Of a DNA stretch of 64,000 nt, positions 1 to 64,000 are shown in pieces. The notes under the pieces were generated by a model. It worked only from the letters and a program-made list of their open reading frames with translations. It was not told the origin of the DNA and searched no databases. Source of the DNA: Streptomyces sp. NBC_01298 (GTDB lineage Bacteria; Actinomycetota; Actinomycetes; Streptomycetales; Streptomycetaceae); NCBI RefSeq assembly GCF_035978755.1, contig NZ_CP108414.1:6758001-6822000 (forward strand), given 5' to 3'. A program made the position numbers and the translations under genes. Position 1 is the stretch's first letter, and every line of letters begins with the position of its first letter.

Positions 1-1
1 C

Positions 2-535
2 GCCGGCTGGCTCGCCGACGGCACCGTCCCCGGCGGCCCCGAACTCGACCCCGAACTGCGCTGGCGCATCCTCGCCCGCCTCTCCGTCCTCGGCGCGGCC
101 GGCGAAGCCGAGATCGACGAAGCCCTCGCCGCGGACCCCAGCGCCACCGGCCGGGAAGGCGCCGCCCACTGCCGGGCCGCCCTCCCGACGGCCGGGGCGA
201 AGGCCGCCGCGTGGGAGCGCCTCTTCCGCGACGACTCCCTGTCCAACTACCTCTTCACCGCCACCGCCCAAGGCTTCTGGCAGCCCGAACAGGCCGATCT
301 GGTACGGGACTACGTACCCCGCGCCTACTCCGAGGCCGTCACCCTCGCAGCCCGCCGCGGCCCCGCCATCGCCGACGCCGCCGGCCGCTGGGCCCTCCCG
401 GGCCACGAGATCACCGAAGCCAACCTCCAGGCCGGCCAAGCCGCCCTGGCCGACCCCGACATCACCCCCGTCCTCCACCGCAAACTCGTGGACCACCTCG
501 ACGACCTCACCCGAGCCGCCCGAGCCCGCCACTAA
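2..535 (+). CDS. pepN: Aminopeptidase N, C-terminal part (cut by window edge)
   Basis: Open from the first base in one frame to a TAA at 533-535, giving about 177 residues. The helical sequence, with stretches such as AAGWLADGTVPGG and DDSLSNYLFTATAQGFW and an end in LTRAARARH, matches the ERAP1-like C-terminal domain of actinobacterial M1 aminopeptidase N. That enzyme is a cytoplasmic zinc metallopeptidase that removes N-terminal residues from peptides. The catalytic GAMEN and HEXXH segments would lie upstream and cannot be seen. Third codon positions are strongly C-rich, as elsewhere in the first 10 kb. The identification rests on the tail alone but is distinctive. Confidence 0.85.
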   Translation, partial: AGWLADGTVPGGPELDPELRWRILARLSVLGAAGEAEIDEALAADPSATGREGAAHCRAALPTAGAKAAAWERLFRDDSLSNYLFTATAQGFWQPEQADLVRDYVPRAYSEAVTLAARRGPAIADAAGRWALPGHEITEANLQAGQAALADPDITPVLHRKLVDHLDDLTRAARARH

Positions 536-579
536 CCACAACCCCACCCACCCCCAACAGCCCCGGCCACCCGGCCCGA

Positions 580-905
580 CCCGTCACGGCCCTACTGAGC
601 ACCGGGCCCTACCGGCCGCGGGCCCATCCGGCCAGGCCTTACCCGGCACGACCGCTACCTGGCACCGGGCGTGGCCCTACCGGGCGCGGGCCTGTCCGGT
701 CAGGCCTGGCGCCGGGCCTTACCCGGCACGGCCGCTACCTGTATCGGGCCCTGCCGGGCGGGGGCCTCCGGCCAGACCTGGCGCCGGGCCTTAGCCAGCA
801 CAGGCCTACCTGGCACCGGGGCGTACCCGGCACCGGCCTGCCCTGCCCGGCACCAGTGCTCCGCGCCGGCCTACCCGGCCGACAGGGGCTGGCGGCGGCC
901 CCCGG
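580..905. repeat. Degenerate GC-rich repeats downstream of pepN
   Basis: A motif CCTTACCCGGCACG with CCGCTACCTG recurs at 637, 717 and, degraded, 789, about 72-80 bp apart. It is interspersed with many short variants of CTACCTGGCACCGGGC. No frame here has convincing Streptomyces codon structure. It reads as an amplified non-coding repeat. Confidence 0.6.
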
Positions 906-918
906 GCCACCCGGCACC

Positions 919-965
919 GGCCGAACCGGCCCTCACCCCGACAGCGGGTGAGGGCCGGTTCGGCC
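919..965. terminator. Strong 20-bp hairpin, probable terminator
   Basis: Arms 919-938 and 946-965 are perfect reverse complements (20 bp, starting GGCCGAACC) around the 7-nt loop CGACAGC. There is no T-tract, as is usual in Streptomyces. It lies about 380 bp past the pepN stop and could end transcription from either side. Confidence 0.5.
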
Positions 966-1614
966 GGTCCACCCGGACGGGTCCGGGCTGGCTTGCCCCG
1001 CTTGGCCTCGGCCAGCCCAGCTCCGGCCCTGGCCCCGCCCGCCGGGGGTGGCGGGGGACTCCACCCCGAGCGGGCCACTCACACCGACCGGCGCTCGTCC
1101 GCCTGCCGGGAGGCCAGTCGGCGCCCCACCCGCACAAGCACCGACGAGCGGCGCAGCGTAGAAGCACCAGGTGCCCCGAGCCCAGCGATCCGAACGCCAG
1201 CGGATCCACCCCCTCCCCGACAGGAGGCGATGTCGGCTCCTCCCGGACCGTCCAAAAACACGTCCGTCACCACAAGGCCGAACGGTGCGACGAACAGCAG
1301 CGACCACACCCCGGCGCACCGCACGTGCGCGGTGTGGCTCACCACTCCATCCACACCAGCACCAGCACCAAGTGCATTACGGCCGAACACACTTCGAGCC
1401 GAGACCGGCCTCCTCGCTCCATAGCGCCCCCGTCACCCGGCCCCTCCGACGGCCAGTACCGGAACGACAGCGCCCGGCGACCGCGGACGGCTTGAAATCA
1501 ACCACTCATAAACCCGGGCGGTTACCCCATTCGGGTCGGATCGTTGTACCCCCGGGTCCCCGACCCAGCGAGCGGCACCACCCGCCGCCGAACCGTTCCC
1601 GTGAGGACAACCGC
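966..1614. other. Gene-free stretch before the decarboxylase
   Basis: About 650 bp without a credible gene on either strand. The open frames are GC-bias artefacts. It presumably carries the promoter of the decarboxylase operon. I found no match to the Streptomyces iron-box core (TTAGGTTAGGCTCACCTAA) that would be expected for a siderophore operon. Confidence 0.5.
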
Positions 1615-3015
1615 ATGACAGCGCCCCCCGGCACAGGCAGACGGCGCACCGCCCCGCTCGCCGGCGGACCCCACGGCCCCGACGCCCTGCAACCACTCCT
1701 CGCCACCGTCCTCGACGCCCTGCGCAGCGGAGCCCGCGCCCGCGGCGGACCGCTCCCGGCCGGCGGACCCGAGGCCGTCACCGCCCGCGTCACCGCCGCA
1801 CTCGGCGAGATCCTCCCCGACCACGGACACGGCGACCACGAAGCCCTACGGACCCTCGTCCACACCCTCACCGCCGGCGCCGCCGACCCCGCCGAACCCC
1901 TGTGCGCAGCCCACCTGCACTGCCCGCCCCTCGCCGTCGCGGCCGCCGCCGACCTCGCCGCCAGCGCCCTCAACGCCTCCCTCGACTCCTGGGACCAGGC
2001 CCCCGCCGCCTCCGCCCTCGAATCCCTCCTCACCCGCACACTCGCCGCGGAGTTCCACGACACCCCCCACCCCGACGCCGTCCTCACCACCGGCGGCACC
2101 GAGGCCAACCACCTCGCGCTCCTCCTCGCCCGCGAACGCCACGGCCCCCGCCTCACCGTCCTGCACGGCGCCAACGCCCACCACTCCATCCCGCGCGCCG
2201 CCTGGCTCCTCGGCCTGCCCCCCGCCCGCAGCCTCCCCACCCCCACCGGCACCCTCACCCCCGCCACCCTCGCAGAGGCCCTCGCCACCACCACCGGCCC
2301 CGTCCTCGTGACCGCCACCGCCGGCACCACCGACGCCGGCCTGATCGACCCCCTCGACGCCCTCGCCGACCTCTGCGACCAGCACGGCGCCGACCTCCAC
2401 ATCGACGCCGCCTACGGCGGCCTCCTCCACCTCAGCCCCCGCCACCGCCCCAAACTCGCCGGCCTCCACCGTGCCCGCTCCATCACCCTCGACCTGCACA
2501 AACTCGGCTGGCAGCCCATCGCCGCCGGACTCCTCACCGTCCCCGACACCACCCTGCTCGCCCCCCTCGCCCACCAGGCCGACTACCTCAACGCCCCCGA
2601 CGACACCCGAGCCGGGCTCCCCGACCTCCTCGGCCGCTCCCTGCGCACCACCCGCCGCGCAGACGCCCTCAAGATCGCCGCCACCCTGCGCTCCCTCGGA
2701 CGAGACGGCCTCACCCACCTCATCGACCGCACCTGCGCCCGCGCCGACCAACTCGCCCGACTCCTCGAAGCACACCCCGCCTTCGAACTCCACGCGGCGC
2801 CCACCATCAGCACCGTCCTGTTCCGGCCCACCCACGCCGACGACACCGCACTGGCCACCCTGCGCCGCACCCTCCTCCAGGGCGGCACCGCCGTACTGGG
2901 CCGGGCCACCGCCGACGGCCGCCTCTGGCTCAAGGCCACCCTGCTCAACCCCCACACCACGGCGGGGGACCTGGACGCCCTCGTGAACCTCCTGGAAGGC
3001 AGCACCCACCGATGA
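1615..3015 (+). CDS. PLP-dependent group II decarboxylase, DesA-like
   Basis: A 466-residue pyridoxal-phosphate decarboxylase of the DDC/lysine-diaminobutyrate family. Visible landmarks are HLHCPP near residue 100, TTGGTEAN near 158, VTATAGTTDAG, HIDAAYGG near 262, and LDLHKLGWQP with the probable PLP lysine at 296. The order and wording parallel DesA, which makes cadaverine from lysine for desferrioxamine, but the real substrate (lysine, ornithine or diaminobutyrate) cannot be read from sequence. The ATG at 1615 follows GAGGAC at a good distance. Its TGA overlaps the next gene's ATG (ATGA), so the pair is translationally coupled. The partner hydroxylase suggests an N-hydroxylated polyamine product for a hydroxamate siderophore. 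Confidence 0.85.
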   Translation: MTAPPGTGRRRTAPLAGGPHGPDALQPLLATVLDALRSGARARGGPLPAGGPEAVTARVTAALGEILPDHGHGDHEALRTLVHTLTAGAADPAEPLCAAHLHCPPLAVAAAADLAASALNASLDSWDQAPAASALESLLTRTLAAEFHDTPHPDAVLTTGGTEANHLALLLARERHGPRLTVLHGANAHHSIPRAAWLLGLPPARSLPTPTGTLTPATLAEALATTTGPVLVTATAGTTDAGLIDPLDALADLCDQHGADLHIDAAYGGLLHLSPRHRPKLAGLHRARSITLDLHKLGWQPIAAGLLTVPDTTLLAPLAHQADYLNAPDDTRAGLPDLLGRSLRTTRRADALKIAATLRSLGRDGLTHLIDRTCARADQLARLLEAHPAFELHAAPTISTVLFRPTHADDTALATLRRTLLQGGTAVLGRATADGRLWLKATLLNPHTTAGDLDALVNLLEGSTHR

Positions 3016-4421
3016 CCGCCCAGCTCGATGCACCCCACGACCTCGTCGGAATCGGCATCGGCCCCTTCAACCTCTCCCTCGCCGCCCTCGCCCACGGCCT
3101 GCCCCGACAAGGGGCCCCAGAACTCGCCACCGCCTTCTACGACCAGCGCCGCGACTTCCGCTGGCACCCCGGACTCCTCATCGACGGAGCCACCCTCCAA
3201 GTCCCCTTCCTCGCCGACCTCGTCACCCTCGCCGACCCCACCAGCCCCTGGTCGTTCCTCAGCTACCTGAAGCACAAGGAACGCCTCTTCCCCTTCTACT
3301 TCGCCGAGAGCTTCCACATCCAGCGCGCCGAATACGACGCCTACTGCCGCTGGGTCGCCGGACGCCTCCCCGGACTCCACTTCGGCCACCAGGTCGACGC
3401 CGTCCGCTGGAACCCCGAACGCGGCCTCTTCGAAGTCGACTTCACCCAAGTCGACGCCGAAGGAGAAGCCGAAGCCCTCGGCCGCACCTACACCCGCAAC
3501 CTCGCCCTCGGCATCGGCACCGCCCCCTACATCCCCGAACCCCTGCGCCCCCTCGCCGAAGCCCCCACCGTCCCGGTGATCCACTCCTCCGAGTACCTCG
3601 ACAACCGGCAGCGCATCCTCGGCGCCGAACACGTCACCGTCATCGGATCGGGCCAGTCCGGAGCCGAAGTCTTCCTCGACCTGCTCCGCTCCCGCCCCGC
3701 CGGCCGGGAACGCCTCACCTGGCTCGCCCGCACGCCCTCCTTCGCCCCCATGGAGTACTCCAAGCTCGGCCTGGAACACTTCACCCCCGACTACACCCGC
3801 TACTTCCACTCCCTCCCCGAACCGGTCCGCGACCGCCTCGTCCCCGCCCAATGGCAACTCCACAAGGGCATCGACGCCGCCACCATCGCCGCCATCCACG
3901 AGGAGCTCTACCGCCGCACCCTCGACGGAGGCTGGCCCGACGCCGTCCTCACCCCCGGAGTCAGCGTCCGCACCGCCGGCCGCGTCGCCACCACCAAGGT
4001 CGAACTCCACCTCGAACACGTGGACCAGGGCGCCCGCTCCCGCCTCACCACCGACGCCGTCGTCCTCGCGACCGGCTACCGCGAACGCCCCCTCGCCCGC
4101 CTCCTGGCCGGACTCGACCCCTACCTGCGCAAGGACTCCTCCGGCCGCCCCCGCATCGACGACCGCTACCGGATGATCACCGACCCGGCCGTCACCGGCA
4201 GCGTCTTCGTCCAGAACGGCGAACGCCACACCCACGGCGTCGGAGCCCCCGACCTCGGCCTCGCCGCCTGGCGCAGCGCCGCCATCCTGAACACCCTCAC
4301 CGGCAAACAGCCCTACCCCCAGCCCGCCCGCACCGCCTTCACCACCTTCGGCCTCGAACAGCGGGAGCACACCCGCCCCCAACCCGCCGGCGAACTGCTC
4401 CCACTGGTCGAGCACCTGTAA
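3012..4421 (+). CDS. Lysine/ornithine N-monooxygenase family, DesB-like
   Basis: A 469-residue FAD- and NADPH-dependent N-hydroxylase of the IucD/SidA/PvdA/DesB family. It has GIGPFN (residues 15-20, FAD site), VIGSGQSGAE near 210 (NADPH site) and ATGY near 353, then NGERHTHGVG near the C-terminus. Such enzymes hydroxylate the terminal amine of lysine, ornithine or cadaverine in hydroxamate siderophore synthesis. The ATG lies inside the stop of the decarboxylase gene, so the two are one operon. The expected acyltransferase and NIS synthetase (DesC, DesD) are absent: the next gene, 25 bp on, is convergent and unrelated. Confidence 0.88.
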   Translation: MTAQLDAPHDLVGIGIGPFNLSLAALAHGLPRQGAPELATAFYDQRRDFRWHPGLLIDGATLQVPFLADLVTLADPTSPWSFLSYLKHKERLFPFYFAESFHIQRAEYDAYCRWVAGRLPGLHFGHQVDAVRWNPERGLFEVDFTQVDAEGEAEALGRTYTRNLALGIGTAPYIPEPLRPLAEAPTVPVIHSSEYLDNRQRILGAEHVTVIGSGQSGAEVFLDLLRSRPAGRERLTWLARTPSFAPMEYSKLGLEHFTPDYTRYFHSLPEPVRDRLVPAQWQLHKGIDAATIAAIHEELYRRTLDGGWPDAVLTPGVSVRTAGRVATTKVELHLEHVDQGARSRLTTDAVVLATGYRERPLARLLAGLDPYLRKDSSGRPRIDDRYRMITDPAVTGSVFVQNGERHTHGVGAPDLGLAAWRSAAILNTLTGKQPYPQPARTAFTTFGLEQREHTRPQPAGELLPLVEHL

Positions 4422-4446
4422 GGAGAAACGTTTAGAGCACCATCGG

Positions 4447-6258
4447 CTAGAAGACAGGTGCCCCGGCTCGGGTCAGCCGCCAGTCCACGGACGCGAACTG
4501 CGCCGGGTCCACCGTCCCCTTCGCCTTCACCCACTGGATGATCGTGTTGCGTATTTCATCCGAGTTCGCCCACAGCTGCTTCGACTGCGGCACGTGCGGG
4601 AAGTTGCCACCACCCGAAGCCCGGTAGTTGTTCACCGCCAGCACGAACTGCGCCGCCGGATCCAACGGCTTCCCCTGGAACGACAGCCCCGAGATCCGCG
4701 AACCCACCGGCTCGGACACGTCGATGTCGTACGTCAGCCCGTACACCGCGTCGTAGTTGTAGTCCGGCGTACCCTCCGCGTTCGTCAGCTTCGCCGGATC
4801 CACCACCTCACCCGGAGCCGTCCGCACGTAGTACTTCGCCGAATACTCCAGATAGTCCTTGACCTGGGCGCCCGTCAGCAGCCGCGCCTCCAGCGTGTTC
4901 TCGAACGGATACAGACCCGCCGCGTCCTTGATCGTCACCTGCCCGGCCGGAATCGCCGCCGTCCGCGAGAAGCACGAAGCCTGCGACAGCACCGGCAGCG
5001 CACCCCACTCCGTACCCGCCAGCGCGCCCTTCACCGTCTCCGCCTGCACGTGGTTGATCAGATCGATGATCGCCACGTCCTTGACCGGACCGTCCGCCGA
5101 GGACATCGCCTGCGTCGACGTACCGATCACCTGGTTCACGTACGCCACGACCTTGCGGTGCTCGTCCGACAGCAGACCCACGATCTTCGGGTCCTCCGCC
5201 GCCGTATTCGAATTCAGCACCCGGGCCGCCACCTTCGACACCGACCAACAGCCCTTCGCCCACGTCAGCTCGAAGTCGAACAGCGTCAGCCGCTGCCCCC
5301 ACTTCAACGGCTCGGACAACACCACGTCCTTGCCCGTCGCCTTGTTCCGCACCCGGTACTCCGGGATCTCCGTGTGCGCGTGCCCCACCAGGATCGCGTC
5401 GATCCCCGGCACCTGCTCCGCCACCAGACCCGCCGCGTTCTCGACGTACGGCAACTGGTCCCCGTAGCTCGACGTACCGCTCGAACCCGAATGCGCCGAC
5501 ACGATCACCACGTCCGCACCCAGCGACCGCAGCCGCGGCACGTACTTCGCCGCCTGCTCCTCAAGACCCGGGAACGTCATCTTCCCCTGCACGTTCGCCT
5601 TGTCCCAGATCGCGATCCCCGGATTCGTCAGACCCAGCACCGCCACCCTCACATCCCGCCCGCACGGCGTCCGCAGCCGGTGCATGCTGTACGGCGCGAA
5701 CGCCGGCCGCAACGTCTTCGCATCCAGCGCGTTCGCCCCCAACAACGGGAAATCGCACTGCTCCTCGAACTTCCGCAGCACCGGAATTCCGTAATTGAAC
5801 TCGTGGTTCCCCAGCGCCGCCGCGTCATAACCGATCGCGTTCATCGCCTGCGCCATCGGGTGCACCGGACCACGCCGCGCCGTGATCGGATCCACCTTCG
5901 CGTAGTAGTACGAAAGCTGCGTCCCCTGAATGGTGTCCCCGGCATCGATCAGCAGCGTGTTGCGCCGCCCCTTCTCCGCCCGCACCTGGTTCACCAACGT
6001 CGAGATCTTCGCCAGACCGATGTCGTTGTGCGCCTTGTCGTCGAACTCCTTGTCCGTGAAGTAGTCCCAGTTGAAAACGTTCCCGTGCAGGTCCGTCGTC
6101 CCCATCACCGTGAACGCGTACGTCCTCGCCCCCGCCGCCGAAGCGGCGCCGGCCACCGGTTCAGCCGCGGCCGCCGGGGAGCTCGTGGCCCCCGCCAACG
6201 CCACAGCCGCACCCGTCGCAGCCGAAGTGCCCAAAAATGTCCTACGGTCGAACGCCAT
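4447..6258 (-). CDS. Tat-exported 5'-nucleotidase / metallophosphoesterase
   Basis: A 603-residue secreted bifunctional UDP-sugar hydrolase/5'-nucleotidase. The N-terminus MAFDRRTFLGTSAATG is a twin-arginine signal followed by Ala-rich sequence. The calcineurin-like metallophosphatase domain (about 45-320) carries TTDLHGN, LLIDAGDTIQGT, LGNHEFNYG and VGHAHTEIPEY, the metal-binding blocks. A 5'-nucleotidase C-terminal domain follows (about 370-580). It would dephosphorylate extracellular nucleotides for phosphate and nucleoside scavenging. I placed the start at 6258 because GGGGAG precedes that ATG and the signal begins there; an upstream in-frame extension has no signal logic. No GTTCACC-type PHO box was seen. 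Confidence 0.88.
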   Translation of the reverse strand: MAFDRRTFLGTSAATGAAVALAGATSSPAAAAEPVAGAASAAGARTYAFTVMGTTDLHGNVFNWDYFTDKEFDDKAHNDIGLAKISTLVNQVRAEKGRRNTLLIDAGDTIQGTQLSYYYAKVDPITARRGPVHPMAQAMNAIGYDAAALGNHEFNYGIPVLRKFEEQCDFPLLGANALDAKTLRPAFAPYSMHRLRTPCGRDVRVAVLGLTNPGIAIWDKANVQGKMTFPGLEEQAAKYVPRLRSLGADVVIVSAHSGSSGTSSYGDQLPYVENAAGLVAEQVPGIDAILVGHAHTEIPEYRVRNKATGKDVVLSEPLKWGQRLTLFDFELTWAKGCWSVSKVAARVLNSNTAAEDPKIVGLLSDEHRKVVAYVNQVIGTSTQAMSSADGPVKDVAIIDLINHVQAETVKGALAGTEWGALPVLSQASCFSRTAAIPAGQVTIKDAAGLYPFENTLEARLLTGAQVKDYLEYSAKYYVRTAPGEVVDPAKLTNAEGTPDYNYDAVYGLTYDIDVSEPVGSRISGLSFQGKPLDPAAQFVLAVNNYRASGGGNFPHVPQSKQLWANSDEIRNTIIQWVKAKGTVDPAQFASVDWRLTRAGAPVF

Positions 6259-6398
6259 GCCATCTCCCCTTGTGAGGTGCGTGTGCACAGACAGGCAACG
6301 CGCGTAGATTCTGACCCAGCAGTAACAAGCCGCAACACCCCCGGCAGGTTTCGATCCGATGACCACCCCCGTACGAGCAGCAGTGCGACAGTGAATCC

Positions 6399-7100
6399 AT
6401 GACCCAGGACGCATCGCACCAGCCCTACGGAACCCCCGAAGTCCCCCGCGTCGCAGTCCGCGGCGAAGCCACCCTCGAAGTCGACCCCGAGATCGCCCGC
6501 ATCGGCATCACCGTCAGCGCCCGCGGCACCGACCGGCGCACCGCCCTCGAAGACCTCACCCGCCGCAACAACGCCGTCCTCGACCTCGTCAAGAGCTACG
6601 GCGACCCCGTCGAAAAACTCGAAACCGGCGCCTTCTCCATCACCCCCGAACTCACCCGCCACGGCCGCGGCGAACGCATCCGCGCCTACCACGGACGCGT
6701 TCACCTCACCGCCGAACTCAACGACTTCACCACCCTCGGCGAACTCACCACCCGCCTCGCCGACCTCGAACTCACCCAAGTCGACGGACCCTGGTGGGCC
6801 CTACGCCCCACCTCACCCGCCCACGGGGAAGCCCGCCGCCAAGCCGTACTCGAAGCCGTCCAACGCGCCCGCGAATACGCCGCCGCCCTCGGAGCCCAAC
6901 TCGCCGCCCTCGTCGAACTCGCCGACCTCGGAGCCGAGAACGCCCCCACCCCCTTCCAGGCCGCCGGCGGCGCCATGCGCACCATGGCCTTCAGCGCCGC
7001 CGAAGACGCGGGCGCCCCCGCCCTCGACCTCGAACCCCAGCGCCAGACCGTCTACGCGCAGGTGAACGCACGCTTCACGATGACCCCTCCCCAGCTCTGA
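6399..7100 (+). CDS. SIMPL domain (DUF541) protein
   Basis: A 233-residue protein of the SIMPL family (DUF541), recognisable from VAVRGEATLEVDPEIARIGI, a central YHGRVHLTAEL segment, and the C-terminal REYAAALGAQLAALVELAD. There is no clear signal peptide, so this member is probably cytoplasmic. Family members elsewhere are periplasmic or associate with signalling kinases, and no biochemical activity is established. It is divergent from the nucleotidase, with 140 bp between the starts, and sits ahead of pyruvate kinase in the same direction. No regulation is evident. Confidence 0.8.
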   Translation: MTQDASHQPYGTPEVPRVAVRGEATLEVDPEIARIGITVSARGTDRRTALEDLTRRNNAVLDLVKSYGDPVEKLETGAFSITPELTRHGRGERIRAYHGRVHLTAELNDFTTLGELTTRLADLELTQVDGPWWALRPTSPAHGEARRQAVLEAVQRAREYAAALGAQLAALVELADLGAENAPTPFQAAGGAMRTMAFSAAEDAGAPALDLEPQRQTVYAQVNARFTMTPPQL

Positions 7101-7153
7101 AAAACCGAACATTCGGCGCCCCGGGGGTGCTCATCAGAGCACCCCCATGCACA

Positions 7154-7194
7154 TTCAACAATTGTCAACAAGCTTTTGCTCAAAGGTTGTTGAG
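7154..7194. promoter_or_regulatory. Candidate operator upstream of pyk
   Basis: An unusually AT-rich patch holds TCAACAA at 7155 and again at 7165 (10 bp apart), an ACAATTGT palindrome, and the inverse TTGTTGA at 7188. The helical spacing of the half-sites suggests a regulator-binding site about 55-90 bp before the pyk start. The binder is unknown. Confidence 0.35.
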
Positions 7195-7246
7195 TGGACA
7201 CCCGGAACCAATTTCCTACTCCCTGGTAGGGGCATACGCTCGCCTC

Positions 7247-8674
7247 ATGCGCCGAGCGAAAATCGTATGTACCCTGGGCCCCGCCACCGACTCATACGAC
7301 CAGATCAAAGCCCTGGTCGAAGCCGGAATGGACATCGCCCGCTTCAACCTCAGCCACGGCACCTACGCCGAACACGAGGACCGCTACCAGCGCGTCCGCA
7401 AGGCTGCCGACGAAACCGGCCGCAGCGTCGGCATCCTCGCGGACCTTCAAGGCCCGAAGATCCGCCTGGGCCGCTTCGCCGAAGGTCCCGTACTCCTTGA
7501 ACGCGGCGACGAGTTCACCATCACCGTCGAAGACCACGAAGGCGACCGCCACACCTGCGGCACCACCTACAAGGGCCTCGCCGGAGACGTCACCACCGGC
7601 GAACGCATCCTCGTAGACGACGGCCGCGTCACCCTCGAAGTCACCGCCGTCGACGGACCCCGCGTCCACACCCGCGTCATCGAAGGCGGCATGGTCTCCG
7701 ACAACAAGGGACTCAACCTCCCCGGCGTCGCAGTCTCCGTACCCGCCCTCTCCGAAAAGGACATCGACGACCTCCGCTGGGCCCTGCGCATCGGCGCGGA
7801 CATCATCGCCCTCTCCTTCGTCCGCAGCGGCAGCGACATCGAAGACGTCCACCGCATCATGGACGAAGAAGGCCGACGCCTCCCCGTCATCGCCAAGGTC
7901 GAAAAGCCCCAGGCGGTCGAGAACATCGACGACATCGTCGCCGCCTTCGACGGCATCATGGTCGCCCGCGGAGACCTCGGCGTCGAAATGCCCCTGGAAC
8001 AAGTCCCCATCGTCCAAAAGCGCGCCGTCAAGCTCGCCAAGCGCAACGCCAAGCCCGTCATCGTCGCCACCCAAATGCTCGACTCGATGATCGACAACTC
8101 CCGGCCCACCCGCGCCGAAGCCTCCGACGTCGCCAACGCCATCATCGACGGCACCGACGCCGTCATGCTCTCCGGCGAAACCAGCGTCGGCAAATACGCC
8201 ATCGAGACCGTCCGCACCATGTCCCGCATCGTCGAAGCCGCCGAAGAAGACATCCTCGCCAAGGGCCTCCCCCCGCTCACCGACCGCAACAAGCCCCGCA
8301 CCCAAGGCGGAGCGGTCGCCCGCGCCGCCGCCGAAATGGGCGACTTCCTCGGCGCCAAGTTCCTCGTCGCCTTCACCCAGAGCGGAGACACCGTCCGCCG
8401 GCTCTCCCGCTACCGCTCACCCATCCCCCTCCTCGCCTTCACCCCCGACCCCGCCACCCGCTCCCAGCTCAACCTCACCTGGGGCGTCGAAACCTTCCTC
8501 GGCCCCCACGTCGACTCCACCGACGCCATGGTCGCCCAGGTCGAAGAAGAGCTCCTGCGCATCGGCCGCTGCGTACCCGGCGACGTCGTCGTCATCACCG
8601 CCGGCTCACCCCCCGGCGTCAGCGGATCCACCAACCTGGTCCGCATCCACCACATCGGCGACGCAGTCCGCTGA
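7247..8674 (+). CDS. pyk: Pyruvate kinase
   Basis: A 475-residue pyruvate kinase, the last step of glycolysis (phosphoenolpyruvate + ADP to pyruvate + ATP). It opens with the typical MRRAKIVCTLGPA and shows RFNLSHG, ILADLQGPKIR, the active-site segment VIAKVEKPQAVEN, MVARGDLGVEMP and IVATQMLDSM. The C-terminal domain ends VVITAGSPPGVSGSTN. The start was chosen at the family N-terminus; upstream in-frame codons are not conserved-looking. The glutamate codons are mostly GAA, unusual for a Streptomyces housekeeping gene and part of the strand-wide G depletion of this region. A candidate operator lies just upstream. Confidence 0.97.
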   Translation: MRRAKIVCTLGPATDSYDQIKALVEAGMDIARFNLSHGTYAEHEDRYQRVRKAADETGRSVGILADLQGPKIRLGRFAEGPVLLERGDEFTITVEDHEGDRHTCGTTYKGLAGDVTTGERILVDDGRVTLEVTAVDGPRVHTRVIEGGMVSDNKGLNLPGVAVSVPALSEKDIDDLRWALRIGADIIALSFVRSGSDIEDVHRIMDEEGRRLPVIAKVEKPQAVENIDDIVAAFDGIMVARGDLGVEMPLEQVPIVQKRAVKLAKRNAKPVIVATQMLDSMIDNSRPTRAEASDVANAIIDGTDAVMLSGETSVGKYAIETVRTMSRIVEAAEEDILAKGLPPLTDRNKPRTQGGAVARAAAEMGDFLGAKFLVAFTQSGDTVRRLSRYRSPIPLLAFTPDPATRSQLNLTWGVETFLGPHVDSTDAMVAQVEEELLRIGRCVPGDVVVITAGSPPGVSGSTNLVRIHHIGDAVR

Positions 8675-8699
8675 CGCCGCCCGCAGGCAACTGCAGCGA

Positions 8700-9272
8700 C
8701 TACAGCACCTCACGTATAAGACGCACCGCGTCGGGCAACACCAAACGGCTCTCACCCGTACTCGGGAAGTGCCCGCCCGACGCGGTCACCCGCGCCTCCG
8801 CGCCCAGCTCCCGCACGAACCGCAGCACATGCTCACCCGTCGCCTCCCCGGTCACCGGGTCATCCGCCGCGTGCAGCACACGGAACTCCCGCGCAGCCCT
8901 ACGGATCCGCTGCCAGTCGAACTCCGGCGAGAAGAACGGCGCCAACGCGCCATACCCCACCTCACCGGACATCGACGCCACGAACACCACCCCCGCGAAC
9001 GCCCCCTCGGCCTCCGTGTCGTGCTCCTGCAGCAGCCGCAGCACATTCGCCCCGCCCAGACTGTGACCCACCAGCACCGTCTCACCGGCCGGCGCACACG
9101 CGGTCTCCTCGCGCAGCTCCTTCAGCCACACATCCGCCTCCGGAGCGAACGGCTCGGGGAAGTTCGGAATCCGCACCTCATGCCCCTCGGCGGCGAACTC
9201 CTCACCCGTCGCCGTGTACCAGTGCTCCCCGGCACTCATCCCGTACCCGTGCGCGATCACGATCGTGCCCAT
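8700..9272 (-). CDS. Alpha/beta hydrolase, RBBP9/YdeN type
   Basis: A 190-residue serine hydrolase. It starts MGTIVIAHGYGMSAGEHWY and has the nucleophile elbow GHSLGG, an aspartate in HAADDPVT, and a terminal GGHFPS histidine, so the triad is complete. The compact size fits the RBBP9/YdeN family; the substrate is unknown. The ATG at 9272 follows GGGGCGGAG. It is divergent from a TetR regulator 86 bp away with operator palindromes between them, so this gene is the likely target of that regulator. It converges on pyk with a 25-bp gap. Confidence 0.82.
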   Translation of the reverse strand: MGTIVIAHGYGMSAGEHWYTATGEEFAAEGHEVRIPNFPEPFAPEADVWLKELREETACAPAGETVLVGHSLGGANVLRLLQEHDTEAEGAFAGVVFVASMSGEVGYGALAPFFSPEFDWQRIRRAAREFRVLHAADDPVTGEATGEHVLRFVRELGAEARVTASGGHFPSTGESRLVLPDAVRLIREVL

Positions 9273-9310
9273 GGCTCCGCCCCTGTCTCGGTCGGTCGAT
9301 CCATCAATCA

Positions 9311-9339
9311 AAACGCGACGCCGCGTTTCGATAAAACGC
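9311..9339. promoter_or_regulatory. Overlapping TetR-type operator palindromes
   Basis: AAACGCG (9311-9317) pairs with CGCGTTT (9322-9328) around 4 bp. GCGTTT (9323-9328) also pairs with AAACGC (9334-9339) around 5 bp. Three alternating half-sites lie between the divergent hydrolase and tetR starts, the usual arrangement for autoregulated TetR control. Confidence 0.7.
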
Positions 9340-9357
9340 TAGGGCTATCGTGAAGCC

Positions 9358-9984
9358 GTGTCAATCACTCCTTCGAGCAACTCTTCGAGCGCCCCGCCCC
9401 GCACCGGCGGCCGCCTCCGCAACGAAGACGCCCACCACTCCGTCCTCGAAGCCACCGCCGCACTCCTCGTCGAGAACGGCTACGGCGCCCTCACCATCGA
9501 AGGCGTCGCCAAGCGCGCCAACGTCGCGAAGAGCACCGTCTACCGCTGGTGGAAGTCCAAGCCCGCCCTCGTCATGGACGCCTACGCCCACGAAACCGCC
9601 GCCCGCGTCCCCGAACGCGACACCGGCACCCTCGCCGGCGACCTCACCGCCTTCGTCGCCGACCTCTACCGCATCGGCCGCGACCCCGTCCGCGCCAAAG
9701 CCCTCACCGGCCTCATGGCCGAAGCCCAGCTCGACCCCGCCTTCGCCGAACCCTTCCGCGCCTGGGTCGCCACCCGCCGGGATGTCGTCGCCACCCTCCT
9801 GACCCGGGCGGTCGCCCGCGAGGAACTCCCCGCCGCCACCGACCTCGACCACGCCACCGACCTGGTCTTCGGCCCGTTCTGGTACCGCCTCCTCGTCGCC
9901 CACGCCCCCCTCGACCCGGCCGACGCGAAAGCCCACGTGGCGACGGTCCTCCACGGCCTCGGCGGGGGCACCAAGACCCCTTGA
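9358..9984 (+). CDS. TetR/AcrR family regulator
   Basis: A 208-residue repressor. The DNA-binding helix-turn-helix lies near residues 25-70 (ALTIEGVAKRANVAKSTVYR then WWKSK), and the C-terminal ligand domain is of the TetR_C type (FGPFWYRLLVAHAPLD). The GTG at 9358 is the only start that keeps the DNA-binding domain with a short N-terminal tail. The palindromes at 9311-9339 suggest repression of itself and of the divergent hydrolase. Its stop codon lies inside the -35 hexamer of the next promoter (9981-9986), so the genes are packed with no spacer. Confidence 0.9.
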   Translation: MSITPSSNSSSAPPRTGGRLRNEDAHHSVLEATAALLVENGYGALTIEGVAKRANVAKSTVYRWWKSKPALVMDAYAHETAARVPERDTGTLAGDLTAFVADLYRIGRDPVRAKALTGLMAEAQLDPAFAEPFRAWVATRRDVVATLLTRAVAREELPAATDLDHATDLVFGPFWYRLLVAHAPLDPADAKAHVATVLHGLGGGTKTP

Positions 9985-10011
9985 CCTCAAGCTGACTTGA
10001 GGTCATAGCCT
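9981..10011 (+). promoter_or_regulatory. SoxR/MerR-type promoter with perfect palindrome
   Basis: TTGACC (9981-9986) and TAGCCT (10006-10011) are 19 bp apart, the long spacer typical of MerR-family promoters. Between them GACCTCAAG (9983-9991) and CTTGAGGTC (9996-10004) form a perfect 9-bp palindrome around CTGA. The inner 18 bp fit the SoxR box consensus CCTCAAGYTRRCTTGAGG. Expected +1 is 10018, the first base of the dead start codon of the following pseudogene. Confidence 0.75.
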
Positions 10012-10017
10012 CCCGGC

Positions 10018-10480
10018 ATAACGACGATCAAGGCGTACTCACAGGATCAGCTGGCAGTCCAGCCCATCGGCTACTGGGCCCGCGAGGCCGCCAACCTGGC
10101 GATAGGCGGCCTCCGCGCCGCCCCTCGCCGAGGAAAACCTCACCCAGCCCCACTGGTGGACCCTCAACCACGTGGCGACGGCCCCAGCTCACTGGAAGCG
10201 GGCGGCCCTGACGGAGAAGCTCACCGCGTACGACGACCAGGACACCGACTTCGACGCGGTCTACGACGACCTGGCGGCGCGGGGCTGGCTCACGGAGGCG
10301 TACGGGGTATTGACCCTTACGGAGCAGGGTCAGGCCGGCCGGGTCCGTGCGCACGACCGCAACGCGAAGGTGCACGCACGCATGCGGGAGGGTGTGGACG
10401 ATGCCGCCTACGCGGCGACCATCGACGGCCTGCGCCGCATGGTCGCCAACCTTGGCGGCAGCGGCGACCTGCCGGGCTAG
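10018..10480 (+). pseudogene. MarR-family winged-helix regulator, degenerate
   Basis: The reading TTIKAYSQDQLAVQPIGYW followed by GLRAA, then ENLTQPHWWTLNHVATAP and LRRMVANLGGSGDLPG, matches a small Streptomyces MarR-like winged-helix family of about 150 residues. Two lesions are visible. The expected start is ATA (10018-10020), not ATG. One extra C in the run at 10121-10124 shifts the frame between GLRAA and AEENLTQ. A GTG at 10172 could only make a fragment lacking the N-terminal helices. The preceding promoter is intact and positioned for a leaderless transcript from 10018. The extra C could be a base-call error, but the start loss is independent of it. Confidence 0.8.
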
Positions 10481-11040
10481 TACTTCGGCCCGATGTGGGC
10501 GTCCATCAGCGCGACGGATTCCTTGCGGGCGATGGACACGTTGAAGGGGTCGCAGCCCCGGGCCAGGATCGTCCACCGGACGCCGACCTTGGCGAGGGTG
10601 TCCGTGCAGAGCTTTCGGATGTCGTCGGACTTGTTCGTGAAGAAGTACCGGGGGTACTCGTAGCGCTTGCCGTTCCGGACGGTCCAGTTGGTGACCCGGC
10701 ACCTGGTTGAACGGGAACACGCGCCGTATCGCCGCCTCCGCAGCGTCCATGAGGCCCGGCCACTTGTCGTCGCAGGTGATCCTCAGGCTCGGTACGCGGT
10801 GGCTCGTGGGCTGGCTTATGTGGCCGTCGCCGAGATAGAGGCCGAGCAGGTAGGCGTAGGAGGCCGTTTCGGTGAGGGGTGGGCAGGGGTTGATCTGATG
10901 TTGGCGGGCAGAGGATCCACCCGGACCCGCCAGGAGCGGATGGAGGCTCGGGAGACGCCGGTTTCCTTGCTGACCGAGCTCATGCTGCGGCCGTCGTCGA
11001 GCAGCTTCAGGGCGTGGAGGCGTGTAGCCATGTCGTACAT
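10477..11040 (-). pseudogene. HTH/LAGLIDADG-like protein, frameshifted and deleted
   Basis: Reading leftwards from the ATG at 11040, MYDMATRLHALKLLDDGRSM begins an Hin/IS3-like helix-turn-helix with VSKETGVSRASIRSW. The frame then breaks. A second frame has ASYAYLLGLYLGDGHISQ, a LAGLIDADG-like motif, to FPFNQV near 10700. A third frame has RYEYPRYFFTNKSDDIRKL to the end MDAHIGPKY and TAG at 10477. Compared with the intact Streptomyces family as I remember it, roughly 60 codons with the second LAGLIDADG-like motif are missing around 10690. The remnant converges on the MarR pseudogene with the stops overlapping, and lies just beyond a tRNA. Confidence 0.75.
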
Positions 11041-11108
11041 GCGATCGACGCTGGCAGGGGCAATTTGCTCACCCTGCGCATTTTCGTCACGCTTCGCTGA
11101 AACGAGTG

Positions 11109-11135
11109 AAGGTCACGCGATTGCCGCGTGACCTT
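11109..11135 (-). terminator. Hairpin terminator of the tRNA
   Basis: Perfect 11-bp arms AAGGTCACGCG (11109-11119) and CGCGTGACCTT (11125-11135) enclose a 5-nt loop, 17 bp past the 3' end of the minus-strand tRNA. Confidence 0.75.
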
Positions 11136-11151
11136 GGAAAAGAAGGAAAAG

Positions 11152-11226
11152 TGCCCCAGGTCGGACTCGAACCGACACTGTATGGGTTTTGAATCCATTG
11201 CCTGCTGCCAATTGGGCTACTGGGGC
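11152..11226 (-). tRNA. tRNA with anticodon CAA (Leu) but short variable loop
   Basis: On the minus strand a 75-nt cloverleaf is clear: acceptor GCCCCAG pairing with CTGGGGC, discriminator A, T arm GTCGG TTCGAGT CCGAC, and anticodon stem ATGGA/CCCAT around the loop TTCAAAA, giving anticodon CAA (leucine, UUG codon). The 3' CCA is not encoded. The variable region is only ACAGT (5 nt), whereas leucine tRNAs normally have a long variable arm. There is an A-C mismatch at 31-39 and the D stem has three good pairs. A terminator hairpin follows. Confidence 0.85.
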
Positions 11227-11326
11227 CCAGTGAATCGAAGGTTATCCCCGACCCGCTGCGTGTCCACCATACCGTAGCTAGGTAGGCTCGGGGGAGCTTG
11301 ATATGCCCCGCAAAGAGGAGCCCTTC

Positions 11327-11986
11327 GTGACCGCCGAGCACGAGTCGACGCCCACGCCCGACGCCGACCAGTCGCACGTTCCGCCGCTGACGACGCGCGT
11401 CGTCATCGCCGAGGACGAGGCGCTCATCCGTCTCGACCTCAAGGAGATGCTTGAGGAAGAGGGCTACGCCGTCGTCGGTGAGGCCGGAGACGGTCAGACC
11501 GCCGTCGAGCTGGCCCGGGAGCACCGTCCCGACCTGGTCATTCTTGATGTGAAGATGCCCGTACTGGATGGCATCTCCGCCGCCGAGAAGATCGCGGAGG
11601 AGTCCATCGCCCCCGTGCTGATGCTCACCGCGTTCTCGCAGCGCGACCTCGTCGAGCGGGCGCGCGACGCCGGGGCGATGGCGTACCTCGTGAAGCCCTT
11701 CAGCAAGAGCGACGTCGTCCCCGCCATCGAGATGGCCGTGTCGCGCTTCGCCGAGCTCCGCGCGCTGGAGAAGGAGGTCGCCGACCTTTCTCTCCGCCTG
11801 GAGACGCGCAAGCTCGTGGACCGCGCCAAGAGCATCCTGCAGACGCAGTACGGGCTCTCCGAGCCGGCCGCCTTCCGGTGGATCCAGAAGACCTCCATGG
11901 ACCGCCGGATGTCCATGCAGCAGGTCGCCGAGGCCGTCATCGAGGACGCCGAGGAGAAGAAGGCCGCCGCCGGCAAGGGCGAGTAG
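11327..11986 (+). CDS. pdtaR: ANTAR-domain response regulator PdtaR
   Basis: A 219-residue response regulator. The receiver domain (about 20-135) has IAEDEALIRLDLKEML, the phosphorylatable aspartate in LVILDVKMP, LMLTAFSQRD and LVKPFSKSD. The C-terminal ANTAR domain has LVDRAKSILQTQYGLSE and MSMQQVAEAVIED. ANTAR proteins bind paired RNA hexaloops and act as antiterminators; PdtaR is the partner of the PdtaS kinase, not present here. I prefer the GTG at 11327 behind AAAGAGGAG, because the remembered homologue starts with MTA at this point. The ATG at 11303 with GGGGAG upstream is a credible alternative adding 8 residues. Confidence 0.9.
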   Translation: MTAEHESTPTPDADQSHVPPLTTRVVIAEDEALIRLDLKEMLEEEGYAVVGEAGDGQTAVELAREHRPDLVILDVKMPVLDGISAAEKIAEESIAPVLMLTAFSQRDLVERARDAGAMAYLVKPFSKSDVVPAIEMAVSRFAELRALEKEVADLSLRLETRKLVDRAKSILQTQYGLSEPAAFRWIQKTSMDRRMSMQQVAEAVIEDAEEKKAAAGKGE

Positions 11987-12003
11987 GACCCCAGAGCAGC
12001 AAT

Positions 12004-12050
12004 GAGTGAGGCCCGCCTCCGGATCCTGGATCCGGAGGCGGGCCTCACTC
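12004..12050. terminator. Very long perfect hairpin between pdtaR and livF
   Basis: Two 23-bp arms (12004-12026 and 12028-12050, starting GAGTGAGGCCCGCC) are perfectly complementary around one base. In practice the tip opens at GGATCC. It separates convergent genes and should stop transcription from both sides. Confidence 0.85.
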
Positions 12051-12068
12051 GTACACGAAGGGGACTGC

Positions 12069-12781
12069 TCAGTCCTCGCCGAGGTACGCCTTGCGGACGT
12101 CCTCGTTGACCAGGAGCTCGCGGCCCGGGCCCGACAGGACGACCTTGCCGATCTCCATCACGTGGCCCTGGTCGGCCAGGGAGAGCGCCGCCTGGGCGTT
12201 CTGCTCGACCAGGAGGATGGTCGTGCCCTGGGACTTCAGCTCGGAGATGGTCGCCATGATCTTCTGCATCATGATCGGCGAGAGGCCCATGGAGGGCTCG
12301 TCGAGCATGAGCAGCTTCGGGCGGGACATGAGCGCGCGGCCCATTGCGAGCATCTGCTGCTCGCCGCCCGAGAGGGTGCCGGCGGCCTGCTTGCGGCGCT
12401 CTCCCAGGATCGGGAAGAGGTCGTAGGCGCGCTGGACGTCCTTCTGGATGCCGTCCTTGTCCTTGCGGAGGAAGGCGCCCAGGAGGAGGTTGTCCTCGAT
12501 GGTCATGCGCGGGAAGATGTGCCGCCCCTCGGGGGAGTGGGCGAGTCCGAGCGCGACGATGTCGTGCGCGGGGATCTTCTTGAGGGACTTGCCCTGGAAC
12601 TTGATCTGGCCGCCGCGCGGTTTGATCAGGCCCGAGAGGGTGCGCAGGGTCGTCGTCTTGCCGGCGCCGTTGGTGCCGATGAGGGTGACGATCTGGCCGG
12701 CGTCGACGCTGAACGAGATGCCCTTGACGGCTTCGATCTTGCCGTAGGCGACGCGGAGGTCCTCGACCTCGAGGAGTGCGG

Positions 12782-12785
<4 letters not shown>
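12069..12785 (-). CDS. livF: Branched-chain amino acid ABC transporter ATPase LivF
   Basis: A 238-residue ABC ATPase of the LivF subfamily. It shows Walker A GTNGAGKTT, the signature LSGGEQQMLAMGRALM, Walker B LLMLDEPSMGLSP and the H-loop region LLVEQNAQAAL. It would power uptake of leucine, isoleucine and valine or related amino acids with LivG and the two permeases. It overlaps the upstream livG by 4 bp, so it is translationally coupled at the end of the livKHMGF operon. Confidence 0.95.
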
Positions 12786-13717
<932 letters not shown>

Positions 13718-13720
13718 GGG

Positions 13721-15550
13721 TCAGACCCCTGCCTTGCCGAGGACCGTGGGCGCTTCCATGTCCTTGTGGAGTTCGAGCTGGTTGCGCTTGTTGGGGATGA
13801 GACCTTCGGGGCGCAGGCGCATCAGGATGATGAGGGCGACGCCGAAGGCGAGGAGCTGGTACTCGCCCAGGAACTGGAGCTTGTTGGGGAGCAGGAAGAG
13901 CAGTGATCCGCCGACGAGGGGGCCGGAGATGGTTCCCATGCCGCCGAGGACGACCGCGGCGAGCAGGAAGGCGGAGTTCGGGGGTACGGCGTTGGCGAAG
14001 ACGTACTGGTCCGGGGTGACGGTGTAGTTCACGTGGGCCTGTACGGCGCCTGCGAGTCCGGCGAGGGTGGCGCCGAGGGCGAAGGCGATGAGCTTGACGC
14101 GGAAGCCGTTGATGCCCATGGCTTCGGCGGCGGTCTCGTCTTCGCGGATGGCGACCCAGGCGCGGCCGATGCGGGATTCGGAGCTTCGTCGGAAGACCAT
14201 GACCACGATGAGGGTGATCAGGAGCATCAGGAAGAAGTAGTTGGCGAAGCGCCCGATGGTGAAGCCGGCGACGGTGTGGGTGGCGCCGAAGTCGAATCCG
14301 AAGAGGTCGACGTTGGGGATGTTGGCGATGCCGTTGGGCCCGTTGGTGATGTCGGGGCCGGAGACGCCGTCGAGGTTGTTCATGGAGATGCGGAAGATCT
14401 CACCGAAGCCGAGCGTCACGATGGCGAGGTAGTCGCCGCGCAGTCGCAGGGTGGGTGCGCCGATGAGGACGCCGAAGACCATGGAGGCGGCGGCGCCGAT
14501 GAGGATGGCGGCCCAGAAGGGGAGCTGCACTCCGAAGGGGGAGTTGGGGGAGCCGGAGACCAGGGCCGCGGTGTAGGCGCCGACGCCGAGGAAGGCGACG
14601 TAGCCGAGGTCGAGGAGGCCGGTGAGGCCGACGACGATGTTCAGGCCGAGTGCGACGGTGGCGAAGATGAGGATGTTGACGCCGAGGGTCGCGTACTGGT
14701 CGTCGGACTGGGTGAAGGGGAAGGCTGCCGCGGCTGCGAAGGCGCCGACGAGGGCGACGTTGCGGTGGCGGGTGGTGAGGGTGGTGATGCGGGCCATGAG
14801 GCCGGCCTTGTTGAAGGCGGCGAACCCGAAGGCGGCGGTGATCAGGAAGCCGATGAAGAGTTCCTGGTACGGGGTGGTGATGCCGTACGTGAAGACGCCG
14901 AGGCCGACGGCGAGGACGCCGGCGATGATCAGGATCTCGGTCCAGGCGGGGAGCGCGCGGGCGGGCTTGGCCGGGCCGGAGGTGAAGGCGGCCTTGGCGG
15001 AGGTGACCTTGTTGCGCGCGTTGTGCTTGAACTGTTCCAAGCTGCTGTCGTCGGGGTCGGGTCCTTCGAGGACGGGGCGTTCGAAGGGGAGCGCGAGGGC
15101 GCCGACGAGGGCGAGCAGGGTGACGAAGGCGGCGACGCCGGCCCCGGGTTCGAGGTCGACGATGACGCCGTTGAGGTTGACGATCGAGAAGACCGTGTAC
15201 CAGGTGGTGACGAACGCGGCGAGGGCCGAGAGCTTGATTGCGGCGTCGGCGCCCGCGGGGGTGAGCCAGCTCAGGCCCTTGATCCCGTAGGAGGAGAGGC
15301 CGAAGAGGGCGGTGAGGAGGCCGCCGACGAGGACGAGCCACTGGAGTCCGCCGGGGTATCCGACGACGGTGAGGTCGCCGGGGAAGTCGGTGGTCCAGGT
15401 CCAGGGGAGGAAGCAGGAGGCGACGGTGAGGGCGCCGCCCGCGGTCGCGAGGGCGCGGCCGGTCTTTTCCGGGAGGGGGATGAACCCCTTGGCCTTGGTG
15501 GGCTCTGCGTTCATGGTCGTGGTGTCCGTGGTGGTGGTCGTCATGGTCAT
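13721..15550 (-). CDS. livM: Branched-chain amino acid ABC transporter permease LivM (long form)
   Basis: A 609-residue permease. The C-terminal part (about 240-600) is a standard LivM, with LGLNIVVGLTGLLDLGYVAF, RGDYLAIVTLGFGEI and the coupling-helix segment FRRSSESRIGRAW. Ahead of it are about 230 extra residues with several predicted membrane helices (VASCFLPW, LVLVGGLLTALFGL and others) and a charged linker, as in other actinobacterial LivM proteins. The ATG at 15550 shares its A with the TGA of livH. A GTG one codon upstream is also possible. Confidence 0.93.
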   Translation of the reverse strand: MTMTTTTTDTTTMNAEPTKAKGFIPLPEKTGRALATAGGALTVASCFLPWTWTTDFPGDLTVVGYPGGLQWLVLVGGLLTALFGLSSYGIKGLSWLTPAGADAAIKLSALAAFVTTWYTVFSIVNLNGVIVDLEPGAGVAAFVTLLALVGALALPFERPVLEGPDPDDSSLEQFKHNARNKVTSAKAAFTSGPAKPARALPAWTEILIIAGVLAVGLGVFTYGITTPYQELFIGFLITAAFGFAAFNKAGLMARITTLTTRHRNVALVGAFAAAAAFPFTQSDDQYATLGVNILIFATVALGLNIVVGLTGLLDLGYVAFLGVGAYTAALVSGSPNSPFGVQLPFWAAILIGAAASMVFGVLIGAPTLRLRGDYLAIVTLGFGEIFRISMNNLDGVSGPDITNGPNGIANIPNVDLFGFDFGATHTVAGFTIGRFANYFFLMLLITLIVVMVFRRSSESRIGRAWVAIREDETAAEAMGINGFRVKLIAFALGATLAGLAGAVQAHVNYTVTPDQYVFANAVPPNSAFLLAAVVLGGMGTISGPLVGGSLLFLLPNKLQFLGEYQLLAFGVALIILMRLRPEGLIPNKRNQLELHKDMEAPTVLGKAGV

Positions 15551-16479
15551 CACGCCCTGTCCGCGACGCGCTCGCCCAGCAGGCCTTGTGGCCTGAAGAG
15601 GAGGACGAGGATGAGGAGGACGAACGCCCAGGTGTTGCCCCAGGTCTGTCCGCCGAGCTGTTCGAAGCCGGGGATGTCGGCGACGTAGGCGGTGGTGAGC
15701 GTCTCGGCGAGGCCGAGGACGAGGCCGCCGATCATGGCGCCGTAGATGTTGCCGATGCCGCCGAGGACTGCCGCGGTGAAGGCCTTGAGGCCGAGCAGGA
15801 AGCCCATCTTGAAGTTGACTTCGCCGTACTTGAGGCCGTAGGCGACGGCTCCGACCGCGGCGAAGGCGGCGCCGAGGGCGAACGCGACCGTGATGATGCG
15901 GTCGGTGTTGATGCCCATGAGCTTGGCGGTGTCGGGGTCCTGCGAGGTGGCCTGCATGCCGCGGCCGGTGCGGGTCTTCTTGACGAAGAAGCCGAGGATG
16001 GCCATGGAGATGGGTGCGGCGAGCAGGAGGAAGACGTCACCGGTCTGGATGGTGATGCTTCCGAGGTGGAAGGGGCCGCCGGGGATCTCGGGGAAGACGA
16101 CCTTCGACTTGGCTCCCGGGTACCAGGCCCATACGGCCTGCTGGAGTGCCAGGGAGAGGCCGATGGCGGTGATGAGCGGGGCGAGGCGGGGAGCGCTGCG
16201 CAGGGGGCGGTAGGCGAATCGTTCGGCACCGACGGCGATGAGGGTGGCGACGATGATCGCGCCTATGAGCATGAGCGGCAGGGCGATCCACATCGTGGTG
16301 CCCCCGGGGAGCATGGTCCAGACGGTGAGGGCCCCGAATCCGCCGGTCATGAAGATCTCGCCATGCGCGAAGTTGATGAGCTGGACGATGCCATAGACCA
16401 TCGTGTAGCCGATGGCGACGAGCCCGTACATGGATCCCAGTAGCAGGCCGTTGACCAGCTGTTGCGGCAGTTCGTGCAC
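15550..16479 (-). CDS. livH: Branched-chain amino acid ABC transporter permease LivH
   Basis: A 309-residue inner-membrane permease of the LivH family. It has the N-terminal LVNGLLLGSMYGLVAIGYTM and INFAHGEIFM, hydrophobic helices throughout, and FMGFLLGLKAF-like and GGIGNIYGAMIGG segments typical of the family. GTG 16479 is preceded by GGAGGACC at the right spacing. It follows the binding-protein gene by 144 bp, across a strong hairpin. Confidence 0.95.
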   Translation of the reverse strand: MHELPQQLVNGLLLGSMYGLVAIGYTMVYGIVQLINFAHGEIFMTGGFGALTVWTMLPGGTTMWIALPLMLIGAIIVATLIAVGAERFAYRPLRSAPRLAPLITAIGLSLALQQAVWAWYPGAKSKVVFPEIPGGPFHLGSITIQTGDVFLLLAAPISMAILGFFVKKTRTGRGMQATSQDPDTAKLMGINTDRIITVAFALGAAFAAVGAVAYGLKYGEVNFKMGFLLGLKAFTAAVLGGIGNIYGAMIGGLVLGLAETLTTAYVADIPGFEQLGGQTWGNTWAFVLLILVLLFRPQGLLGERVADRA

Positions 16480-16513
16480 CGCAGGTCCTCCGAGTCTTTC
16501 GACGGATGTGACT

Positions 16514-16548
16514 CCGCGCGGGGCGCTTTTTGTGCGCGCCCCGCGCGG
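16514..16548 (-). terminator. Intra-operon hairpin between livK and livH
   Basis: Perfect 13-bp arms CCGCGCGGGGCGC (16514-16526) and GCGCCCCGCGCGG (16536-16548) around 9 nt. Placed after the binding-protein gene, it probably acts as a partial terminator or 3' stabiliser, so the binding protein is made in excess of the membrane parts. Confidence 0.7.
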
Positions 16549-16623
16549 CAGGTTGGTGGTACTCCCGTGGCCGGCCGTTCGAGCGGACTACCGGCTACGG
16601 GTGGGGTGGGTGCCCGGTGAGGG

Positions 16624-17853
16624 TCAGCCGCCGAGGGTGCCCGACTCGACGGACTTCCACTCGGTGCCCTCGACCTTGTAGACGGTGAGCTGCTTGTTGG
16701 TGGCGTCACCGAACTCGTCGAAGGAGACCTTGCCGGTCACGCCGTCGAAGGACACGCCCTGGACTGCGGCGAGGACCTTGGCGCGGGCGTCGGCGGGGAG
16801 CTTGCCGTTGTTGCCGTCGACCGTGGCCTTGACGGCCTCGATGATCGCCCAGGCGGAGTCGTAGGAGTAGCCGCCGTACGCGGCGAAGGGCTCCTTGTAT
16901 CCGGCCTTGGTGTAGTTGGCGACGAAGTCCTTGGCGGACGGCAGGCTCTCGACCGGGGCGCCGACCGAGGTGGCGAGGTCGCCCGCGGCGCCGGCGCCGG
17001 CGAGCTCGACGTACTTCTTGTCGTAGATGCCGTCACCGCCGACGAGCGGGATGTTGGCGCCGGAGGCCTTGATCTGCTTGGAGAGCGGGCCGGCCGCGGG
17101 GTACTCGCCGCCGTAGTAGACGACGTCGGCGCCGGAGCTCTTGACCTGGGTCACGATCGCGCCGAAGTCGGTGCTCTCCGGGTCGATGTGGCCTTCGCCG
17201 GCGATCTTGCCGCCGAGCTTGGTGAACTCGCCCTTGAAGGTGCCCGCGAGGCCGGCGCCGTACGTCTTCTTGTCATCGATGATGAAGACGTTCTTCTTGC
17301 CGGCCTTGTTGAAGAGGTACTGCGCCGCGAACGGGCCCTGGATGGCGTCCGTGGTGGCGGTGCGGAAGTAGCTCTTGTAGGTGCGGACCTTCTCGCCGGT
17401 CGCCCACTTCGGTCCCTGGGTGAGGGAGGGGCTGGTGTTGGCGGGGGAGATCTGGACGAGCTTGGCGTCGTCGAAGACCTTCTGCATGGACTCCGAGACG
17501 GAGGAGTTCAGGGGGCCGACGACGCCGAGGACGTCCTTGTCGGCGGTGAGCTTGGTGGCGTTCTGCTGGCCGGAGGAGGCCTGCGCCTGGTCGTCGAGGG
17601 CCTGGATCTTGAAGGTGACGCCCTTGACGTACTTCTTCTCGTTGGCCTGCTTGGCGGCGAGGTCCGCGGAGTTCTTGATGCCGAGGCCGAGGGCCGAGAG
17701 GTCACCGGTCAGCGGGGCGTCGACGCCGATGACGACCGTGACGTCGCCGCTGGCGGCGTCGTTGGCCTTGTCTCCGCGCGATCCACAGGCGGTGAGGGTG
17801 AGGGCGCCCGCGGCGAGCGCGGCGGTCACGGCAATGAGAGAACGCTGACGCAC
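16624..17853 (-). CDS. livK: Branched-chain amino acid binding lipoprotein LivK
   Basis: A 409-residue periplasmic-binding-type lipoprotein (Peripla_BP_6). The signal peptide ends in the lipobox LTAC, followed by a linker and VVIGVDAPLTGDLSALG, VLGVVGPLNSSVSESM, and GPFAAQYLFNKAGKKN. It would be anchored outside the membrane and deliver leucine, isoleucine and valine or related amino acids to LivHM. It is the first gene of the operon; the promoter must lie in the 300 bp upstream. Confidence 0.94.
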   Translation of the reverse strand: MRQRSLIAVTAALAAGALTLTACGSRGDKANDAASGDVTVVIGVDAPLTGDLSALGLGIKNSADLAAKQANEKKYVKGVTFKIQALDDQAQASSGQQNATKLTADKDVLGVVGPLNSSVSESMQKVFDDAKLVQISPANTSPSLTQGPKWATGEKVRTYKSYFRTATTDAIQGPFAAQYLFNKAGKKNVFIIDDKKTYGAGLAGTFKGEFTKLGGKIAGEGHIDPESTDFGAIVTQVKSSGADVVYYGGEYPAAGPLSKQIKASGANIPLVGGDGIYDKKYVELAGAGAAGDLATSVGAPVESLPSAKDFVANYTKAGYKEPFAAYGGYSYDSAWAIIEAVKATVDGNNGKLPADARAKVLAAVQGVSFDGVTGKVSFDEFGDATNKQLTVYKVEGTEWKSVESGTLGG

Positions 17854-18153
17854 GATCAGTCCTTTCCTGGCACTGCGTCCCCCGTGGGACGCACCGTGTC
17901 GAACGCGGGGAACCGAACTGAAGGAAATCCGGTGGTCGCGGTGACTGGCCGTGACTCTAAGCGGGTCTTGGGACGTTATGGAGGGCTGAGGCCAATGATG
18001 TGACTCTCTTGTTATGCCACGGCGTAATACATAGCGGATCTCTGCGGGTGGAAAGGGGGAAATCCGGCCGGTTCGTCTTGTCCGTATGGTGAGACGGGTG
18101 AGGACCGTCAGGTGGTTTGAGTACTGTCGCGCCAGGACTCTGGGGCCTTTTGG
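17854..18153. other. Intergenic region upstream of livK
   Basis: 300 bp without a credible gene, less GC-rich than its surroundings around 18000-18040. It should hold the livK promoter on the minus strand and the 3' end of the transcript from the 18154-19316 pair. I saw no confident -35/-10 pair or regulator palindrome. Confidence 0.5.
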
Positions 18154-18918
18154 TCATGACGGCGGAGGGGTGCTCCCGTCTCGATCTTCGGGACACGCCC
18201 TGGTCAGGGCGGTGGAGAGATCCCTCGCATAACGGTCACCGGGGATGTAGCTGTGATCCTCTTTCTCAAACCCATTACTTAGGGTTACTTCGAGGAAAGG
18301 GAGTCCGGAATTCCGTGCCACATGCACGCAGTCTGTGACGCGAATCCGTACGGCGAGGTCACGGGCCTCGCCCGGGTCGAGCGTGGCCGGAAGTGGTGGC
18401 CGGACCTCGATCGTCAGCGCCCGCGAGGACTGCGTCAGCCGCTCCAGGGTGACGGCCGGACCGGCCGAGGCGCGCACACGCACGGTGAACGCGAAGGCCG
18501 TGCCGGAGCGGTCCTGCGAGGGCTCCTGCGAAGGCCCCTGTGCGGGCTCCTGCGCGGGCTCCTCGTCGTCCGGGCCGAGGTAGACGAGGGAGAACAGCTG
18601 CGAGGGCGCCGGCGGCCTGTACGGGGCGAGGCGCGGCCGGTGCGCGTACAGCGCGGCCCCGCCGGCGATGACGGCGGACGCGCAGGTCACCGCCCCGAGG
18701 GCCAGGACGGCCCGCCGGTGGCCCTCGTAGGCCTCGCGGACCCGCCGGACGGCCGGGGGCGTACGAGGGCCGGGGCGCGGGCCCCGGGGGTCGCTGGGGT
18801 CGCCGTGTCCGCCCTGCTCGTCGGCGCCGTCGGCCCCGTCGGGCTCGTCGTGGCCGTCGGCGCCGTCGAGGGGCCGGGTGCCCTCTCCGGGCTCGATCGG
18901 GCCGATGCCGCCGCTCAC
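18154..18918 (-). CDS. Single-pass membrane protein of unknown function
   Basis: 254 residues. An acidic, Gly/Asp-rich cytoplasmic N-terminus (about 1-65) is followed by one membrane helix (VLALGAVTCASAVIAGGAAL) and an extracytoplasmic domain of about 160 residues. Near residue 120 is a short repeat, EEPAQEPAQGPSQEPSQD. The outer domain contains RVRASAGPAVTLERLTQ and IRVTDCVHVARNSGLP, a beta-rich look. I recognise it only as a Streptomyces-type conserved hypothetical. The GTG start overlaps the stop of the upstream lipoprotein gene (GTGA), so they are a coupled pair. Confidence 0.7.
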   Translation of the reverse strand: MSGGIGPIEPGEGTRPLDGADGHDEPDGADGADEQGGHGDPSDPRGPRPGPRTPPAVRRVREAYEGHRRAVLALGAVTCASAVIAGGAALYAHRPRLAPYRPPAPSQLFSLVYLGPDDEEPAQEPAQGPSQEPSQDRSGTAFAFTVRVRASAGPAVTLERLTQSSRALTIEVRPPLPATLDPGEARDLAVRIRVTDCVHVARNSGLPFLEVTLSNGFEKEDHSYIPGDRYARDLSTALTRACPEDRDGSTPPPS

Positions 18919-19316
18919 TGCCAGGGTCCGCCCGTCGGGGTGCCCGAGCGGTAGCGGTCCGCGCAGCGGCGCTCCGCCTCCCGGGCGGTGAGCTCGCGCG
19001 CGGCGGCCGGGCCCCTGGCGTCCCGCTCGGCGCGGGCGTCGGCGAGGACGGCGCGCAGGATGTCGTTCTGGCCGCCGGACAGGCCCATGGACTGGTAGTC
19101 GAGGCGGACGGCGTCCTTGCCCTCGCCCGCGTCCAGGATCACGCCCGCCCAGTGCGTGATCAGGCGGGTGCAGACGTCCTGGGGCGCCGGTGGTGCGGAG
19201 GTGGCGGGGGGAGCGGCCGCGGGATCGCCGCCCGCGCAGCCGAGCGGTGCGGCGGCCAGCAGCGCCGTCGTCGCCACCGCGGCCAAGGCGCGCCGCGGCG
19301 CCGGTCCGGATCCCAT
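18915..19316 (-). CDS. Small putative lipoprotein, unknown function
   Basis: 133 residues. A basic N-terminus and hydrophobic stretch end in APLGCAGG, a plausible lipobox with the cysteine at about residue 27, then a Pro/Ala linker and a helical domain containing VCTRLITHWAGVILDAGEG and a second cysteine in ERRCADRY. It looks surface-anchored. It overlaps the downstream membrane-protein gene by 4 bp, which suggests that the two proteins act together. No family name comes to mind. Confidence 0.68.
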   Translation of the reverse strand: MGSGPAPRRALAAVATTALLAAAPLGCAGGDPAAAPPATSAPPAPQDVCTRLITHWAGVILDAGEGKDAVRLDYQSMGLSGGQNDILRAVLADARAERDARGPAAARELTAREAERRCADRYRSGTPTGGPWQ

Positions 19317-19355
19317 GCGGGGAACGCTAGACCGGCGCCGCTACGAGGGCAACGG

Positions 19356-19835
19356 CTAGTTGTTGCCAGGCTGTTGCGGGTTCACGTCGCGCAGCAGGCA
19401 GGTCAGGCGGGCGGTGCAGACCCGGCGGTCCTGTTCGTCCGTGATGACCACCTCGTAGGTGGCGGTGGAGCGGCCGCGGTGCACGGGGGTCGCGACCCCG
19501 GTGACCAGGCCGGAGCGGGCGCCGCGGTGGTGGGTGCAGTTCAGGTCGACGCCGACGGCGACCTTGGTGATGCCGCCGTGCATCATCGCGCCGACCGAGC
19601 CGAGGGTCTCGGCGAGCACGGCGGAGGCCCCGCCGTGGAGGAGGCCGTAGGGCTGGGTGTTGCCCTCGACGGGCATGGTGGCGACGACGCGCTCGGCGGA
19701 GGCTTCGAGGATGCGGATGTCCATCCGCTTGCCGAGGTCGCCCGCCGAGAACAGCGCGGGCAGGTCGATGCCCAGGGCCGTGTACTCGTCGAGGACCTCC
19801 TGCGGGAACTTCACCGCGTGCTGCTGCTCGCCCAT
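19356..19835 (-). CDS. Hotdog-fold thioesterase (PaaI family)
   Basis: 159 residues with a single hotdog domain. The motif QPYGLLHGGASAVLAETLGS carries the helix and the HGG seen in PaaI/YdiI acyl-CoA thioesterases, followed by LNCTHHRGARSG and a strand-rich end. It would hydrolyse an acyl-CoA, with unknown chain specificity, in the cytoplasm. It is monocistronic between the lipoprotein pair and the oxidoreductase gene, all on the minus strand. Confidence 0.87.
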   Translation of the reverse strand: MGEQQHAVKFPQEVLDEYTALGIDLPALFSAGDLGKRMDIRILEASAERVVATMPVEGNTQPYGLLHGGASAVLAETLGSVGAMMHGGITKVAVGVDLNCTHHRGARSGLVTGVATPVHRGRSTATYEVVITDEQDRRVCTARLTCLLRDVNPQQPGNN

Positions 19836-19889
19836 GGGACGACTCCGTTCGTCAACGCTCGTTAACCTGCTTGTCCTGAGGTCGTTCTA

Positions 19890-22193
<2,304 letters not shown>

Positions 22194-22617
22194 GGCGCTC
22201 CCCTTCGAGCGTGCGTGCGAATGCAGCACATAGTGCCGCATCTCCGATCCTTGCACGGCCCCCGGGCGTACGGGAGGGCGGTACGGAGCGTCCGGAGTCC
22301 GGACGGGTGCGCCGGGGGCGGGTGCTGCGGCGGATGCGCCGGGGGAGGCGGGTGGGGAGGGATCGGGGAGGCGTCGGGGAGGGCTCGGCGAGCTGGATGG
22401 GGAGGGGCGGGGAAGGCTCGGCGAGCTGGATCGGGAGGGGCGGGGAGCCGGATGGGGAGGGGAGGGAGGCCGGGTGGGGAAGCCCGGGGCAGTCGGACGG
22501 GGAGCCCCGGGGGGAGGGGCCGGCCGGGCCCGTGCGGGGGCGGACCCGGGCGGCCGTCCACTGACCGGGTGACGGCCGGCGCCGGAATTGTCAGTCCGGC
22601 GGCCTAGGATCGGGGGC
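22194..22617. repeat. G-rich tandem repeat region between fdhF-like gene and polA
   Basis: 424 bp without a gene. A 33-bp unit beginning GGCTCGGCGAGCTGGAT is present twice (22382 and 22415) with one mismatch in the first 32 bp, followed by a partial third copy. Runs of GGGG recur every few bases from about 22330 to 22515 on the plus strand, giving several potential G-quadruplexes in the region that should contain the polA promoter. Confidence 0.7.
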
Positions 22618-25341
22618 GTGGCAGATTCAGCATCGAAGAAGACCGACCAGCCGACCGCAGCGGACCGCCCCCGCCTGATGCTCATGGACGGGCACTCCCT
22701 GGCGTACAGGGCGTTCTTCGCGCTGCCCGCGGAGAACTTCACCACCGCGACGGGGCAGCCGACCAACGCCATCTACGGGTTCGCGTCGATGCTGGCGAAC
22801 ACGCTGCGCGACGAGGCGCCCACGCACTTCGCGGTGGCGTTCGACGTGTCCCGCAAGACGTGGCGCTCGGCGGAGTTCCCCGAGTACAAGGCGAACCGCT
22901 CCAAGACCCCCGACGAGTTCAAGGGGCAGGTGGAGCTGATCGGCGAGCTCCTCGACGCGATGAGCGTGCCGCGCTTCGCCGTCGACGGCTTCGAGGCCGA
23001 CGACGTGATCGCGACGCTCGCCACGCAGGCCGAGGCCCTCGGCTTCGACGTGCTGATCGTCACCGGCGACCGGGACTCCTTCCAGCTCGTCTCCGAGCAC
23101 ACCACCGTGCTCTACCCGACCAAGGGCGTCTCCGAGCTGACCCGCTTCACCCCCGAGAAGGTCGAGGAGAAGTACGGGCTCACCCCCCAGCAGTACCCGG
23201 ACTTCGCGGCGCTGCGCGGCGACCCGTCCGACAACCTCCCCGGCATCCCGGGCGTCGGCGAGAAGACCGCCGCCAAGTGGATCACCCAGTTCGGGTCCTT
23301 CGCGGAGCTCGTCGAGCGCGCCGAGGAGGTCAAGGGCAAGGCCGGGCAGAACTTCCGCGACCACCTGGACGCCGTGAAGCTCAACCGGATCCTGACCGAG
23401 ATGGTCAAGGACGTCGCCCTGCCCAAGACCCCCGCCGACCTGGCCCGCGCCCCCTACGACCGGACGGCCGTCACCGGTGTCCTGGACGTACTGGAGATCC
23501 GCAACGCCTCCCTGCGCGAGCGGCTGCTCGCCGTCGACCCGGGCGCCGCCGAGCAGGAGGCCCCGGCCCCCGCCGCGGCCGCCGTGGAGCTGGACGGCTC
23601 CGTGCTCGGCGCCGGCGAGCTCGCGCCGTGGCTGGAGAGCCACGCGGGCACCCCGCTCGGCATCTCCACCGTCGACAGCTGGGCGCTCGGCACCGGAAAC
23701 GTCTCCGAGATCGCGCTGGCCTCGGCCGGCGGCGCGGCCGCCTGGTTCGAGCCGTCCGCGCTGGACGAGGCCGACGAGCGGGCCTTCGCCGCCTGGGCCG
23801 CCGACGCCGCCAAGCCCAAGGTGGTGCACAACGCCAAGGGTCTGATGCGGGTCTTCCCCGAGCACGGCTGGACCCTGGCCGGGGTCGCCATGGACACCGC
23901 GCTCGCCGCCTACCTGGTCAAGCCGGGCCGCCGGTCCTTCGCGCTGGACGTGCTCTCCCAGGAGTACCTGCACCGGGAGCTGGCGCCCGCCGCCGCCGAC
24001 GGGCAGCTCGCCTTCGGCGCCGACGACACCGCCGAGGCCGAAGCGCTGATGGCGCAGGCCCGCGCCGTCCTGGACCTCGGCGACGCCTTCGCGGTCAAGC
24101 TCCCCGAGGTGGGGGCCACCGAGCTGCTCCACGACATGGAGCTGCCGACCTCCGAGCTGCTGGCCCGCCTGGAGCGGGCCGGCATCGCCGTGGACCGGAG
24201 CCACCTGGAGGGCATGGAGCTGCAGTTCGCGGGCGCCGTGCAGCAGGCGGTGAAGGAGGCGCACGCGGCGGTGGGCCACGAGTTCAACCTCGGCTCGCCC
24301 AAGCAGCTCCAGGAGGTGTTCTTCGGCGAGCTGGACCTGCCGAAGACCAAGAAGACCAAGACCGGCTACACCACGGACGCCGACGCGCTCGCCTGGCTGG
24401 CCACCCAGACCGACCACGAACTGCCCGTGATCATGCTCCGCCACCGGGAGCAGGCCAAGCTGCGCGTCACCGTCGAGGGCCTGGTCAAGATGATCGCCGC
24501 CGACGGCCGGGTGCACACCAGCTTCAGCCAGACCGTCGCCGCCACCGGCCGGCTGTCCTCCACCGACCCCAACCTGCAGAACGTGCCGGTGCGCACCGAC
24601 GAGGGCCGGGCCATCCGCCGCGGCTTCGTCGTCGGCGAGGGCTACGAATCCCTCATGACCGCCGACTACAGCCAGATCGAGCTGCGCGTCATGGCCCACC
24701 TCTCCGAGGACGAGGGCCTGCTCGAAGCCTTCCAGTCGGGCGAGGACCTGCACACCACCGTCGCCTCCCAGGTGTTCGGCGTCGAGCGCTCCGAGGTCGA
24801 CGCCGAGATGCGGCGCAAGATCAAGGCCATGTCCTACGGTCTGGCGTACGGGCTCTCCGCCTTCGGTCTGGCCCAGCAGCTGAACATCGAGCCCGGTGAG
24901 GCCCGCGGCCTGATGGAGACCTTCTTCGAGCGCTTCGGCGGGGTCCGGGACTACCTGGGCCGCGTGGTCGAGGAGGCCCGCGCCACCGGCTACACGGCCA
25001 CGATCCTCGGCCGCCGCCGCTACCTCCCGGACCTCAACAGCGACAACCGCCAGCGCCGCGAGGCCGCCGAGCGGATGGCGCTGAACGCCCCGATCCAGGG
25101 CACCGCCGCCGACATCGTCAAGGTCGCGATGCTGCGCGTGGACAAGGCGATCACCGGGGCGGGGCTGAAGTCGCGGATGCTGCTCCAGGTCCACGACGAA
25201 ATCGTGCTGGAGATCGCGCCCGGAGAGCGGAAGCGGGTGGAGGAGCTGGTGCGCCGCGAGATGGCCGACGCCGTCGACCTGCGGGCCCCGCTGGACGTGT
25301 CCGTGGGCGTCGGCCCCGACTGGGAGTCCGCCGCGCACTGA
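22618..25341 (+). CDS. polA: DNA polymerase I
   Basis: A 907-residue family A polymerase for lagging-strand processing and repair. The 5'-3' exonuclease domain (1-300) has LMDGHSLAYRAFFALP and NLPGIPGVGEKTAAKW. A central domain (about 310-500) occupies the place of the 3'-5' proofreading exonuclease but lacks the DxE of motif I (GISTVDSW instead), so proofreading is probably absent. The polymerase domain has TADYSQIELRVMAHLSEDEG, KAMSYGLAYGLSAFGL and QVHDEIV. The GTG at 22618 gives the length I remember for the Streptomyces enzyme; an upstream in-frame start would run into the repeat DNA. Confidence 0.97.
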   Translation: MADSASKKTDQPTAADRPRLMLMDGHSLAYRAFFALPAENFTTATGQPTNAIYGFASMLANTLRDEAPTHFAVAFDVSRKTWRSAEFPEYKANRSKTPDEFKGQVELIGELLDAMSVPRFAVDGFEADDVIATLATQAEALGFDVLIVTGDRDSFQLVSEHTTVLYPTKGVSELTRFTPEKVEEKYGLTPQQYPDFAALRGDPSDNLPGIPGVGEKTAAKWITQFGSFAELVERAEEVKGKAGQNFRDHLDAVKLNRILTEMVKDVALPKTPADLARAPYDRTAVTGVLDVLEIRNASLRERLLAVDPGAAEQEAPAPAAAAVELDGSVLGAGELAPWLESHAGTPLGISTVDSWALGTGNVSEIALASAGGAAAWFEPSALDEADERAFAAWAADAAKPKVVHNAKGLMRVFPEHGWTLAGVAMDTALAAYLVKPGRRSFALDVLSQEYLHRELAPAAADGQLAFGADDTAEAEALMAQARAVLDLGDAFAVKLPEVGATELLHDMELPTSELLARLERAGIAVDRSHLEGMELQFAGAVQQAVKEAHAAVGHEFNLGSPKQLQEVFFGELDLPKTKKTKTGYTTDADALAWLATQTDHELPVIMLRHREQAKLRVTVEGLVKMIAADGRVHTSFSQTVAATGRLSSTDPNLQNVPVRTDEGRAIRRGFVVGEGYESLMTADYSQIELRVMAHLSEDEGLLEAFQSGEDLHTTVASQVFGVERSEVDAEMRRKIKAMSYGLAYGLSAFGLAQQLNIEPGEARGLMETFFERFGGVRDYLGRVVEEARATGYTATILGRRRYLPDLNSDNRQRREAAERMALNAPIQGTAADIVKVAMLRVDKAITGAGLKSRMLLQVHDEIVLEIAPGERKRVEELVRREMADAVDLRAPLDVSVGVGPDWESAAH

Positions 25342-25383
25342 TCGCCCCGCGCCGATCACCCGGCACACGCGGTCGGTCCGGAC

Positions 25384-25420
25384 AGCGCCCGTCCCCGCCT
25401 ACGCGGTGGGGACGGGCGCT
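25384..25420. terminator. Hairpin between polA and the DUF4184 gene
   Basis: Perfect arms AGCGCCCGTCCCC (25384-25396) and GGGGACGGGCGCT (25408-25420) with 11-nt loop, followed by TTTCGT on the plus strand. It ends polA transcription and overlaps the last codons of the convergent gene. Confidence 0.8.
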
Positions 25421-26274
25421 TTCGTGTCCGCGTCCGCGTCCGTGTCCGCTTCCGCGGAGGAGCGGTCGCGCGGTCGCCGGGGGCGCAGGCGCACGAGGAC
25501 CCCGTACAGCAGCAGCCCCACGACGAGACCGCCGCCCGCGCCGAAACAGATGGTCGGGATGATGTCGAGCGGGGTGCGGATCCGGTCGAAGAAGGTGAAG
25601 AAGCGCAGCACGCGCAAGGTGATCCCGACCGCCACGCACACGAGGACCAGCGCGAGCGCGCCGACCACCTCGGCCCGGCCGAGCACCGGGACGGACGCGG
25701 GGGCCGGCGAGTCCGGCAGCCGGCGCAGCGCGGTCACCGTGAACCAGACCAGGAAGCAGGCCGAGAGCGCCGAAGTCCCGTACTGCAGGTACGAGTAGAG
25801 GGGCAGCCCGAAGGCGAGCGGCTCGCCCAGCTCCGGCAGGGTGCGCGTCCCGAAGCGGTCGACGTGCGTGAAGGCGTCCCACACCACGTGCGTCAGGGAA
25901 CCGATGACCGCCGAGAGGTAGAACCACAGGGCCAGCGCGGGCAGTCGGCGACCGCGCCACTCCTCGCCGCGGACGAAGGAGTGCACCCTGCCCTGCCGGC
26001 CGCGGGGCAGGAGCGCGATCAGCGGCTCGCGCAGCAGCAGCCAGCACGCCGCGAGGACGGCGGTCAGTACCGCGTCGGCGGTCAGGACGCCGGGCAGGGA
26101 GTGCGTGAAGGTGCCGTACGGCCTGAGGCCCGAGACGACCGTGTCGGCGAAGTAGAAGCTGTCCGGGGCGAACGACCCGAGGATCAGGGCCGATCCGACG
26201 AGGGGGCCGCGCGCACGGCCGGAGCGGCGGACGGCCGGGAGTACGGCGGCCGCGTGGCTGAGGGTGAACGGCAT
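25399..26274 (-). CDS. DUF4184 membrane protein
   Basis: A 291-residue multi-spanning membrane protein of the DUF4184 family. It opens MPFTLSHAAAVLPAVRRSGR and has GSFAPDSFYF, GSLTHVVWDAFTHVDRFG and a C-terminal charged tail rich in Asp/Ala (ADTDADADTKAPVP). The HAA/SLTHVVWDAFTH histidines resemble the metal-binding layout of membrane-bound hydrolases such as YdjM/LexA-regulated proteins, but no activity is established. The internal ATG at 26274 is the family N-terminus; a longer upstream reading has no such similarity. Confidence 0.82.
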   Translation of the reverse strand: MPFTLSHAAAVLPAVRRSGRARGPLVGSALILGSFAPDSFYFADTVVSGLRPYGTFTHSLPGVLTADAVLTAVLAACWLLLREPLIALLPRGRQGRVHSFVRGEEWRGRRLPALALWFYLSAVIGSLTHVVWDAFTHVDRFGTRTLPELGEPLAFGLPLYSYLQYGTSALSACFLVWFTVTALRRLPDSPAPASVPVLGRAEVVGALALVLVCVAVGITLRVLRFFTFFDRIRTPLDIIPTICFGAGGGLVVGLLLYGVLVRLRPRRPRDRSSAEADTDADADTKAPVPTA

Positions 26275-26472
26275 GGCGAGTTGGTCTCCGGGGGCGACTC
26301 GTCGGCTGGCGCAGACCGGTGCGGTCCGGTGCGATCGGTGTGATCGGTACGTCCAGTATGGGCGGCCTGCGGAACTCATGAGGAAATCGTGAATTCCGGC
26401 CCGCGATGCGTGCCCCGCGCAGCGAGTTGACGTAGGGTCACGCGGACGTCGAGGGGGAGGGGGGTCCGGCTC

Positions 26473-27831
26473 ATGACGGATCGGGCACGGATACGGGGAC
26501 GCGGCTCCGCGGTGTGGGGGATATCGACGCGGTTCGGCCGGGTGGCGCGCAAGGGCGGGGCCGCCGTGCTCGTCTCCGCCGTCGTGGCCGCCGTACTGAC
26601 CGCCTCGCAGGGGCCCGTCGCGGCCGGAGTCGTGGCGTCACCGGTCGCGGAGCCCGCGCCGGTGCCCGGCGGCTCCGCGGGGGACGGCTCCTATTTCACC
26701 GCCCTGCCACCGCTGGTGAGCCCCGTGCCGCCGGCCGTGCTGCTGCCCGAGGCCGGGGCCACCGCGACCCCGGCGCCGACCGGTCCGCCGGCCGCCGCGG
26801 ATCCCGGTCCGCGCACCGAGCCCGCGGCCACGGGCGGGGCCGAGGGCGCCCAGGGGATACCGGCGAGCGTGCTCGCCGCGTACCGGGGCGCGGAGCGGGT
26901 GGTCGGCGCGAGCGACCCCGGGTGCGGGCTGCGCTGGCAGCTCCTCGCGGCGATCGGCAAGGTCGAGTCCGGTCAGGCGCGCGGCGGTCAGGTCGACAGC
27001 TCCGGCAAGACGCTGCGGCCGATCCTGGGCCCCGTGCTCGACGGCAACGGCTTCGCGAACATCTCGGACACCGACGGCGGGGCCTACGACGGGGACGCGC
27101 GCTACGACCGTGCGATCGGGCCGATGCAGTTCATCCCGTCCACCTGGGCCTCGTGGGGCCAGGACGCCAACGGCGACGGCCGCCGCGACCCCCACAACGT
27201 GCACGATGCCGCGCTCGCGGCGGGCCGCTACCTGTGCGCCGGTACGCGTGACCTGCGGATGGACGCGGATCTGGACCGGGCCGTGCTGTCGTACAACCAG
27301 TCCTCCGCTTACCTGCGGACGGTGCGGTCGTGGTTCACGTACTACCTGAAGGGCGTCCGCGAGGTCCCGGACGGCCGGGGCGGCGGCAGCGGTAGCGGTA
27401 CCGGTGGCGGGGGCAAGCCGGTGGTCACGCCCCCGAAGCCGAGCCCGAGCCCGACGCCGAAGCCCACGCCTTCGCCGAAGCCGACCCCGAGTCCCACGCC
27501 TTCGCCGAAGCCGACTCCGACGCCGAGTCCGAGCCCGACGCCGAGCCCGAAGCCCACGCCGAGTCCGACGCCTTCGCCGAAGCCGACGCCCACGCCGACT
27601 CCGAGCCCGACGCCGAGCCCGAAGCCCACGCCGAGTCCGACGCCTTCGCCGACCCCGAGCCCGACGCCGACCCCGACTCCGAGCCCGAGTCCGACCCCGA
27701 GCCCGAAGCCCACGCCTTCGCCGACGCCGACTCCGAAGCCCACCTCCTCGGTCTCCCCGTCGCCCAAGCCGTCGCCGAAGCCCTCGCCGTCCGCCTCCGC
27801 CGGCACTCCGGCGCCCGCGAAGACCCCCTGA
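26473..27831 (+). CDS. Secreted lytic transglycosylase with Pro/Thr/Ser/Lys tail
   Basis: 452 residues. An N-terminal signal anchor ([20 protein letters not shown]) is followed by a linker and an MltB/SLT_2-type lytic transglycosylase domain (about 140-305). That domain has the catalytic glutamate in [16 protein letters not shown], then [20 protein letters not shown] and [14 protein letters not shown]. The last 120 residues are almost only Pro, Ser, Thr and Lys in SPTPKP-like repeats, which probably span the cell wall. It cleaves peptidoglycan glycan strands. The GGAGGGG-like site ahead of ATG 26473 supports the start. Confidence 0.9.
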
Positions 27832-27841
27832 CGCCCCCCCA

Positions 27842-27871
27842 CGGCCCGCCCTCCGCTCGGGGGGCGGGCCG
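27842..27871. terminator. Hairpin after the transglycosylase gene
   Basis: Arms CGGCCCGCCC (27842-27851) and GGGCGGGCCG (27862-27871) are perfect with a 10-nt loop, 10 bp past the stop codon. Confidence 0.75.
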
Positions 27872-28010
27872 CGGCATGACCCCGTTCAGCGCGAAGCAGG
27901 GGACCCCGCGAGGTCCCCGCGCGAGCAGTGGCTCAAACGGTTCTCATCTGTCACCCGCATTGCTACGGTGCCACCGCCCTGACACCCCATCAGATTCCGG
28001 AGGCCCCGGC

Positions 28011-28151
28011 ATGCGCGCAATCGTCGCCGCCGCCAGCGGTCTCGTCCTCGCGGCGCTCCTCGTCTTCGCCATCACGGCGACGGGGGCGCCGGAAGGCAAG
28101 ACCTCACCGAAGCCCCTGCTCACCACCGCGCCCGCCGCGCCCGGAAAGTAG
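28011..28151 (+). CDS. Small single-pass membrane peptide
   Basis: 46 residues: MRAIVAAASGLVLAALLVF is one membrane helix, followed by a short Pro/Lys/Thr-rich outside tail ending APAAPGK. The ATG at 28011 follows CCGGAGG at good spacing, and the next gene begins 14 bp after its stop, which suggests one operon with the DUF3068 protein. No function is known; it could be a small partner of that protein. An upstream in-frame reading has no ribosome-binding site. Confidence 0.62.
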   Translation: MRAIVAAASGLVLAALLVFAITATGAPEGKTSPKPLLTTAPAAPGK

Positions 28152-28165
28152 AGGAGGGCCCGGCC

Positions 28166-29143
28166 ATGCGACGCAGAGCAAGCCTCGTCCTGCTAGCCGT
28201 AGCCGTGTTCTGTGCAGCCCTCGCACCGCTGCTGCGCTGGTACGCGTACCCCAAGCTCGCGAAGATCCCGCCGAACCAGTACCAGGAGATGGTGCTGGAG
28301 GCCAAGGACGCGACCCTAGTCGACTACTCCACCCTGCAGCCGAAGAAGGTCGACAAGGTCACCATCGTCCAGACCCTCAAGGGCAACGTCGAGGCGTCGA
28401 AGGAGATCGAGGCCAGCGCGGGCAAGGACGTCGTGGTCTGGGACACCTTGACCCACATCATGGGCCCGGACGGGAAGATGGTCTCCCAGATCCCCGAGCG
28501 CTATATCTTCGACGCCCACAGCCAGGACCCGGTGCACGCCACCGGCGAGGCCGTGGACGGGGATCCGGTCAAGCGCGAGGGCATCGAGTTCAAGTGGCCG
28601 TTCTTCACCGAGCCGCGCGACTACCTCTACTTCGACGCGCAGACCCGTACCTCCTCGCCGATCCACTACGTGGGTCCGCGCAAGTTCAAGGGCATGGACG
28701 TCTACTACTTCGAGCAGACCGTGCCGTGGACGAAGGTCGGGCTGCCGAAGAAGATGCCGATCGAGGCCATCGACCCGGCGACGTTCGAGCAGACCACCGG
28801 AACCAGCCTCTGGTACACGACCAAGGCGATGTTCTGGGTGGACCCGGTGACCGGAGCGCCCGTCAACGCCGAGCAGGAGATCCAGCAGGAGATGCGCGGC
28901 GGGAGCATCGCGGGCAACGCGCCCGACGGGAAGCTCACCGTGTTCGCCGGGCACGTGAAGATCCGCGAGGACTACAGCGACTACACCGTCGACCTGGTCA
29001 AATCGAACCGGACCATGGTCCTGGCGCTGCACACGTACGCGCCGATCGGGCTGGCGGCCGGCGGGCTCGCGCTCTTCGCCCTCGCGCTCTGGCTGGAGGC
29101 CCGCGGCCGGCGCCCCCGCGAGGGGGAGCCGTTCACCGCTTGA
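28166..29143 (+). CDS. DUF3068 (porin PorA family) exported protein
   Basis: A 325-residue protein of the DUF3068/PorA family. An N-terminal membrane helix (SLVLLAVAVFCAALAPLL) and a C-terminal helix (YAPIGLAAGGLALFALALWL) bracket a large extracytoplasmic domain. The family mark RWYAYPKLAKIPPNQYQE is present, with FKWPFFTEPRDYLYFD and TTGTSLWYTTKAMFWVDP. The function is unknown. GAGGAGGG precedes the ATG. Its end overlaps the convergent hrpB by 11 bp. Confidence 0.88.
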   Translation: MRRRASLVLLAVAVFCAALAPLLRWYAYPKLAKIPPNQYQEMVLEAKDATLVDYSTLQPKKVDKVTIVQTLKGNVEASKEIEASAGKDVVVWDTLTHIMGPDGKMVSQIPERYIFDAHSQDPVHATGEAVDGDPVKREGIEFKWPFFTEPRDYLYFDAQTRTSSPIHYVGPRKFKGMDVYYFEQTVPWTKVGLPKKMPIEAIDPATFEQTTGTSLWYTTKAMFWVDPVTGAPVNAEQEIQQEMRGGSIAGNAPDGKLTVFAGHVKIREDYSDYTVDLVKSNRTMVLALHTYAPIGLAAGGLALFALALWLEARGRRPREGEPFTA

Positions 29144-31667
29144 GCCGGGCGTTGGTGTGCCGGGTGGGCTCGGCGGTCGCCGGGTCCTCGGGCCACGGGT
29201 GCTTGGGGTAGCGGCCGCGCAGCTCGGCGCGGACGGCGCGGTAGCCGCCCTGCCAGAAGGACGCCAGATCGGCGGTGACCGCGGCGGGCCGGCCGGCGGG
29301 CGACAGGAGATGGACGAGTACGGGCACCCCTGCGACCCGCGGGGTCTGCGCCAGCCCGAACAGCTCCTGGAGCTTGACCGCGAGTACGGGCTGACCGTGC
29401 TCGGCGCCGTAGTCGACGCGGATCCTGGAGCCGCTGGGCACCTCGATCCGCTCCGGGGCCAGCTCGTCGAGCCGGGCGGCCTCCCCGGTGGCCCAGGGGA
29501 GCAGCCGGTTCAGGGCCTGCCCGGCCTCGATCCGTCCGAGGTCGGAGCGGCGGCGGGCCCGCGACAGCTCGGGCTCCAGCCAGTCGTCGGCCCGCTCCAG
29601 CAACTCCGCGTCGTCCGCCACGTCGGGCCAGGGCGGGCCGAGCGTGCGGTGCAGGAAGCCGAGCCGGGCCCGCAGCGCCTGTGAGTCCGGGGTCCAGCGC
29701 AGCAGGCCGAGCCCCTCGGTGCGGAGGCCCTCGATCAGCGCGGCCCTGACGAGGGCGCGGTCGGGGTTGCGCAGGGGGCGCTCGGCGAGCTCGATGGCAC
29801 CGAGCCGTTCCACGGAGCGGGCGACGAGGTCGCCGTCCTCCCAGTGGACCTCTTCGCCCGCGCGGAAGAGATGGCCCGCGGCCTCTCGGGCGGTGTCCTC
29901 GTCGAGGAGGGCGGCCAGCCGGACGCGGGCGGACGCGGAGTGCGGGGGCCTGTCGGCGACTGCGACGGCCAGCCAGGGCGCGCTGCGCAACCCCGACCCC
30001 TCGCCGAGCTCGGCCCCCGTCCCGGAGGCCATGAGGAAGGCCCCCTGGCCCTTGGCCCTGGCCACCCGCTCCGGGTGGGCGAGGGCTGCGACGAGCCCGG
30101 CGGCGGCCTCGTCGGGAAGGGGCGGGGCGGGGGACTGCCCCGCAGGGCTGCTCTCCTTCGCCGCGCGCTCCAGGCGCCTGGCCTCCGCGCGCCAGCGCGA
30201 GGCGTACGGGTCGCCGCCCGCCAGGGCGCGCCGCCAGGCCGCGGCCAGGTCGTCCCCGTACTCCCGCGGCGGCTCCTCGCTGAGCAGGGCCACCAGTTCC
30301 GCGGCCCGTCGGGGCCCCAGCGCGGCGGCGCCGTCGAGGAGGGCGCGGGCGAGGCGCGGGTGCAGGCCGAGCCGGGCCATCCGCAGCCCCCTCGGGGTGG
30401 GCCGGCCTTCCGGGGACACGGCGCCCACCGCGAGCAGCACCTCGCGGGCCGCGGCCATGGCCCCGGCCGGCGGCGGATCCAGCAGGGCCAGGCCGGTCGC
30501 GTCCGGGTCGCCCCAGCAGGCGGCCTGGAGGGCGAACTGCGCGAGGTCCGCGATCCGGATCTCGGGGGAGGGGTACGCGGACAGCCGTCCGTCCTCCGCT
30601 TCGGCCCAGCAGCGGTACACCGTGCCCGGGGCCTCGCGCCCGGCCCGGCCCGCGCGCTGGCGGCCGGCCGCGCGGGAGGCCCGTACGGTGGCCAGCGCTC
30701 CCAGACCCCGGGCGTGGTCGACCCGGGGTTCGCGGGCCAGCCCCGAGTCCACGACGATCCGTACGCCGGGCACGGTCAGGCTGGACTCCGCGACGGCGGT
30801 GGACAGGATGACCCGGCGGTGCGGGGCGGGGGACAGCGCCGCGTCCTGGACGGAGGCCGGAGCGCGGCCGTGTATCTGGAGGACCTCCGCGTCGACGGAG
30901 CCCAGCTGCCCGGCGACCCGGGCGATCTCACCGACGCCGGGCAGGAAGCACAGGAGGTCGCCGGAACGTTCCGCCAGTGCCCGCCGCACCACCGAGGCCA
31001 CGTGCGTCAGCTGCGCCGGATCCACCCGCATCCCGTGCGGCGGCCGCACCGGGCGGGCCGGCGGGGCCCACACGGTCTCCACGGGGTGGGAGATTCCGGC
31101 GGCCTCCACGACGGGGGCGTCTCCCAGGACGCGTGCCCAGCCCGCCGCGTCCGTGGTGGCCGACGCCGCGAGGAGCCGCAGCTCCGGGCGCAGGTTTTCC
31201 CGTACGTCCAGGAGGAAGGCGGCGACCGTGTCGGCGTCCAGGTGCCGCTCGTGGCACTCGTCCAGGATCACCAGGTCGGTCCCGGAGAGCTCCTGGTCCC
31301 GCTGGAGCCGCTGGAGCAGCACCCCGGTGGTGACCACCTCGATCACGGTGGACGGACCGACCACCCGCTCACCGCGCACCGTGAAGCCGACCGAGGCGCC
31401 GACCTGCTCGCCGAGCAGCCAGGCCATCCGCCGGGCCGCCGCGCGGGCGGCGATCCGGCGGGGCTCGGCGACCACGACCCGGCGGCGCGGCCCGCCGCCC
31501 ACGAGCCCCGCGAGCACCAGGGGCACCAGCGTGGTCTTGCCGGTGCCCGGCGGGGCACAGAGCACGGCGGCCCCGTGGGCGTCCAGCGCCGAGACGAGCG
31601 CGGGCAGGGCTTCCCGTACGGGAAGGGAGTCGAGGTCGGCCGTGCGGATCGCGCGCTGTCCCGTCAC
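29133..31667 (-). CDS. hrpB: ATP-dependent RNA helicase HrpB
   Basis: An 844-residue DEAH-box-like helicase. It shows CAPPGTGKTTLVPLVLAGL (motif I), ILDECHERHLD (motif II, DECH), LLAASATTD (III), LSTAVAESSLTVPGVR (V), GRQRAGRAGREAPG (VI), then the HA2 domain and the HrpB C-terminal domain (FWQGGYRAVRAELRGRYPKH, typical of HrpB). The RNA target is unknown. The GTG at 31667 begins 4 bp past the methyltransferase stop, so the two are likely cotranscribed. An upstream in-frame extension reads through the methyltransferase gene and is spurious. Confidence 0.93.
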   Translation of the reverse strand: MTGQRAIRTADLDSLPVREALPALVSALDAHGAAVLCAPPGTGKTTLVPLVLAGLVGGGPRRRVVVAEPRRIAARAAARRMAWLLGEQVGASVGFTVRGERVVGPSTVIEVVTTGVLLQRLQRDQELSGTDLVILDECHERHLDADTVAAFLLDVRENLRPELRLLAASATTDAAGWARVLGDAPVVEAAGISHPVETVWAPPARPVRPPHGMRVDPAQLTHVASVVRRALAERSGDLLCFLPGVGEIARVAGQLGSVDAEVLQIHGRAPASVQDAALSPAPHRRVILSTAVAESSLTVPGVRIVVDSGLAREPRVDHARGLGALATVRASRAAGRQRAGRAGREAPGTVYRCWAEAEDGRLSAYPSPEIRIADLAQFALQAACWGDPDATGLALLDPPPAGAMAAAREVLLAVGAVSPEGRPTPRGLRMARLGLHPRLARALLDGAAALGPRRAAELVALLSEEPPREYGDDLAAAWRRALAGGDPYASRWRAEARRLERAAKESSPAGQSPAPPLPDEAAAGLVAALAHPERVARAKGQGAFLMASGTGAELGEGSGLRSAPWLAVAVADRPPHSASARVRLAALLDEDTAREAAGHLFRAGEEVHWEDGDLVARSVERLGAIELAERPLRNPDRALVRAALIEGLRTEGLGLLRWTPDSQALRARLGFLHRTLGPPWPDVADDAELLERADDWLEPELSRARRRSDLGRIEAGQALNRLLPWATGEAARLDELAPERIEVPSGSRIRVDYGAEHGQPVLAVKLQELFGLAQTPRVAGVPVLVHLLSPAGRPAAVTADLASFWQGGYRAVRAELRGRYPKHPWPEDPATAEPTRHTNARLKR

Positions 31668-31671
31668 CGGC

Positions 31672-32520
31672 TCAGTCCCGCTCGCACACGAAGATCGCCG
31701 TACCGGGGATGAGGTTGCCGCGCAGCGGGGACCAGCCGCCCCACTCCTGGCTGTTCCAGGCGGGCCACTCCGGCTCGACCAGGTCGAGGAGGCGGAAGCC
31801 GCCCGCGACCACGTCCCGTACCCGGTCGCCGATCGTGCGGTGGTGCTCCACATATACGGCGCGGCCCTGTTCGTCCTGCTCGACGTAGGGGGTGCGGTCG
31901 AAGTAGGAGGCGGCGACGGACAGGCCCTCGGGGCCCGGTTCGTCGGGGAAGGCCCAGCGGACGGGATGGGTGACGGAGAAGACCCAGCGGCCGCCGGGGC
32001 GCAGGACGCGGCGCACCTCGCGCATGACGTTCACGGGGTCGGCGACGAAGGGGACGGCGCCGTAGGCGGAGCAGGCCAGGTCGAAGGAGCCGTCGCGGAA
32101 GGGCAGGCGCCCCGCGTCGGCCTCGACCAGGGGGACGTCCTCGCCGATGCGCAGGGCGTGCTGGAGCTGGCGGTGGGAGAGGTCCAGGGCGACCGGGCGG
32201 GCGCCCTGGGCGGCCAGCCAGCGCGAGCACTGGGCGGCGCCGGCGCCGATCTCCAGGACGTCCTTGCCCTTGAGGGAGGCGACGGGGCCGAGCAGGGCGG
32301 CCTCCGCCTCGTCCAGGCCCTCGGGGCCCCAGACGAAGCGGTCGTCGCCGAGGAACGCTCCGTGCTCGCTCTGGTACTCGTCGGCGTTGCGGTCCCACCA
32401 GCCCCGGCTGGCCCGGCTGCTCTCCGCTTCCCCCGCGTCACGCCGCGTGGCCTCGGAGTCGTCCTCGGCGTCGGATCCGGCTTCGTACGCCTCTTCGGGG
32501 GCGCAGTCCTCTTGGTTCAT
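31672..32520 (-). CDS. Class I SAM-dependent methyltransferase
   Basis: 282 residues with a Methyltransf_11-type domain: DVLEIGAGAAQCSRWLAAQG (SAM motif I), PVALDLSHRQLQHA (acidic motif II), LPFRDGSFDLACSAYGAVPF and the post-motif VRRVLRPGGRWVFSV. About 35 acidic residues come first. The substrate is unknown. It lies directly upstream of hrpB on the same strand, with the divergent rpsA leader on the other side; whether the methyltransferase works with the helicase on RNA is speculation. Confidence 0.9.
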   Translation of the reverse strand: MNQEDCAPEEAYEAGSDAEDDSEATRRDAGEAESSRASRGWWDRNADEYQSEHGAFLGDDRFVWGPEGLDEAEAALLGPVASLKGKDVLEIGAGAAQCSRWLAAQGARPVALDLSHRQLQHALRIGEDVPLVEADAGRLPFRDGSFDLACSAYGAVPFVADPVNVMREVRRVLRPGGRWVFSVTHPVRWAFPDEPGPEGLSVAASYFDRTPYVEQDEQGRAVYVEHHRTIGDRVRDVVAGGFRLLDLVEPEWPAWNSQEWGGWSPLRGNLIPGTAIFVCERD

Positions 32521-32643
32521 GGGGCCCGTCGTCGTAGTCTGCGAATGTCTGCGGAAAGCGGGCCGGCAGGGCCATCGGCGCCTGCCCGCCCGTTAATTGT
32601 GCCGGTTGTGCGGTGATCCGCCCGGGGTGTGCGCCTTCGCGCA
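32521..32643. other. Divergent region between methyltransferase gene and rpsA promoter
   Basis: A short non-coding stretch that presumably holds the methyltransferase promoter on the minus strand. I saw no distinct motif in it. Confidence 0.4.
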
Positions 32644-32672
32644 TTGACCCTGTCCGGCTGCCCCCGTATGCT
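32644..32672 (+). promoter_or_regulatory. Near-consensus vegetative promoter of rpsA
   Basis: TTGACC (32644-32649) and TATGCT (32667-32672) are 17 bp apart, an excellent match to the principal sigma factor (HrdB) consensus. Expected start of transcription is near 32679, leaving a leader of about 200 nt before the rpsA ATG. Confidence 0.8.
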
Positions 32673-32817
32673 ACAAGTTGCGCTGCGAGCCTGTGCTCCT
32701 CAGACCTAGCAGGCTGCGCTTGTATCTGTCGATGTCCCCTCGGTTTTCGAGGCCCCCACCCCGCATTTCGCGGAACTGGGGCTTCCTTGGCTGTCCGGCT
32801 TCTTCGGCAGATGCCGA

Positions 32818-32873
32818 TAAGGGCTCCCGGCGTAGCAGTACCTACGACTTTCTGTCCGTAACCGGAGCCCTTA
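32818..32873 (+). promoter_or_regulatory. rpsA leader hairpin covering the ribosome-binding site
   Basis: TAAGGGCTCC (32818-32827) pairs perfectly with GGAGCCCTTA (32864-32873). The 3' arm contains the GGAG that serves as the Shine-Dalgarno sequence about 11 nt before the ATG at 32879. A smaller stem, CGTAG with CTACG, lies in the loop. The layout suggests translational control, possibly by S1 itself. Confidence 0.6.
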
Positions 32874-32878
32874 CCCAC

Positions 32879-34399
32879 ATGACGAGCAGCACCGAGACCA
32901 CCGCAACCACCCCGCAGGTTGCGGTCAACGACATCGGCGACGCGGACGCGTTCCTCGCGGCGATCGACGCGACGATCAAGTACTTCAACGATGGCGACAT
33001 CGTCGACGGCGTTATCGTCAAGGTTGACCGGGACGAGGTTCTCCTCGACATCGGTTACAAGACCGAAGGCGTCATCCCGAGCCGCGAGCTCTCGATCAAG
33101 CACGACGTCGACCCGAACGAGGTCGTCAAGGTCGGCGACGAGATCGAGGCCCTGGTTCTCCAGAAGGAGGACAAGGAAGGCCGCCTGATCCTCTCGAAGA
33201 AGCGCGCTCAGTACGAGCGTGCCTGGGGCACCATCGAGAAGATCAAGGAAGAAGACGGCATCGTCACCGGTACCGTCATCGAGGTCGTCAAGGGTGGTCT
33301 CATCCTGGACATCGGCCTCCGCGGCTTCCTGCCGGCCTCTCTCGTCGAGATGCGTCGCGTCCGCGACCTCCAGCCCTACGTGGGCAAGGAGCTCGAGGCG
33401 AAGATCATCGAGCTGGACAAGAACCGCAACAACGTGGTCCTGTCCCGCCGCGCCTGGCTCGAGCAGACCCAGTCCGAGGTTCGCCAGACGTTCCTCACCA
33501 CCCTGCAGAAGGGTCAGGTCCGCTCCGGCGTCGTTTCCTCGATCGTCAACTTCGGTGCCTTCGTGGACCTGGGTGGCGTCGACGGTCTCGTCCACGTCTC
33601 CGAGCTGTCCTGGAAGCACATCGACCACCCGTCCGAGGTTGTCGAGGTCGGCCAGGAAGTCACCGTCGAGGTTCTCGACGTCGACATGGACCGCGAGCGC
33701 GTCTCCCTGTCGCTGAAGGCGACGCAGGAAGACCCGTGGCAGCAGTTCGCCCGGACGCACCAGATCGGTCAGGTCGTCCCGGGTAAGGTCACCAAGCTGG
33801 TTCCGTTCGGTGCGTTCGTCCGCGTGGACGAGGGCATCGAGGGTCTGGTCCACATCTCCGAGCTGGCCGAGCGCCACGTGGAGATCCCGGAGCAGGTCGT
33901 CCAGGTCAACGACGAGATCTTCGTCAAGGTCATCGACATCGACCTCGAGCGTCGCCGGATCTCGCTGTCCCTGAAGCAGGCCAACGAGTCCTTCGGTGCC
34001 GACCCGGCCTCGGTCGAGTTCGACCCGACCCTCTACGGTATGGCTGCCTCGTACGACGACGCGGGCAACTACATCTACCCCGAGGGCTTCGACCCCGAGA
34101 CCAACGACTGGCTCGAGGGCTTCGACAAGCAGCGCGAAGCCTGGGAGGGCCAGTACGCCGAGGCGCAGACGCGCTTCGAGCAGCACCAGGCCCAGGTCAT
34201 CAAGAGCCGCGAGGCCGACGAGGCCGCCGCTGCCGAGGGTGCGGCCGCTCCGGCCGCGGGCAGCAGCAGCAGCAGCGCCGGTGCGGGCATCTCGGGTGGT
34301 TCGTACTCCTCCGAGGGTGCCGACGAGACCTCTGGCGCCCTGGCGTCCGACGAGGCCCTCGCCGCGCTCCGCGAGAAGCTGGCCGGCGGCCAGAGCTGA
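32879..34399 (+). CDS. rpsA: 30S ribosomal protein S1
   Basis: 506 residues with four S1 RNA-binding repeats: about 37-108 (VDGVIVKVDRDEVLLDIGYK), 125-190 (VTGTVIEVVKGGLILDIG), 211-279 (RSGVVSSIVNFGAFVDLGGV) and 296-365 (VPGKVTKLVPFGAFVRVDEG). An acidic, Ala/Ser-rich tail follows. It binds mRNA at the 30S subunit and helps initiation. Codons are strongly biased to C/G-ending optimal forms, consistent with high expression. Readings that start further upstream cross the leader and are not real. Confidence 0.97.
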   Translation: MTSSTETTATTPQVAVNDIGDADAFLAAIDATIKYFNDGDIVDGVIVKVDRDEVLLDIGYKTEGVIPSRELSIKHDVDPNEVVKVGDEIEALVLQKEDKEGRLILSKKRAQYERAWGTIEKIKEEDGIVTGTVIEVVKGGLILDIGLRGFLPASLVEMRRVRDLQPYVGKELEAKIIELDKNRNNVVLSRRAWLEQTQSEVRQTFLTTLQKGQVRSGVVSSIVNFGAFVDLGGVDGLVHVSELSWKHIDHPSEVVEVGQEVTVEVLDVDMDRERVSLSLKATQEDPWQQFARTHQIGQVVPGKVTKLVPFGAFVRVDEGIEGLVHISELAERHVEIPEQVVQVNDEIFVKVIDIDLERRRISLSLKQANESFGADPASVEFDPTLYGMAASYDDAGNYIYPEGFDPETNDWLEGFDKQREAWEGQYAEAQTRFEQHQAQVIKSREADEAAAAEGAAAPAAGSSSSSAGAGISGGSYSSEGADETSGALASDEALAALREKLAGGQS

Positions 34400-34436
34400 T
34401 CGCAGCAGCACGGCGCGAGCCGAGCTGATCTTCACC

Positions 34437-34472
34437 GGTAAGGCCCGTCCCCTCTGGGGGGCGGGCCTTACC
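34437..34472 (+). terminator. rpsA terminator
   Basis: GGTAAGGCCCG (34437-34447) pairs with CGGGCCTTACC (34462-34472), extended inwards by C/G pairing, about 38 bp past the stop; TTGTGG follows. Confidence 0.8.
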
Positions 34473-34616
34473 GCCTTGTGGGGCACCGTGTTGTGGCGTG
34501 GAGCCGCATGTGCCGTCTTCCGGTGAACACCGCCTGGTGAATACCGTCAACTGGGGAATGGTCGCGGGTCCTTGGACGTTCTTGCCAGAGAACGCGGCGG
34601 AGGAGGAGTGGTGGCG

Positions 34617-35555
34617 GTGCTTGATCCACAGGGTTTGTACGAATGGGACGCCAAGGGCCTGGCGGTGGCCGACCTGGCGCTCGCCCAGGACTCGGCCGGG
34701 CTGGTCATGCTCTACCACTTCGAGGGGTACATAGACGCGGGCGAGACCGGCGAGCAGATCGTCGAGCGGCTGCTCGACTCGCTGCCCCACCAGGTCGTGG
34801 CCCGGTTCGACGCGGACCGCCTGGTGGACTACCGGGCACGCCGTCCGCTGCTGACCTTCCAGCGCGACCACTGGACGGAGTTCGAGGAGCCCCTGCTGGA
34901 AGTGCGCCTCGTCCAGGACGCCACGGGCGCGCCCTTCCTGCTGCTGTCCGGCCCCGAGCCGGACGTGGAGTGGGAGCGCTTCGCCGTCGCCGTCCGGCAG
35001 ATCGTCGAGCGCCTGGGCGTGCGGCTCTCCGTCAACTTCCACGGCATCCCCATGGGCGTCCCGCACACCCGGCCCGTCGGGATCACCCCGCACGGCAACC
35101 GGACCGACCTCATGCCGGGCCACCGCAGCCCCTTCGACGAGGCGCAGGTCCCCGGCAGCGCCGAGTCTCTGGTCGAGTTCCGCCTCGGTCAGGCCGGGCA
35201 CGACGTGCTGGGCGTCGCCGCCCACGTACCGCACTACGTGGCGCGCTCCGCGTATCCCGACGCCGCGCTGACCGCCCTGGAGGCGATCACCGCCGCCACG
35301 GGGCTGGTCCTGCCGTCGGTCGCGCACGCGCTGCGCACCGAGGCGCACCGCACGCAGACGGAGATCGACCGGCAGATCCGGGAGGGCGACGAGGAGCTGG
35401 TCAGCCTGGTGCAGGGGCTGGAGCACCAGTACGACGCGGCGGCCGGCGCCGAGACCCGGGGCAACATGATCGCGGAGCCCGCGGAGATTCCGTCGGCGGA
35501 CGAGATCGGCCTCGAATTCGAGCGGTTCCTGGCGGAGCGCGAGGGCGAGGGCTGA
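34617..35555 (+). CDS. PAC2 family protein
   Basis: 312 residues of the PAC2 (proteasome assembly chaperone 2-like) family, well known in actinobacteria. It starts [20 protein letters not shown], with [35 protein letters not shown] and [17 protein letters not shown] coiled-coil-like C-terminus follows ([20 protein letters not shown]). The bacterial function is not established. The start is uncertain: GTG 34608, 34611 and 34617 are all in frame behind GGAGGAGGAG. I chose the last because homologues begin with this LDPQGLYE motif. Confidence 0.85.
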
Positions 35556-35622
35556 GGGACGGCGGGGGCGGAACGCCGGGGGCCCGTACGGGGCCCAGGG
35601 CGCGGGGGTTAGTCTGCCGGGC

Positions 35623-36231
35623 ATGTTGAAAGTTGGCCTGACAGGCGGAATCGGCGCCGGCAAGAGCGAGGTCTCGCGGCTGCTGGCGGGGTACGGGGCG
35701 GTCGTCGTGGACGCCGACCGGATCGCGCGGGAGGTCGTGGAGCCGGGTACGCCCGGGCTCGCGGCGGTGGTGGCAGCCTTCGGGGAGTCCGTACTGAATC
35801 CGCAGGGCGGGCTGGACCGGCCGAAGCTGGGGTCGATCGTGTTCGCGGACCCCGAGAAGCTGCGCACCCTCAACGCGATCGTGCACCCGCTGGTCGGGGC
35901 CCGGTCGGCCGAGCTGGAGGCCGCCGCGGGGCCCCACGCGATCGTGGTGCACGACGTACCGCTGCTCGCGGAGAACGGGCTCGCGCCGCTGTACGACCTG
36001 GTCGTCGTCGTGGACGCGGCGCCCGCCACGCAGCTGTCCCGGCTCACGGGGCCGCGGGGCATGGAGGAGTCGGAGGCCCGGGCCCGGATGGCCGCGCAGG
36101 CGACGCGGGAACAGCGGCTGGCCGTGGCCACGCTCGTGATCGACAACGACGGGCCGCTGGCGGCGCTGGAGCCGCAGGTGCGCAAGGTGTGGGAGGAACT
36201 CACGGCGCGGGCGGCGGGCGCCGGGGCGTGA
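35623..36231 (+). CDS. coaE: Dephospho-CoA kinase
   Basis: A 202-residue P-loop kinase that phosphorylates dephospho-CoA in the last step of CoA synthesis. It has [18 protein letters not shown] (Walker A), [34 protein letters not shown] and [10 protein letters not shown], all standard for CoaE. The length is the usual one. Its stop codon lies in the first copy of a 14-bp tandem repeat. Confidence 0.96.
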
Positions 36232-36311
36232 CGGGCGCTGTGTGACGGGCTCTGTGTGACGGGTTATGGGTGACGGGCTATGGGTGATGGCTGACCGGTG
36301 ACGGGCGGCAG
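36228..36311. repeat. Six 14-bp tandem repeats at the coaE stop
   Basis: Six consecutive 14-bp units start GTGACGGG or a near variant at 36228, 36242, 36256, 36270, 36284 and 36298. The fifth is the most diverged. Each contains TGA, and because 14 is not a multiple of three the array places stop codons in all three frames. Confidence 0.85.
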
Positions 36312-36477
36312 GAGCCGTTTCCCACCGGCGCCGCCCTCCCGCGAGGGCAGCGGGCCAAGCTCGGCGGCGGGCTTCCGGTGGCGGCACCCGCGGCGTGACC
36401 GGACGATGCGAGACGCGGAGCCCAACCGCCGCCCCGCGAGCGTTCTGGGCGCGTCCCGCCGGAGAAAGGTGCCGCGC
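36312..36477. other. Spacer before the esterase gene
   Basis: Non-coding GC-rich sequence. It ends with a GGAGAAAGG ribosome-binding site ahead of the ATG at 36478. I saw nothing else. Confidence 0.4.
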
Positions 36478-37421
36478 ATGCCCGTCGCCCCGTCCATCGC
36501 CGCCCTGCTCGACCAGGTCAACGCCCACCCCGCCCCCCGGATCATCGACACCGACCCCGAGGCGGTGCGCGAGGAGAACCGTCGGATGGGGGCGGGCCTC
36601 GCGCTGTCGGAGCCGATCGAGGTCGGCTCGGTGCAGGACACAGCTGTCCCCGGACCCGCCGGGCCGATCCCCGTACGCGTCTACCGGCCCGACCGGGACG
36701 GACCCGTTCCCACGGTGGTCTTCTTCCACGGCGGCGGCTGGCTCACCGGCGACCTCGACACCCATGACGACGTCACCCGGCGGATGTGCCGCGACGTGCA
36801 CGCCGTGGTCGTCGCCGTCGCCTACCGCCTGGCCCCCGAGCACCCCTTCCCCGCCGCCCATGACGACTGCCTCGCCGCCGCCCACTACGTCGCCGACCAC
36901 ATCGACGACTACGGCGGCCGCCGCGACCGCCTCGCCGTGGCCGGTGACAGCGCCGGAGCAAACCTGGCCGCCGCCGTCGCCCTCGCCTTCCGCGACGAAG
37001 GACGGCCCCTCGCCGCGCAACTCCTGGTCTCCCCCGTCACCGACTTCGTCGGCGACCACCCCTCGCGCACCGAGAACGCCACCGGCTACGTCCTGCGCAC
37101 CCAGGACGTCCTGGACCTCCAGCACCTCTACGCGGGCGACGACCCCGCCGTCCGCGGCTCCTTCCGGGTCTCCCCGCTGCGCGCCGAGAAGTTCACCGGC
37201 CTCGCCCCCGCGGTCATCGGGACCGCCCAGTACGACCCCCTGCGCGACGAGGGCAACGCCTACGCCGAGGCCCTCACCGACGCGGGCGTGGACGTCTTCG
37301 CCCGTACCTACGGCGGGCTGATCCACACCTTCCTCAACCTCTTCCCCGTCTCCCCGTCTCCCCGGCCGCCGACGCCGCCGTCACCGAGCTGTACGCCCAA
37401 CTCGGGGAGCGACTCGGCTGA
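36478..37421 (+). CDS. HSL-type alpha/beta hydrolase; C-terminus frameshifted into the TPR gene
   Basis: An esterase/lipase of the hormone-sensitive-lipase family with FFHGGGWLTGD (oxyanion hole), AVAGDSAGANLAAA (nucleophile), the acid in YDPLRDEG and the histidine in GGLIHTF, so the triad is complete. After FPVSP the expected ending DAAVTELYAQLGERLG and stop at 37421 are in another frame. CCCCGTCT is duplicated in tandem (37344-37351 and 37352-37359); removing one copy restores a 311-residue protein. As it stands the frame reads on without a stop to 37875, in frame with the TPR protein, predicting a 465-residue fusion. The ATG at 36478 is the family N-terminus. Confidence 0.8.
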
Positions 37422-37479
37422 CGGAATAGCGGGTGGTGCGCGGGGCGTTGAACGCGCCTGTAGAGGGAAGGAACAGACC

Positions 37480-37875
37480 GTGTCCGACACCACGCCGCAG
37501 CTCCCGCCGCCCCCTCGGTCCTCGTCGCCCGAGACGCACGTCATCGACTACCGGGCCGCGGAGCAGCTCCTCGCAGCGCGCGACCCGCGCGGTGCGGTGA
37601 AGCTGCTCGACTCGGTCATAGCCGCCCACCCGGAGAACACGGCGGCCCGGCTGCTGCGCGCCCGGGCCTTCTTCGCCGCCGCCCAATTGCGGCCGGCGGA
37701 GCTGGAGTTCGAGATCGTGCTGGAGCGGGAGCCGGACAACGCGTTCGCCCACTTCGCGCTGGCCCGCACCCACCAGCGCGCCGGCCGGCCGGACCAGGCC
37801 CGCAAGCACTTCCGCCTCGCGGCCGCCCTGGACCCCCAGCCGGACTACCTGGCGGCGGCCCGCTTCGAGAAGTAG
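37480..37875 (+). CDS. Tetratricopeptide repeat protein
   Basis: 131 residues. After a Pro/Ser-rich head, VIDYRAAEQLLAARDPRGAV starts about three TPR-like helical pairs (LLDSVIAAHPENTAARLLRA, AELEFEIVLEREPDNAFAHF, ARKHFRLAAALDPQPDYLA). It is a protein-protein interaction scaffold; the partner is unknown. The GTG at 37480 follows AGAGGGAAGGA and gives the length I remember for the Streptomyces homologue next to coaE. The esterase frame runs into it after the 8-bp duplication, so a fused form may also be made. Confidence 0.88.
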   Translation: MSDTTPQLPPPPRSSSPETHVIDYRAAEQLLAARDPRGAVKLLDSVIAAHPENTAARLLRARAFFAAAQLRPAELEFEIVLEREPDNAFAHFALARTHQRAGRPDQARKHFRLAAALDPQPDYLAAARFEK

Positions 37876-37917
37876 CCGGCCCGGCAAGATCCGAAGGAGA
37901 CGGTCTAGTGACCTGAG

Positions 37918-39030
37918 TCTGAGGTTTGTCGTTAGTTCGGCATGAGTCGTCCCGGTCCGAAGATTCCGCCGTTGTCGGTGACTGATGCCCAGCGTGCTGT
38001 GCTGGAGGGCTGGTTACGTCGTCGTTCGACAGCTCAGGCTCTGGCTCAGCGGTCGCGGATCGTGCTGGAGTGCGCGGGCGGGCATTCGGTGATGGAAGTT
38101 TCGCGGCGGCTTGGGATCGCGCCGGACACGGTCCGCACCTGGCGGCGGCGGTTTCTGGAGCACGGCCTGGACGGGCTGGGCGACGAGCCGCGGCCGGGTG
38201 TCCCGCGGAAGATCACCGACGCTGATGTCGAGCGGGTGATCGTCAAAACACTGGAAGAGACGCCGAAGAACGCGACGCACTGGTCGACGAGGTCGATGGC
38301 CGCGGCCACGGGAATGTCGCAGTCGACGGTCTCAAGGATCTGGCGGGCGTTCGCGCTGGCTCCGCATCGTTCGCAGACGTTCAAGCTGTCGACGGACCCG
38401 CTGTTCATCGACAAGGTCCGCGACGTGGTCGGCCTCTACCTGGACCCGCCGGAGAAGGCTCTGGTCCTCTGCGTGGATGAGAAGTCGCAGATCCAGGCCC
38501 TGGACCGGTCCCAGCCGGTCCTGCCGATGATGCCTGGCGTTCCAGAGCGCCGCAGTCACGACTACATCCGCGCCGGCACAACCACCCTCTTCGCGGCCCT
38601 GGAGGTCGCCACCGGCAAGGTCATCGGGTCTCTCCACCGCCGCCACCGGGACGCCGAGTTCAAGAAGTTCCTGGCCAAGATCGACAAAGAAGTGCCGGCG
38701 GATCTTCAGATCCATCTGATCCTCGACAACTATGCGACCCACAAGACGCCGGACATCAAGAAATGGCTGCTGGCACACCCGCGGTTCCACCTGCACTTCA
38801 CACCGACGAGTGCGTCGTGGCTGAACCTGGTGGAGCGGTGGTTCGCCGAGCTCACCCAGAAGAAGCTCAAGCGTGGAGTCCACCGCTCCGTCCAGGCTCT
38901 CGAGCGCGACATCCGTTCATGGCTGGCCGACTGGAACGACCAGCCCAAGCCCTTCGTCTGGACGAAGACAGCCGACGAGATCCTCGACAAAGTCGCCGCC
39001 TACTGCCACCGAATCTCTGACTCAGGTCAC
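37918..39030 (+). mobile_element. Complete IS630-family insertion sequence
   Basis: 1113 bp flanked by TA on both sides (37916-37917 and 39031-39032), the target duplication of IS630. The left end GTGACCTGAGTC and right end GACTCAGGTCAC are matching terminal inverted repeats, and similarity continues past a mismatch. One transposase gene fills it. The right TA is shared with the MITE-like element that follows. Confidence 0.9.
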
Positions 39031-39033
39031 TAG
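37942..39033 (+). CDS. IS630 family transposase
   Basis: 363 residues, full length and intact. An N-terminal helix-turn-helix (VMEVSRRLGIAPDTVRTWRR) is followed by a second HTH (MAAATGMSQSTVSRIWR) and the DDE catalytic domain: LVLCVDEKSQIQ (D), HLILDNYATHK (D) and TSASWLNLVERWFAELTQKK (E). The stop codon lies at the junction with the target TA. The element is probably recent, since the frame has no lesions and the ends match. Confidence 0.93.
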   Translation: MSRPGPKIPPLSVTDAQRAVLEGWLRRRSTAQALAQRSRIVLECAGGHSVMEVSRRLGIAPDTVRTWRRRFLEHGLDGLGDEPRPGVPRKITDADVERVIVKTLEETPKNATHWSTRSMAAATGMSQSTVSRIWRAFALAPHRSQTFKLSTDPLFIDKVRDVVGLYLDPPEKALVLCVDEKSQIQALDRSQPVLPMMPGVPERRSHDYIRAGTTTLFAALEVATGKVIGSLHRRHRDAEFKKFLAKIDKEVPADLQIHLILDNYATHKTPDIKKWLLAHPRFHLHFTPTSASWLNLVERWFAELTQKKLKRGVHRSVQALERDIRSWLADWNDQPKPFVWTKTADEILDKVAAYCHRISDSGH

Positions 39034-39145
39034 GGCCTTTCGTCAAACTCCCGTCGTCGCCCGAAGGGCGGCCGCGCGGCGTCCGGTGCGGCGAGAGCGC
39101 GTGCCGGGCGTCGCGCGGCAGGCGGGAGTTTGACGACAGGCCCTA
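39031..39145. mobile_element. 115-bp MITE-like hairpin element
   Basis: TAGGGCCT-T-TCGTCAAACTCCCG at the left (39031-39053) and its complement at the right end (39123-39145) form 23-bp inverted repeats with one mismatch, ending in TA on each side. The interior is also nearly palindromic (GCCGCGCGGCGTCCGG against CCGGGCGTCGCGCGGC). There is no coding capacity. The end GGGCCTGTCGTCAAA recalls a common Streptomyces intergenic repeat. The ends differ from those of the adjacent IS, so it is a separate family. Confidence 0.75.
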
Positions 39146-39448
39146 GCGGCCGGGGGGCTCGTACGGCGGGACCTCGCGGCCCGGCTGGTAGTGCGGGCCC
39201 TGGTGGATGTGGCGGAGCACCACGGCCAGGTCCACGGCCGCGAGCAGGGCGACGGCGGCGCAGGCCGCGGCCCATCCGGGCCGGGCGGCGAGCGAGAACG
39301 CCGCCGCCCCGGCGCCGGACCAGATCAGCCCCCACAGGCTCAGCCAGAACCGCAGCCGCAGCGCGCTGCGGGCGGTCACCGGCTCGTTTCCGGTGCGCAT
39401 GGCCATCGCCGCCTCTACGCCCTCGCCCCCGCTCTCGGTCCCTTCCAT
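39143..39448 (-). CDS. DUF6343 small membrane protein
   Basis: 101 residues. TGNEPVTARSALRLRFWLSL is the DUF6343 start motif, followed by two membrane helices (WLSLWGLIWSGAGAAAFSLA and AACAAVALLAAVDLAVVL). The tail HIHQGPHYQPGREVPPYEPP is polar. Its TAG stop lies in the terminal TA of the MITE, so the element supplies the stop. The start at 39448 is uncertain; an internal methionine (MAMRTGNEPV) is closer to the family N-terminus. Confidence 0.7.
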   Translation of the reverse strand: MEGTESGGEGVEAAMAMRTGNEPVTARSALRLRFWLSLWGLIWSGAGAAAFSLAARPGWAAACAAVALLAAVDLAVVLRHIHQGPHYQPGREVPPYEPPGR

Positions 39449-39471
39449 GGTCCCACCGGGGGCGCGACGCG

Positions 39472-40101
39472 TCAGGGGTTGAGCTTGTTCACGGCCTTCA
39501 CGGTCGTCTTCTTGAAGGCCGTGACGGGGGCGTGGCTCAGGTCGCCCATCTGCCCCCACTTCACTACGGTCACGGTGGAGCCGTCGCGCCCGATGCCGTA
39601 CAGGTGCACGCCGGGCTCGGACTCCGGGATGGAGGTGTGCACCCCGTAGACGTGGGCGCCCTCCTCGACGCTGAGCTTCCCGTAGTCCTGCCAGGAGGCC
39701 GTTCCGCCCGGGGTCTCGCGCAGCCAGTCGGCGGCGCAGGCCGCCACCTTGCGCTCCAGGGCCGCCTTGAGCTTGATGGCCGCGGTGCTGGAGGACGTAC
39801 GCACGGACACCTGTACCGCGCCCGTGTCGAACTCGGTGGAGAAGTCGCGGTACCAGCTCCCGGTGGCGGGCAGCACGCCGTCCAAGCAGAACGGAGCGAA
39901 CTCGGGCAGCCCCTTGGTGACCTTCCCGGCGTACCAGGCGGAGCCGGGGTGCGGGGGCAGGTCGGCGCCGGCCAGGAACCCGGGCGCGGTGACCGCGGCC
40001 GAGGAGGTGGTGGAGGCGGTGAGGACGAGGGCGGTGGCGGCGGCCGCGGTGGCCGCGAGTGCGGCGGCGGTGCGGGTGGCCCGGGCGGTGCGTCGGAACA
40101 T
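39472..40101 (-). CDS. Secreted protein of unknown function
   Basis: 209 residues with a clear signal peptide (MFRRTARATRTAAALAATA to about residue 35, Ala-rich). The mature part includes DLPPHPGSAWYAGKVTKGLP, CLDGVLPATGSWYRDF, a helical segment with one cysteine (KVAACAADWLRE) and VVKWGQMGDLSHAPVTAF. Two cysteines could form a disulphide. I recognise only a Streptomyces conserved hypothetical. It is divergent from the HTH/TM regulator 141 bp away. Confidence 0.75.
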   Translation of the reverse strand: MFRRTARATRTAAALAATAAAATALVLTASTTSSAAVTAPGFLAGADLPPHPGSAWYAGKVTKGLPEFAPFCLDGVLPATGSWYRDFSTEFDTGAVQVSVRTSSSTAAIKLKAALERKVAACAADWLRETPGGTASWQDYGKLSVEEGAHVYGVHTSIPESEPGVHLYGIGRDGSTVTVVKWGQMGDLSHAPVTAFKKTTVKAVNKLNP

Positions 40102-40242
40102 GGTCGGTTCTCCCCGTGAGGCTCGTCATGGTGTGCGTCTGGAGAAGGCTGTACCCCGGCCCGGGCCCGGGGCGACGGTTCGGGACGAACTCGGGACAAT
40201 GGAACGGCCGTACGCACCCCCAGCTGCGGGAACATCCTTGGC

Positions 40243-41586
40243 ATGGAACGGAACTCCGGGACGGGGAGATCGGCCGAGGCGCAGGCGTTCGCGCGGTCGA
40301 TGAGGGAACTGAAGGAGCGGAGCGGGCAGAGCTACGGAGCTCTCGCCCGCGCCCTCCACACGAGCACGTCGACCCTGCACCGGTACTGCAGCGGTGAGGC
40401 GCTGCCCGCCGAGTTCGTGGCGGTCGACCGCTTCGCGCGGGCCTGCGCGGCGACGCCGGCGGAGGCGGTGGAACTGCACCGGGCCTGGCTGCTGGCGGAC
40501 GCGCGGCGGCGGGCGGTCACGGTGACGGAGGCGGAGGCGGAGGCGGAGGCGGAGCCCGCGGATGAGGCGGACCGGGCGGAGCCGGAGTCGGAGACGGCAG
40601 CTCCGGTGCCGGTGCCTTTGCCGGTGCCTTTGCCGGCGACTGCGCCGCGCCGGTCCGGGCGCCGCCCGCTGCTGCTGGCCGGGGTGGCGGCGGCCGCGGT
40701 CGTGGCCCTGGCCGTGGGCGTCGGATGGCTTCCGCCCGCGGGTGCGGACCGCCGGGCACCGCAGGCCGGACCGACGGTGGCCGCTCCGGGTACGGGTCCG
40801 GGTCCGGCGGGGGCCACGGCGACCGGCCCAGCGTCGGAGGCGGTGCCGACGGAGTCGGGAGCGACCGGGCCCGCGGCGACCCCGACGGCGACCGGGACCG
40901 GCCCGGCGGCGGGCGCGTCGACGGGAGCGCCGACCGGGCGGCCCACGCCGACGGGCGCTCCCTCGCCCGCGGCCGCGCCCCTGCGGGCAGCCGTACGGTC
41001 GCACGTGTGGGCGGCGGGCTGCGACCACGCGTACCTCTCGGAGCAGGCACCCTCGGCGGTGCCCCCGCCACCGGTGGAGGCGGACGCGGCCGCGTGGGCG
41101 GCCGGGCGCGGGGCCGTCCACGCGGGGACCCAGATCGTGGAGGTGACCCTGCTGGGCACGGGTCCGGACCCGGTGGTCCTGGAGGACCTGGAGGTACGGG
41201 TGGCCGCGCGACGGGGGCCCCTGCCGTGGAACGTCTACCAGATGTCGCAGGGCTGCGGGGGCGGGCTCACCCCGGCCGGATTCACCGTCAACCTGGACGC
41301 GCCACGCCCGCTGGCCCGGCCGGTGGCCGGGAACGACGAGGGGGAGAAGATCGAGGCCCCCGCCTTCCCGTTCAGGGTCTCGGCCGCGGAACCGGCCGTC
41401 CTGCGGGTGGTGGCGAGCAGCACCGGATGCGATTGCGACTGGTACCTGGACCTCCGCTGGAGCGGGCCCAAGGGCTCAGGCACCCTCCGCCTCGACGAGT
41501 CCGGCCGCCCGTGGCGCGTCTCCGCCGTCTCCTCGAACCGCCCGGTCTACGGCTACGCCCACGAGCGCGGCCGCTGGGGCCGCTGA
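40243..41586 (+). CDS. XRE-type HTH protein with transmembrane segment
   Basis: 447 residues. An N-terminal Xre/Cro HTH (about 18-75: MRELKERSGQSYGALARALH, STLHRYCSGEALP) is followed by a Glu/Ala-rich linker, one membrane helix (LLLAGVAAAAVVALAVGVGW, about 145-165), a long Pro/Thr/Gly/Ala linker, and an extracytoplasmic domain (about 245-447) with CDHAYLSEQAP, TQIVEVTLLGTG and a CDCDWYLDLRW motif. This is an anti-sigma-like layout in which an outside signal may alter DNA binding. The signal is unknown. Confidence 0.82.
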   Translation: MERNSGTGRSAEAQAFARSMRELKERSGQSYGALARALHTSTSTLHRYCSGEALPAEFVAVDRFARACAATPAEAVELHRAWLLADARRRAVTVTEAEAEAEAEPADEADRAEPESETAAPVPVPLPVPLPATAPRRSGRRPLLLAGVAAAAVVALAVGVGWLPPAGADRRAPQAGPTVAAPGTGPGPAGATATGPASEAVPTESGATGPAATPTATGTGPAAGASTGAPTGRPTPTGAPSPAAAPLRAAVRSHVWAAGCDHAYLSEQAPSAVPPPPVEADAAAWAAGRGAVHAGTQIVEVTLLGTGPDPVVLEDLEVRVAARRGPLPWNVYQMSQGCGGGLTPAGFTVNLDAPRPLARPVAGNDEGEKIEAPAFPFRVSAAEPAVLRVVASSTGCDCDWYLDLRWSGPKGSGTLRLDESGRPWRVSAVSSNRPVYGYAHERGRWGR

Positions 41587-41713
41587 ACGGCTCCGCGGCC
41601 GGTCGGCTGCGCCGGGCGCCCTCTTGACGCGTCGCTCGCCCCGCCGCGCGGGACTCCGTCCGGCGGGGGCCGGTGGGTGGTCGGGTGGTCGGCCCTGCGG
41701 GGCGGAGTCCCCT

Positions 41714-41790
41714 ACCCGCCCTTCGCCCGTTCCCCGGGGCGGAGCCCCAGGGGGTCCGGGCGCAGCCCGGGGAACGGGCGAAGGGCGGGT
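41714..41790. repeat. Perfect 25-bp inverted repeat (dispersed family)
   Basis: Arms 41714-41738 (ACCCGCCCTTCGCCCG...) and 41766-41790 are perfect complements with a 27-bp loop. The same ACCCGCCCTTC / GAAGGGCGGGT ends bound the larger element at 54085-54381, so it is a repeat family rather than a chance terminator. Confidence 0.8.
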
Positions 41791-41825
41791 CGGGGACGGC
41801 CCCGCAGGGCACAGCACCCGCACCC

Positions 41826-41889
41826 GCCCACCGCGCCGCCAGCCCACCGCGCCGCCCGCCCACCGCGCCGCCCGCCCACCGCGCCGCCG
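41826..41889. repeat. Four 16-bp tandem repeats
   Basis: The unit GCCCACCGCGCCGCCC occurs at 41826, 41842, 41858 and 41874 with single-base variation. Non-coding. Confidence 0.8.
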
Positions 41890-41993
41890 GGCCAGCGCGC
41901 CGCGGGAGCTCGCTCCCGAGTCCCGGGAAACGTGCAGCTCAGCGGGATTGTCAGTGGGCCCGCCTAGACTCGGGGCAGGAGAGGGGGAACACG

Positions 41994-44876
41994 ATGGACA
42001 TGCCGACGACGTCGCGCGCGCCGGGGAAATCGGCGGGCGCCGGGTCCGTGCTGTCTCGGCACGCCGCCGTGTTCCTGCCCGCCGCCGTGCCCCGCGAGAG
42101 CCGCATCGCGTTCTGGGCGCCCGACGGGGACCCGCTGCCCGCCGAAGGCGTCGCGGACACGCTTCAGGTGGTGCGGCCCCACGGCGAGGGGGTGCGTACC
42201 CGCACGGTGCCCGCCGTCACGCTGACCGTCACCGCCGCCCTGCCCGTACTGGTGCGCGCGGCCCGCGGGGCCTTCGCGCATCCCGCGACCCGTGCCTGGG
42301 GGACCGCCGCGGTCCAGGCGCTGTCCCTCGCCGCGCGGGGCCGGCTGCTGCCCGGGCTGACCCCCGACGGGGTCGACGCCTGGCGGGCCGGGCCCCTGGA
42401 CGCCGAGGACATCGCGCATCTGCGCGCGGTCGCCGCCGCCCTGCCCCACGAGGGGTACGCCACGCCGCTCGCCGGCCGCCGTCCGCTCCAGCTGCCCGAA
42501 CCGGAGGCACTGGTCCGGGCGTTCCTCGACGCCGTCGCCGACAGCCTGCCCCGGACCCCCGCCGCGGCCTTCGCCGCGGGCCGCCCCTTCGCGGCCCGCG
42601 AACCGCAGCAGGTCCCGGGGATACGGGACTGGGCCGCGCAGGTCGCCTCGGGCGCGGACACCGGAGTCGGGATCTCGCTGCGCCTCGACCTGTCCTCCTT
42701 CCGCCTCTTCGACGAGGCGGAGAGCGGGGCGGAGCCGGGGCAGGACGTGCGCCGTGCCGGGGCCGCCGTCGTCCAGGTGCACAGCCTCGCCGACCCGACC
42801 CTGGTCACGGACGCCGCGATGCTCTGGGCGGGCGCCGCCGCGGCCGGCTTCGGGCCCCGTGCCCGGATCGACGCGGTGCTCGCGCTGCGCCGGGCGGCCC
42901 GGGTCTGGCCGCCGCTGCTGCGGCTGCTGGACCAGCCGGTCCCCGATGTGCTGGCCCTCTCGGACCCCGAGCTGGAAGACCTGCTGGGCCGCGCCGCGAC
43001 GCGGCTCGCGGAGGCCGGAGTCCCGGTCCACTGGCCGCGCGAGCTGGCTCGTACGCTGTCCGCGACCGCGGTCGTACGGTCCACCGCCCCCGGTTCCGCC
43101 ACCGACGGCACCGCGTTCTTCGACGCCGAGCACCTCTTCGCCTTCTCCTGGGAGCTGGCGCTCGGCGGGGACCGGCTCACCCCGGGCGAGATGGACGCGC
43201 TCGCGCAGGCCCACCGGCCCGTGGTGCGGCTGCGCGACCAGTGGGTTCGGGTCGATCCGGAGCTGGTGCGCAAGGCGCGCAAGCGGGAGCTGGGTCTGCT
43301 GGACCCGGTGGAAGCGCTGGCGGCCGTACTGACGGGGACGGCCGAGGTCGAGTTCGAGGGGGAGCCGGTGGCCGCGGTGCCCGTGGGGGCGCTGGCCGCC
43401 CTGCGGGACCGGCTGACCGGGGAGCTGGCCCCGCTGCCCCAGCCGGCCGGGCTCAAGGCCACTTTGCGCGACTACCAGGCCCGCGGGCTGGCCTGGCTGG
43501 ACCTGATGACCTCGCTCGGACTCGGCGGCTGCCTCGCCGACGACATGGGCCTGGGCAAGACCGTCACCCTGATCGCGCTCCACCTGCACCGCGACCGCCC
43601 CGAGCCGACGCTGGTGGTCTGCCCGGCCTCGCTGCTGGGGAACTGGCAGCGGGAGATCGAGAGGTTCGCCCCCGGTACGCCGGTGCGCCGGTTCCACGGA
43701 GCCGGCCGCAGCCTCGAAGGGCTGACCGGCCAGGGCACCGGGGGATTCGTCCTCACCACCTACGGAACCATGCGCGCGGGAGCGGCCCGGCTGGCCGAAC
43801 AGCCCTGGGGCATGGTCGTCGCGGACGAGGCCCAGCACGTCAAGAACCCGCACTCGGCGACCGCGAAGGCGCTGCGCACGATCCCGGCGCCCGCCCGGGT
43901 GGCGCTGACCGGCACCCCGGTGGAGAACAACCTCTCCGAGTTGTGGGCGCTCCTCGACTGGACCACGCCCGGACTGCTCGGCCCGCTCACCGCGTTCCGG
44001 GCCCGGCACGCCCGGCCCGTGGAGCACCAGACGGAGGAGGACGGGGGCAACGAGGCCGCGGTCGCCCGACTGGCCGCGCTGGTCCGGCCGTTCCTGCTGC
44101 GGCGCAAGAAGTCCGATCCCGGGATCGCGCCCGAACTGCCGCCGAAGATGGAGACCGACCACCCCGTGTCCCTCACCCGCGAGCAGGCCTCCCTCTACCA
44201 GGCGGCGGTGGACGAGGCGATGGCGGTGATCGGGGCGAGCGAGGGCATCGAGCGGCGCGGCATGATCATGAAGCTGCTGGCCTCGCTCAAGCAGATCTGC
44301 AACCACCCCGCCCAGTATTTGAAAGAGGCCGAGCCCCGGATCGCGCACCGTTCCGGGAAGCTGGCCCTGCTCGACGAGCTGCTCGACACGATCCTGGCCG
44401 AGGGCGGCTCGGTGCTGGTCTTCACGCAGTACGTGACGATGGCCCGCATCATCGAGCGCCATCTGACCGCGCGCGGGATCTCCCACCAACTCCTGCACGG
44501 GGGCACGCCCGTGCCGCGTCGCGAGGAGCTCGTGGACCGCTTCCAGGCGGGCGAGGTGCCCGTGTTCCTGCTCTCCCTCAAGGCGGCCGGCACCGGCCTC
44601 AACCTGACCCGGGCCGGGCACGTCATCCACTACGACCGCTGGTGGAACCCGGCCGTCGAGGAACAGGCCACCGACCGCGCCTACCGCATCGGCCAGACCC
44701 AGCCCGTCCAGGTCCACCGGATCATCGCCGAAGGCACCGTCGAGGACCGCATCGCCGAGATGCTGGAGGCGAAGCGGGCCCTGGCCGACGCCGTCCTCGG
44801 CTCCGGCGAGACGGCGCTGACCGAGCTCACCGACCGCGAACTGGCCGACCTCGTCTCCCTGCGCAGGCCCGGATGA
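41994..44876 (+). CDS. SNF2-family DEAD/DEAH helicase
   Basis: 960 residues. The N-terminal 480 are the SNF2-associated region of bacterial SWI2/SNF2 proteins, with HPATRAWGTAAVQALSLAAR and a central FFDAEHLFAFSWELALGGD. The helicase core has CLADDMGLGKTVTLIALHL (I), VVCPASLLGNWQREIERF (Ia), MVVADEAQHVKNPHSATAKA (II, DEAQ), ALTGTPVENNLSELWALLDW (III), VFTQYVTMARIIERHL (IV) and EEQATDRAYRIGQTQPVQVH (VI). It is an ATP-driven DNA translocase of unknown target. The start at 41994 is supported by AGGAGAGGGGG; longer upstream frames cross the repeats. Its stop overlaps the SWIM gene (ATGA). Confidence 0.93.
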   Translation: MDMPTTSRAPGKSAGAGSVLSRHAAVFLPAAVPRESRIAFWAPDGDPLPAEGVADTLQVVRPHGEGVRTRTVPAVTLTVTAALPVLVRAARGAFAHPATRAWGTAAVQALSLAARGRLLPGLTPDGVDAWRAGPLDAEDIAHLRAVAAALPHEGYATPLAGRRPLQLPEPEALVRAFLDAVADSLPRTPAAAFAAGRPFAAREPQQVPGIRDWAAQVASGADTGVGISLRLDLSSFRLFDEAESGAEPGQDVRRAGAAVVQVHSLADPTLVTDAAMLWAGAAAAGFGPRARIDAVLALRRAARVWPPLLRLLDQPVPDVLALSDPELEDLLGRAATRLAEAGVPVHWPRELARTLSATAVVRSTAPGSATDGTAFFDAEHLFAFSWELALGGDRLTPGEMDALAQAHRPVVRLRDQWVRVDPELVRKARKRELGLLDPVEALAAVLTGTAEVEFEGEPVAAVPVGALAALRDRLTGELAPLPQPAGLKATLRDYQARGLAWLDLMTSLGLGGCLADDMGLGKTVTLIALHLHRDRPEPTLVVCPASLLGNWQREIERFAPGTPVRRFHGAGRSLEGLTGQGTGGFVLTTYGTMRAGAARLAEQPWGMVVADEAQHVKNPHSATAKALRTIPAPARVALTGTPVENNLSELWALLDWTTPGLLGPLTAFRARHARPVEHQTEEDGGNEAAVARLAALVRPFLLRRKKSDPGIAPELPPKMETDHPVSLTREQASLYQAAVDEAMAVIGASEGIERRGMIMKLLASLKQICNHPAQYLKEAEPRIAHRSGKLALLDELLDTILAEGGSVLVFTQYVTMARIIERHLTARGISHQLLHGGTPVPRREELVDRFQAGEVPVFLLSLKAAGTGLNLTRAGHVIHYDRWWNPAVEEQATDRAYRIGQTQPVQVHRIIAEGTVEDRIAEMLEAKRALADAVLGSGETALTELTDRELADLVSLRRPG

Positions 44877-46081
44877 TCACCGCACGCGACGACCGCCGCC
44901 GCACCTTCGAGACCGTGCCGCCGGGCGTCGAGGCCGTCAGCTGGTGGGGCCGGGCCTGGGTCTGCGCCCTGGAGGCGGTGGCCCGCGACGACGCCCGTCT
45001 GATCCGGGGCAGGACGTACGCCGCCGAGGGGCACGTCGACGCCGTCACCATCACCCCGGGCCGGATCGTGGCCTACGTACGGGGCAGCCGGCCGCGGCCG
45101 TACCGCACCGAACTGTCCCTGCCCGCCTTCTCGGACGCCGAGTGGCGCGAGCTGCTGGAATCGGTCGTGGCCGACCCGACGGCGCTCGCCGCGCTGCTGG
45201 AGCGCGAGGTCCCCGAGTCCCTCTCCGAGTCGGTCCTGCCCGGCGCCGGGGAGCTGGTGCCGCGCTGTTCCTGCCCGGACGTGGGCCGTCCGCCCTGCAA
45301 GCACGCCGCGGCCCTGTGCTACCGCGCGGCCCGGCTCCTGGACGCCGACCCGTTCGTGCTGCTCCTGCTGCGCGGGCGCGGTGAGCGGGAGCTGCTGGAG
45401 GAGCTCACCCGCCGCAACGCCGCCCACGCCGCCCGCGAACAGCCCGACGGGGCACCGGACTTCCCCGGCGTCGCGGCCCGTGCCGCGCTCGTCCGCACCG
45501 TCCTGCCCCCGCTGCCCGCTCCGCTGCCGGTCCCGTCCGCCGTGGGAATGCCGCCCGCGTACCCGTCCGACCCGGCGGCACCGGACCCGCTGGCCCTGGA
45601 CCAGCTCGCCGCGGACGCGGCCGCCCGCGCCCTGGCGCTCCTGCGCACCGGTGAGGATCCGATGGCCGGGCTGAGCCGCTGGCAGGACGCCGTCCGGCTG
45701 GCCTCGGCCCATCCCACGGCCGGGCTGACCGGCGCCACCCGCGCCCTCTACCGCGAGCTGGCCCGCGCCACGGGACGCGGCACCACCGACCTGGCCCGGG
45801 GGGCCGCCGCCTGGCGTCAGGGCGGTCTGCCCGCCCTGCTCACCCTCGAAGAGCCCTGGGACCCGCCCGCCGGCCCCTTCGACCGGGCCCGCCCGGCCCT
45901 CCTCGCCGCCGCCCAGGGCTCGTTCCGCCCCGACCGGAACCGGCTCACGGGCTCCTACCAGCAGCTCCGGCTCGGCCGGGACGCCCTCTGGTACTCCTAC
46001 GAGAACCGCCTGGGCGACGACGACTGGTGGCCCACGGGCCGCCCGGCCTCCCCGGATCCGGTCACGGCCCTGCTGGGCTGA
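44873..46081 (+). CDS. SWIM zinc-finger protein
   Basis: 402 residues with a SWIM zinc-binding motif, RCSCPDVGRPPCKHAAALCY (C-x-C then C-x-H), near 140-160, a domain thought to bind DNA or protein. The C-terminus contains WYSYENRLGDDDWWPTG. SWIM proteins of this type are coupled to SNF2 helicases in actinobacteria. The ATG at 44873 overlaps the helicase stop (ATGA), so the two are translationally coupled and probably form a complex. The end overlaps the convergent HAD-like gene by 20 bp. Confidence 0.9.
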   Translation: MITARDDRRRTFETVPPGVEAVSWWGRAWVCALEAVARDDARLIRGRTYAAEGHVDAVTITPGRIVAYVRGSRPRPYRTELSLPAFSDAEWRELLESVVADPTALAALLEREVPESLSESVLPGAGELVPRCSCPDVGRPPCKHAAALCYRAARLLDADPFVLLLLRGRGERELLEELTRRNAAHAAREQPDGAPDFPGVAARAALVRTVLPPLPAPLPVPSAVGMPPAYPSDPAAPDPLALDQLAADAAARALALLRTGEDPMAGLSRWQDAVRLASAHPTAGLTGATRALYRELARATGRGTTDLARGAAAWRQGGLPALLTLEEPWDPPAGPFDRARPALLAAAQGSFRPDRNRLTGSYQQLRLGRDALWYSYENRLGDDDWWPTGRPASPDPVTALLG

Positions 46082-46607
46082 GCCCGGCCGCCCAGCGGTC
46101 CAGGGTGGCGAAGTCCTGCGGGCGCAGGCCGTGGCGGGGGTGGATGCGCAGGAGCAGGGCGGGGGCCGGGTGGTGGGCGGCGACCCAGGCGCGGTCCCGG
46201 GGTGTGATCAGGTCGTCGACCCAGGCGAAGGGGCGGCCGGCCGCCCATTCCAGGAGGGGGCGCGTCTTCCAGAAGAGGCCGTCGGGGTCGCGGCCGAAGG
46301 GTTCCGGCCATTCGATGACAGGAAGATCAGCCGGTAGTCCGATGTGCGGGGAGATCAGGGTGTTGGCCTCGTGCGTCCAGGCGGTGGCCCAGGCGAGGTC
46401 GTAGGGCAGGGCCAGCAACCGGGCGCCGTGGGTGGGATGCAGGCGCACCCGCACGCCGCGCCGGGCACTGCGGGATTCCGGTGCGCGGTAGGACAGCCAG
46501 ATGCTCGGACGCATCCGGTGGCTGGTGTATCCGCGGAGCCCGGCGAGGCGGGACCGGAAGGGGTTGAGAGGGCCGTCCACGTCGAGGAGGAGCAACGGGC
46601 GAGTCAT
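46062..46607 (-). CDS. HAD-like hydrolase family protein
   Basis: 181 residues. It starts MTRPLLLLDVDGPLNPF, the DxDGPLNP motif of the HAD-like family (nucleophile Asp and acid Asp), and has WATAWTHEANTLISPHIGLP, WKTRPLLEWAAGRPFAWVDD and LITPRDRAWVAAHHPAPALL, closing with a possible metal-binding DD. The substrate is unknown. The ATG at 46607 follows GGAGGAGCAA. It is divergent from the chaplin gene. Confidence 0.85.
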   Translation of the reverse strand: MTRPLLLLDVDGPLNPFRSRLAGLRGYTSHRMRPSIWLSYRAPESRSARRGVRVRLHPTHGARLLALPYDLAWATAWTHEANTLISPHIGLPADLPVIEWPEPFGRDPDGLFWKTRPLLEWAAGRPFAWVDDLITPRDRAWVAAHHPAPALLLRIHPRHGLRPQDFATLDRWAAGLSPAGP

Positions 46608-46655
46608 GAAGTAGGGATTACCCAGTACACGATGGAGTGAAATGCCTACCGGCGC

Positions 46656-46683
46656 TATAACCCGAATGGGGTTACGGCGTTGT
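46656..46683 (+). promoter_or_regulatory. Candidate sigma-BldN promoter of the chaplin gene
   Basis: TATAAC (46656-46661) and CGTTGT (46678-46683) are 16 bp apart. The sigma-BldN consensus, as I remember it, is CGTAAC-16/17-CGTTGA; the match is 4/6 and 5/6. Chaplin genes are known BldN targets, which supports the call. A TAACCC/GGGTTA inverted repeat (46658-46674) lies across it. Confidence 0.5.
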
Positions 46684-46734
46684 TTCCGGTACGGGTGCAA
46701 CGCCCGTGGACCCTTCCGGAAGGCAGGAAATCTG

Positions 46735-47484
46735 ATGCGTCACAGTCGTCGGAATGGCTTGATCGCGGCGGTGGTTGCGGGGGGTGGACTCGCGGTCGCG
46801 GGTGCGGGTGGCTTCGCCTTCGCCGACGCGGAGGCGGGCGGGCAGGCCGTGGGCTCGCCGGGGGTGCTGTCGGGGAATCTGCTGCAACTGCCGGTGCAGG
46901 CCCCGGTGAACGTGTGCGGGAACACCGTGAACGTGGTCGGCCTCCTCAATCCGGCCGCCGGGAACCGGTGCGCCAACGCCTCCCGGGGCGGCGGGAATCC
47001 GGGGCAGCCGGGCCATCCCGGGCCGAACCCCTCCCACCCTTCGAAACCCGGCGCCGGAAACGGTGCGGGGAACGGCGGCCCGAGCGGGCACGGCGGCGAC
47101 GGCGGGCATGGCGGGCCCGGACGCGGTGCGGTGGCCGATGGGCGCGGAAAGGATTCTCCGGGGCTACTGTCCGGCAACGGTCTCCAGCTCCCCGTCGAGG
47201 TGCCGCTCAACATCAGCGGCAACTCGGTGGGCGTCGTCGGCGTCGGCAACCCCTCCGTGGGCAACACCTCCGTCAACGGTTCGACCCCGGTCGTAGGCAA
47301 GCCCGTCCAGCCGCCGGTCCGGCCGCCCGTCGCCGTGCGGCCGGTCACCCCGCCGGCCCCGCCGCGCGACCACCCCTCGGCGCTCGCCCACACCGGGTCC
47401 GAGGACGTCGGCTACCTGCTGTCCGGCGGCGGTGCCATGCTGCTCGGCGGAATGCTCCTCTACCGCCGGTTCCGGCTCAACTAG
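46735..47484 (+). CDS. Long chaplin with LAxTG sortase signal
   Basis: 249 residues with a signal peptide (MRHSRRNGLIAAVVAGGGLA, ending FADAEAGG), two chaplin domains, a Gly/Pro-rich linker, a Pro-rich spacer and a C-terminal sorting signal: LAHTGSED, a hydrophobic helix and the basic tail RRFRLN. The first chaplin domain (about 40-80) is canonical with two cysteines (VCGNTVNVVGLL, AAGNRCAN). The second (about 140-180, SGNSVGVVGVGNPSVGNTS) has serines where cysteines normally are. Such proteins are anchored to the wall by sortase and help assemble the hydrophobic coat of aerial hyphae. The ATG at 46735 begins the signal peptide. Confidence 0.9.
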   Translation: MRHSRRNGLIAAVVAGGGLAVAGAGGFAFADAEAGGQAVGSPGVLSGNLLQLPVQAPVNVCGNTVNVVGLLNPAAGNRCANASRGGGNPGQPGHPGPNPSHPSKPGAGNGAGNGGPSGHGGDGGHGGPGRGAVADGRGKDSPGLLSGNGLQLPVEVPLNISGNSVGVVGVGNPSVGNTSVNGSTPVVGKPVQPPVRPPVAVRPVTPPAPPRDHPSALAHTGSEDVGYLLSGGGAMLLGGMLLYRRFRLN

Positions 47485-48160
47485 CCCGCGCGGAACGGCC
47501 GGGAGCGGCGGAGGGTGCCCGCCAGCCGTCCAGGATCGCGTCGATCCCGGGCCCCAGCCGGGCCCGGGCCGCGAACCGCGGTACGCCCGCCATCAGCAGG
47601 GCGTCGTACTCGGTGTCGAGGTGCCGTACGGCCGCCCGCACCGCCGCGTACACGGCGGGCGGGTCGAGGGCCCGGCCGGCCGCGCTACGGCCGACCCGGC
47701 CGCTGCCGCGCACCGAGGCGTGCGCGGCGATGGCCCGGGCCCGGTCGGCGGGGCAGCCGGGGAACAGACGCAGGATCTCGGCGGCGAAGGCCGCCGTGAA
47801 CCGGGTGTCCTCGGCCGCCCGGCGCAGCCGGTCGCGCTCCCGGCGGCGGGCCCGCGCCTCGGCGTCCGCGAGGCAGGCGCGCTCGGCGCGGTCGAGGGCG
47901 GCGTCCTCGACGAGGATTCCGAGGCGCTCGTAGCGGCGGCGGCGCCGGTGGAAGCGAACCACGACGGCCGACAGCGAACTGGCCTCGTGGGCCCGTCGGG
48001 TGAGGGCCGTGTCGCCGCGCGGCAGGTAGACGAGGTGTCCGAGGTCGGCGCAGTCCAGGCAGCGGGGCACTCCGGTCTCGCGGACGAGACGGCGCAGTGG
48101 TCCCTGGCGGCACTCCGCGCAGTGGATCTGCTTCGTCGACTCGAAAACGACCAGGCTCAT
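47477..48160 (-). CDS. DUF2293 protein
   Basis: 227 residues. An N-terminal zinc-ribbon-like pair, IHCAECRQGPL and PRCLDCADLGH, is followed by a basic helical region and the DUF2293 core (FTAAFAAEILRLFPGCPADR, AIAAHASVRGSGRVGRSAAG, AVRAAVRHLDTEYDALLM). The function is unknown; the basic, cysteine-bearing character suggests nucleic-acid binding. The end overlaps the convergent chaplin by 8 bp. It is divergent from the cupin gene, with 142 bp between. Confidence 0.87.
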   Translation of the reverse strand: MSLVVFESTKQIHCAECRQGPLRRLVRETGVPRCLDCADLGHLVYLPRGDTALTRRAHEASSLSAVVVRFHRRRRRYERLGILVEDAALDRAERACLADAEARARRRERDRLRRAAEDTRFTAAFAAEILRLFPGCPADRARAIAAHASVRGSGRVGRSAAGRALDPPAVYAAVRAAVRHLDTEYDALLMAGVPRFAARARLGPGIDAILDGWRAPSAAPGRSARAS

Positions 48161-48302
48161 GTCGGAGTGATACCGCCATTCAGGCCGTATATCACCTTGT
48201 AGGAATGGATACTTGCGGTTTCACAGAGTCTTCCCTGACCTCATGGTGTCCTCCTACCTTGAGTCGAGTGGGCCGCCGCCGGTCCATGGAGGAGGGGGAA
48301 AC

Positions 48303-48692
48303 ATGGCTGGACGGCAGGCGACGGCCGGGCGCCCGAGGACTGCGGGCCGGCGTTCGAAAGCGGAGGTGGTCTCCGACCTCCTGGTGAGAGAGGTCGCGAT
48401 AGAGCCCGGTGGCTGCACCGGCTGGCACTACCACCGCGTCCCGCTGATAGCGGTCGTCAAGTCCGGCACCCTGACCCGGATCCTGAGCGACGGCACGGTC
48501 GAGGTGCACCGCACCGGCACCAGCTTCGTCGAGCCGGCCGGCCGCCGCCACGTCCACCTCGGCCGCAATCTCGGCAGCGAGCGGGTCGTGCTCTGCGTGA
48601 CCGCGGCCCTCGCCGAGGGGGACCCCTTCGCGCTGCCCGCCGAAGCCCCGCCCGGGGCCATGCCGTGCGCGTGCCCCACGCGGACGCGGTGA
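48303..48692 (+). CDS. Cupin domain protein
   Basis: 129 residues with one cupin_2 barrel: PGGCTGWHYHRVPLIAVVKS carries the HxH metal-binding pair, then GTSFVEPAGRRHVHLGRNLG with the third histidine. Some 30 basic residues precede it. Substrate and metal are unknown. GGAGGAGGGGGAAAC precedes the ATG at 48303. It is small, soluble and monocistronic. Confidence 0.85.
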   Translation: MAGRQATAGRPRTAGRRSKAEVVSDLLVREVAIEPGGCTGWHYHRVPLIAVVKSGTLTRILSDGTVEVHRTGTSFVEPAGRRHVHLGRNLGSERVVLCVTAALAEGDPFALPAEAPPGAMPCACPTRTR

Positions 48693-48703
48693 GGGTGGTG
48701 TGG

Positions 48704-50149
48704 TCAGACGAGTCGGCGGATCTCCCCGCGCACGCGGTAGAAGCCTCCGGCCGCCGGGTGCAGGCCGTCCACCACGTACCGGGCGCCGGGTTCCCGTATC
48801 CCGCGCGGGAACTGCACGTTCCATGAGGGCTCGAACCCGCCCGACACCACCTGTACGCGCATCCGCTGCCCCTGCTGCACGCACTCCACGACCACACCGC
48901 CCGCGGGCACCGAGGCCACCGACACCGTCGCCACCGCGGCGGGGGAGGCGGCGGGGGTGAACACCGGCAGGGCGGCCGCCGACTTCACGTCCACGGCCGT
49001 CGGGACCGACCCCTCCCGGGCGGCCGCGATCGCGGCCTCGCTCGCGTCGACGCACACCAGCGAACCGTCCGTGGTCACCAGGTACAGCCGCTCGTCCAGA
49101 TACTGCATCGACAGCGCGGCCCCGCTGCCGGTGCCCAGCTTCCACAGCCGCCGCCCGTCGGCGTCGAAGCAGTACACGGACGACGCGAGGTCACCGGCGA
49201 AGACGTGCCGGCCGTCCGGCGACGTCGCGCACGAGTAGACCGCCGCGTCGCACCGGTACGAGGCCTCCAGCGCGCCCGTGGCCTTCGACAGCCGCTGCAC
49301 GGTGTTGCGGCCGGTCCCCGCGTACACCGCGTGGTCCTCCTGCCAGCCGAACAGCACCGCCCCGTCGGTCTGCGTGTGCCACAACTCCCGCCCGCCGTCA
49401 GGGGCGTAGGCCGTGACCCCCTTGCCGTGGCCGTGGTAGACCGCCCGCTCGTCCGCGCGCACCATCCACGCGTTCGTACCGGCCGAGCGGCGCGACCACT
49501 GGAACTCGTCCTCGTGGTCGATGACCGTCAGCCCGCCGTCGCGGTCGGCCACGTTCAGCACGCCCTCGCGGATGTCCAGCCAGAAGATGTCCACGTCGGC
49601 CGCGATGTCGTACGCGCCGAACGGCACCTTCGAGGACAGGTCGTACACCGTGCCGTCGTCACAGCCGGCATAGATCCAGAACTCGTCCGCCACCAGGCAC
49701 TTCACCCCGTCCGGCAGCGAGTACCGGGCGAGCACCTCGCCGTCGTGGCTGACCGTGTAGACGTCTCCGGCCTGGTTGCCGACCCAGCAGCGGTCCTCGT
49801 CCACGTGGATCCCGAAGGCGGAGGACCCCGTACGCAGCCGCCACAGCACCGGGGCCACCGCGCGTGCGGTGGACGGGGTCGAGGTCACCTGGCGGCGCGT
49901 CACCGACCGGGCCGCGCGGACTCCCGCCACCGCCGGGGCGTAGCCCTTGCGGACCTTTTCCCCGACCTTCTTGGCGGCGGCCGCCCGTGCCTTCTCGATG
50001 GTCGGGAAGGAGGAGCTCTGCAGCTGGCCGTCCGCGCCGATGCGCCCGTACCGCACCGAGACGGAGGTGCCGTCGACGGTGACCTCGTAGAACTTGTGGG
50101 CGCCGCCGTCCTCTTGGGACAGCTCCAGATATGTCGTCTCCCGAGCCAT
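48704..50149 (-). CDS. WGR-domain protein with PQQ-like beta-propeller
   Basis: 481 residues. The WGR domain (about 1-70) includes GAHKFYEVTVDGTSVSVRYG and RIGADGQLQSSSFPTIEKA, a nucleic-acid-binding fold seen in PARP proteins and bacterial regulators. A beta-propeller of about seven blades follows (about 95-390), for example WVGNQAGDVYTVSHDGEV, VFAGDLASSVYCFDADGRRL and LYLVTTDGSLVCVD, and then a C-terminal beta domain. There is no signal peptide, so it is cytoplasmic. The function is unknown. GAGGGG precedes the ATG at 50149. It is divergent from the uridine-kinase-like gene. Confidence 0.85.
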   Translation of the reverse strand: MARETTYLELSQEDGGAHKFYEVTVDGTSVSVRYGRIGADGQLQSSSFPTIEKARAAAAKKVGEKVRKGYAPAVAGVRAARSVTRRQVTSTPSTARAVAPVLWRLRTGSSAFGIHVDEDRCWVGNQAGDVYTVSHDGEVLARYSLPDGVKCLVADEFWIYAGCDDGTVYDLSSKVPFGAYDIAADVDIFWLDIREGVLNVADRDGGLTVIDHEDEFQWSRRSAGTNAWMVRADERAVYHGHGKGVTAYAPDGGRELWHTQTDGAVLFGWQEDHAVYAGTGRNTVQRLSKATGALEASYRCDAAVYSCATSPDGRHVFAGDLASSVYCFDADGRRLWKLGTGSGAALSMQYLDERLYLVTTDGSLVCVDASEAAIAAAREGSVPTAVDVKSAAALPVFTPAASPAAVATVSVASVPAGGVVVECVQQGQRMRVQVVSGGFEPSWNVQFPRGIREPGARYVVDGLHPAAGGFYRVRGEIRRLV

Positions 50150-50241
50150 GACAGACCCCTCCCCAAGGCCGGGCCGCCGGCCCCCTGTGTGCCGGTGATC
50201 CCTCTCGAAAAACGTTAGGGGCCACCACTGACAATGGGCTG

Positions 50242-50931
50242 GTGCAGCTGGAAGCGATCACATGGCAGCGGATGGCCGAGCGGCTCGCCGGTCACCTCGA
50301 CACCGACACCGATACCGGTGCCGATACCGGTATCGGCACCGGCACCGGCACCGGCACGGACACCTGGCGGCGGGTGGGCATCGACGGGGCGCCCGCCGCC
50401 CGCACCGGCGTGCTCGCGGCGGAACTCGCCGACGCGCTGCGCCCGCGCGGGCGTCCGGTCCTGGTCGTGGCGGCCGAGGGCTTCCTGCGCCCGGCCTCCC
50501 TCCGCTTCGAGTTCGGCCGCGAGGACGTGGACTCCTACCTCGACGGCTGGTACGACACCGGGGCGCTCTGGCGGGAGGTGTTCGGCCCGACGGACCCCGG
50601 CGGCACCGGCCGGGTGCTGCCCGACCTCTGGGACCCGGACACCGACCGGGCCACCCGCAGCCCCTACGCCGAACTCCCGCCCGGCGGCGTGCTGATCGTG
50701 CACGGCCCGCTGCTGCTGGGCCACTGGTTCCCCTTCGACCTCACCGTCCACATCGGCCTGTCCCCGGGCGCGCTCGCCCGGCGTACCGAGGAGTCCGCCC
50801 GCTGGACCCTCCCCGCCTTCGCGCGCTATGAGGCCGAGACCGGCCCGGCGGACCGGGCCGACGCCTTGGTCCGGGCCGACGATCCGCGCCACCCGGCCTG
50901 GACGGGGGTGCGCGCGGAGCGCACCGGCTGA
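50242..50931 (+). CDS. Uridine kinase-like protein lacking an intact P-loop
   Basis: 229 residues. It follows the actinobacterial uridine kinase-like family, with RRVGIDGAPAARTGVLAAEL, FLRPASLRFEFGREDVDSYL, GWYDTGALWREV, LPDLWDPDTDRATRSPYAEL and GPLLLGHWFPFDLTVHIGLS. The Walker A place reads GAPAARTG, without GxxxxGKT, so kinase activity is doubtful; relatives I remember share this. Residues about 19-41 are a low-complexity Asp/Thr/Gly tract, DTDTDTGADTGIGTGTGTGT, encoded by 6-bp repeats of CGGCAC/CGGTAC type. The GTG at 50242 is the most plausible start. Confidence 0.75.
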   Translation: MQLEAITWQRMAERLAGHLDTDTDTGADTGIGTGTGTGTDTWRRVGIDGAPAARTGVLAAELADALRPRGRPVLVVAAEGFLRPASLRFEFGREDVDSYLDGWYDTGALWREVFGPTDPGGTGRVLPDLWDPDTDRATRSPYAELPPGGVLIVHGPLLLGHWFPFDLTVHIGLSPGALARRTEESARWTLPAFARYEAETGPADRADALVRADDPRHPAWTGVRAERTG

Positions 50932-51119
50932 CTCCGCGGGCCGCCGGGCGCGGCTCCGCGTACCCCCGCCCGGTCACGGAGGTCCGGGAAGCGCAACAGG
51001 GGGATTCCGGCACGGTGACGATCGGTTCCGGCCATCGCTCCGGCCGGAACCGCGCGCTACGTTGACGGCACGCTTCGACGGCGGCCACCCCGGTGGCGCC
51101 TTGGCAGAGGGAGAAGGCG
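50932..51119. other. Spacer upstream of the lipoprotein gene
   Basis: Non-coding. It ends with AGAGGGAGAAGG ahead of the ATG. No promoter pair is convincing. Confidence 0.4.
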
Positions 51120-51779
51120 ATGCAGTCAATGCACGGACACGGCACGGTGGTTCGGAACGAGAGACGGATGCGCACGCAGGCGGCGCTCGCCGCGCTGGCC
51201 CTGTGCGGGACGCTGGTCCTGACGGCGTGCAACGGCGACGACGAGGCCGGTGCGCCGGGAAGCCCCGCGAGCCCCACCGTCAGCGCGCCGGCCACGGCCA
51301 CCGCCTCCGCGTCGGCCTCCGCGTCGGCCGCGGCGCCGCCGTCCTCGGCCCCGTCCAAGAAGCCCGCTCCGACCACGACTTCGTCCGCCACCCCGGCGGG
51401 TACCAAGAAGCCCCCGGCGCCCGGTTCCACCTGCGACCACAAGATGCCGATCTCGCCCGACGAGGTGGCCGTCTACCGCTACACCCCCGAGGGCGGGGTC
51501 CACAGCCTGATCATCAAGCACGGCAACTGGGGCTGCGCCGCCCCCGGCATGGACGCCGCCCCCTTCGAGACCGTGGGCAAGGAGACCTTCCTCAACATCG
51601 CCGAGGATGCCAAGATCACGGCCGTCACCCCCATCGTCGCCAGCCCGTTGAGCCAGCCGATCACGCTCCAGCAGCTCATCGATTGGCTGATCGCCCACCC
51701 GAACCAGGGCCGCGTCTTCCGTTACCACCTGGACTCCGCGGGCGTGATCGACTGGATGGACCAGCAGTACACGTCGTAA
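51120..51779 (+). CDS. Putative lipoprotein of unknown function
   Basis: 219 residues. A long, basic N-region is followed by the hydrophobic core AALAALALCGTLVL and the lipobox LTAC, with the cysteine near residue 38. A Ser/Ala/Pro/Lys-rich linker of about 60 residues leads to a compact domain of about 110 residues, TCDHKMPISPDEVAVYRYTP to FRYHLDSAGVIDWMDQQYTS, with two cysteines (TCDHK, WGCAAPG) that could pair. It is a surface-anchored protein of unknown role. The start at 51120 follows AGAGGGAGAAGG; MRTQAAL, 23 codons in, is an alternative. Confidence 0.78.
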   Translation: MQSMHGHGTVVRNERRMRTQAALAALALCGTLVLTACNGDDEAGAPGSPASPTVSAPATATASASASASAAAPPSSAPSKKPAPTTTSSATPAGTKKPPAPGSTCDHKMPISPDEVAVYRYTPEGGVHSLIIKHGNWGCAAPGMDAAPFETVGKETFLNIAEDAKITAVTPIVASPLSQPITLQQLIDWLIAHPNQGRVFRYHLDSAGVIDWMDQQYTS

Positions 51780-51789
51780 CACCCCAGGC

Positions 51790-51825
51790 GCGGCCGTACG
51801 GTCTCCCCGTTCCCCCTACGGCCGC
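51790..51825. terminator. Bidirectional hairpin between lipoprotein and kinase genes
   Basis: GCGGCCGTA (51790-51798) pairs with TACGGCCGC (51817-51825) around 18 nt, between convergent genes. Confidence 0.55.
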
Positions 51826-52748
51826 CCGCCCAGCCGGGTCACCGCCAGCGCGGCCGCCCGGCAGCCGGCCCCCGCGGCCCACGCCGGGCCCGCTCCCGCC
51901 AGCCGGGCGGCGAGGAAGGCGCCGGTGAAGGCGTCCCCGGCGCCCGTGGAATCCACCGCCTCGGCGCTCTCCGCCGCGACCTCGGCCGTGACCCGGCCGT
52001 CCTCGGCGACGAGCGCTCCGGCCCCGCCCCGGGTGACCACCACCAACGGCACCCGCCGGCTCAGCTCCGCCGCCGCCCGCGCGACGGCCGCCACCCCGGC
52101 CGGACGCCCGTGCGACCCCGCCAGCAGCAGCGCCTCGTCCTCGTTCGGCAGCAGTACGCCGACCCCCGCCGCGGCGGCCAGGAAGCGCTCCGGCCCCAGC
52201 GCGGCCAGGAACCCCGCCGACGCCGGATCCACGCTCACCGGTACGTTCCGGGCGCGGGCGTCCCGTAGCGCCACCAGGGCCAGTTCGCGGCTCGCGTCGG
52301 CGAAGAACAGGTAGCCCGACAGGTGGAGATGGGCGACCCCGTCCAGGAGCGCGGGTTCCCAGTCGGCGGGGGAGAGCCGCAGCGAGGCCCCGCTGTCGGT
52401 CAGGAAGGTCCGCTCCGCGTCCGCGCCGACCAGCGCGACCACCGTTCCGGTCGGCGCGGCGGGATCGATCACCAGGCTCGGCCGTACCCCCGCGTCGAGC
52501 AGCGCCCGCTCGTGCCACGGGGCCGAGTCGGCGCCGACCCGCGCGAGGAGGCGCACCTCCGGGGCGCCCGCGTGGGCGGCCCAGCAGGCCGCGTTGGCCC
52601 CGGCTCCGCCCGGCAGGGTCCGGATGCGGGCCGCGGTGTCGGTGCCCGGAGCCAGTGGCTCCGTATGCACCGCCACGACGTCCGTCACCACGTCCCCGAC
52701 GACCAGCAGCGCCCCAGGCCCGGCGGGAGCGGCCGCCGCGACGGTCAC
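51816..52748 (-). CDS. PfkB-family sugar kinase, probable pseudouridine kinase
   Basis: 310 residues of the ribokinase/PfkB family. It has VVGDVVTDVVAVH, PGGAGANAACWAAHAG (PfkB signature 1), VDPASAGFLAAL and the catalytic DSTGAGDAFTGAFLAARLAG (signature 2 with the anion-hole GAGD). It overlaps psuG by 4 bp (GTGA) and follows it directly, so it most likely phosphorylates pseudouridine to the 5'-phosphate that PsuG cleaves. The PfkB substrate is otherwise hard to predict, hence no symbol. Confidence 0.87.
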   Translation of the reverse strand: MTVAAAAPAGPGALLVVGDVVTDVVAVHTEPLAPGTDTAARIRTLPGGAGANAACWAAHAGAPEVRLLARVGADSAPWHERALLDAGVRPSLVIDPAAPTGTVVALVGADAERTFLTDSGASLRLSPADWEPALLDGVAHLHLSGYLFFADASRELALVALRDARARNVPVSVDPASAGFLAALGPERFLAAAAGVGVLLPNEDEALLLAGSHGRPAGVAAVARAAAELSRRVPLVVVTRGGAGALVAEDGRVTAEVAAESAEAVDSTGAGDAFTGAFLAARLAGAGPAWAAGAGCRAAALAVTRLGGRP

Positions 52749-53707
52749 GGCCGCGCCGCCCGGGCCCGCGCGATCCGGGCACCGAGACGGACGTTGCCGC
52801 GTACCGCCGCGAGATTGGCTTCGAGGGAGGCGCCGCCCGTCGCGCGCACCAGGAACCCCAGCAGGAACGGTGTCACCGCCTGTCCCGTGATGCCCCGCTC
52901 CCGGCACTCCGACAGCGCCTCGGCCAGGACCCGGTCGTGCAGTTCCGGATCGAGCTGCCGTTCCCGGTCCACCGGGTTGGCCACGAGGAGCGCCGACTCC
53001 GCGCCGCCGAGCAGGTCCTGGGCGGCCATCACGGCCGCCACCTCCTCGGGCCGGTGGACCGTCCAGTCCACCGGCTCCCCGGAATCGGCCAGGTAGAACC
53101 CGGGGAAACGATCCGTCCCGTACCCGAGGACCGTCACCCCGAGCGTCTCCAGCCGCTGGAGCGTCGCGGGCACGTCCAGGATCGACTTCACCCCCGCGCA
53201 CACCACGGTGATCCGGGTCCGCGCCAGCAGCGCGAGGTCCGCCGACTCGTCCTGCGACCGGGTCCAGTCCCGGTGTACGCCGCCCAGCCCGCCGGTGGCG
53301 AAGACCCGCAGCCCCGCCCGCGCGGCGAGGAAGGCCGTGGCCGAGACCGTGGTCGCGCCCGTCGCCCCCGTGGCGAGGGCGGGGGCCAGATCCCGGTGGC
53401 CGAGCTTGCGCACGCCCTCGCCGCCCGCGATCCGCTCCAGTTTGGCCTTGTCCAGTCCGGCGTACGCCACTCCGTCGACGACCGCGACGGTCGCCGGAAC
53501 GGCCCCCTCCGACCGGACCAGCTCCTCCAGTTCCAGACCCACCGCCAGATTGCGGGGGCGGGGCAGGCCGTGGGCGAGGATCGTGGACTCCAGCGCCACG
53601 ACGGGCCGTCCGCGGTCGAGTGCCTCGCGCACCTCCTCCGACAGGACCGGGATCGCGGCCGGGACGGTGGCCGACGCCGTGTGCTCAGATGCTGTGTGCT
53701 GTGACAT
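52745..53707 (-). CDS. psuG: Pseudouridine-5'-phosphate glycosidase
   Basis: 320 residues. It shows RPVVALESTILAHGLPRP, PATVAVVDGVAYAGL, RDLAPALATGATGATTVSAT and ATGGLGGVHRD, and VKSILDVPATLQRLETLGV, all standard in PsuG. PsuG cleaves the C-glycosidic bond of pseudouridine 5'-phosphate to uracil and ribose 5-phosphate, recycling the modified base from RNA. The active-site lysine would be in VKSILD. The ATG at 53707 follows GGGGAC; upstream reading frames cross low-complexity DNA. Confidence 0.93.
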   Translation of the reverse strand: MSQHTASEHTASATVPAAIPVLSEEVREALDRGRPVVALESTILAHGLPRPRNLAVGLELEELVRSEGAVPATVAVVDGVAYAGLDKAKLERIAGGEGVRKLGHRDLAPALATGATGATTVSATAFLAARAGLRVFATGGLGGVHRDWTRSQDESADLALLARTRITVVCAGVKSILDVPATLQRLETLGVTVLGYGTDRFPGFYLADSGEPVDWTVHRPEEVAAVMAAQDLLGGAESALLVANPVDRERQLDPELHDRVLAEALSECRERGITGQAVTPFLLGFLVRATGGASLEANLAAVRGNVRLGARIARARAARP

Positions 53708-53794
53708 GTCCCCATCCCTGGCACGCGATCCGGCACCCCAAACGCCCCGACGCCGCACCGGCGCGAACCCGCCCCGCCCCGGCACGGTGCCCTG

Positions 53795-53940
53795 CCTCTG
53801 CTTCTGCCTCTGCCCCTGCCCCGGCCCCTGTCCCTGCCCGTGCCTCTGCCCCGGCCCCGGCCCCGGCCCCTGTCCCTGCCCTGCCCTTGTCCTTGCCTCT
53901 GCCTCTGCCTCGGCCCCTGCCCCGGCACCGTGCCCGGCTC
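53795..53940. repeat. Imperfect C/T-rich hexanucleotide microsatellite
   Basis: About 24 imperfect copies of a hexamer (CCTCTG, CCCCTG, CCCCGG, TCCCTG variants) in a row, with almost no G outside the sixth position. Possibly slippage-prone. Confidence 0.75.
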
Positions 53941-54084
53941 CGGACCGCGCCGCGTCCTCGACCGGGCCCGGGCCCGCGTCACCGACACGGACCTGAGCCC
54001 CGGCTCCGACGGCCGGGCGGCCCGCGAGGCGGGGCGCGGGGGTGGCCGCGTCGGCGACGCCGATGCGCCGCTGCGCGGGGCGGA

Positions 54085-54381
54085 GGTCCCCTACCCGCCC
54101 TTCCACCGTTCCCAGGGCTCCGCCCTGACCCGTCGGACCCCGGGCTGCGCCCGAGCCCCTGGGGCTCCGCCCCAGACCCCGCTCCTCAAACGCCGGAGGG
54201 GCTGGATGTGGTCGGCGTGGGCTCGAATTGCCCTACGGGCGCTCCAGCCCCGACCAGGCGGAATCCAGCCCCTCCGGCGTTTGAGGAGCAGGAGTCCGGG
54301 GGCTGGCCACCGGCAACGGCGCCACACGCGGCAGGGGTCCGGGCGGAGCCCGGGGAACGGTGGAAGGGCGGGTAGGGGACC
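54085..54381. repeat. Nested inverted-repeat element
   Basis: Outer arms 54085-54113 (starting GGTCCCCTACCCGCCC) and 54353-54381 are perfect 29-bp complements. Inner arms 54182-54207 (CTCCTCAAACGCCGGAGG...) and 54263-54288 are perfect 26-bp complements. The inner CCGGCGTTTGAGGAG motif resembles a very common Streptomyces intergenic repeat. It is a 297-bp non-coding element, possibly a MITE. Confidence 0.85.
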
Positions 54382-54631
54382 TTGCCCCGCAGGGCGCACC
54401 ACCTGCACCCGCCCACCGGCCCCGCGCCGGGACGGCCGTAGCGGCAGCTCCGCCCGGCCACCGCCGGACGGAGTCCGGCGCAGCGGCGCGAAGCCCGCGC
54501 AGCGGTGCGAGCGACGCGTCGAAAAGGTGCGCGGCGCGTCGAGAAGGGGCGACAGGGTGACCGGTGTGGCGGGTGTGCGCTGGACGCTCTGGTCACCCCG
54601 GCGCGCGGGGGGCTCCGATTAGGCTCGGAGC

Positions 54632-55009
54632 ATGAGCACGAATGATCACCGCGACGCCCCCGCCTCCTTCGCCGTGTCCCTCCCGGACGTCCCCGACTCC
54701 GAGCTGGAGCCGGACGAGCTCGACCCCGCGCAGATCGTCTCGGGGAATCCGGTCGTGACCGGCAAGGTGCTGTGGGAGGCGCCGGACGGCTCGCAGGTGC
54801 GCGGCATCTGGCAGATCACCCCGGGCGTCGTCACCGACACCGAGGCGAACGAGCTGTTCGTGGTGGTCAGCGGCCGCGCCACCATCGAGGTGGAGGGCGG
54901 CGGAACCCTGGAGGTCGGCCCCGGCTCCGCGTGCGTCCTGCGGGAGGGGGACCGGACCACCTGGACCGTCCACGAGACGCTCCGCAAGGCGTACCACATC
55001 AGCTACTGA
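54632..55009 (+). CDS. Cupin domain protein (DUF861-like)
   Basis: 125 residues with one cupin_3/DUF861-type barrel: GKVLWEAPDGSQVRGIWQIT, VTDTEANELFVVVSGRATIE and GPGSACVLREGDRTTWTVHE, then LRKAYHISY at the end. The family includes ureidoglycine aminohydrolase-like and EutQ-like proteins; metal-binding histidines are sparse here, so activity is uncertain. It converges on the MFS gene with a 7-bp overlap. Confidence 0.85.
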   Translation: MSTNDHRDAPASFAVSLPDVPDSELEPDELDPAQIVSGNPVVTGKVLWEAPDGSQVRGIWQITPGVVTDTEANELFVVVSGRATIEVEGGGTLEVGPGSACVLREGDRTTWTVHETLRKAYHISY

Positions 55010-56298
55010 CCGGTATCGGCGGCTTTCACGGGACGGCGGCGCGAGGTGAACAGCGCGAGCGCCGCCATCGGCAGCAGCAGGGCGGCGGCGGCCGCGTTGA
55101 GCCAGCCGTAGCCCGCCTGGGACATGACGAGCCCGGCGGCGGCGCCGCCGACCCCGGCGGCCGTGTTCATGGTGAGGTCGCCCAGCCCCTGTACGGCGGC
55201 CCGCGCGGGCGCCGGCACCGAGTCGGTCAGCAGCGCCGAGCCGGACACCATGCCGGCGGACCAGCCCAGGCCGAGCAGGAAGAGTCCGGCGGCGCTCTGG
55301 GCGTGGTTCCCGTCGGCCGTGCCGGCGAGCAGTGCGGCGACGGACAGCAGGCCTGCCGCGAGCCCGATCACGGACAGCCGGCCGATCCGGTCCGCGAGCC
55401 AGCCCATCACCGGCGAGAAGCCGAACATGCCGGCGATGTGCCCGCTGATGACCAGCCCGATGAGCTGGAGCCCGGCTCCGTGGTGCCCCAGGTCGACCGG
55501 GGTCATCACCATGATCGAGACCATGGCGGTGTGGGACACCGCGATGGTGAGCAGGGCGAGCCGGGCCCGGGGTGAGGCCTTGACGGCCGCGAACCCGGCA
55601 CGCAGCGAACGCCCGGCGCGGGTCTGGTCCTCGGAGGGAGCGAGCGCGCGGGCCGTCAGCAGCGGGTCGGGTCGCAGGAGTACGCCGATCAGCGTGGCGG
55701 TGAGCAGGAAGACGGCGCCGGCCCAGATGAAAGGCCCCGCCGTCGGGGGTATGGAGGTGCCGGTGAAGCTGCGGCTGGCCGGGGCGGAGAGGTTCGGGCC
55801 GAGCACGGCGCCGATGGTGGAGGCCCAGACGACCACGGAGATCGCTCGTGCCCGGTGGTCGGGCTCGGCGAGGTCGGCGGCGGCGAAGCGGGCCTGGAGG
55901 TTGGCCGAGGAGGCGGCTCCGAAGGCGGCCATGCCGAGCATCAGCAGCGGGAAGTTCTTGATCGAGGCGGCGAGGACGACGAGGGCGGCCCCGGCCGCGC
56001 CGATCACGTAGGCGAGGACCAGCCCGGGCCGGCGGCCGCGCGCGGTCATCAGCGCGGCGAGCGGCAGGGAGACGGCGGCTGTGCCGATCACGGAGGCCGT
56101 CGAGGCGAAGCCGGAGAGCGACTCCGTGCCGCTGACCTCGGTGGCCAGGACCGGGGCCAGGGCGATGCTGATGGGCACGCCGATCCCGCCCAGCACCTGG
56201 CCGGCGATCAGCACCGTGGAGGTGCGGCGCCGCAGCCGTGGCAGGTCGGCGGCGGTGAAGGTGACGGCGGGCCGGTCGGTGCCGGGCACGGTGCTCAC
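55003..56298 (-). CDS. MFS transporter
   Basis: 431 residues with about 12 membrane helices, a major facilitator exporter. The MFS motif after helix 2 reads AALMTARGRRPGLVLAYVIG. The second half has GWLADRIGRLSVIGLAAGLL, the repeated motif A. No substrate can be assigned; a drug or metabolite efflux role is usual. The GTG at 56298 has a strong GGAGGTGG six bases upstream. An ATG at 56346 or GTG at 56373 would add 16-25 residues without a good ribosome-binding site. Confidence 0.87.
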   Translation of the reverse strand: MSTVPGTDRPAVTFTAADLPRLRRRTSTVLIAGQVLGGIGVPISIALAPVLATEVSGTESLSGFASTASVIGTAAVSLPLAALMTARGRRPGLVLAYVIGAAGAALVVLAASIKNFPLLMLGMAAFGAASSANLQARFAAADLAEPDHRARAISVVVWASTIGAVLGPNLSAPASRSFTGTSIPPTAGPFIWAGAVFLLTATLIGVLLRPDPLLTARALAPSEDQTRAGRSLRAGFAAVKASPRARLALLTIAVSHTAMVSIMVMTPVDLGHHGAGLQLIGLVISGHIAGMFGFSPVMGWLADRIGRLSVIGLAAGLLSVAALLAGTADGNHAQSAAGLFLLGLGWSAGMVSGSALLTDSVPAPARAAVQGLGDLTMNTAAGVGGAAAGLVMSQAGYGWLNAAAAALLLPMAALALFTSRRRPVKAADTGQ

Positions 56299-56452
56299 GC
56301 GGTCCACCTCCGACACGGATGCGGAGGGGCTGCGGGCGCGGCGCATGGAGTGGTCACCGCCGCAGTTTCGCACCCCGCGCGGGGCGGGCGGAACAGGGTT
56401 TCCCGCAGCACGGGGAGCACGGGAAGCACGGGGGCCACGGCCGGACCGCCCC

Positions 56453-57022
56453 CTAGAACAGCGGCTCGGGGAGGACGCCCTCCAGGGCCAGGAGGCGGCG
56501 CTTGGTCTCCACGCCGCCGCCGAAGCCGCCGATGCCCCCGTCGTTCTCCACGACCCGGTGGCAGGCCACCACCAGGGGCAGCGGGTTCGAGCCCATGGCG
56601 TTGCCGACGGCCTGGGCCGCGCCCGGGGCGCCGGCCCGGGCGGCCAGCTCGCCGTACCCCACGACCGCCCCGTAGGGCACGGTGCGGTCCAGCTCCAGCA
56701 GGACCTGCCGGTTGAAGCCGGAGCTGAGCCGCCAGTCCAGCGGCAGGTCGAAGCGGCGCAGCGTACCGGCGAAGTAGGCCTTCAGCTGGCGGATCGGCTC
56801 GGCCAGCAGGACCTCCTCGCCCGGCGGCGGGCGCCGGGCGTCGGCGCCGAGCCGGGAGACCAGCGCGCCGATCATCTTCGCGGCGCGGTCCGGTCCGGCA
56901 TGGAACTCGACCTTGACCAGGCCCTCGGGGGTGGCGGCGAGGAGCAGCGGCCCGATACCGGTGTCGCCGCTGTCGACGACGGTCCATTCGAGGTGCGGCC
57001 CGCGGGGCTCAGGAGTGTCCAC
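56453..57022 (-). CDS. ogt: Methylated-DNA-[protein]-cysteine S-methyltransferase
   Basis: 189 residues of the Ogt/AdaC family, which repairs O6-methylguanine by suicidal transfer to a cysteine. The C-terminal part has VPYGAVVGYGELAARAG, AVGNAMGSNPLPLVVACHRV (active cysteine in ACHRV, where PCHRV is usual) and GGIGGFGGGVETKRRLLALE. The N-terminus is the methyltransf_1N domain. The GTG at 57022 follows GAAGGGG; longer upstream readings cross the next gene. Confidence 0.93.
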   Translation of the reverse strand: MDTPEPRGPHLEWTVVDSGDTGIGPLLLAATPEGLVKVEFHAGPDRAAKMIGALVSRLGADARRPPPGEEVLLAEPIRQLKAYFAGTLRRFDLPLDWRLSSGFNRQVLLELDRTVPYGAVVGYGELAARAGAPGAAQAVGNAMGSNPLPLVVACHRVVENDGGIGGFGGGVETKRRLLALEGVLPEPLF

Positions 57023-57087
57023 CCCTTCACGGTACGGCGCTCCGCTGACAGCGCTGACAGCACCGGCAGCGCCGGCAGTGCCGCCCG

Positions 57088-57972
57088 TCAGTAGCCGCCG
57101 ACCGCTTCCCGTACGACGTCGGGCTTGTCGGTGATGATCCCGTCCACGCCCATGTCCTGGACCTTCAGGGCGGTCGCGGCGTCGTCCACGATCCAGGTGT
57201 CCACTTCCAGCGCCTTGCCGTGGGCGCCGGGCAGCTTGTGCACCGCGGCGACCCAGTCGCTGTTGATCGTGGTGTACCAGGGGTTGATCCGGTCGGTGAA
57301 CTCGGCGTACCGCGGCAGGTCGGCCAGGGGCGGGGTGCCCAGGAAGGCCGTGAACAGGTCGGGGCGCAGTTCGTGCACGGTGCGGACCGAGGCGGCGCTG
57401 AAGCTCTGGACCACCAGCCGGCGGGCCACGTGGTTCTCTTCGAGCCAGCCGGTCTCGCCCAGCACGTCCAGGGTCTGCCGTTCGATCCCCGGGTAGAGCT
57501 CCGGCTTCTTGATCTCCAGGAGCAGCCGCTGCTGGTTGCGCTGGACGCGGTTCATGTACTGCCGCAGGGTCGGTACGCGGGCGCCCGTGAACTCCTGACC
57601 GAACCAGCTGCCCGCGTCCAGCCGGGCGATCTCCGCCGCGGTGAAGTCCTTCACCCGCCAGGGCTTGCGATCGGGGAAGACCTGCTCGACGTCGGTCGTC
57701 CGGGCCAGCGTGTCGTCGTGGACGACCACGAGCTCGCCGTCCTTGGTGCGCTGGACGTCGTTCTCCACCCAGTCGAAGCCCATCTCCATGGCGAGGTCGA
57801 TCGACTCCAGGGTGTTCTCCGGGGCGTAGGCCGAAGCCCCCCGGTGGGCGTACACGATCGGGTTGGACAGCCAGTCCGGACCGGGTGCGGCCGAGGCGGA
57901 GCCCGCACCGCACACGGTCAGGGTGAGCCCCAGCAAGGCGGCGGTGGCCGCGGCGGCGGATCGGACGTACAT
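57088..57972 (-). CDS. Secreted glycerophosphodiester phosphodiesterase
   Basis: 294 residues. A signal peptide (MYVRSAAAATAALLGLTLTV) precedes the GDPD TIM barrel: NPIVYAHRGASAYAPENTLE (catalytic HR), FDWVENDVQRTKDGELVVVH (ExD and H), LLLEIKKPELYPG, and VDGIITDKPDVV at the end. It hydrolyses glycerophosphodiesters outside the cell, recovering glycerol 3-phosphate and phosphate. GAGGAGA precedes the ATG at 57972. It is divergent from uvrB. No PHO box was recognised. Confidence 0.93.
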   Translation of the reverse strand: MYVRSAAAATAALLGLTLTVCGAGSASAAPGPDWLSNPIVYAHRGASAYAPENTLESIDLAMEMGFDWVENDVQRTKDGELVVVHDDTLARTTDVEQVFPDRKPWRVKDFTAAEIARLDAGSWFGQEFTGARVPTLRQYMNRVQRNQQRLLLEIKKPELYPGIERQTLDVLGETGWLEENHVARRLVVQSFSAASVRTVHELRPDLFTAFLGTPPLADLPRYAEFTDRINPWYTTINSDWVAAVHKLPGAHGKALEVDTWIVDDAATALKVQDMGVDGIITDKPDVVREAVGGY

Positions 57973-58222
57973 GCGCGTTCTCCTCGGGTCATGGGCCCTG
58001 CTCCTGCCGTCAAACGGGCGCGGAGCGGCATTCGTTGCGGCGAGGCACTGGCGGCGGTGCGTTTCCGACGCACTTTCAGGAGAGCCGCGTACGGCGATCA
58101 TGGGGTTGACGATCACCGGGCCGCCACCGAACTACGACAAACGGACCAGACCCGCACGGCTCCGCCCGAGGCGGACGGGGCGGACGGCCCCGAGTGTCAG
58201 TGGGTGGTCGTACGGTTGACCC

Positions 58223-60382
<2,160 letters not shown>

Positions 60383-60468
60383 CCCGGAGGCGGTCAGTAG
60401 GGTTGGCACAGCCGCAGGTACATGCTGCGCACCCCCATCGGGGGAGGGCTATGGAGAGGGGACAGCGC

Positions 60469-61047
60469 GTGACGGTCAACATGACCAAGGGTCAGGCCAT
60501 CAGTCTGCAGAAGGCGGACGGAGGCACGCTGACCGCGGTCCGGATGGGCCTCGGCTGGCAGGCTGCCAAGCGCCGGGGGCTGTTCGGCTCGCGGACCCGG
60601 GAGATCGACCTCGACGCGTCGGCGGTGCTCTTCGCCGACAAGCAGCCCGTGGACGTCGTCTTCTTCCGGCACCTGCAGAGCGACGACGGCTCGGTCAAGC
60701 ACACCGGTGACAACCTCGTCGGCGGCGTGGGCCAGGGCGGGGACGACGAGTCGATCCTCGTCGACCTGCAGCGCGTGCCGGTGCACATCGACCAGATCGT
60801 CTTCACGGTGAACTCCTTCACCGGTCAGACGTTCCAGGAGGTGGAGAACGCCTTCTGCCGCATCGTCGACGAGACCAACGGCCAGGAGCTGGCCCGCTAC
60901 ACGCTGGACGGTGGCGGCCAGTACACCGCTCAGATCATGGCGAAGGTGTCGCGCGTCGGCGCCGGCTGGCAGATGACGGCCCTCGGAAACCCGGCCAACG
61001 GCCGTACCTTCCAGGACCTGATGCCGGCGATCCTGCCGCACCTGTAA
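60469..61047 (+). CDS. TerD family tellurium-resistance/stress protein
   Basis: 192 residues of the TerD/CABP family: VTVNMTKGQAISLQKADGG, VRMGLGWQAAKRRGLFGSRT, DLDASAVLFADKQPVDVVFF, HTGDNLVGGVGQGGDDESI and QIVFTVNSFTGQTFQEVENA, with the acidic Ca-binding DGDD-like cluster. TerD proteins bind calcium and are linked to tellurite, phage and stress responses in ter operons. The GTG at 60469 matches the family N-terminus; the ATG at 60451 is an alternative. GGAGAGGGG lies in front. It lies in line with uvrB and the terD/terC genes downstream. Confidence 0.94.
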   Translation: MTVNMTKGQAISLQKADGGTLTAVRMGLGWQAAKRRGLFGSRTREIDLDASAVLFADKQPVDVVFFRHLQSDDGSVKHTGDNLVGGVGQGGDDESILVDLQRVPVHIDQIVFTVNSFTGQTFQEVENAFCRIVDETNGQELARYTLDGGGQYTAQIMAKVSRVGAGWQMTALGNPANGRTFQDLMPAILPHL

Positions 61048-61189
61048 ACACCTGTAAGCACCTCTGAGCAGGACCGGCGGCTCTGCCGGACACGGCACGG
61101 CACAGCACTACACAGCACAGCACAGCACAGCAGGACCGGGCACGATCGAAGGCCCGGCGGAACACCGGGTACGGGGGAGGGGCTGCACG
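61048..61189. other. Spacer with CACAG microsatellite
   Basis: 142 bp without a gene. Between about 61094 and 61131 the sequence is built from ACGGC and then ACAGC five-base units (CACGGCACAGC, then CACAG several times). It ends in GGGGGAGGGG ahead of the next ATG. Confidence 0.6.
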
Positions 61190-63145
61190 ATGACGGCCGA
61201 ACTGGTCCGGGGGCAGAACCACCCCCTGTCCCGGAGCCGGGTGGAGATCAGGGTCTCGGCGGGCACACCCGTGCTCGCCCTGGCCCACCTCGGCGACGAC
61301 TCGGGCCGGCTCGCCGGCCCCGGGGCGCTCGCCCACCCCGGCGCCCGCACCCTTCCCGGGCTGGAAGTGCCCGGAGCGGCATCCGGGCAGCACCGCATAG
61401 CGGTCGACCTCGACGCGGTCGCACCGGCCGTCCACCGGGTCGGCCTCGTCCTGGTCCTGCCGCCCGGCGGGCCGGTGCACTTCGGCGCGGTCCCCGCCTC
61501 CTACGTGTCCGTGGCCGATCCGGAGGGCGCGGAGCTCGCCGGGTACACGCTGACCGGACTGGAGTCGGAGACCGCCGTCGTGGCCCTGGAGCTGTACCGG
61601 CGCCAGGGCGCCTGGAAGGTGCGCGCCGTCGGCCAGGGGTACGCCGCCGGTCTCGGCGCGCTCCTGACCGACGCGGGGCTGCCCGCCCCGGCCGCGGTCG
61701 AACTGGCCGCCGCCGCCCTGGGCACGGCTCCGGCCGGAGACATCACCCTGGCCGTCATGCCCGGCGGCCCGGCCCCGACCGTTCCGCGCGGGCTCCGGGC
61801 CCCGGCCACGGCCGAGCCCCCGGCCCCGGCGCCGGCGCCGGCGCCGGCGCCGCAGGAGGTTCCGGCCGCCCCCACGCCGCCGCCGATGCCCCCGGACCCG
61901 GGCGCCGCCGGCGGTCCGCCCACCATCAGCTACGCGCACCCGCGCCGCCGCACCAGCACCGAGCCGCCCGAGCCCGCGCCGCGCCCGGCCGAGCCGCCGC
62001 GACCCGGCGAGGCGCCCCGGCCCATCGCCGGGGACGCGAGCGGCTGGTCCATGGAGGAGCGGCTCTACAACCAGGTCTGGGGCATGTTCGAGGACCTGGC
62101 CCGCGCCGTCGCCGCCTACCGCGGAGCCGTCGAGTTCGCCGACTCCCGGATGGACCGCGAGCTCGACGAGGCCCTGTCCGACCCGCGCCACCGCCTCGGC
62201 GGCTCCGGCAACGCCGCCCGGGACACCGCCCGGGCCCGCCGCGAGGAACTGGTCGCGCGGGCGCAGGAGGTCCTCGACCGGGACCTGGTCCAGCTCACCG
62301 CCGAGTCCGAGGTGGTCGAGCCCGCGCTGCCCGCCGCGTACGCGCGCTGGGACAACCCCGTCTGGCAGGCGCACACCGTGCCCGCCGAAGCCCCCCTCGC
62401 CCTGCGCCTGGGCGACCTCCACCTGCCCGAGCGGCCCGACCTGCGCATCCCCATGCTGGTCCGGGTCCCGCCGGAGCGCGGTCTGTGGATCGACAACGGC
62501 CGCACCGGCTCCGAGGCGGCCATGGCGATGGACACCGACCGGCTGCGCCGCGCCGCCATGGACATGGCCGTCGCGCACGCGGCGCGGATGCTGGCCGCCC
62601 ACCCCGCGGACCGGTTCGCCGTCCACGTCATCGACGCGGCCGGCGCCGGAGCCGCCTCGCTGGCCCCGCTGGTGCGCGCCGGAGTGCTGGCCGGGGCGCC
62701 GGCGGCCGGGGCCGCGGGGGTCACCGAGACCCTGGAGCGGCTGACCCGCCGGGTGGACCTCGTACAGATGGCGGTGCGGGCCGGGGCTCCCGAGGACCTG
62801 CCGCCCGATGTGGACACCTCCGACCAGCTGCTGATCGTGCACGACTTCCCGCACGGCTTCGACGACCGCGCCGTCACCCGTTTGCGCTATCTCGCCGACG
62901 AGGGCCCGGCGGTCGGCGTGCACCTCCTGATGGTCGCGGACCGTGACGAGGCCTCGGCCTACGGGCCGCTGCTGGATCCGCTGTGGCGCTCGCTGATGCG
63001 GCTGTCGCCCGTCCCGGACAACCACCTCGCGGACCCCTGGGTCCACCACGCCTGGACCTTCGAGCCGGATCTGCCCCCGCAGGGCAGCCGGGTCCTGGAC
63101 CAGGCGCTGGAGCGGGTCGCGGCGGCCCGGGGACGCGCGCGGTAG
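61190..63145 (+). CDS. Large TerD-domain protein with C-terminal FtsK-like region
   Basis: 651 residues. The N-terminal TerD-like domain (about 1-190) has LSRSRVEIRVSAGTPVLALA, VHRVGLVLVLPPGGPVHFGA and LELYRRQGAWKVRAVGQGY. A Pro/Ala-rich linker (about 195-275) and a helical segment (EERLYNQVWGMFEDLARAVA) follow. The last 300 residues, LRIPMLVRVPPERGLWIDNG to AHAARMLAAHPADRFAVHVI, resemble a degenerate FtsK/SpoIIIE-like or kinase-like module; no Walker A motif (GxxxxGKT) is visible. TerD with a ring-ATPase-like partner is a known ter combination; here both may be one chain. The ATG at 61190 follows GGGGGAGGGG. Confidence 0.78.
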   Translation: MTAELVRGQNHPLSRSRVEIRVSAGTPVLALAHLGDDSGRLAGPGALAHPGARTLPGLEVPGAASGQHRIAVDLDAVAPAVHRVGLVLVLPPGGPVHFGAVPASYVSVADPEGAELAGYTLTGLESETAVVALELYRRQGAWKVRAVGQGYAAGLGALLTDAGLPAPAAVELAAAALGTAPAGDITLAVMPGGPAPTVPRGLRAPATAEPPAPAPAPAPAPQEVPAAPTPPPMPPDPGAAGGPPTISYAHPRRRTSTEPPEPAPRPAEPPRPGEAPRPIAGDASGWSMEERLYNQVWGMFEDLARAVAAYRGAVEFADSRMDRELDEALSDPRHRLGGSGNAARDTARARREELVARAQEVLDRDLVQLTAESEVVEPALPAAYARWDNPVWQAHTVPAEAPLALRLGDLHLPERPDLRIPMLVRVPPERGLWIDNGRTGSEAAMAMDTDRLRRAAMDMAVAHAARMLAAHPADRFAVHVIDAAGAGAASLAPLVRAGVLAGAPAAGAAGVTETLERLTRRVDLVQMAVRAGAPEDLPPDVDTSDQLLIVHDFPHGFDDRAVTRLRYLADEGPAVGVHLLMVADRDEASAYGPLLDPLWRSLMRLSPVPDNHLADPWVHHAWTFEPDLPPQGSRVLDQALERVAAARGRAR

Positions 63146-63210
63146 CGGTGGCCGGGCGGTCCGCCGCCCGGCCTCGATGACCGGCCGCTGACCAGTTCTT
63201 GGGTTCCCCT

Positions 63211-63239
63211 TTACCTTTCGCGCCCACCGCGGGTACTCT
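63211..63239 (+). promoter_or_regulatory. Candidate promoter of terC
   Basis: TTACCT (63211-63216) and TACTCT (63234-63239) lie 17 bp apart. Transcription would begin near 63246, just before the riboswitch-like P1 stem (63248), which supports the call. Confidence 0.5.
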
Positions 63240-63246
63240 GGTGAAC

Positions 63247-63412
63247 GCGGAGGGGAGTATTCCTGCTTTCCTGCTACGGCGTGCCCGTCAATACGGACTG
63301 CAATCGGTCCCGGGGCGCCGGCCCGTGGCCTCCTGGCCGTCCGGGTGGAAGAGACCTCCGGCAGCGATGACGCTGACAAAGTTCTGAGCCATCTGCCGGA
63401 GGCGTGTTCATA
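63247..63412 (+). promoter_or_regulatory. yybP-ykoY-like (Mn2+) riboswitch upstream of terC
   Basis: CGGAGG (63248-63253) can pair with CCTCCG (63355-63360) as the closing P1 stem. Just inside are GGGAGTA at the 5' side, GTCAATACGG near 63287, and GAGACC at the 3' side, all resembling conserved segments of the yybP-ykoY motif, which senses Mn2+ and often precedes TerC-type genes. CCTCCGGCAG (63355-63364) pairs perfectly with CTGCCGGAGG (63393-63402), which holds the Shine-Dalgarno GGAGG of terC. The two pairings exclude each other, as expected for a translational switch. Confidence 0.75.
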
Positions 63413-64000
63413 GTGGACGTTTCGTTGACTCTCTGGGTGCTGACCATTCTCGGTCTGGGCATCCTCATCGGCGCCGATTTCTTCATCGGCCGCAAGCCGC
63501 ACGACGTCTCCATGAAGGAGGCGGGCATCTGGACGGTCGTCTGGATCGTCCTCGCGGTGCTCTTCGGTCTCGGCCTGCTGGTGTTCGGGCACGGCCAGGC
63601 CTCGCAGGAGTTCTTCGCCGGTTTCATCACCGAGAAGTCCCTCAGCGTGGACAACCTCTTCGTCTTCGTCCTGATCATGGCGAAGTTCGCGGTGCCCTCG
63701 CAGCTCCAGCAGCGCGTGCTGCTGATCGGCGTGCTGATCGCCCTGGTCCTGCGCGCCATCTTCATCGCCGCCGGCGCCGCGATCATCACCAACTTCTCGT
63801 GGGTCTTCTACATCTTCGGCGCGTTCCTCATCTACACCGCGTGGAAGCTGATCCAGGAAGCCCGCAAGGACGAGGAGGAAGAGGAGTTCGAGGAGAACCG
63901 CCTCCTGAAGTCCATCGAGAAGAAGTTCGGAGTCTCCGACCGCTACCACGGCACGAAGCTCTTCATCCAGAACAACGGCAAGCGCATCATGACCCCGCTG
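63413..64000 (+). CDS. TerC family integral membrane protein (cut by window edge)
   Basis: 196 residues visible, open to the last base of the window. VDVSLTLWVLTILGLGILIG and ADFFIGRKPHDVSMKEAGI are followed by the TerC core ITEKSLSVDNLFVFVLIMAK and AGAAIITNFSWVFYIFGAF, and a charged loop (ARKDEEEEEFEENRLLKSIE). TerC/Alx-type proteins are membrane proteins of the LysE superfamily associated with manganese export and metalation of secreted proteins. The GTG at 63413 is the start reached by the GGAGG at 63398-63402. The riboswitch-like leader upstream would tie its expression to manganese. Confidence 0.93.
   Translation, partial: MDVSLTLWVLTILGLGILIGADFFIGRKPHDVSMKEAGIWTVVWIVLAVLFGLGLLVFGHGQASQEFFAGFITEKSLSVDNLFVFVLIMAKFAVPSQLQQRVLLIGVLIALVLRAIFIAAGAAIITNFSWVFYIFGAFLIYTAWKLIQEARKDEEEEEFEENRLLKSIEKKFGVSDRYHGTKLFIQNNGKRIMTPL

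What the first reader, a model, noticed from the sequence alone, without database searches (positions are those of the whole stretch)
63211..63413. Manganese riboswitch-like leader with mutually exclusive stems before terC
CGGAGG (63248) and CCTCCG (63355) close a yybP-ykoY-like fold with GGGAGTA and GAGACC near its base. The same CCTCCGGCAG pairs perfectly with CTGCCGGAGG (63393-63402), which contains the terC ribosome-binding site. Metal binding should free the site and raise TerC, in line with a manganese export role. This gives a clear, testable translational switch.
Basis: partly seen in the sequence, partly recalled or inferred. Interest (0 to 1): 0.7.

Follow-up and report, generated by a model that had tools for sequence, protein, structure and literature searches.

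The report
Alx-type manganese riboswitch before terC
The stretch in front of this Streptomyces metal-export gene is very probably an RNA switch that senses manganese and uncovers the gene's ribosome-binding site; it belongs to a known kind of switch, but the public RNA-family model for that kind did not pick it up here.

Summary
Window 63246-63361 is a yybP-ykoY-type (Mn2+ riboswitch) aptamer before an Alx-subfamily TerC gene (381 bits to TIGR03718 'R_switched_Alx', cut-off 246). Rfam RF00080 does not match it. That is no refutation: RF00080 also misses the E. coli alx riboswitch at E<=10, whereas a covariance model (R1) from 57 Streptomyces-type leaders finds alx at 41.5 bits, E 1e-6. The element lacks a real P2. 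The metal-contacting adenosine of L3 is kept in 101 of 101 aligned rows (100 distinct elements) and L1 GGAGUA in 100 of 101. The P1 3' strand (63355-63364) is perfectly complementary to the Shine-Dalgarno region (63393-63402). Over 99 actinobacterial loci the pairing is kept by matching changes: 62 have >=7 perfect pairs, against 20 on average (maximum 31) when strands are swapped. A TANNNT hexamer lies 7-9 nt before P1 in 79 of 79 leaders. R1 hits 225 of 394 genomes of the class; RF00080 exceeds its cut-off in 0 of 394. New member of a known kind; Mn2+ binding is inferred, not measured.

The parts
63210..63239 (+). predicted promoter: TTTACC (63210-63215), 18-nt spacer, TACTCT (63234-63239); RNA start predicted about 63245-63248 (inference)
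   Evidence: TANNNT hexamer 7-9 nt before P1 in 79 of 79 leaders (8 nt in 71); shuffled upstream stretches mean 17.7, max 28. The consensus scan found 0 promoter-like sites
63246..63361 (+). aptamer domain (alx/yybP-ykoY type); R1 match 63247-63361
   Evidence: R1 112.3 bits, but R1 was built from it and its relatives; covariation on loci outside the training set
63248..63253 (+). P1 5' strand CGGAGG
   Evidence: pairs with 63355-63360; invariant in Streptomyces-type leaders, covaries in other loci
63254..63259 (+). loop L1 GGAGTA
   Evidence: 100 of 101 model-aligned rows
63260..63263 (+). P1.2 5' strand UUCC, pairs with 63347-63350 GGAA
   Evidence: three pairs invariant; the outer one UA 38, CG 6, unpaired 34 of 78; helix 2
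63277..63320 (+). P3 arm: 63277-63282/63315-63320, 63284-63287/63311-63314, 63295-63300/63305-63310
   Evidence: covariation
63288..63294 (+). loop L3 UCAAUAC; 63290 is the counterpart of the Mn-contacting adenosine (A41 of L. lactis)
   Evidence: A in 101 of 101 rows; L. lactis UCA41AUUC from PMC6754395 passages
63322..63345 (+). P4 arm: 63322-63325/63342-63345 and 63327-63330/63335-63338
   Evidence: inner part variable: 92.9% and 66.1% of cells paired
63351..63360 (+). GAGA of L1 plus P1 3' strand CCUCCG (switching strand)
   Evidence: columns invariant in the 79-row alignment
63355..63364 (+). anti-SD strand CCUCCGGCAG
   Evidence: perfect complement of 63393-63402; counts; coevolution
63362..63375 (+). 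hairpin CAGCG-AUGA-CGCUG that can form when P1 is formed
   Evidence: 99.7% of 380 cells paired, nearly invariant; appears in the P1-forced fold
63393..63402 (+). sequestered Shine-Dalgarno region CUGCCGGAGG
   Evidence: GGAGG 10 nt before GTG 63413; unpaired probability rises when P1 is forced
63413..64000 (+). terC/alx coding region (runs off the window; 331 aa from this start; GTG 63404 is an alternative start)
   Evidence: PF03741; TIGR03718 R_switched_Alx 381 bits over cut-off 246.4 for the whole protein

Best explanation
The RNA starts just before P1 and carries a P2-less yybP-ykoY (alx-type) Mn2+ aptamer. Without Mn2+ the strand CCUCCGGCAG pairs with the terC Shine-Dalgarno region and translation is off. 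With Mn2+ (and Mg2+) loops L1 and L3 dock, P1 (CGGAGG/CCUCCG) is stabilised and captures the same strand, the downstream CAGCG hairpin can form, and the SD is freed, raising the Alx/TerC exporter. Shown by computation: the aptamer fold, the conserved metal-site letters, the mutually exclusive and coevolving pairings, a promoter-like element at fixed distance, and the target gene. Inferred: that Mn2+ is the ligand, where the RNA starts, and that switching occurs at translation initiation.
For: Covariation: 91.9% of 2584 cells paired and 14 of 34 pairs with two-sided changes in 79 leaders; 93.7% of 1661 cells and 28 of 34 pairs in 55 loci outside the training set (that alignment was fitted to the model). 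Reciprocal test: R1 finds E. coli alx at 41.5 bits, E 1.2e-6 in 14 kb. L3 adenosine in 101 of 101 rows, L1 in 100 of 101. Targets of 99 loci: 83 TerC, 4 GDT1/UPF0016 (3 of them fetched by RF00080), 12 other, among them 5 cation-ATPase-like (Pfam checked on 3 of the 5). SD pairing coevolves: 62 of 99 loci with >=7 pairs against 20.4 on swapping; among 50 loci with a variant strand, 20 against 2.6 expected. In 69 of 79 leaders the minimum-energy fold has the anti-SD stem and in 1 of 79 it has P1; forcing P1 raises mean SD openness from 0.02 to 0.35, rising in 78 of 79. No intrinsic-terminator-like site in 63100-63450.
Against: RF00080 gives no match to the window. R1 does not convincingly find E. 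coli mntP (13.4 bits, E 0.32), so it sees the alx-like form only. P1 and the anti-SD core are invariant inside Streptomyces, so they give no covariation there. Some proposed pairs are weak: outer P1.2 pair unpaired in 34 of 78, inner P4 66.1% paired. 21 of 83 TerC loci have fewer than 6 perfect pairs to the stretch before the gene; L142, L150 and L161 show none at the SD, and L132's 6-nt match is not at the SD. P1 costs a median 7.9 kcal/mol against the best fold, so the switch may be kinetic rather than an equilibrium. The promoter scan found no consensus site. No Mn2+ or expression data.
Confidence: 0.86

Rival explanations
1. The same aptamer, but its main physiological cue is alkaline pH or another divalent ion, with Mn2+ secondary.
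For: The E. coli alx leader responds to alkaline pH as well as Mn2+ (PMC9603457, passages); a review says the S. pneumoniae mgtA element binds Ca2+ more tightly than Mn2+ (PMC9495176, passage).
Against: L3 is of the L. lactis Mn type, with the adenosine kept in every row; targets are mainly TerC, with GDT1 and cation ATPases.
Confidence: 0.1
2. The aptamer is real but control is by Rho-dependent or other transcription attenuation, SD pairing being a by-product.
For: P1 competes with downstream pairing, which could equally expose or hide a Rho site; some TerC loci lack clear SD pairing.
Against: No terminator-like site; the pairing partner tracks the switching strand across genera; 64 of the 71 matches of >=6 nt hold an SD-like core, and 67 of 71 have an ATG/GTG/TTG within about 3-15 nt, the latter a weak test.
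Confidence: 0.12
3. A plain structured leader (thermosensor or protein-binding site) that resembles a riboswitch by chance.
For: RF00080 gives no match; the aptamer part alone is not unusually stable (z -0.19).
Against: The model built from it recovers E. coli alx; L1 and L3 letters kept in 101 rows; strong covariation.
Confidence: 0.02

Closest known systems
E. coli alx leader, Mn2+/alkaline-pH riboswitch before a TerC-family gene
   Same: Same kind of gene; same L1 (GGGGAGUA), UCA-type L3 (UCAUUAC), GAGACC and a short P1.2-P3 linker (alignment); found by R1 at 41.5 bits
   Different: The window is G+C-rich and its P1 3' strand pairs directly with the SD over 10 nt; in alx the strand GACCUUGCC faces GGCGAGGUC about 65 nt before the start (read by eye)
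Rfam RF00080 Manganese (yybP-ykoY), form with P2, e.g. E. coli mntP, X. oryzae
   Same: L1, P3 with L3, P4 and GAGACC layout; kinds of target gene
   Different: No real P2 in the window; not reported by RF00080
L. lactis yybP-ykoY Mn2+ aptamer (crystal structure)
   Same: L3 UCAAUAC against UCA41AUUC (PMC6754395 passages)
   Different: Four-way junction (passages); described as a transcriptional ON switch
C. glutamicum cg2157 (terC) yybP-ykoY leader
   Same: Actinobacterial terC with a transcribed yybP-ykoY leader (PMC3890552, table passage)
   Different: Predicted there by an earlier Rfam at 49 bits; its sequence was not compared here

Membership tests
Mn2+ riboswitch of the yybP-ykoY class, alx-like form | P1 with adjacent L1 (GGGGAGUA ... 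GAGACC) | tested here: met
Mn2+ riboswitch of the yybP-ykoY class, alx-like form | P3 interrupted by L3 with the invariant metal-contacting adenosine | tested here: met
   A in 101 of 101 rows; residue role from PMC6754395 passages
Mn2+ riboswitch of the yybP-ykoY class, alx-like form | homology to an experimentally studied member | tested here: met
   R1 finds E. coli alx, 41.5 bits, E 1.2e-6; mntP only 13.4 bits, E 0.32
Mn2+ riboswitch of the yybP-ykoY class, alx-like form | leader of a Mn-homeostasis gene | tested here: met
   TIGR03718 R_switched_Alx over cut-off; 83 TerC of 99 loci
Mn2+ riboswitch of the yybP-ykoY class, alx-like form | Mn2+-dependent folding and gene control | not testable with these tools
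   needs bench work
Rfam RF00080 (curated model, release 15) | score at or above 45 bits | tested here: not met
   nothing at E<=1 in 6 kb, E<=10 in 311 b, E<=10 in 2.4 kb, E<=0.001 in the own genome; E. coli alx is not listed either at E<=10 and mntP scores 41.6
Four-way-junction yybP-ykoY form | helix P2 | tested here: not met
   linker 4-14 nt in 76 of 78 read, 3-8 nt in 101 rows; the window's 13-nt linker shows at most a 2-bp stem in the P1-forced fold
Translational ON riboswitch | aptamer helix and SD-sequestering helix share a strand | tested here: met

The most novel reading that the evidence does not exclude
A P2-less, alx-like subclass of Mn2+ riboswitch is widespread in Actinomycetota (225 of 394 sampled genomes of the class) and nearly invisible to the current Rfam model. 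Its P1 strand and the Shine-Dalgarno sequence have coevolved into interchangeable partners, and its regulon includes genes that I did not find tied to manganese, such as an unnamed protein family and PGPGW membrane proteins.
Probability: 0.6. Interest if true: 0.5.

Novelty: new member of a known kind. Interest (0 to 1): 0.38.

Why it matters
It gives Streptomyces, for which searches showed me no report of this element, a directly testable Mn2+ switch. It shows that a current library model misses the alx-like form both in the 394 actinobacterial genomes sampled and in E. coli. A model like R1 could annotate many genomes and point to new manganese genes. The coevolving P1-SD pair is a clean natural example of how a translational switch is built.

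Tried and rejected
RF00080 as arbiter: no match, rejected as a valid negative after the alx control. In the 394-genome scans the stricter filters scored only 6 (RF00080) or 9 (R1) candidates a genome, so both tallies may miss some. A permissive scan of 20 of the 41 loci L127-L167 also gave no RF00080 at E<=0.1.

Nocardia L020 and L036 were left out of the leader alignment (78 of 80 kept) because their leaders are short; R1 gives 13.3 bits, E 0.22, on L036 and nothing at E<=1 on L020. From the SD test 2 of 101 rows were dropped: L140b (the same element as L158) and L160b (29-bit hit at the end of the stretch). A2 used 57 of the 79 rows of A1; near-duplicates were left out by eye. The loci taken for context were mostly among the best-scoring hits, not a random draw.

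The energy run had an off-by-one error in P1 and was replaced; its numbers are not used. In some searches the SD stretch was limited by the tblastn start, so L137, whose CCUUCGG/CCGAAGG is visible, shows no match. The exact pattern did not find the second element of the own genome; R1 did. Four papers (Dambach 2015, Price 2015, Martin 2019, Sharma 2024) were not held; nothing of them was read, and statements on them rest on the citing papers named.

Full report
What is there. The leader lies between a TerD-domain gene ending at 63145 and terC. The terC frame can start at GTG 63404 or GTG 63413; the latter sits 10 nt after GGAGG (63398-63402) and is the more likely start. The full protein, read from the genome beyond the window, is of the Alx subfamily (TIGR03718 'R_switched_Alx', 381 bits, cut-off 246.4).

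Is it the Mn2+ riboswitch family? Rfam RF00080 gives nothing at E<=1 in 6 kb, nothing at E<=10 in 311 b or 2.4 kb, and nothing at E<=0.001 in the whole genome. I therefore collected 80 loci by the TerC protein, aligned 78 leaders plus the window (A1) and counted a hand-written structure: 91.9% of 2584 cells paired, 14 of 34 pairs with two-sided changes against a shuffled mean of 7.1; no shuffle of 500 reached the observed value on four of five measures, 28 of 500 did on the number of pair types. P1 never varies in this set, so it says nothing there; the outer P1.2 pair is broken in 34 of 78 rows and the inner P4 stem is 66.1% paired.

Reciprocal test. A covariance model from 57 of these rows (R1) was run on two E. 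coli stretches with the alx and mntP leaders. It found alx with 41.5 bits, E 1.2e-6, and mntP only at 13.4 bits, E 0.32. RF00080 found mntP at 41.6 bits (cut-off 45) and did not list alx at E<=10. So the two models see two forms, and RF00080's silence on the window says little. In 55 loci outside the training set the structure pairs in 93.7% of 1661 cells, with 28 of 34 pairs changed on both sides (shuffled mean 23.0, reached by 1 of 500) and 356 such cells (mean 115, 0 of 500); sliding the partners gives at most 77 (the alignment was fitted to the model). The alx-like form has no real P2: 4-14 nt link P1.2 and P3 in 76 of 78 leaders read and 3-8 nt in 101 model-aligned rows. A review describes a three-way junction for the S. 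pneumoniae mgtA element too (PMC9495176, passages), so lack of P2 is not new in itself.

The metal site. From the crystal-structure paper (PMC6754395, passages): L1 extrudes A10, and Mn2+ touches N7 of an invariable adenosine in L3, UCA41AUUC in L. lactis and ACA48UACU in X. oryzae. The window has UCAAUAC. In the 101 rows outside the training set (100 distinct elements, one seen twice) the third L3 letter is A in 101 and L1 is GGAGUA in 100. The commonest L3 is UCAUCAC (35 rows); the four GDT1-linked rows are ACAUACU (3) or ACACACU (1), the X. oryzae type.

Spread. R1 matches in 225 of 394 genomes of the class (threshold E<=0.1; the weakest listed best E is 0.0039), among them 36 of 40 of the own genus, the own genome included, and in 28 of 198 drawn from the phylum at E<=0.01, 15 of them outside the class. 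RF00080 over the class draw of 394: 22 at E<=0.1, 0 over cut-off, while it rings in 3 of 14 control genomes, over the cut-off in 2. Of 99 loci examined, 83 precede TerC, 4 GDT1/UPF0016 (3 of these were fetched by RF00080) and 12 others: 5 cation-ATPase-like (L231, L233, L235, L239, L245), 4 an unnamed family (L131, L136, L165, L219), 2 PGPGW (L163, L244), 1 M50 peptidase (L232) (Pfam on L131, L163, L231, L232, L235, L244, L245). TerC, UPF0016 and P-type ATPases are named as Mn efflux families in a recent paper (PMC13274385, passages). The own genome has a second hit (51.4 bits) before a GDT1 gene, also unseen by RF00080 at E<=10.

The switch. The strand 63355-63364 can pair with P1's 5' strand or with the SD region. 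In Streptomyces-type leaders the anti-SD stem fills 97.2% of 704 cells; 7 pairs are invariant, the eighth covaries (CG 75, UA 2, UG 1) and the two outermost form in 22 and 38 of 78. Outside Streptomyces both partners change together: for example CCUCGAACG with CGUUCGAGG, CCUUCGGC with GCCGAAGG, CCUUGUG with CACAAGG. Counting perfect complements of >=7 nt, 62 of 99 loci have one (56 of the 83 TerC loci); swapping strands between loci gives 20.4 on average, maximum 31, in 300 rounds. Among 50 loci whose strand does not start CCUCCG, 20 have one against 2.6 expected. Against: 21 of 83 TerC loci have fewer than 6; L142, L150 and L161 show no pairing at the SD.

Energetics. In 69 of 79 leaders the minimum-energy fold holds at least 5 of 7 anti-SD pairs, in 1 of 79 at least 4 of 6 P1 pairs; forcing P1 costs a median 7.9 kcal/mol (0 to 15.1) and raises the mean unpaired probability of GGAGG from 0.021 to 0.354, rising in 78 of 79. 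The default is OFF in these folds; 8 kcal/mol is much to ask of metal binding, so co-transcriptional capture is the more likely route (inference). A hairpin at 63362-63375, compatible with P1 but not with the full anti-SD stem, is paired in 99.7% of cells but is almost invariant.

Promoter. A TANNNT hexamer ends 7-9 nt before P1 in 79 of 79 leaders (8 nt in 71); shuffled upstream stretches give 17.7 on average, maximum 28. The leaders are related, so part of this is descent. In the window TTTACC-18-TACTCT precedes P1 by 8 nt; the stricter consensus scan lists no promoter and no terminator-like site in 63100-63450. Together this favours a transcript that starts at P1 and is controlled at translation.

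What is known. E. coli alx and mntP leaders are reported as Mn2+-responsive, with alkaline pH adding to both, and mntP as acting on translation initiation (PMC9603457, passages). C. glutamicum terC (cg2157) has a transcribed yybP-ykoY leader (PMC3890552, passage). A comparative study placed yybP-ykoY in more than 75% of its taxonomic groups, which for actinobacteria were Corynebacteriaceae and Mycobacteriaceae (PMC3766115, passages). Searches showed me no paper that reports this element in Streptomyces; I judged by listings and, for the papers named, passages. Hence: a new member, in a poorly annotated lineage, of a known kind.

Noticed in passing
L131, L136, L165, L219 (downstream of R1 hits): An unnamed protein family (SRLLGMASQALDK ... 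DRAAIARYDYLLQTADPHRVEQIH) follows an alx-like element; the one member tested (L131) has no Pfam or NCBIfam match. Candidate new manganese gene.
   Followed up: partly
L163, L244: Small PGPGW membrane proteins (PF09656) directly behind R1 hits, L163 with a CCUUGUG/CACAAGG anti-SD pair.
   Followed up: partly
own genome C1:398540-398646 (L127): Second yybP-ykoY-like element, before a GDT1 antiporter, with X. oryzae-type L3; its switching strand faces a site about 50 nt downstream, far from the start.
   Followed up: partly
window 63208-63219 and upstream of relatives: A conserved CTTTACCTTT(CCTTGG)-like block overlaps the -35; in L016 it is an inverted repeat (by eye), perhaps a regulator's site.
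   Followed up: no
L020, L036 (Nocardia): terC leaders of about 57 and 94 nt keep P1-like and SD letters and a promoter-like block but lack P3/P4; perhaps degenerate or minimal elements.
   Followed up: partly
E. coli L246:5375-5500: Rfam 15 RF00080 does not list the alx riboswitch even at E<=10.
   Followed up: yes
L140 and L158 (G502:C1): Two alx-like elements, each before a TerC gene, about 1.2 kb apart in tandem.
   Followed up: no
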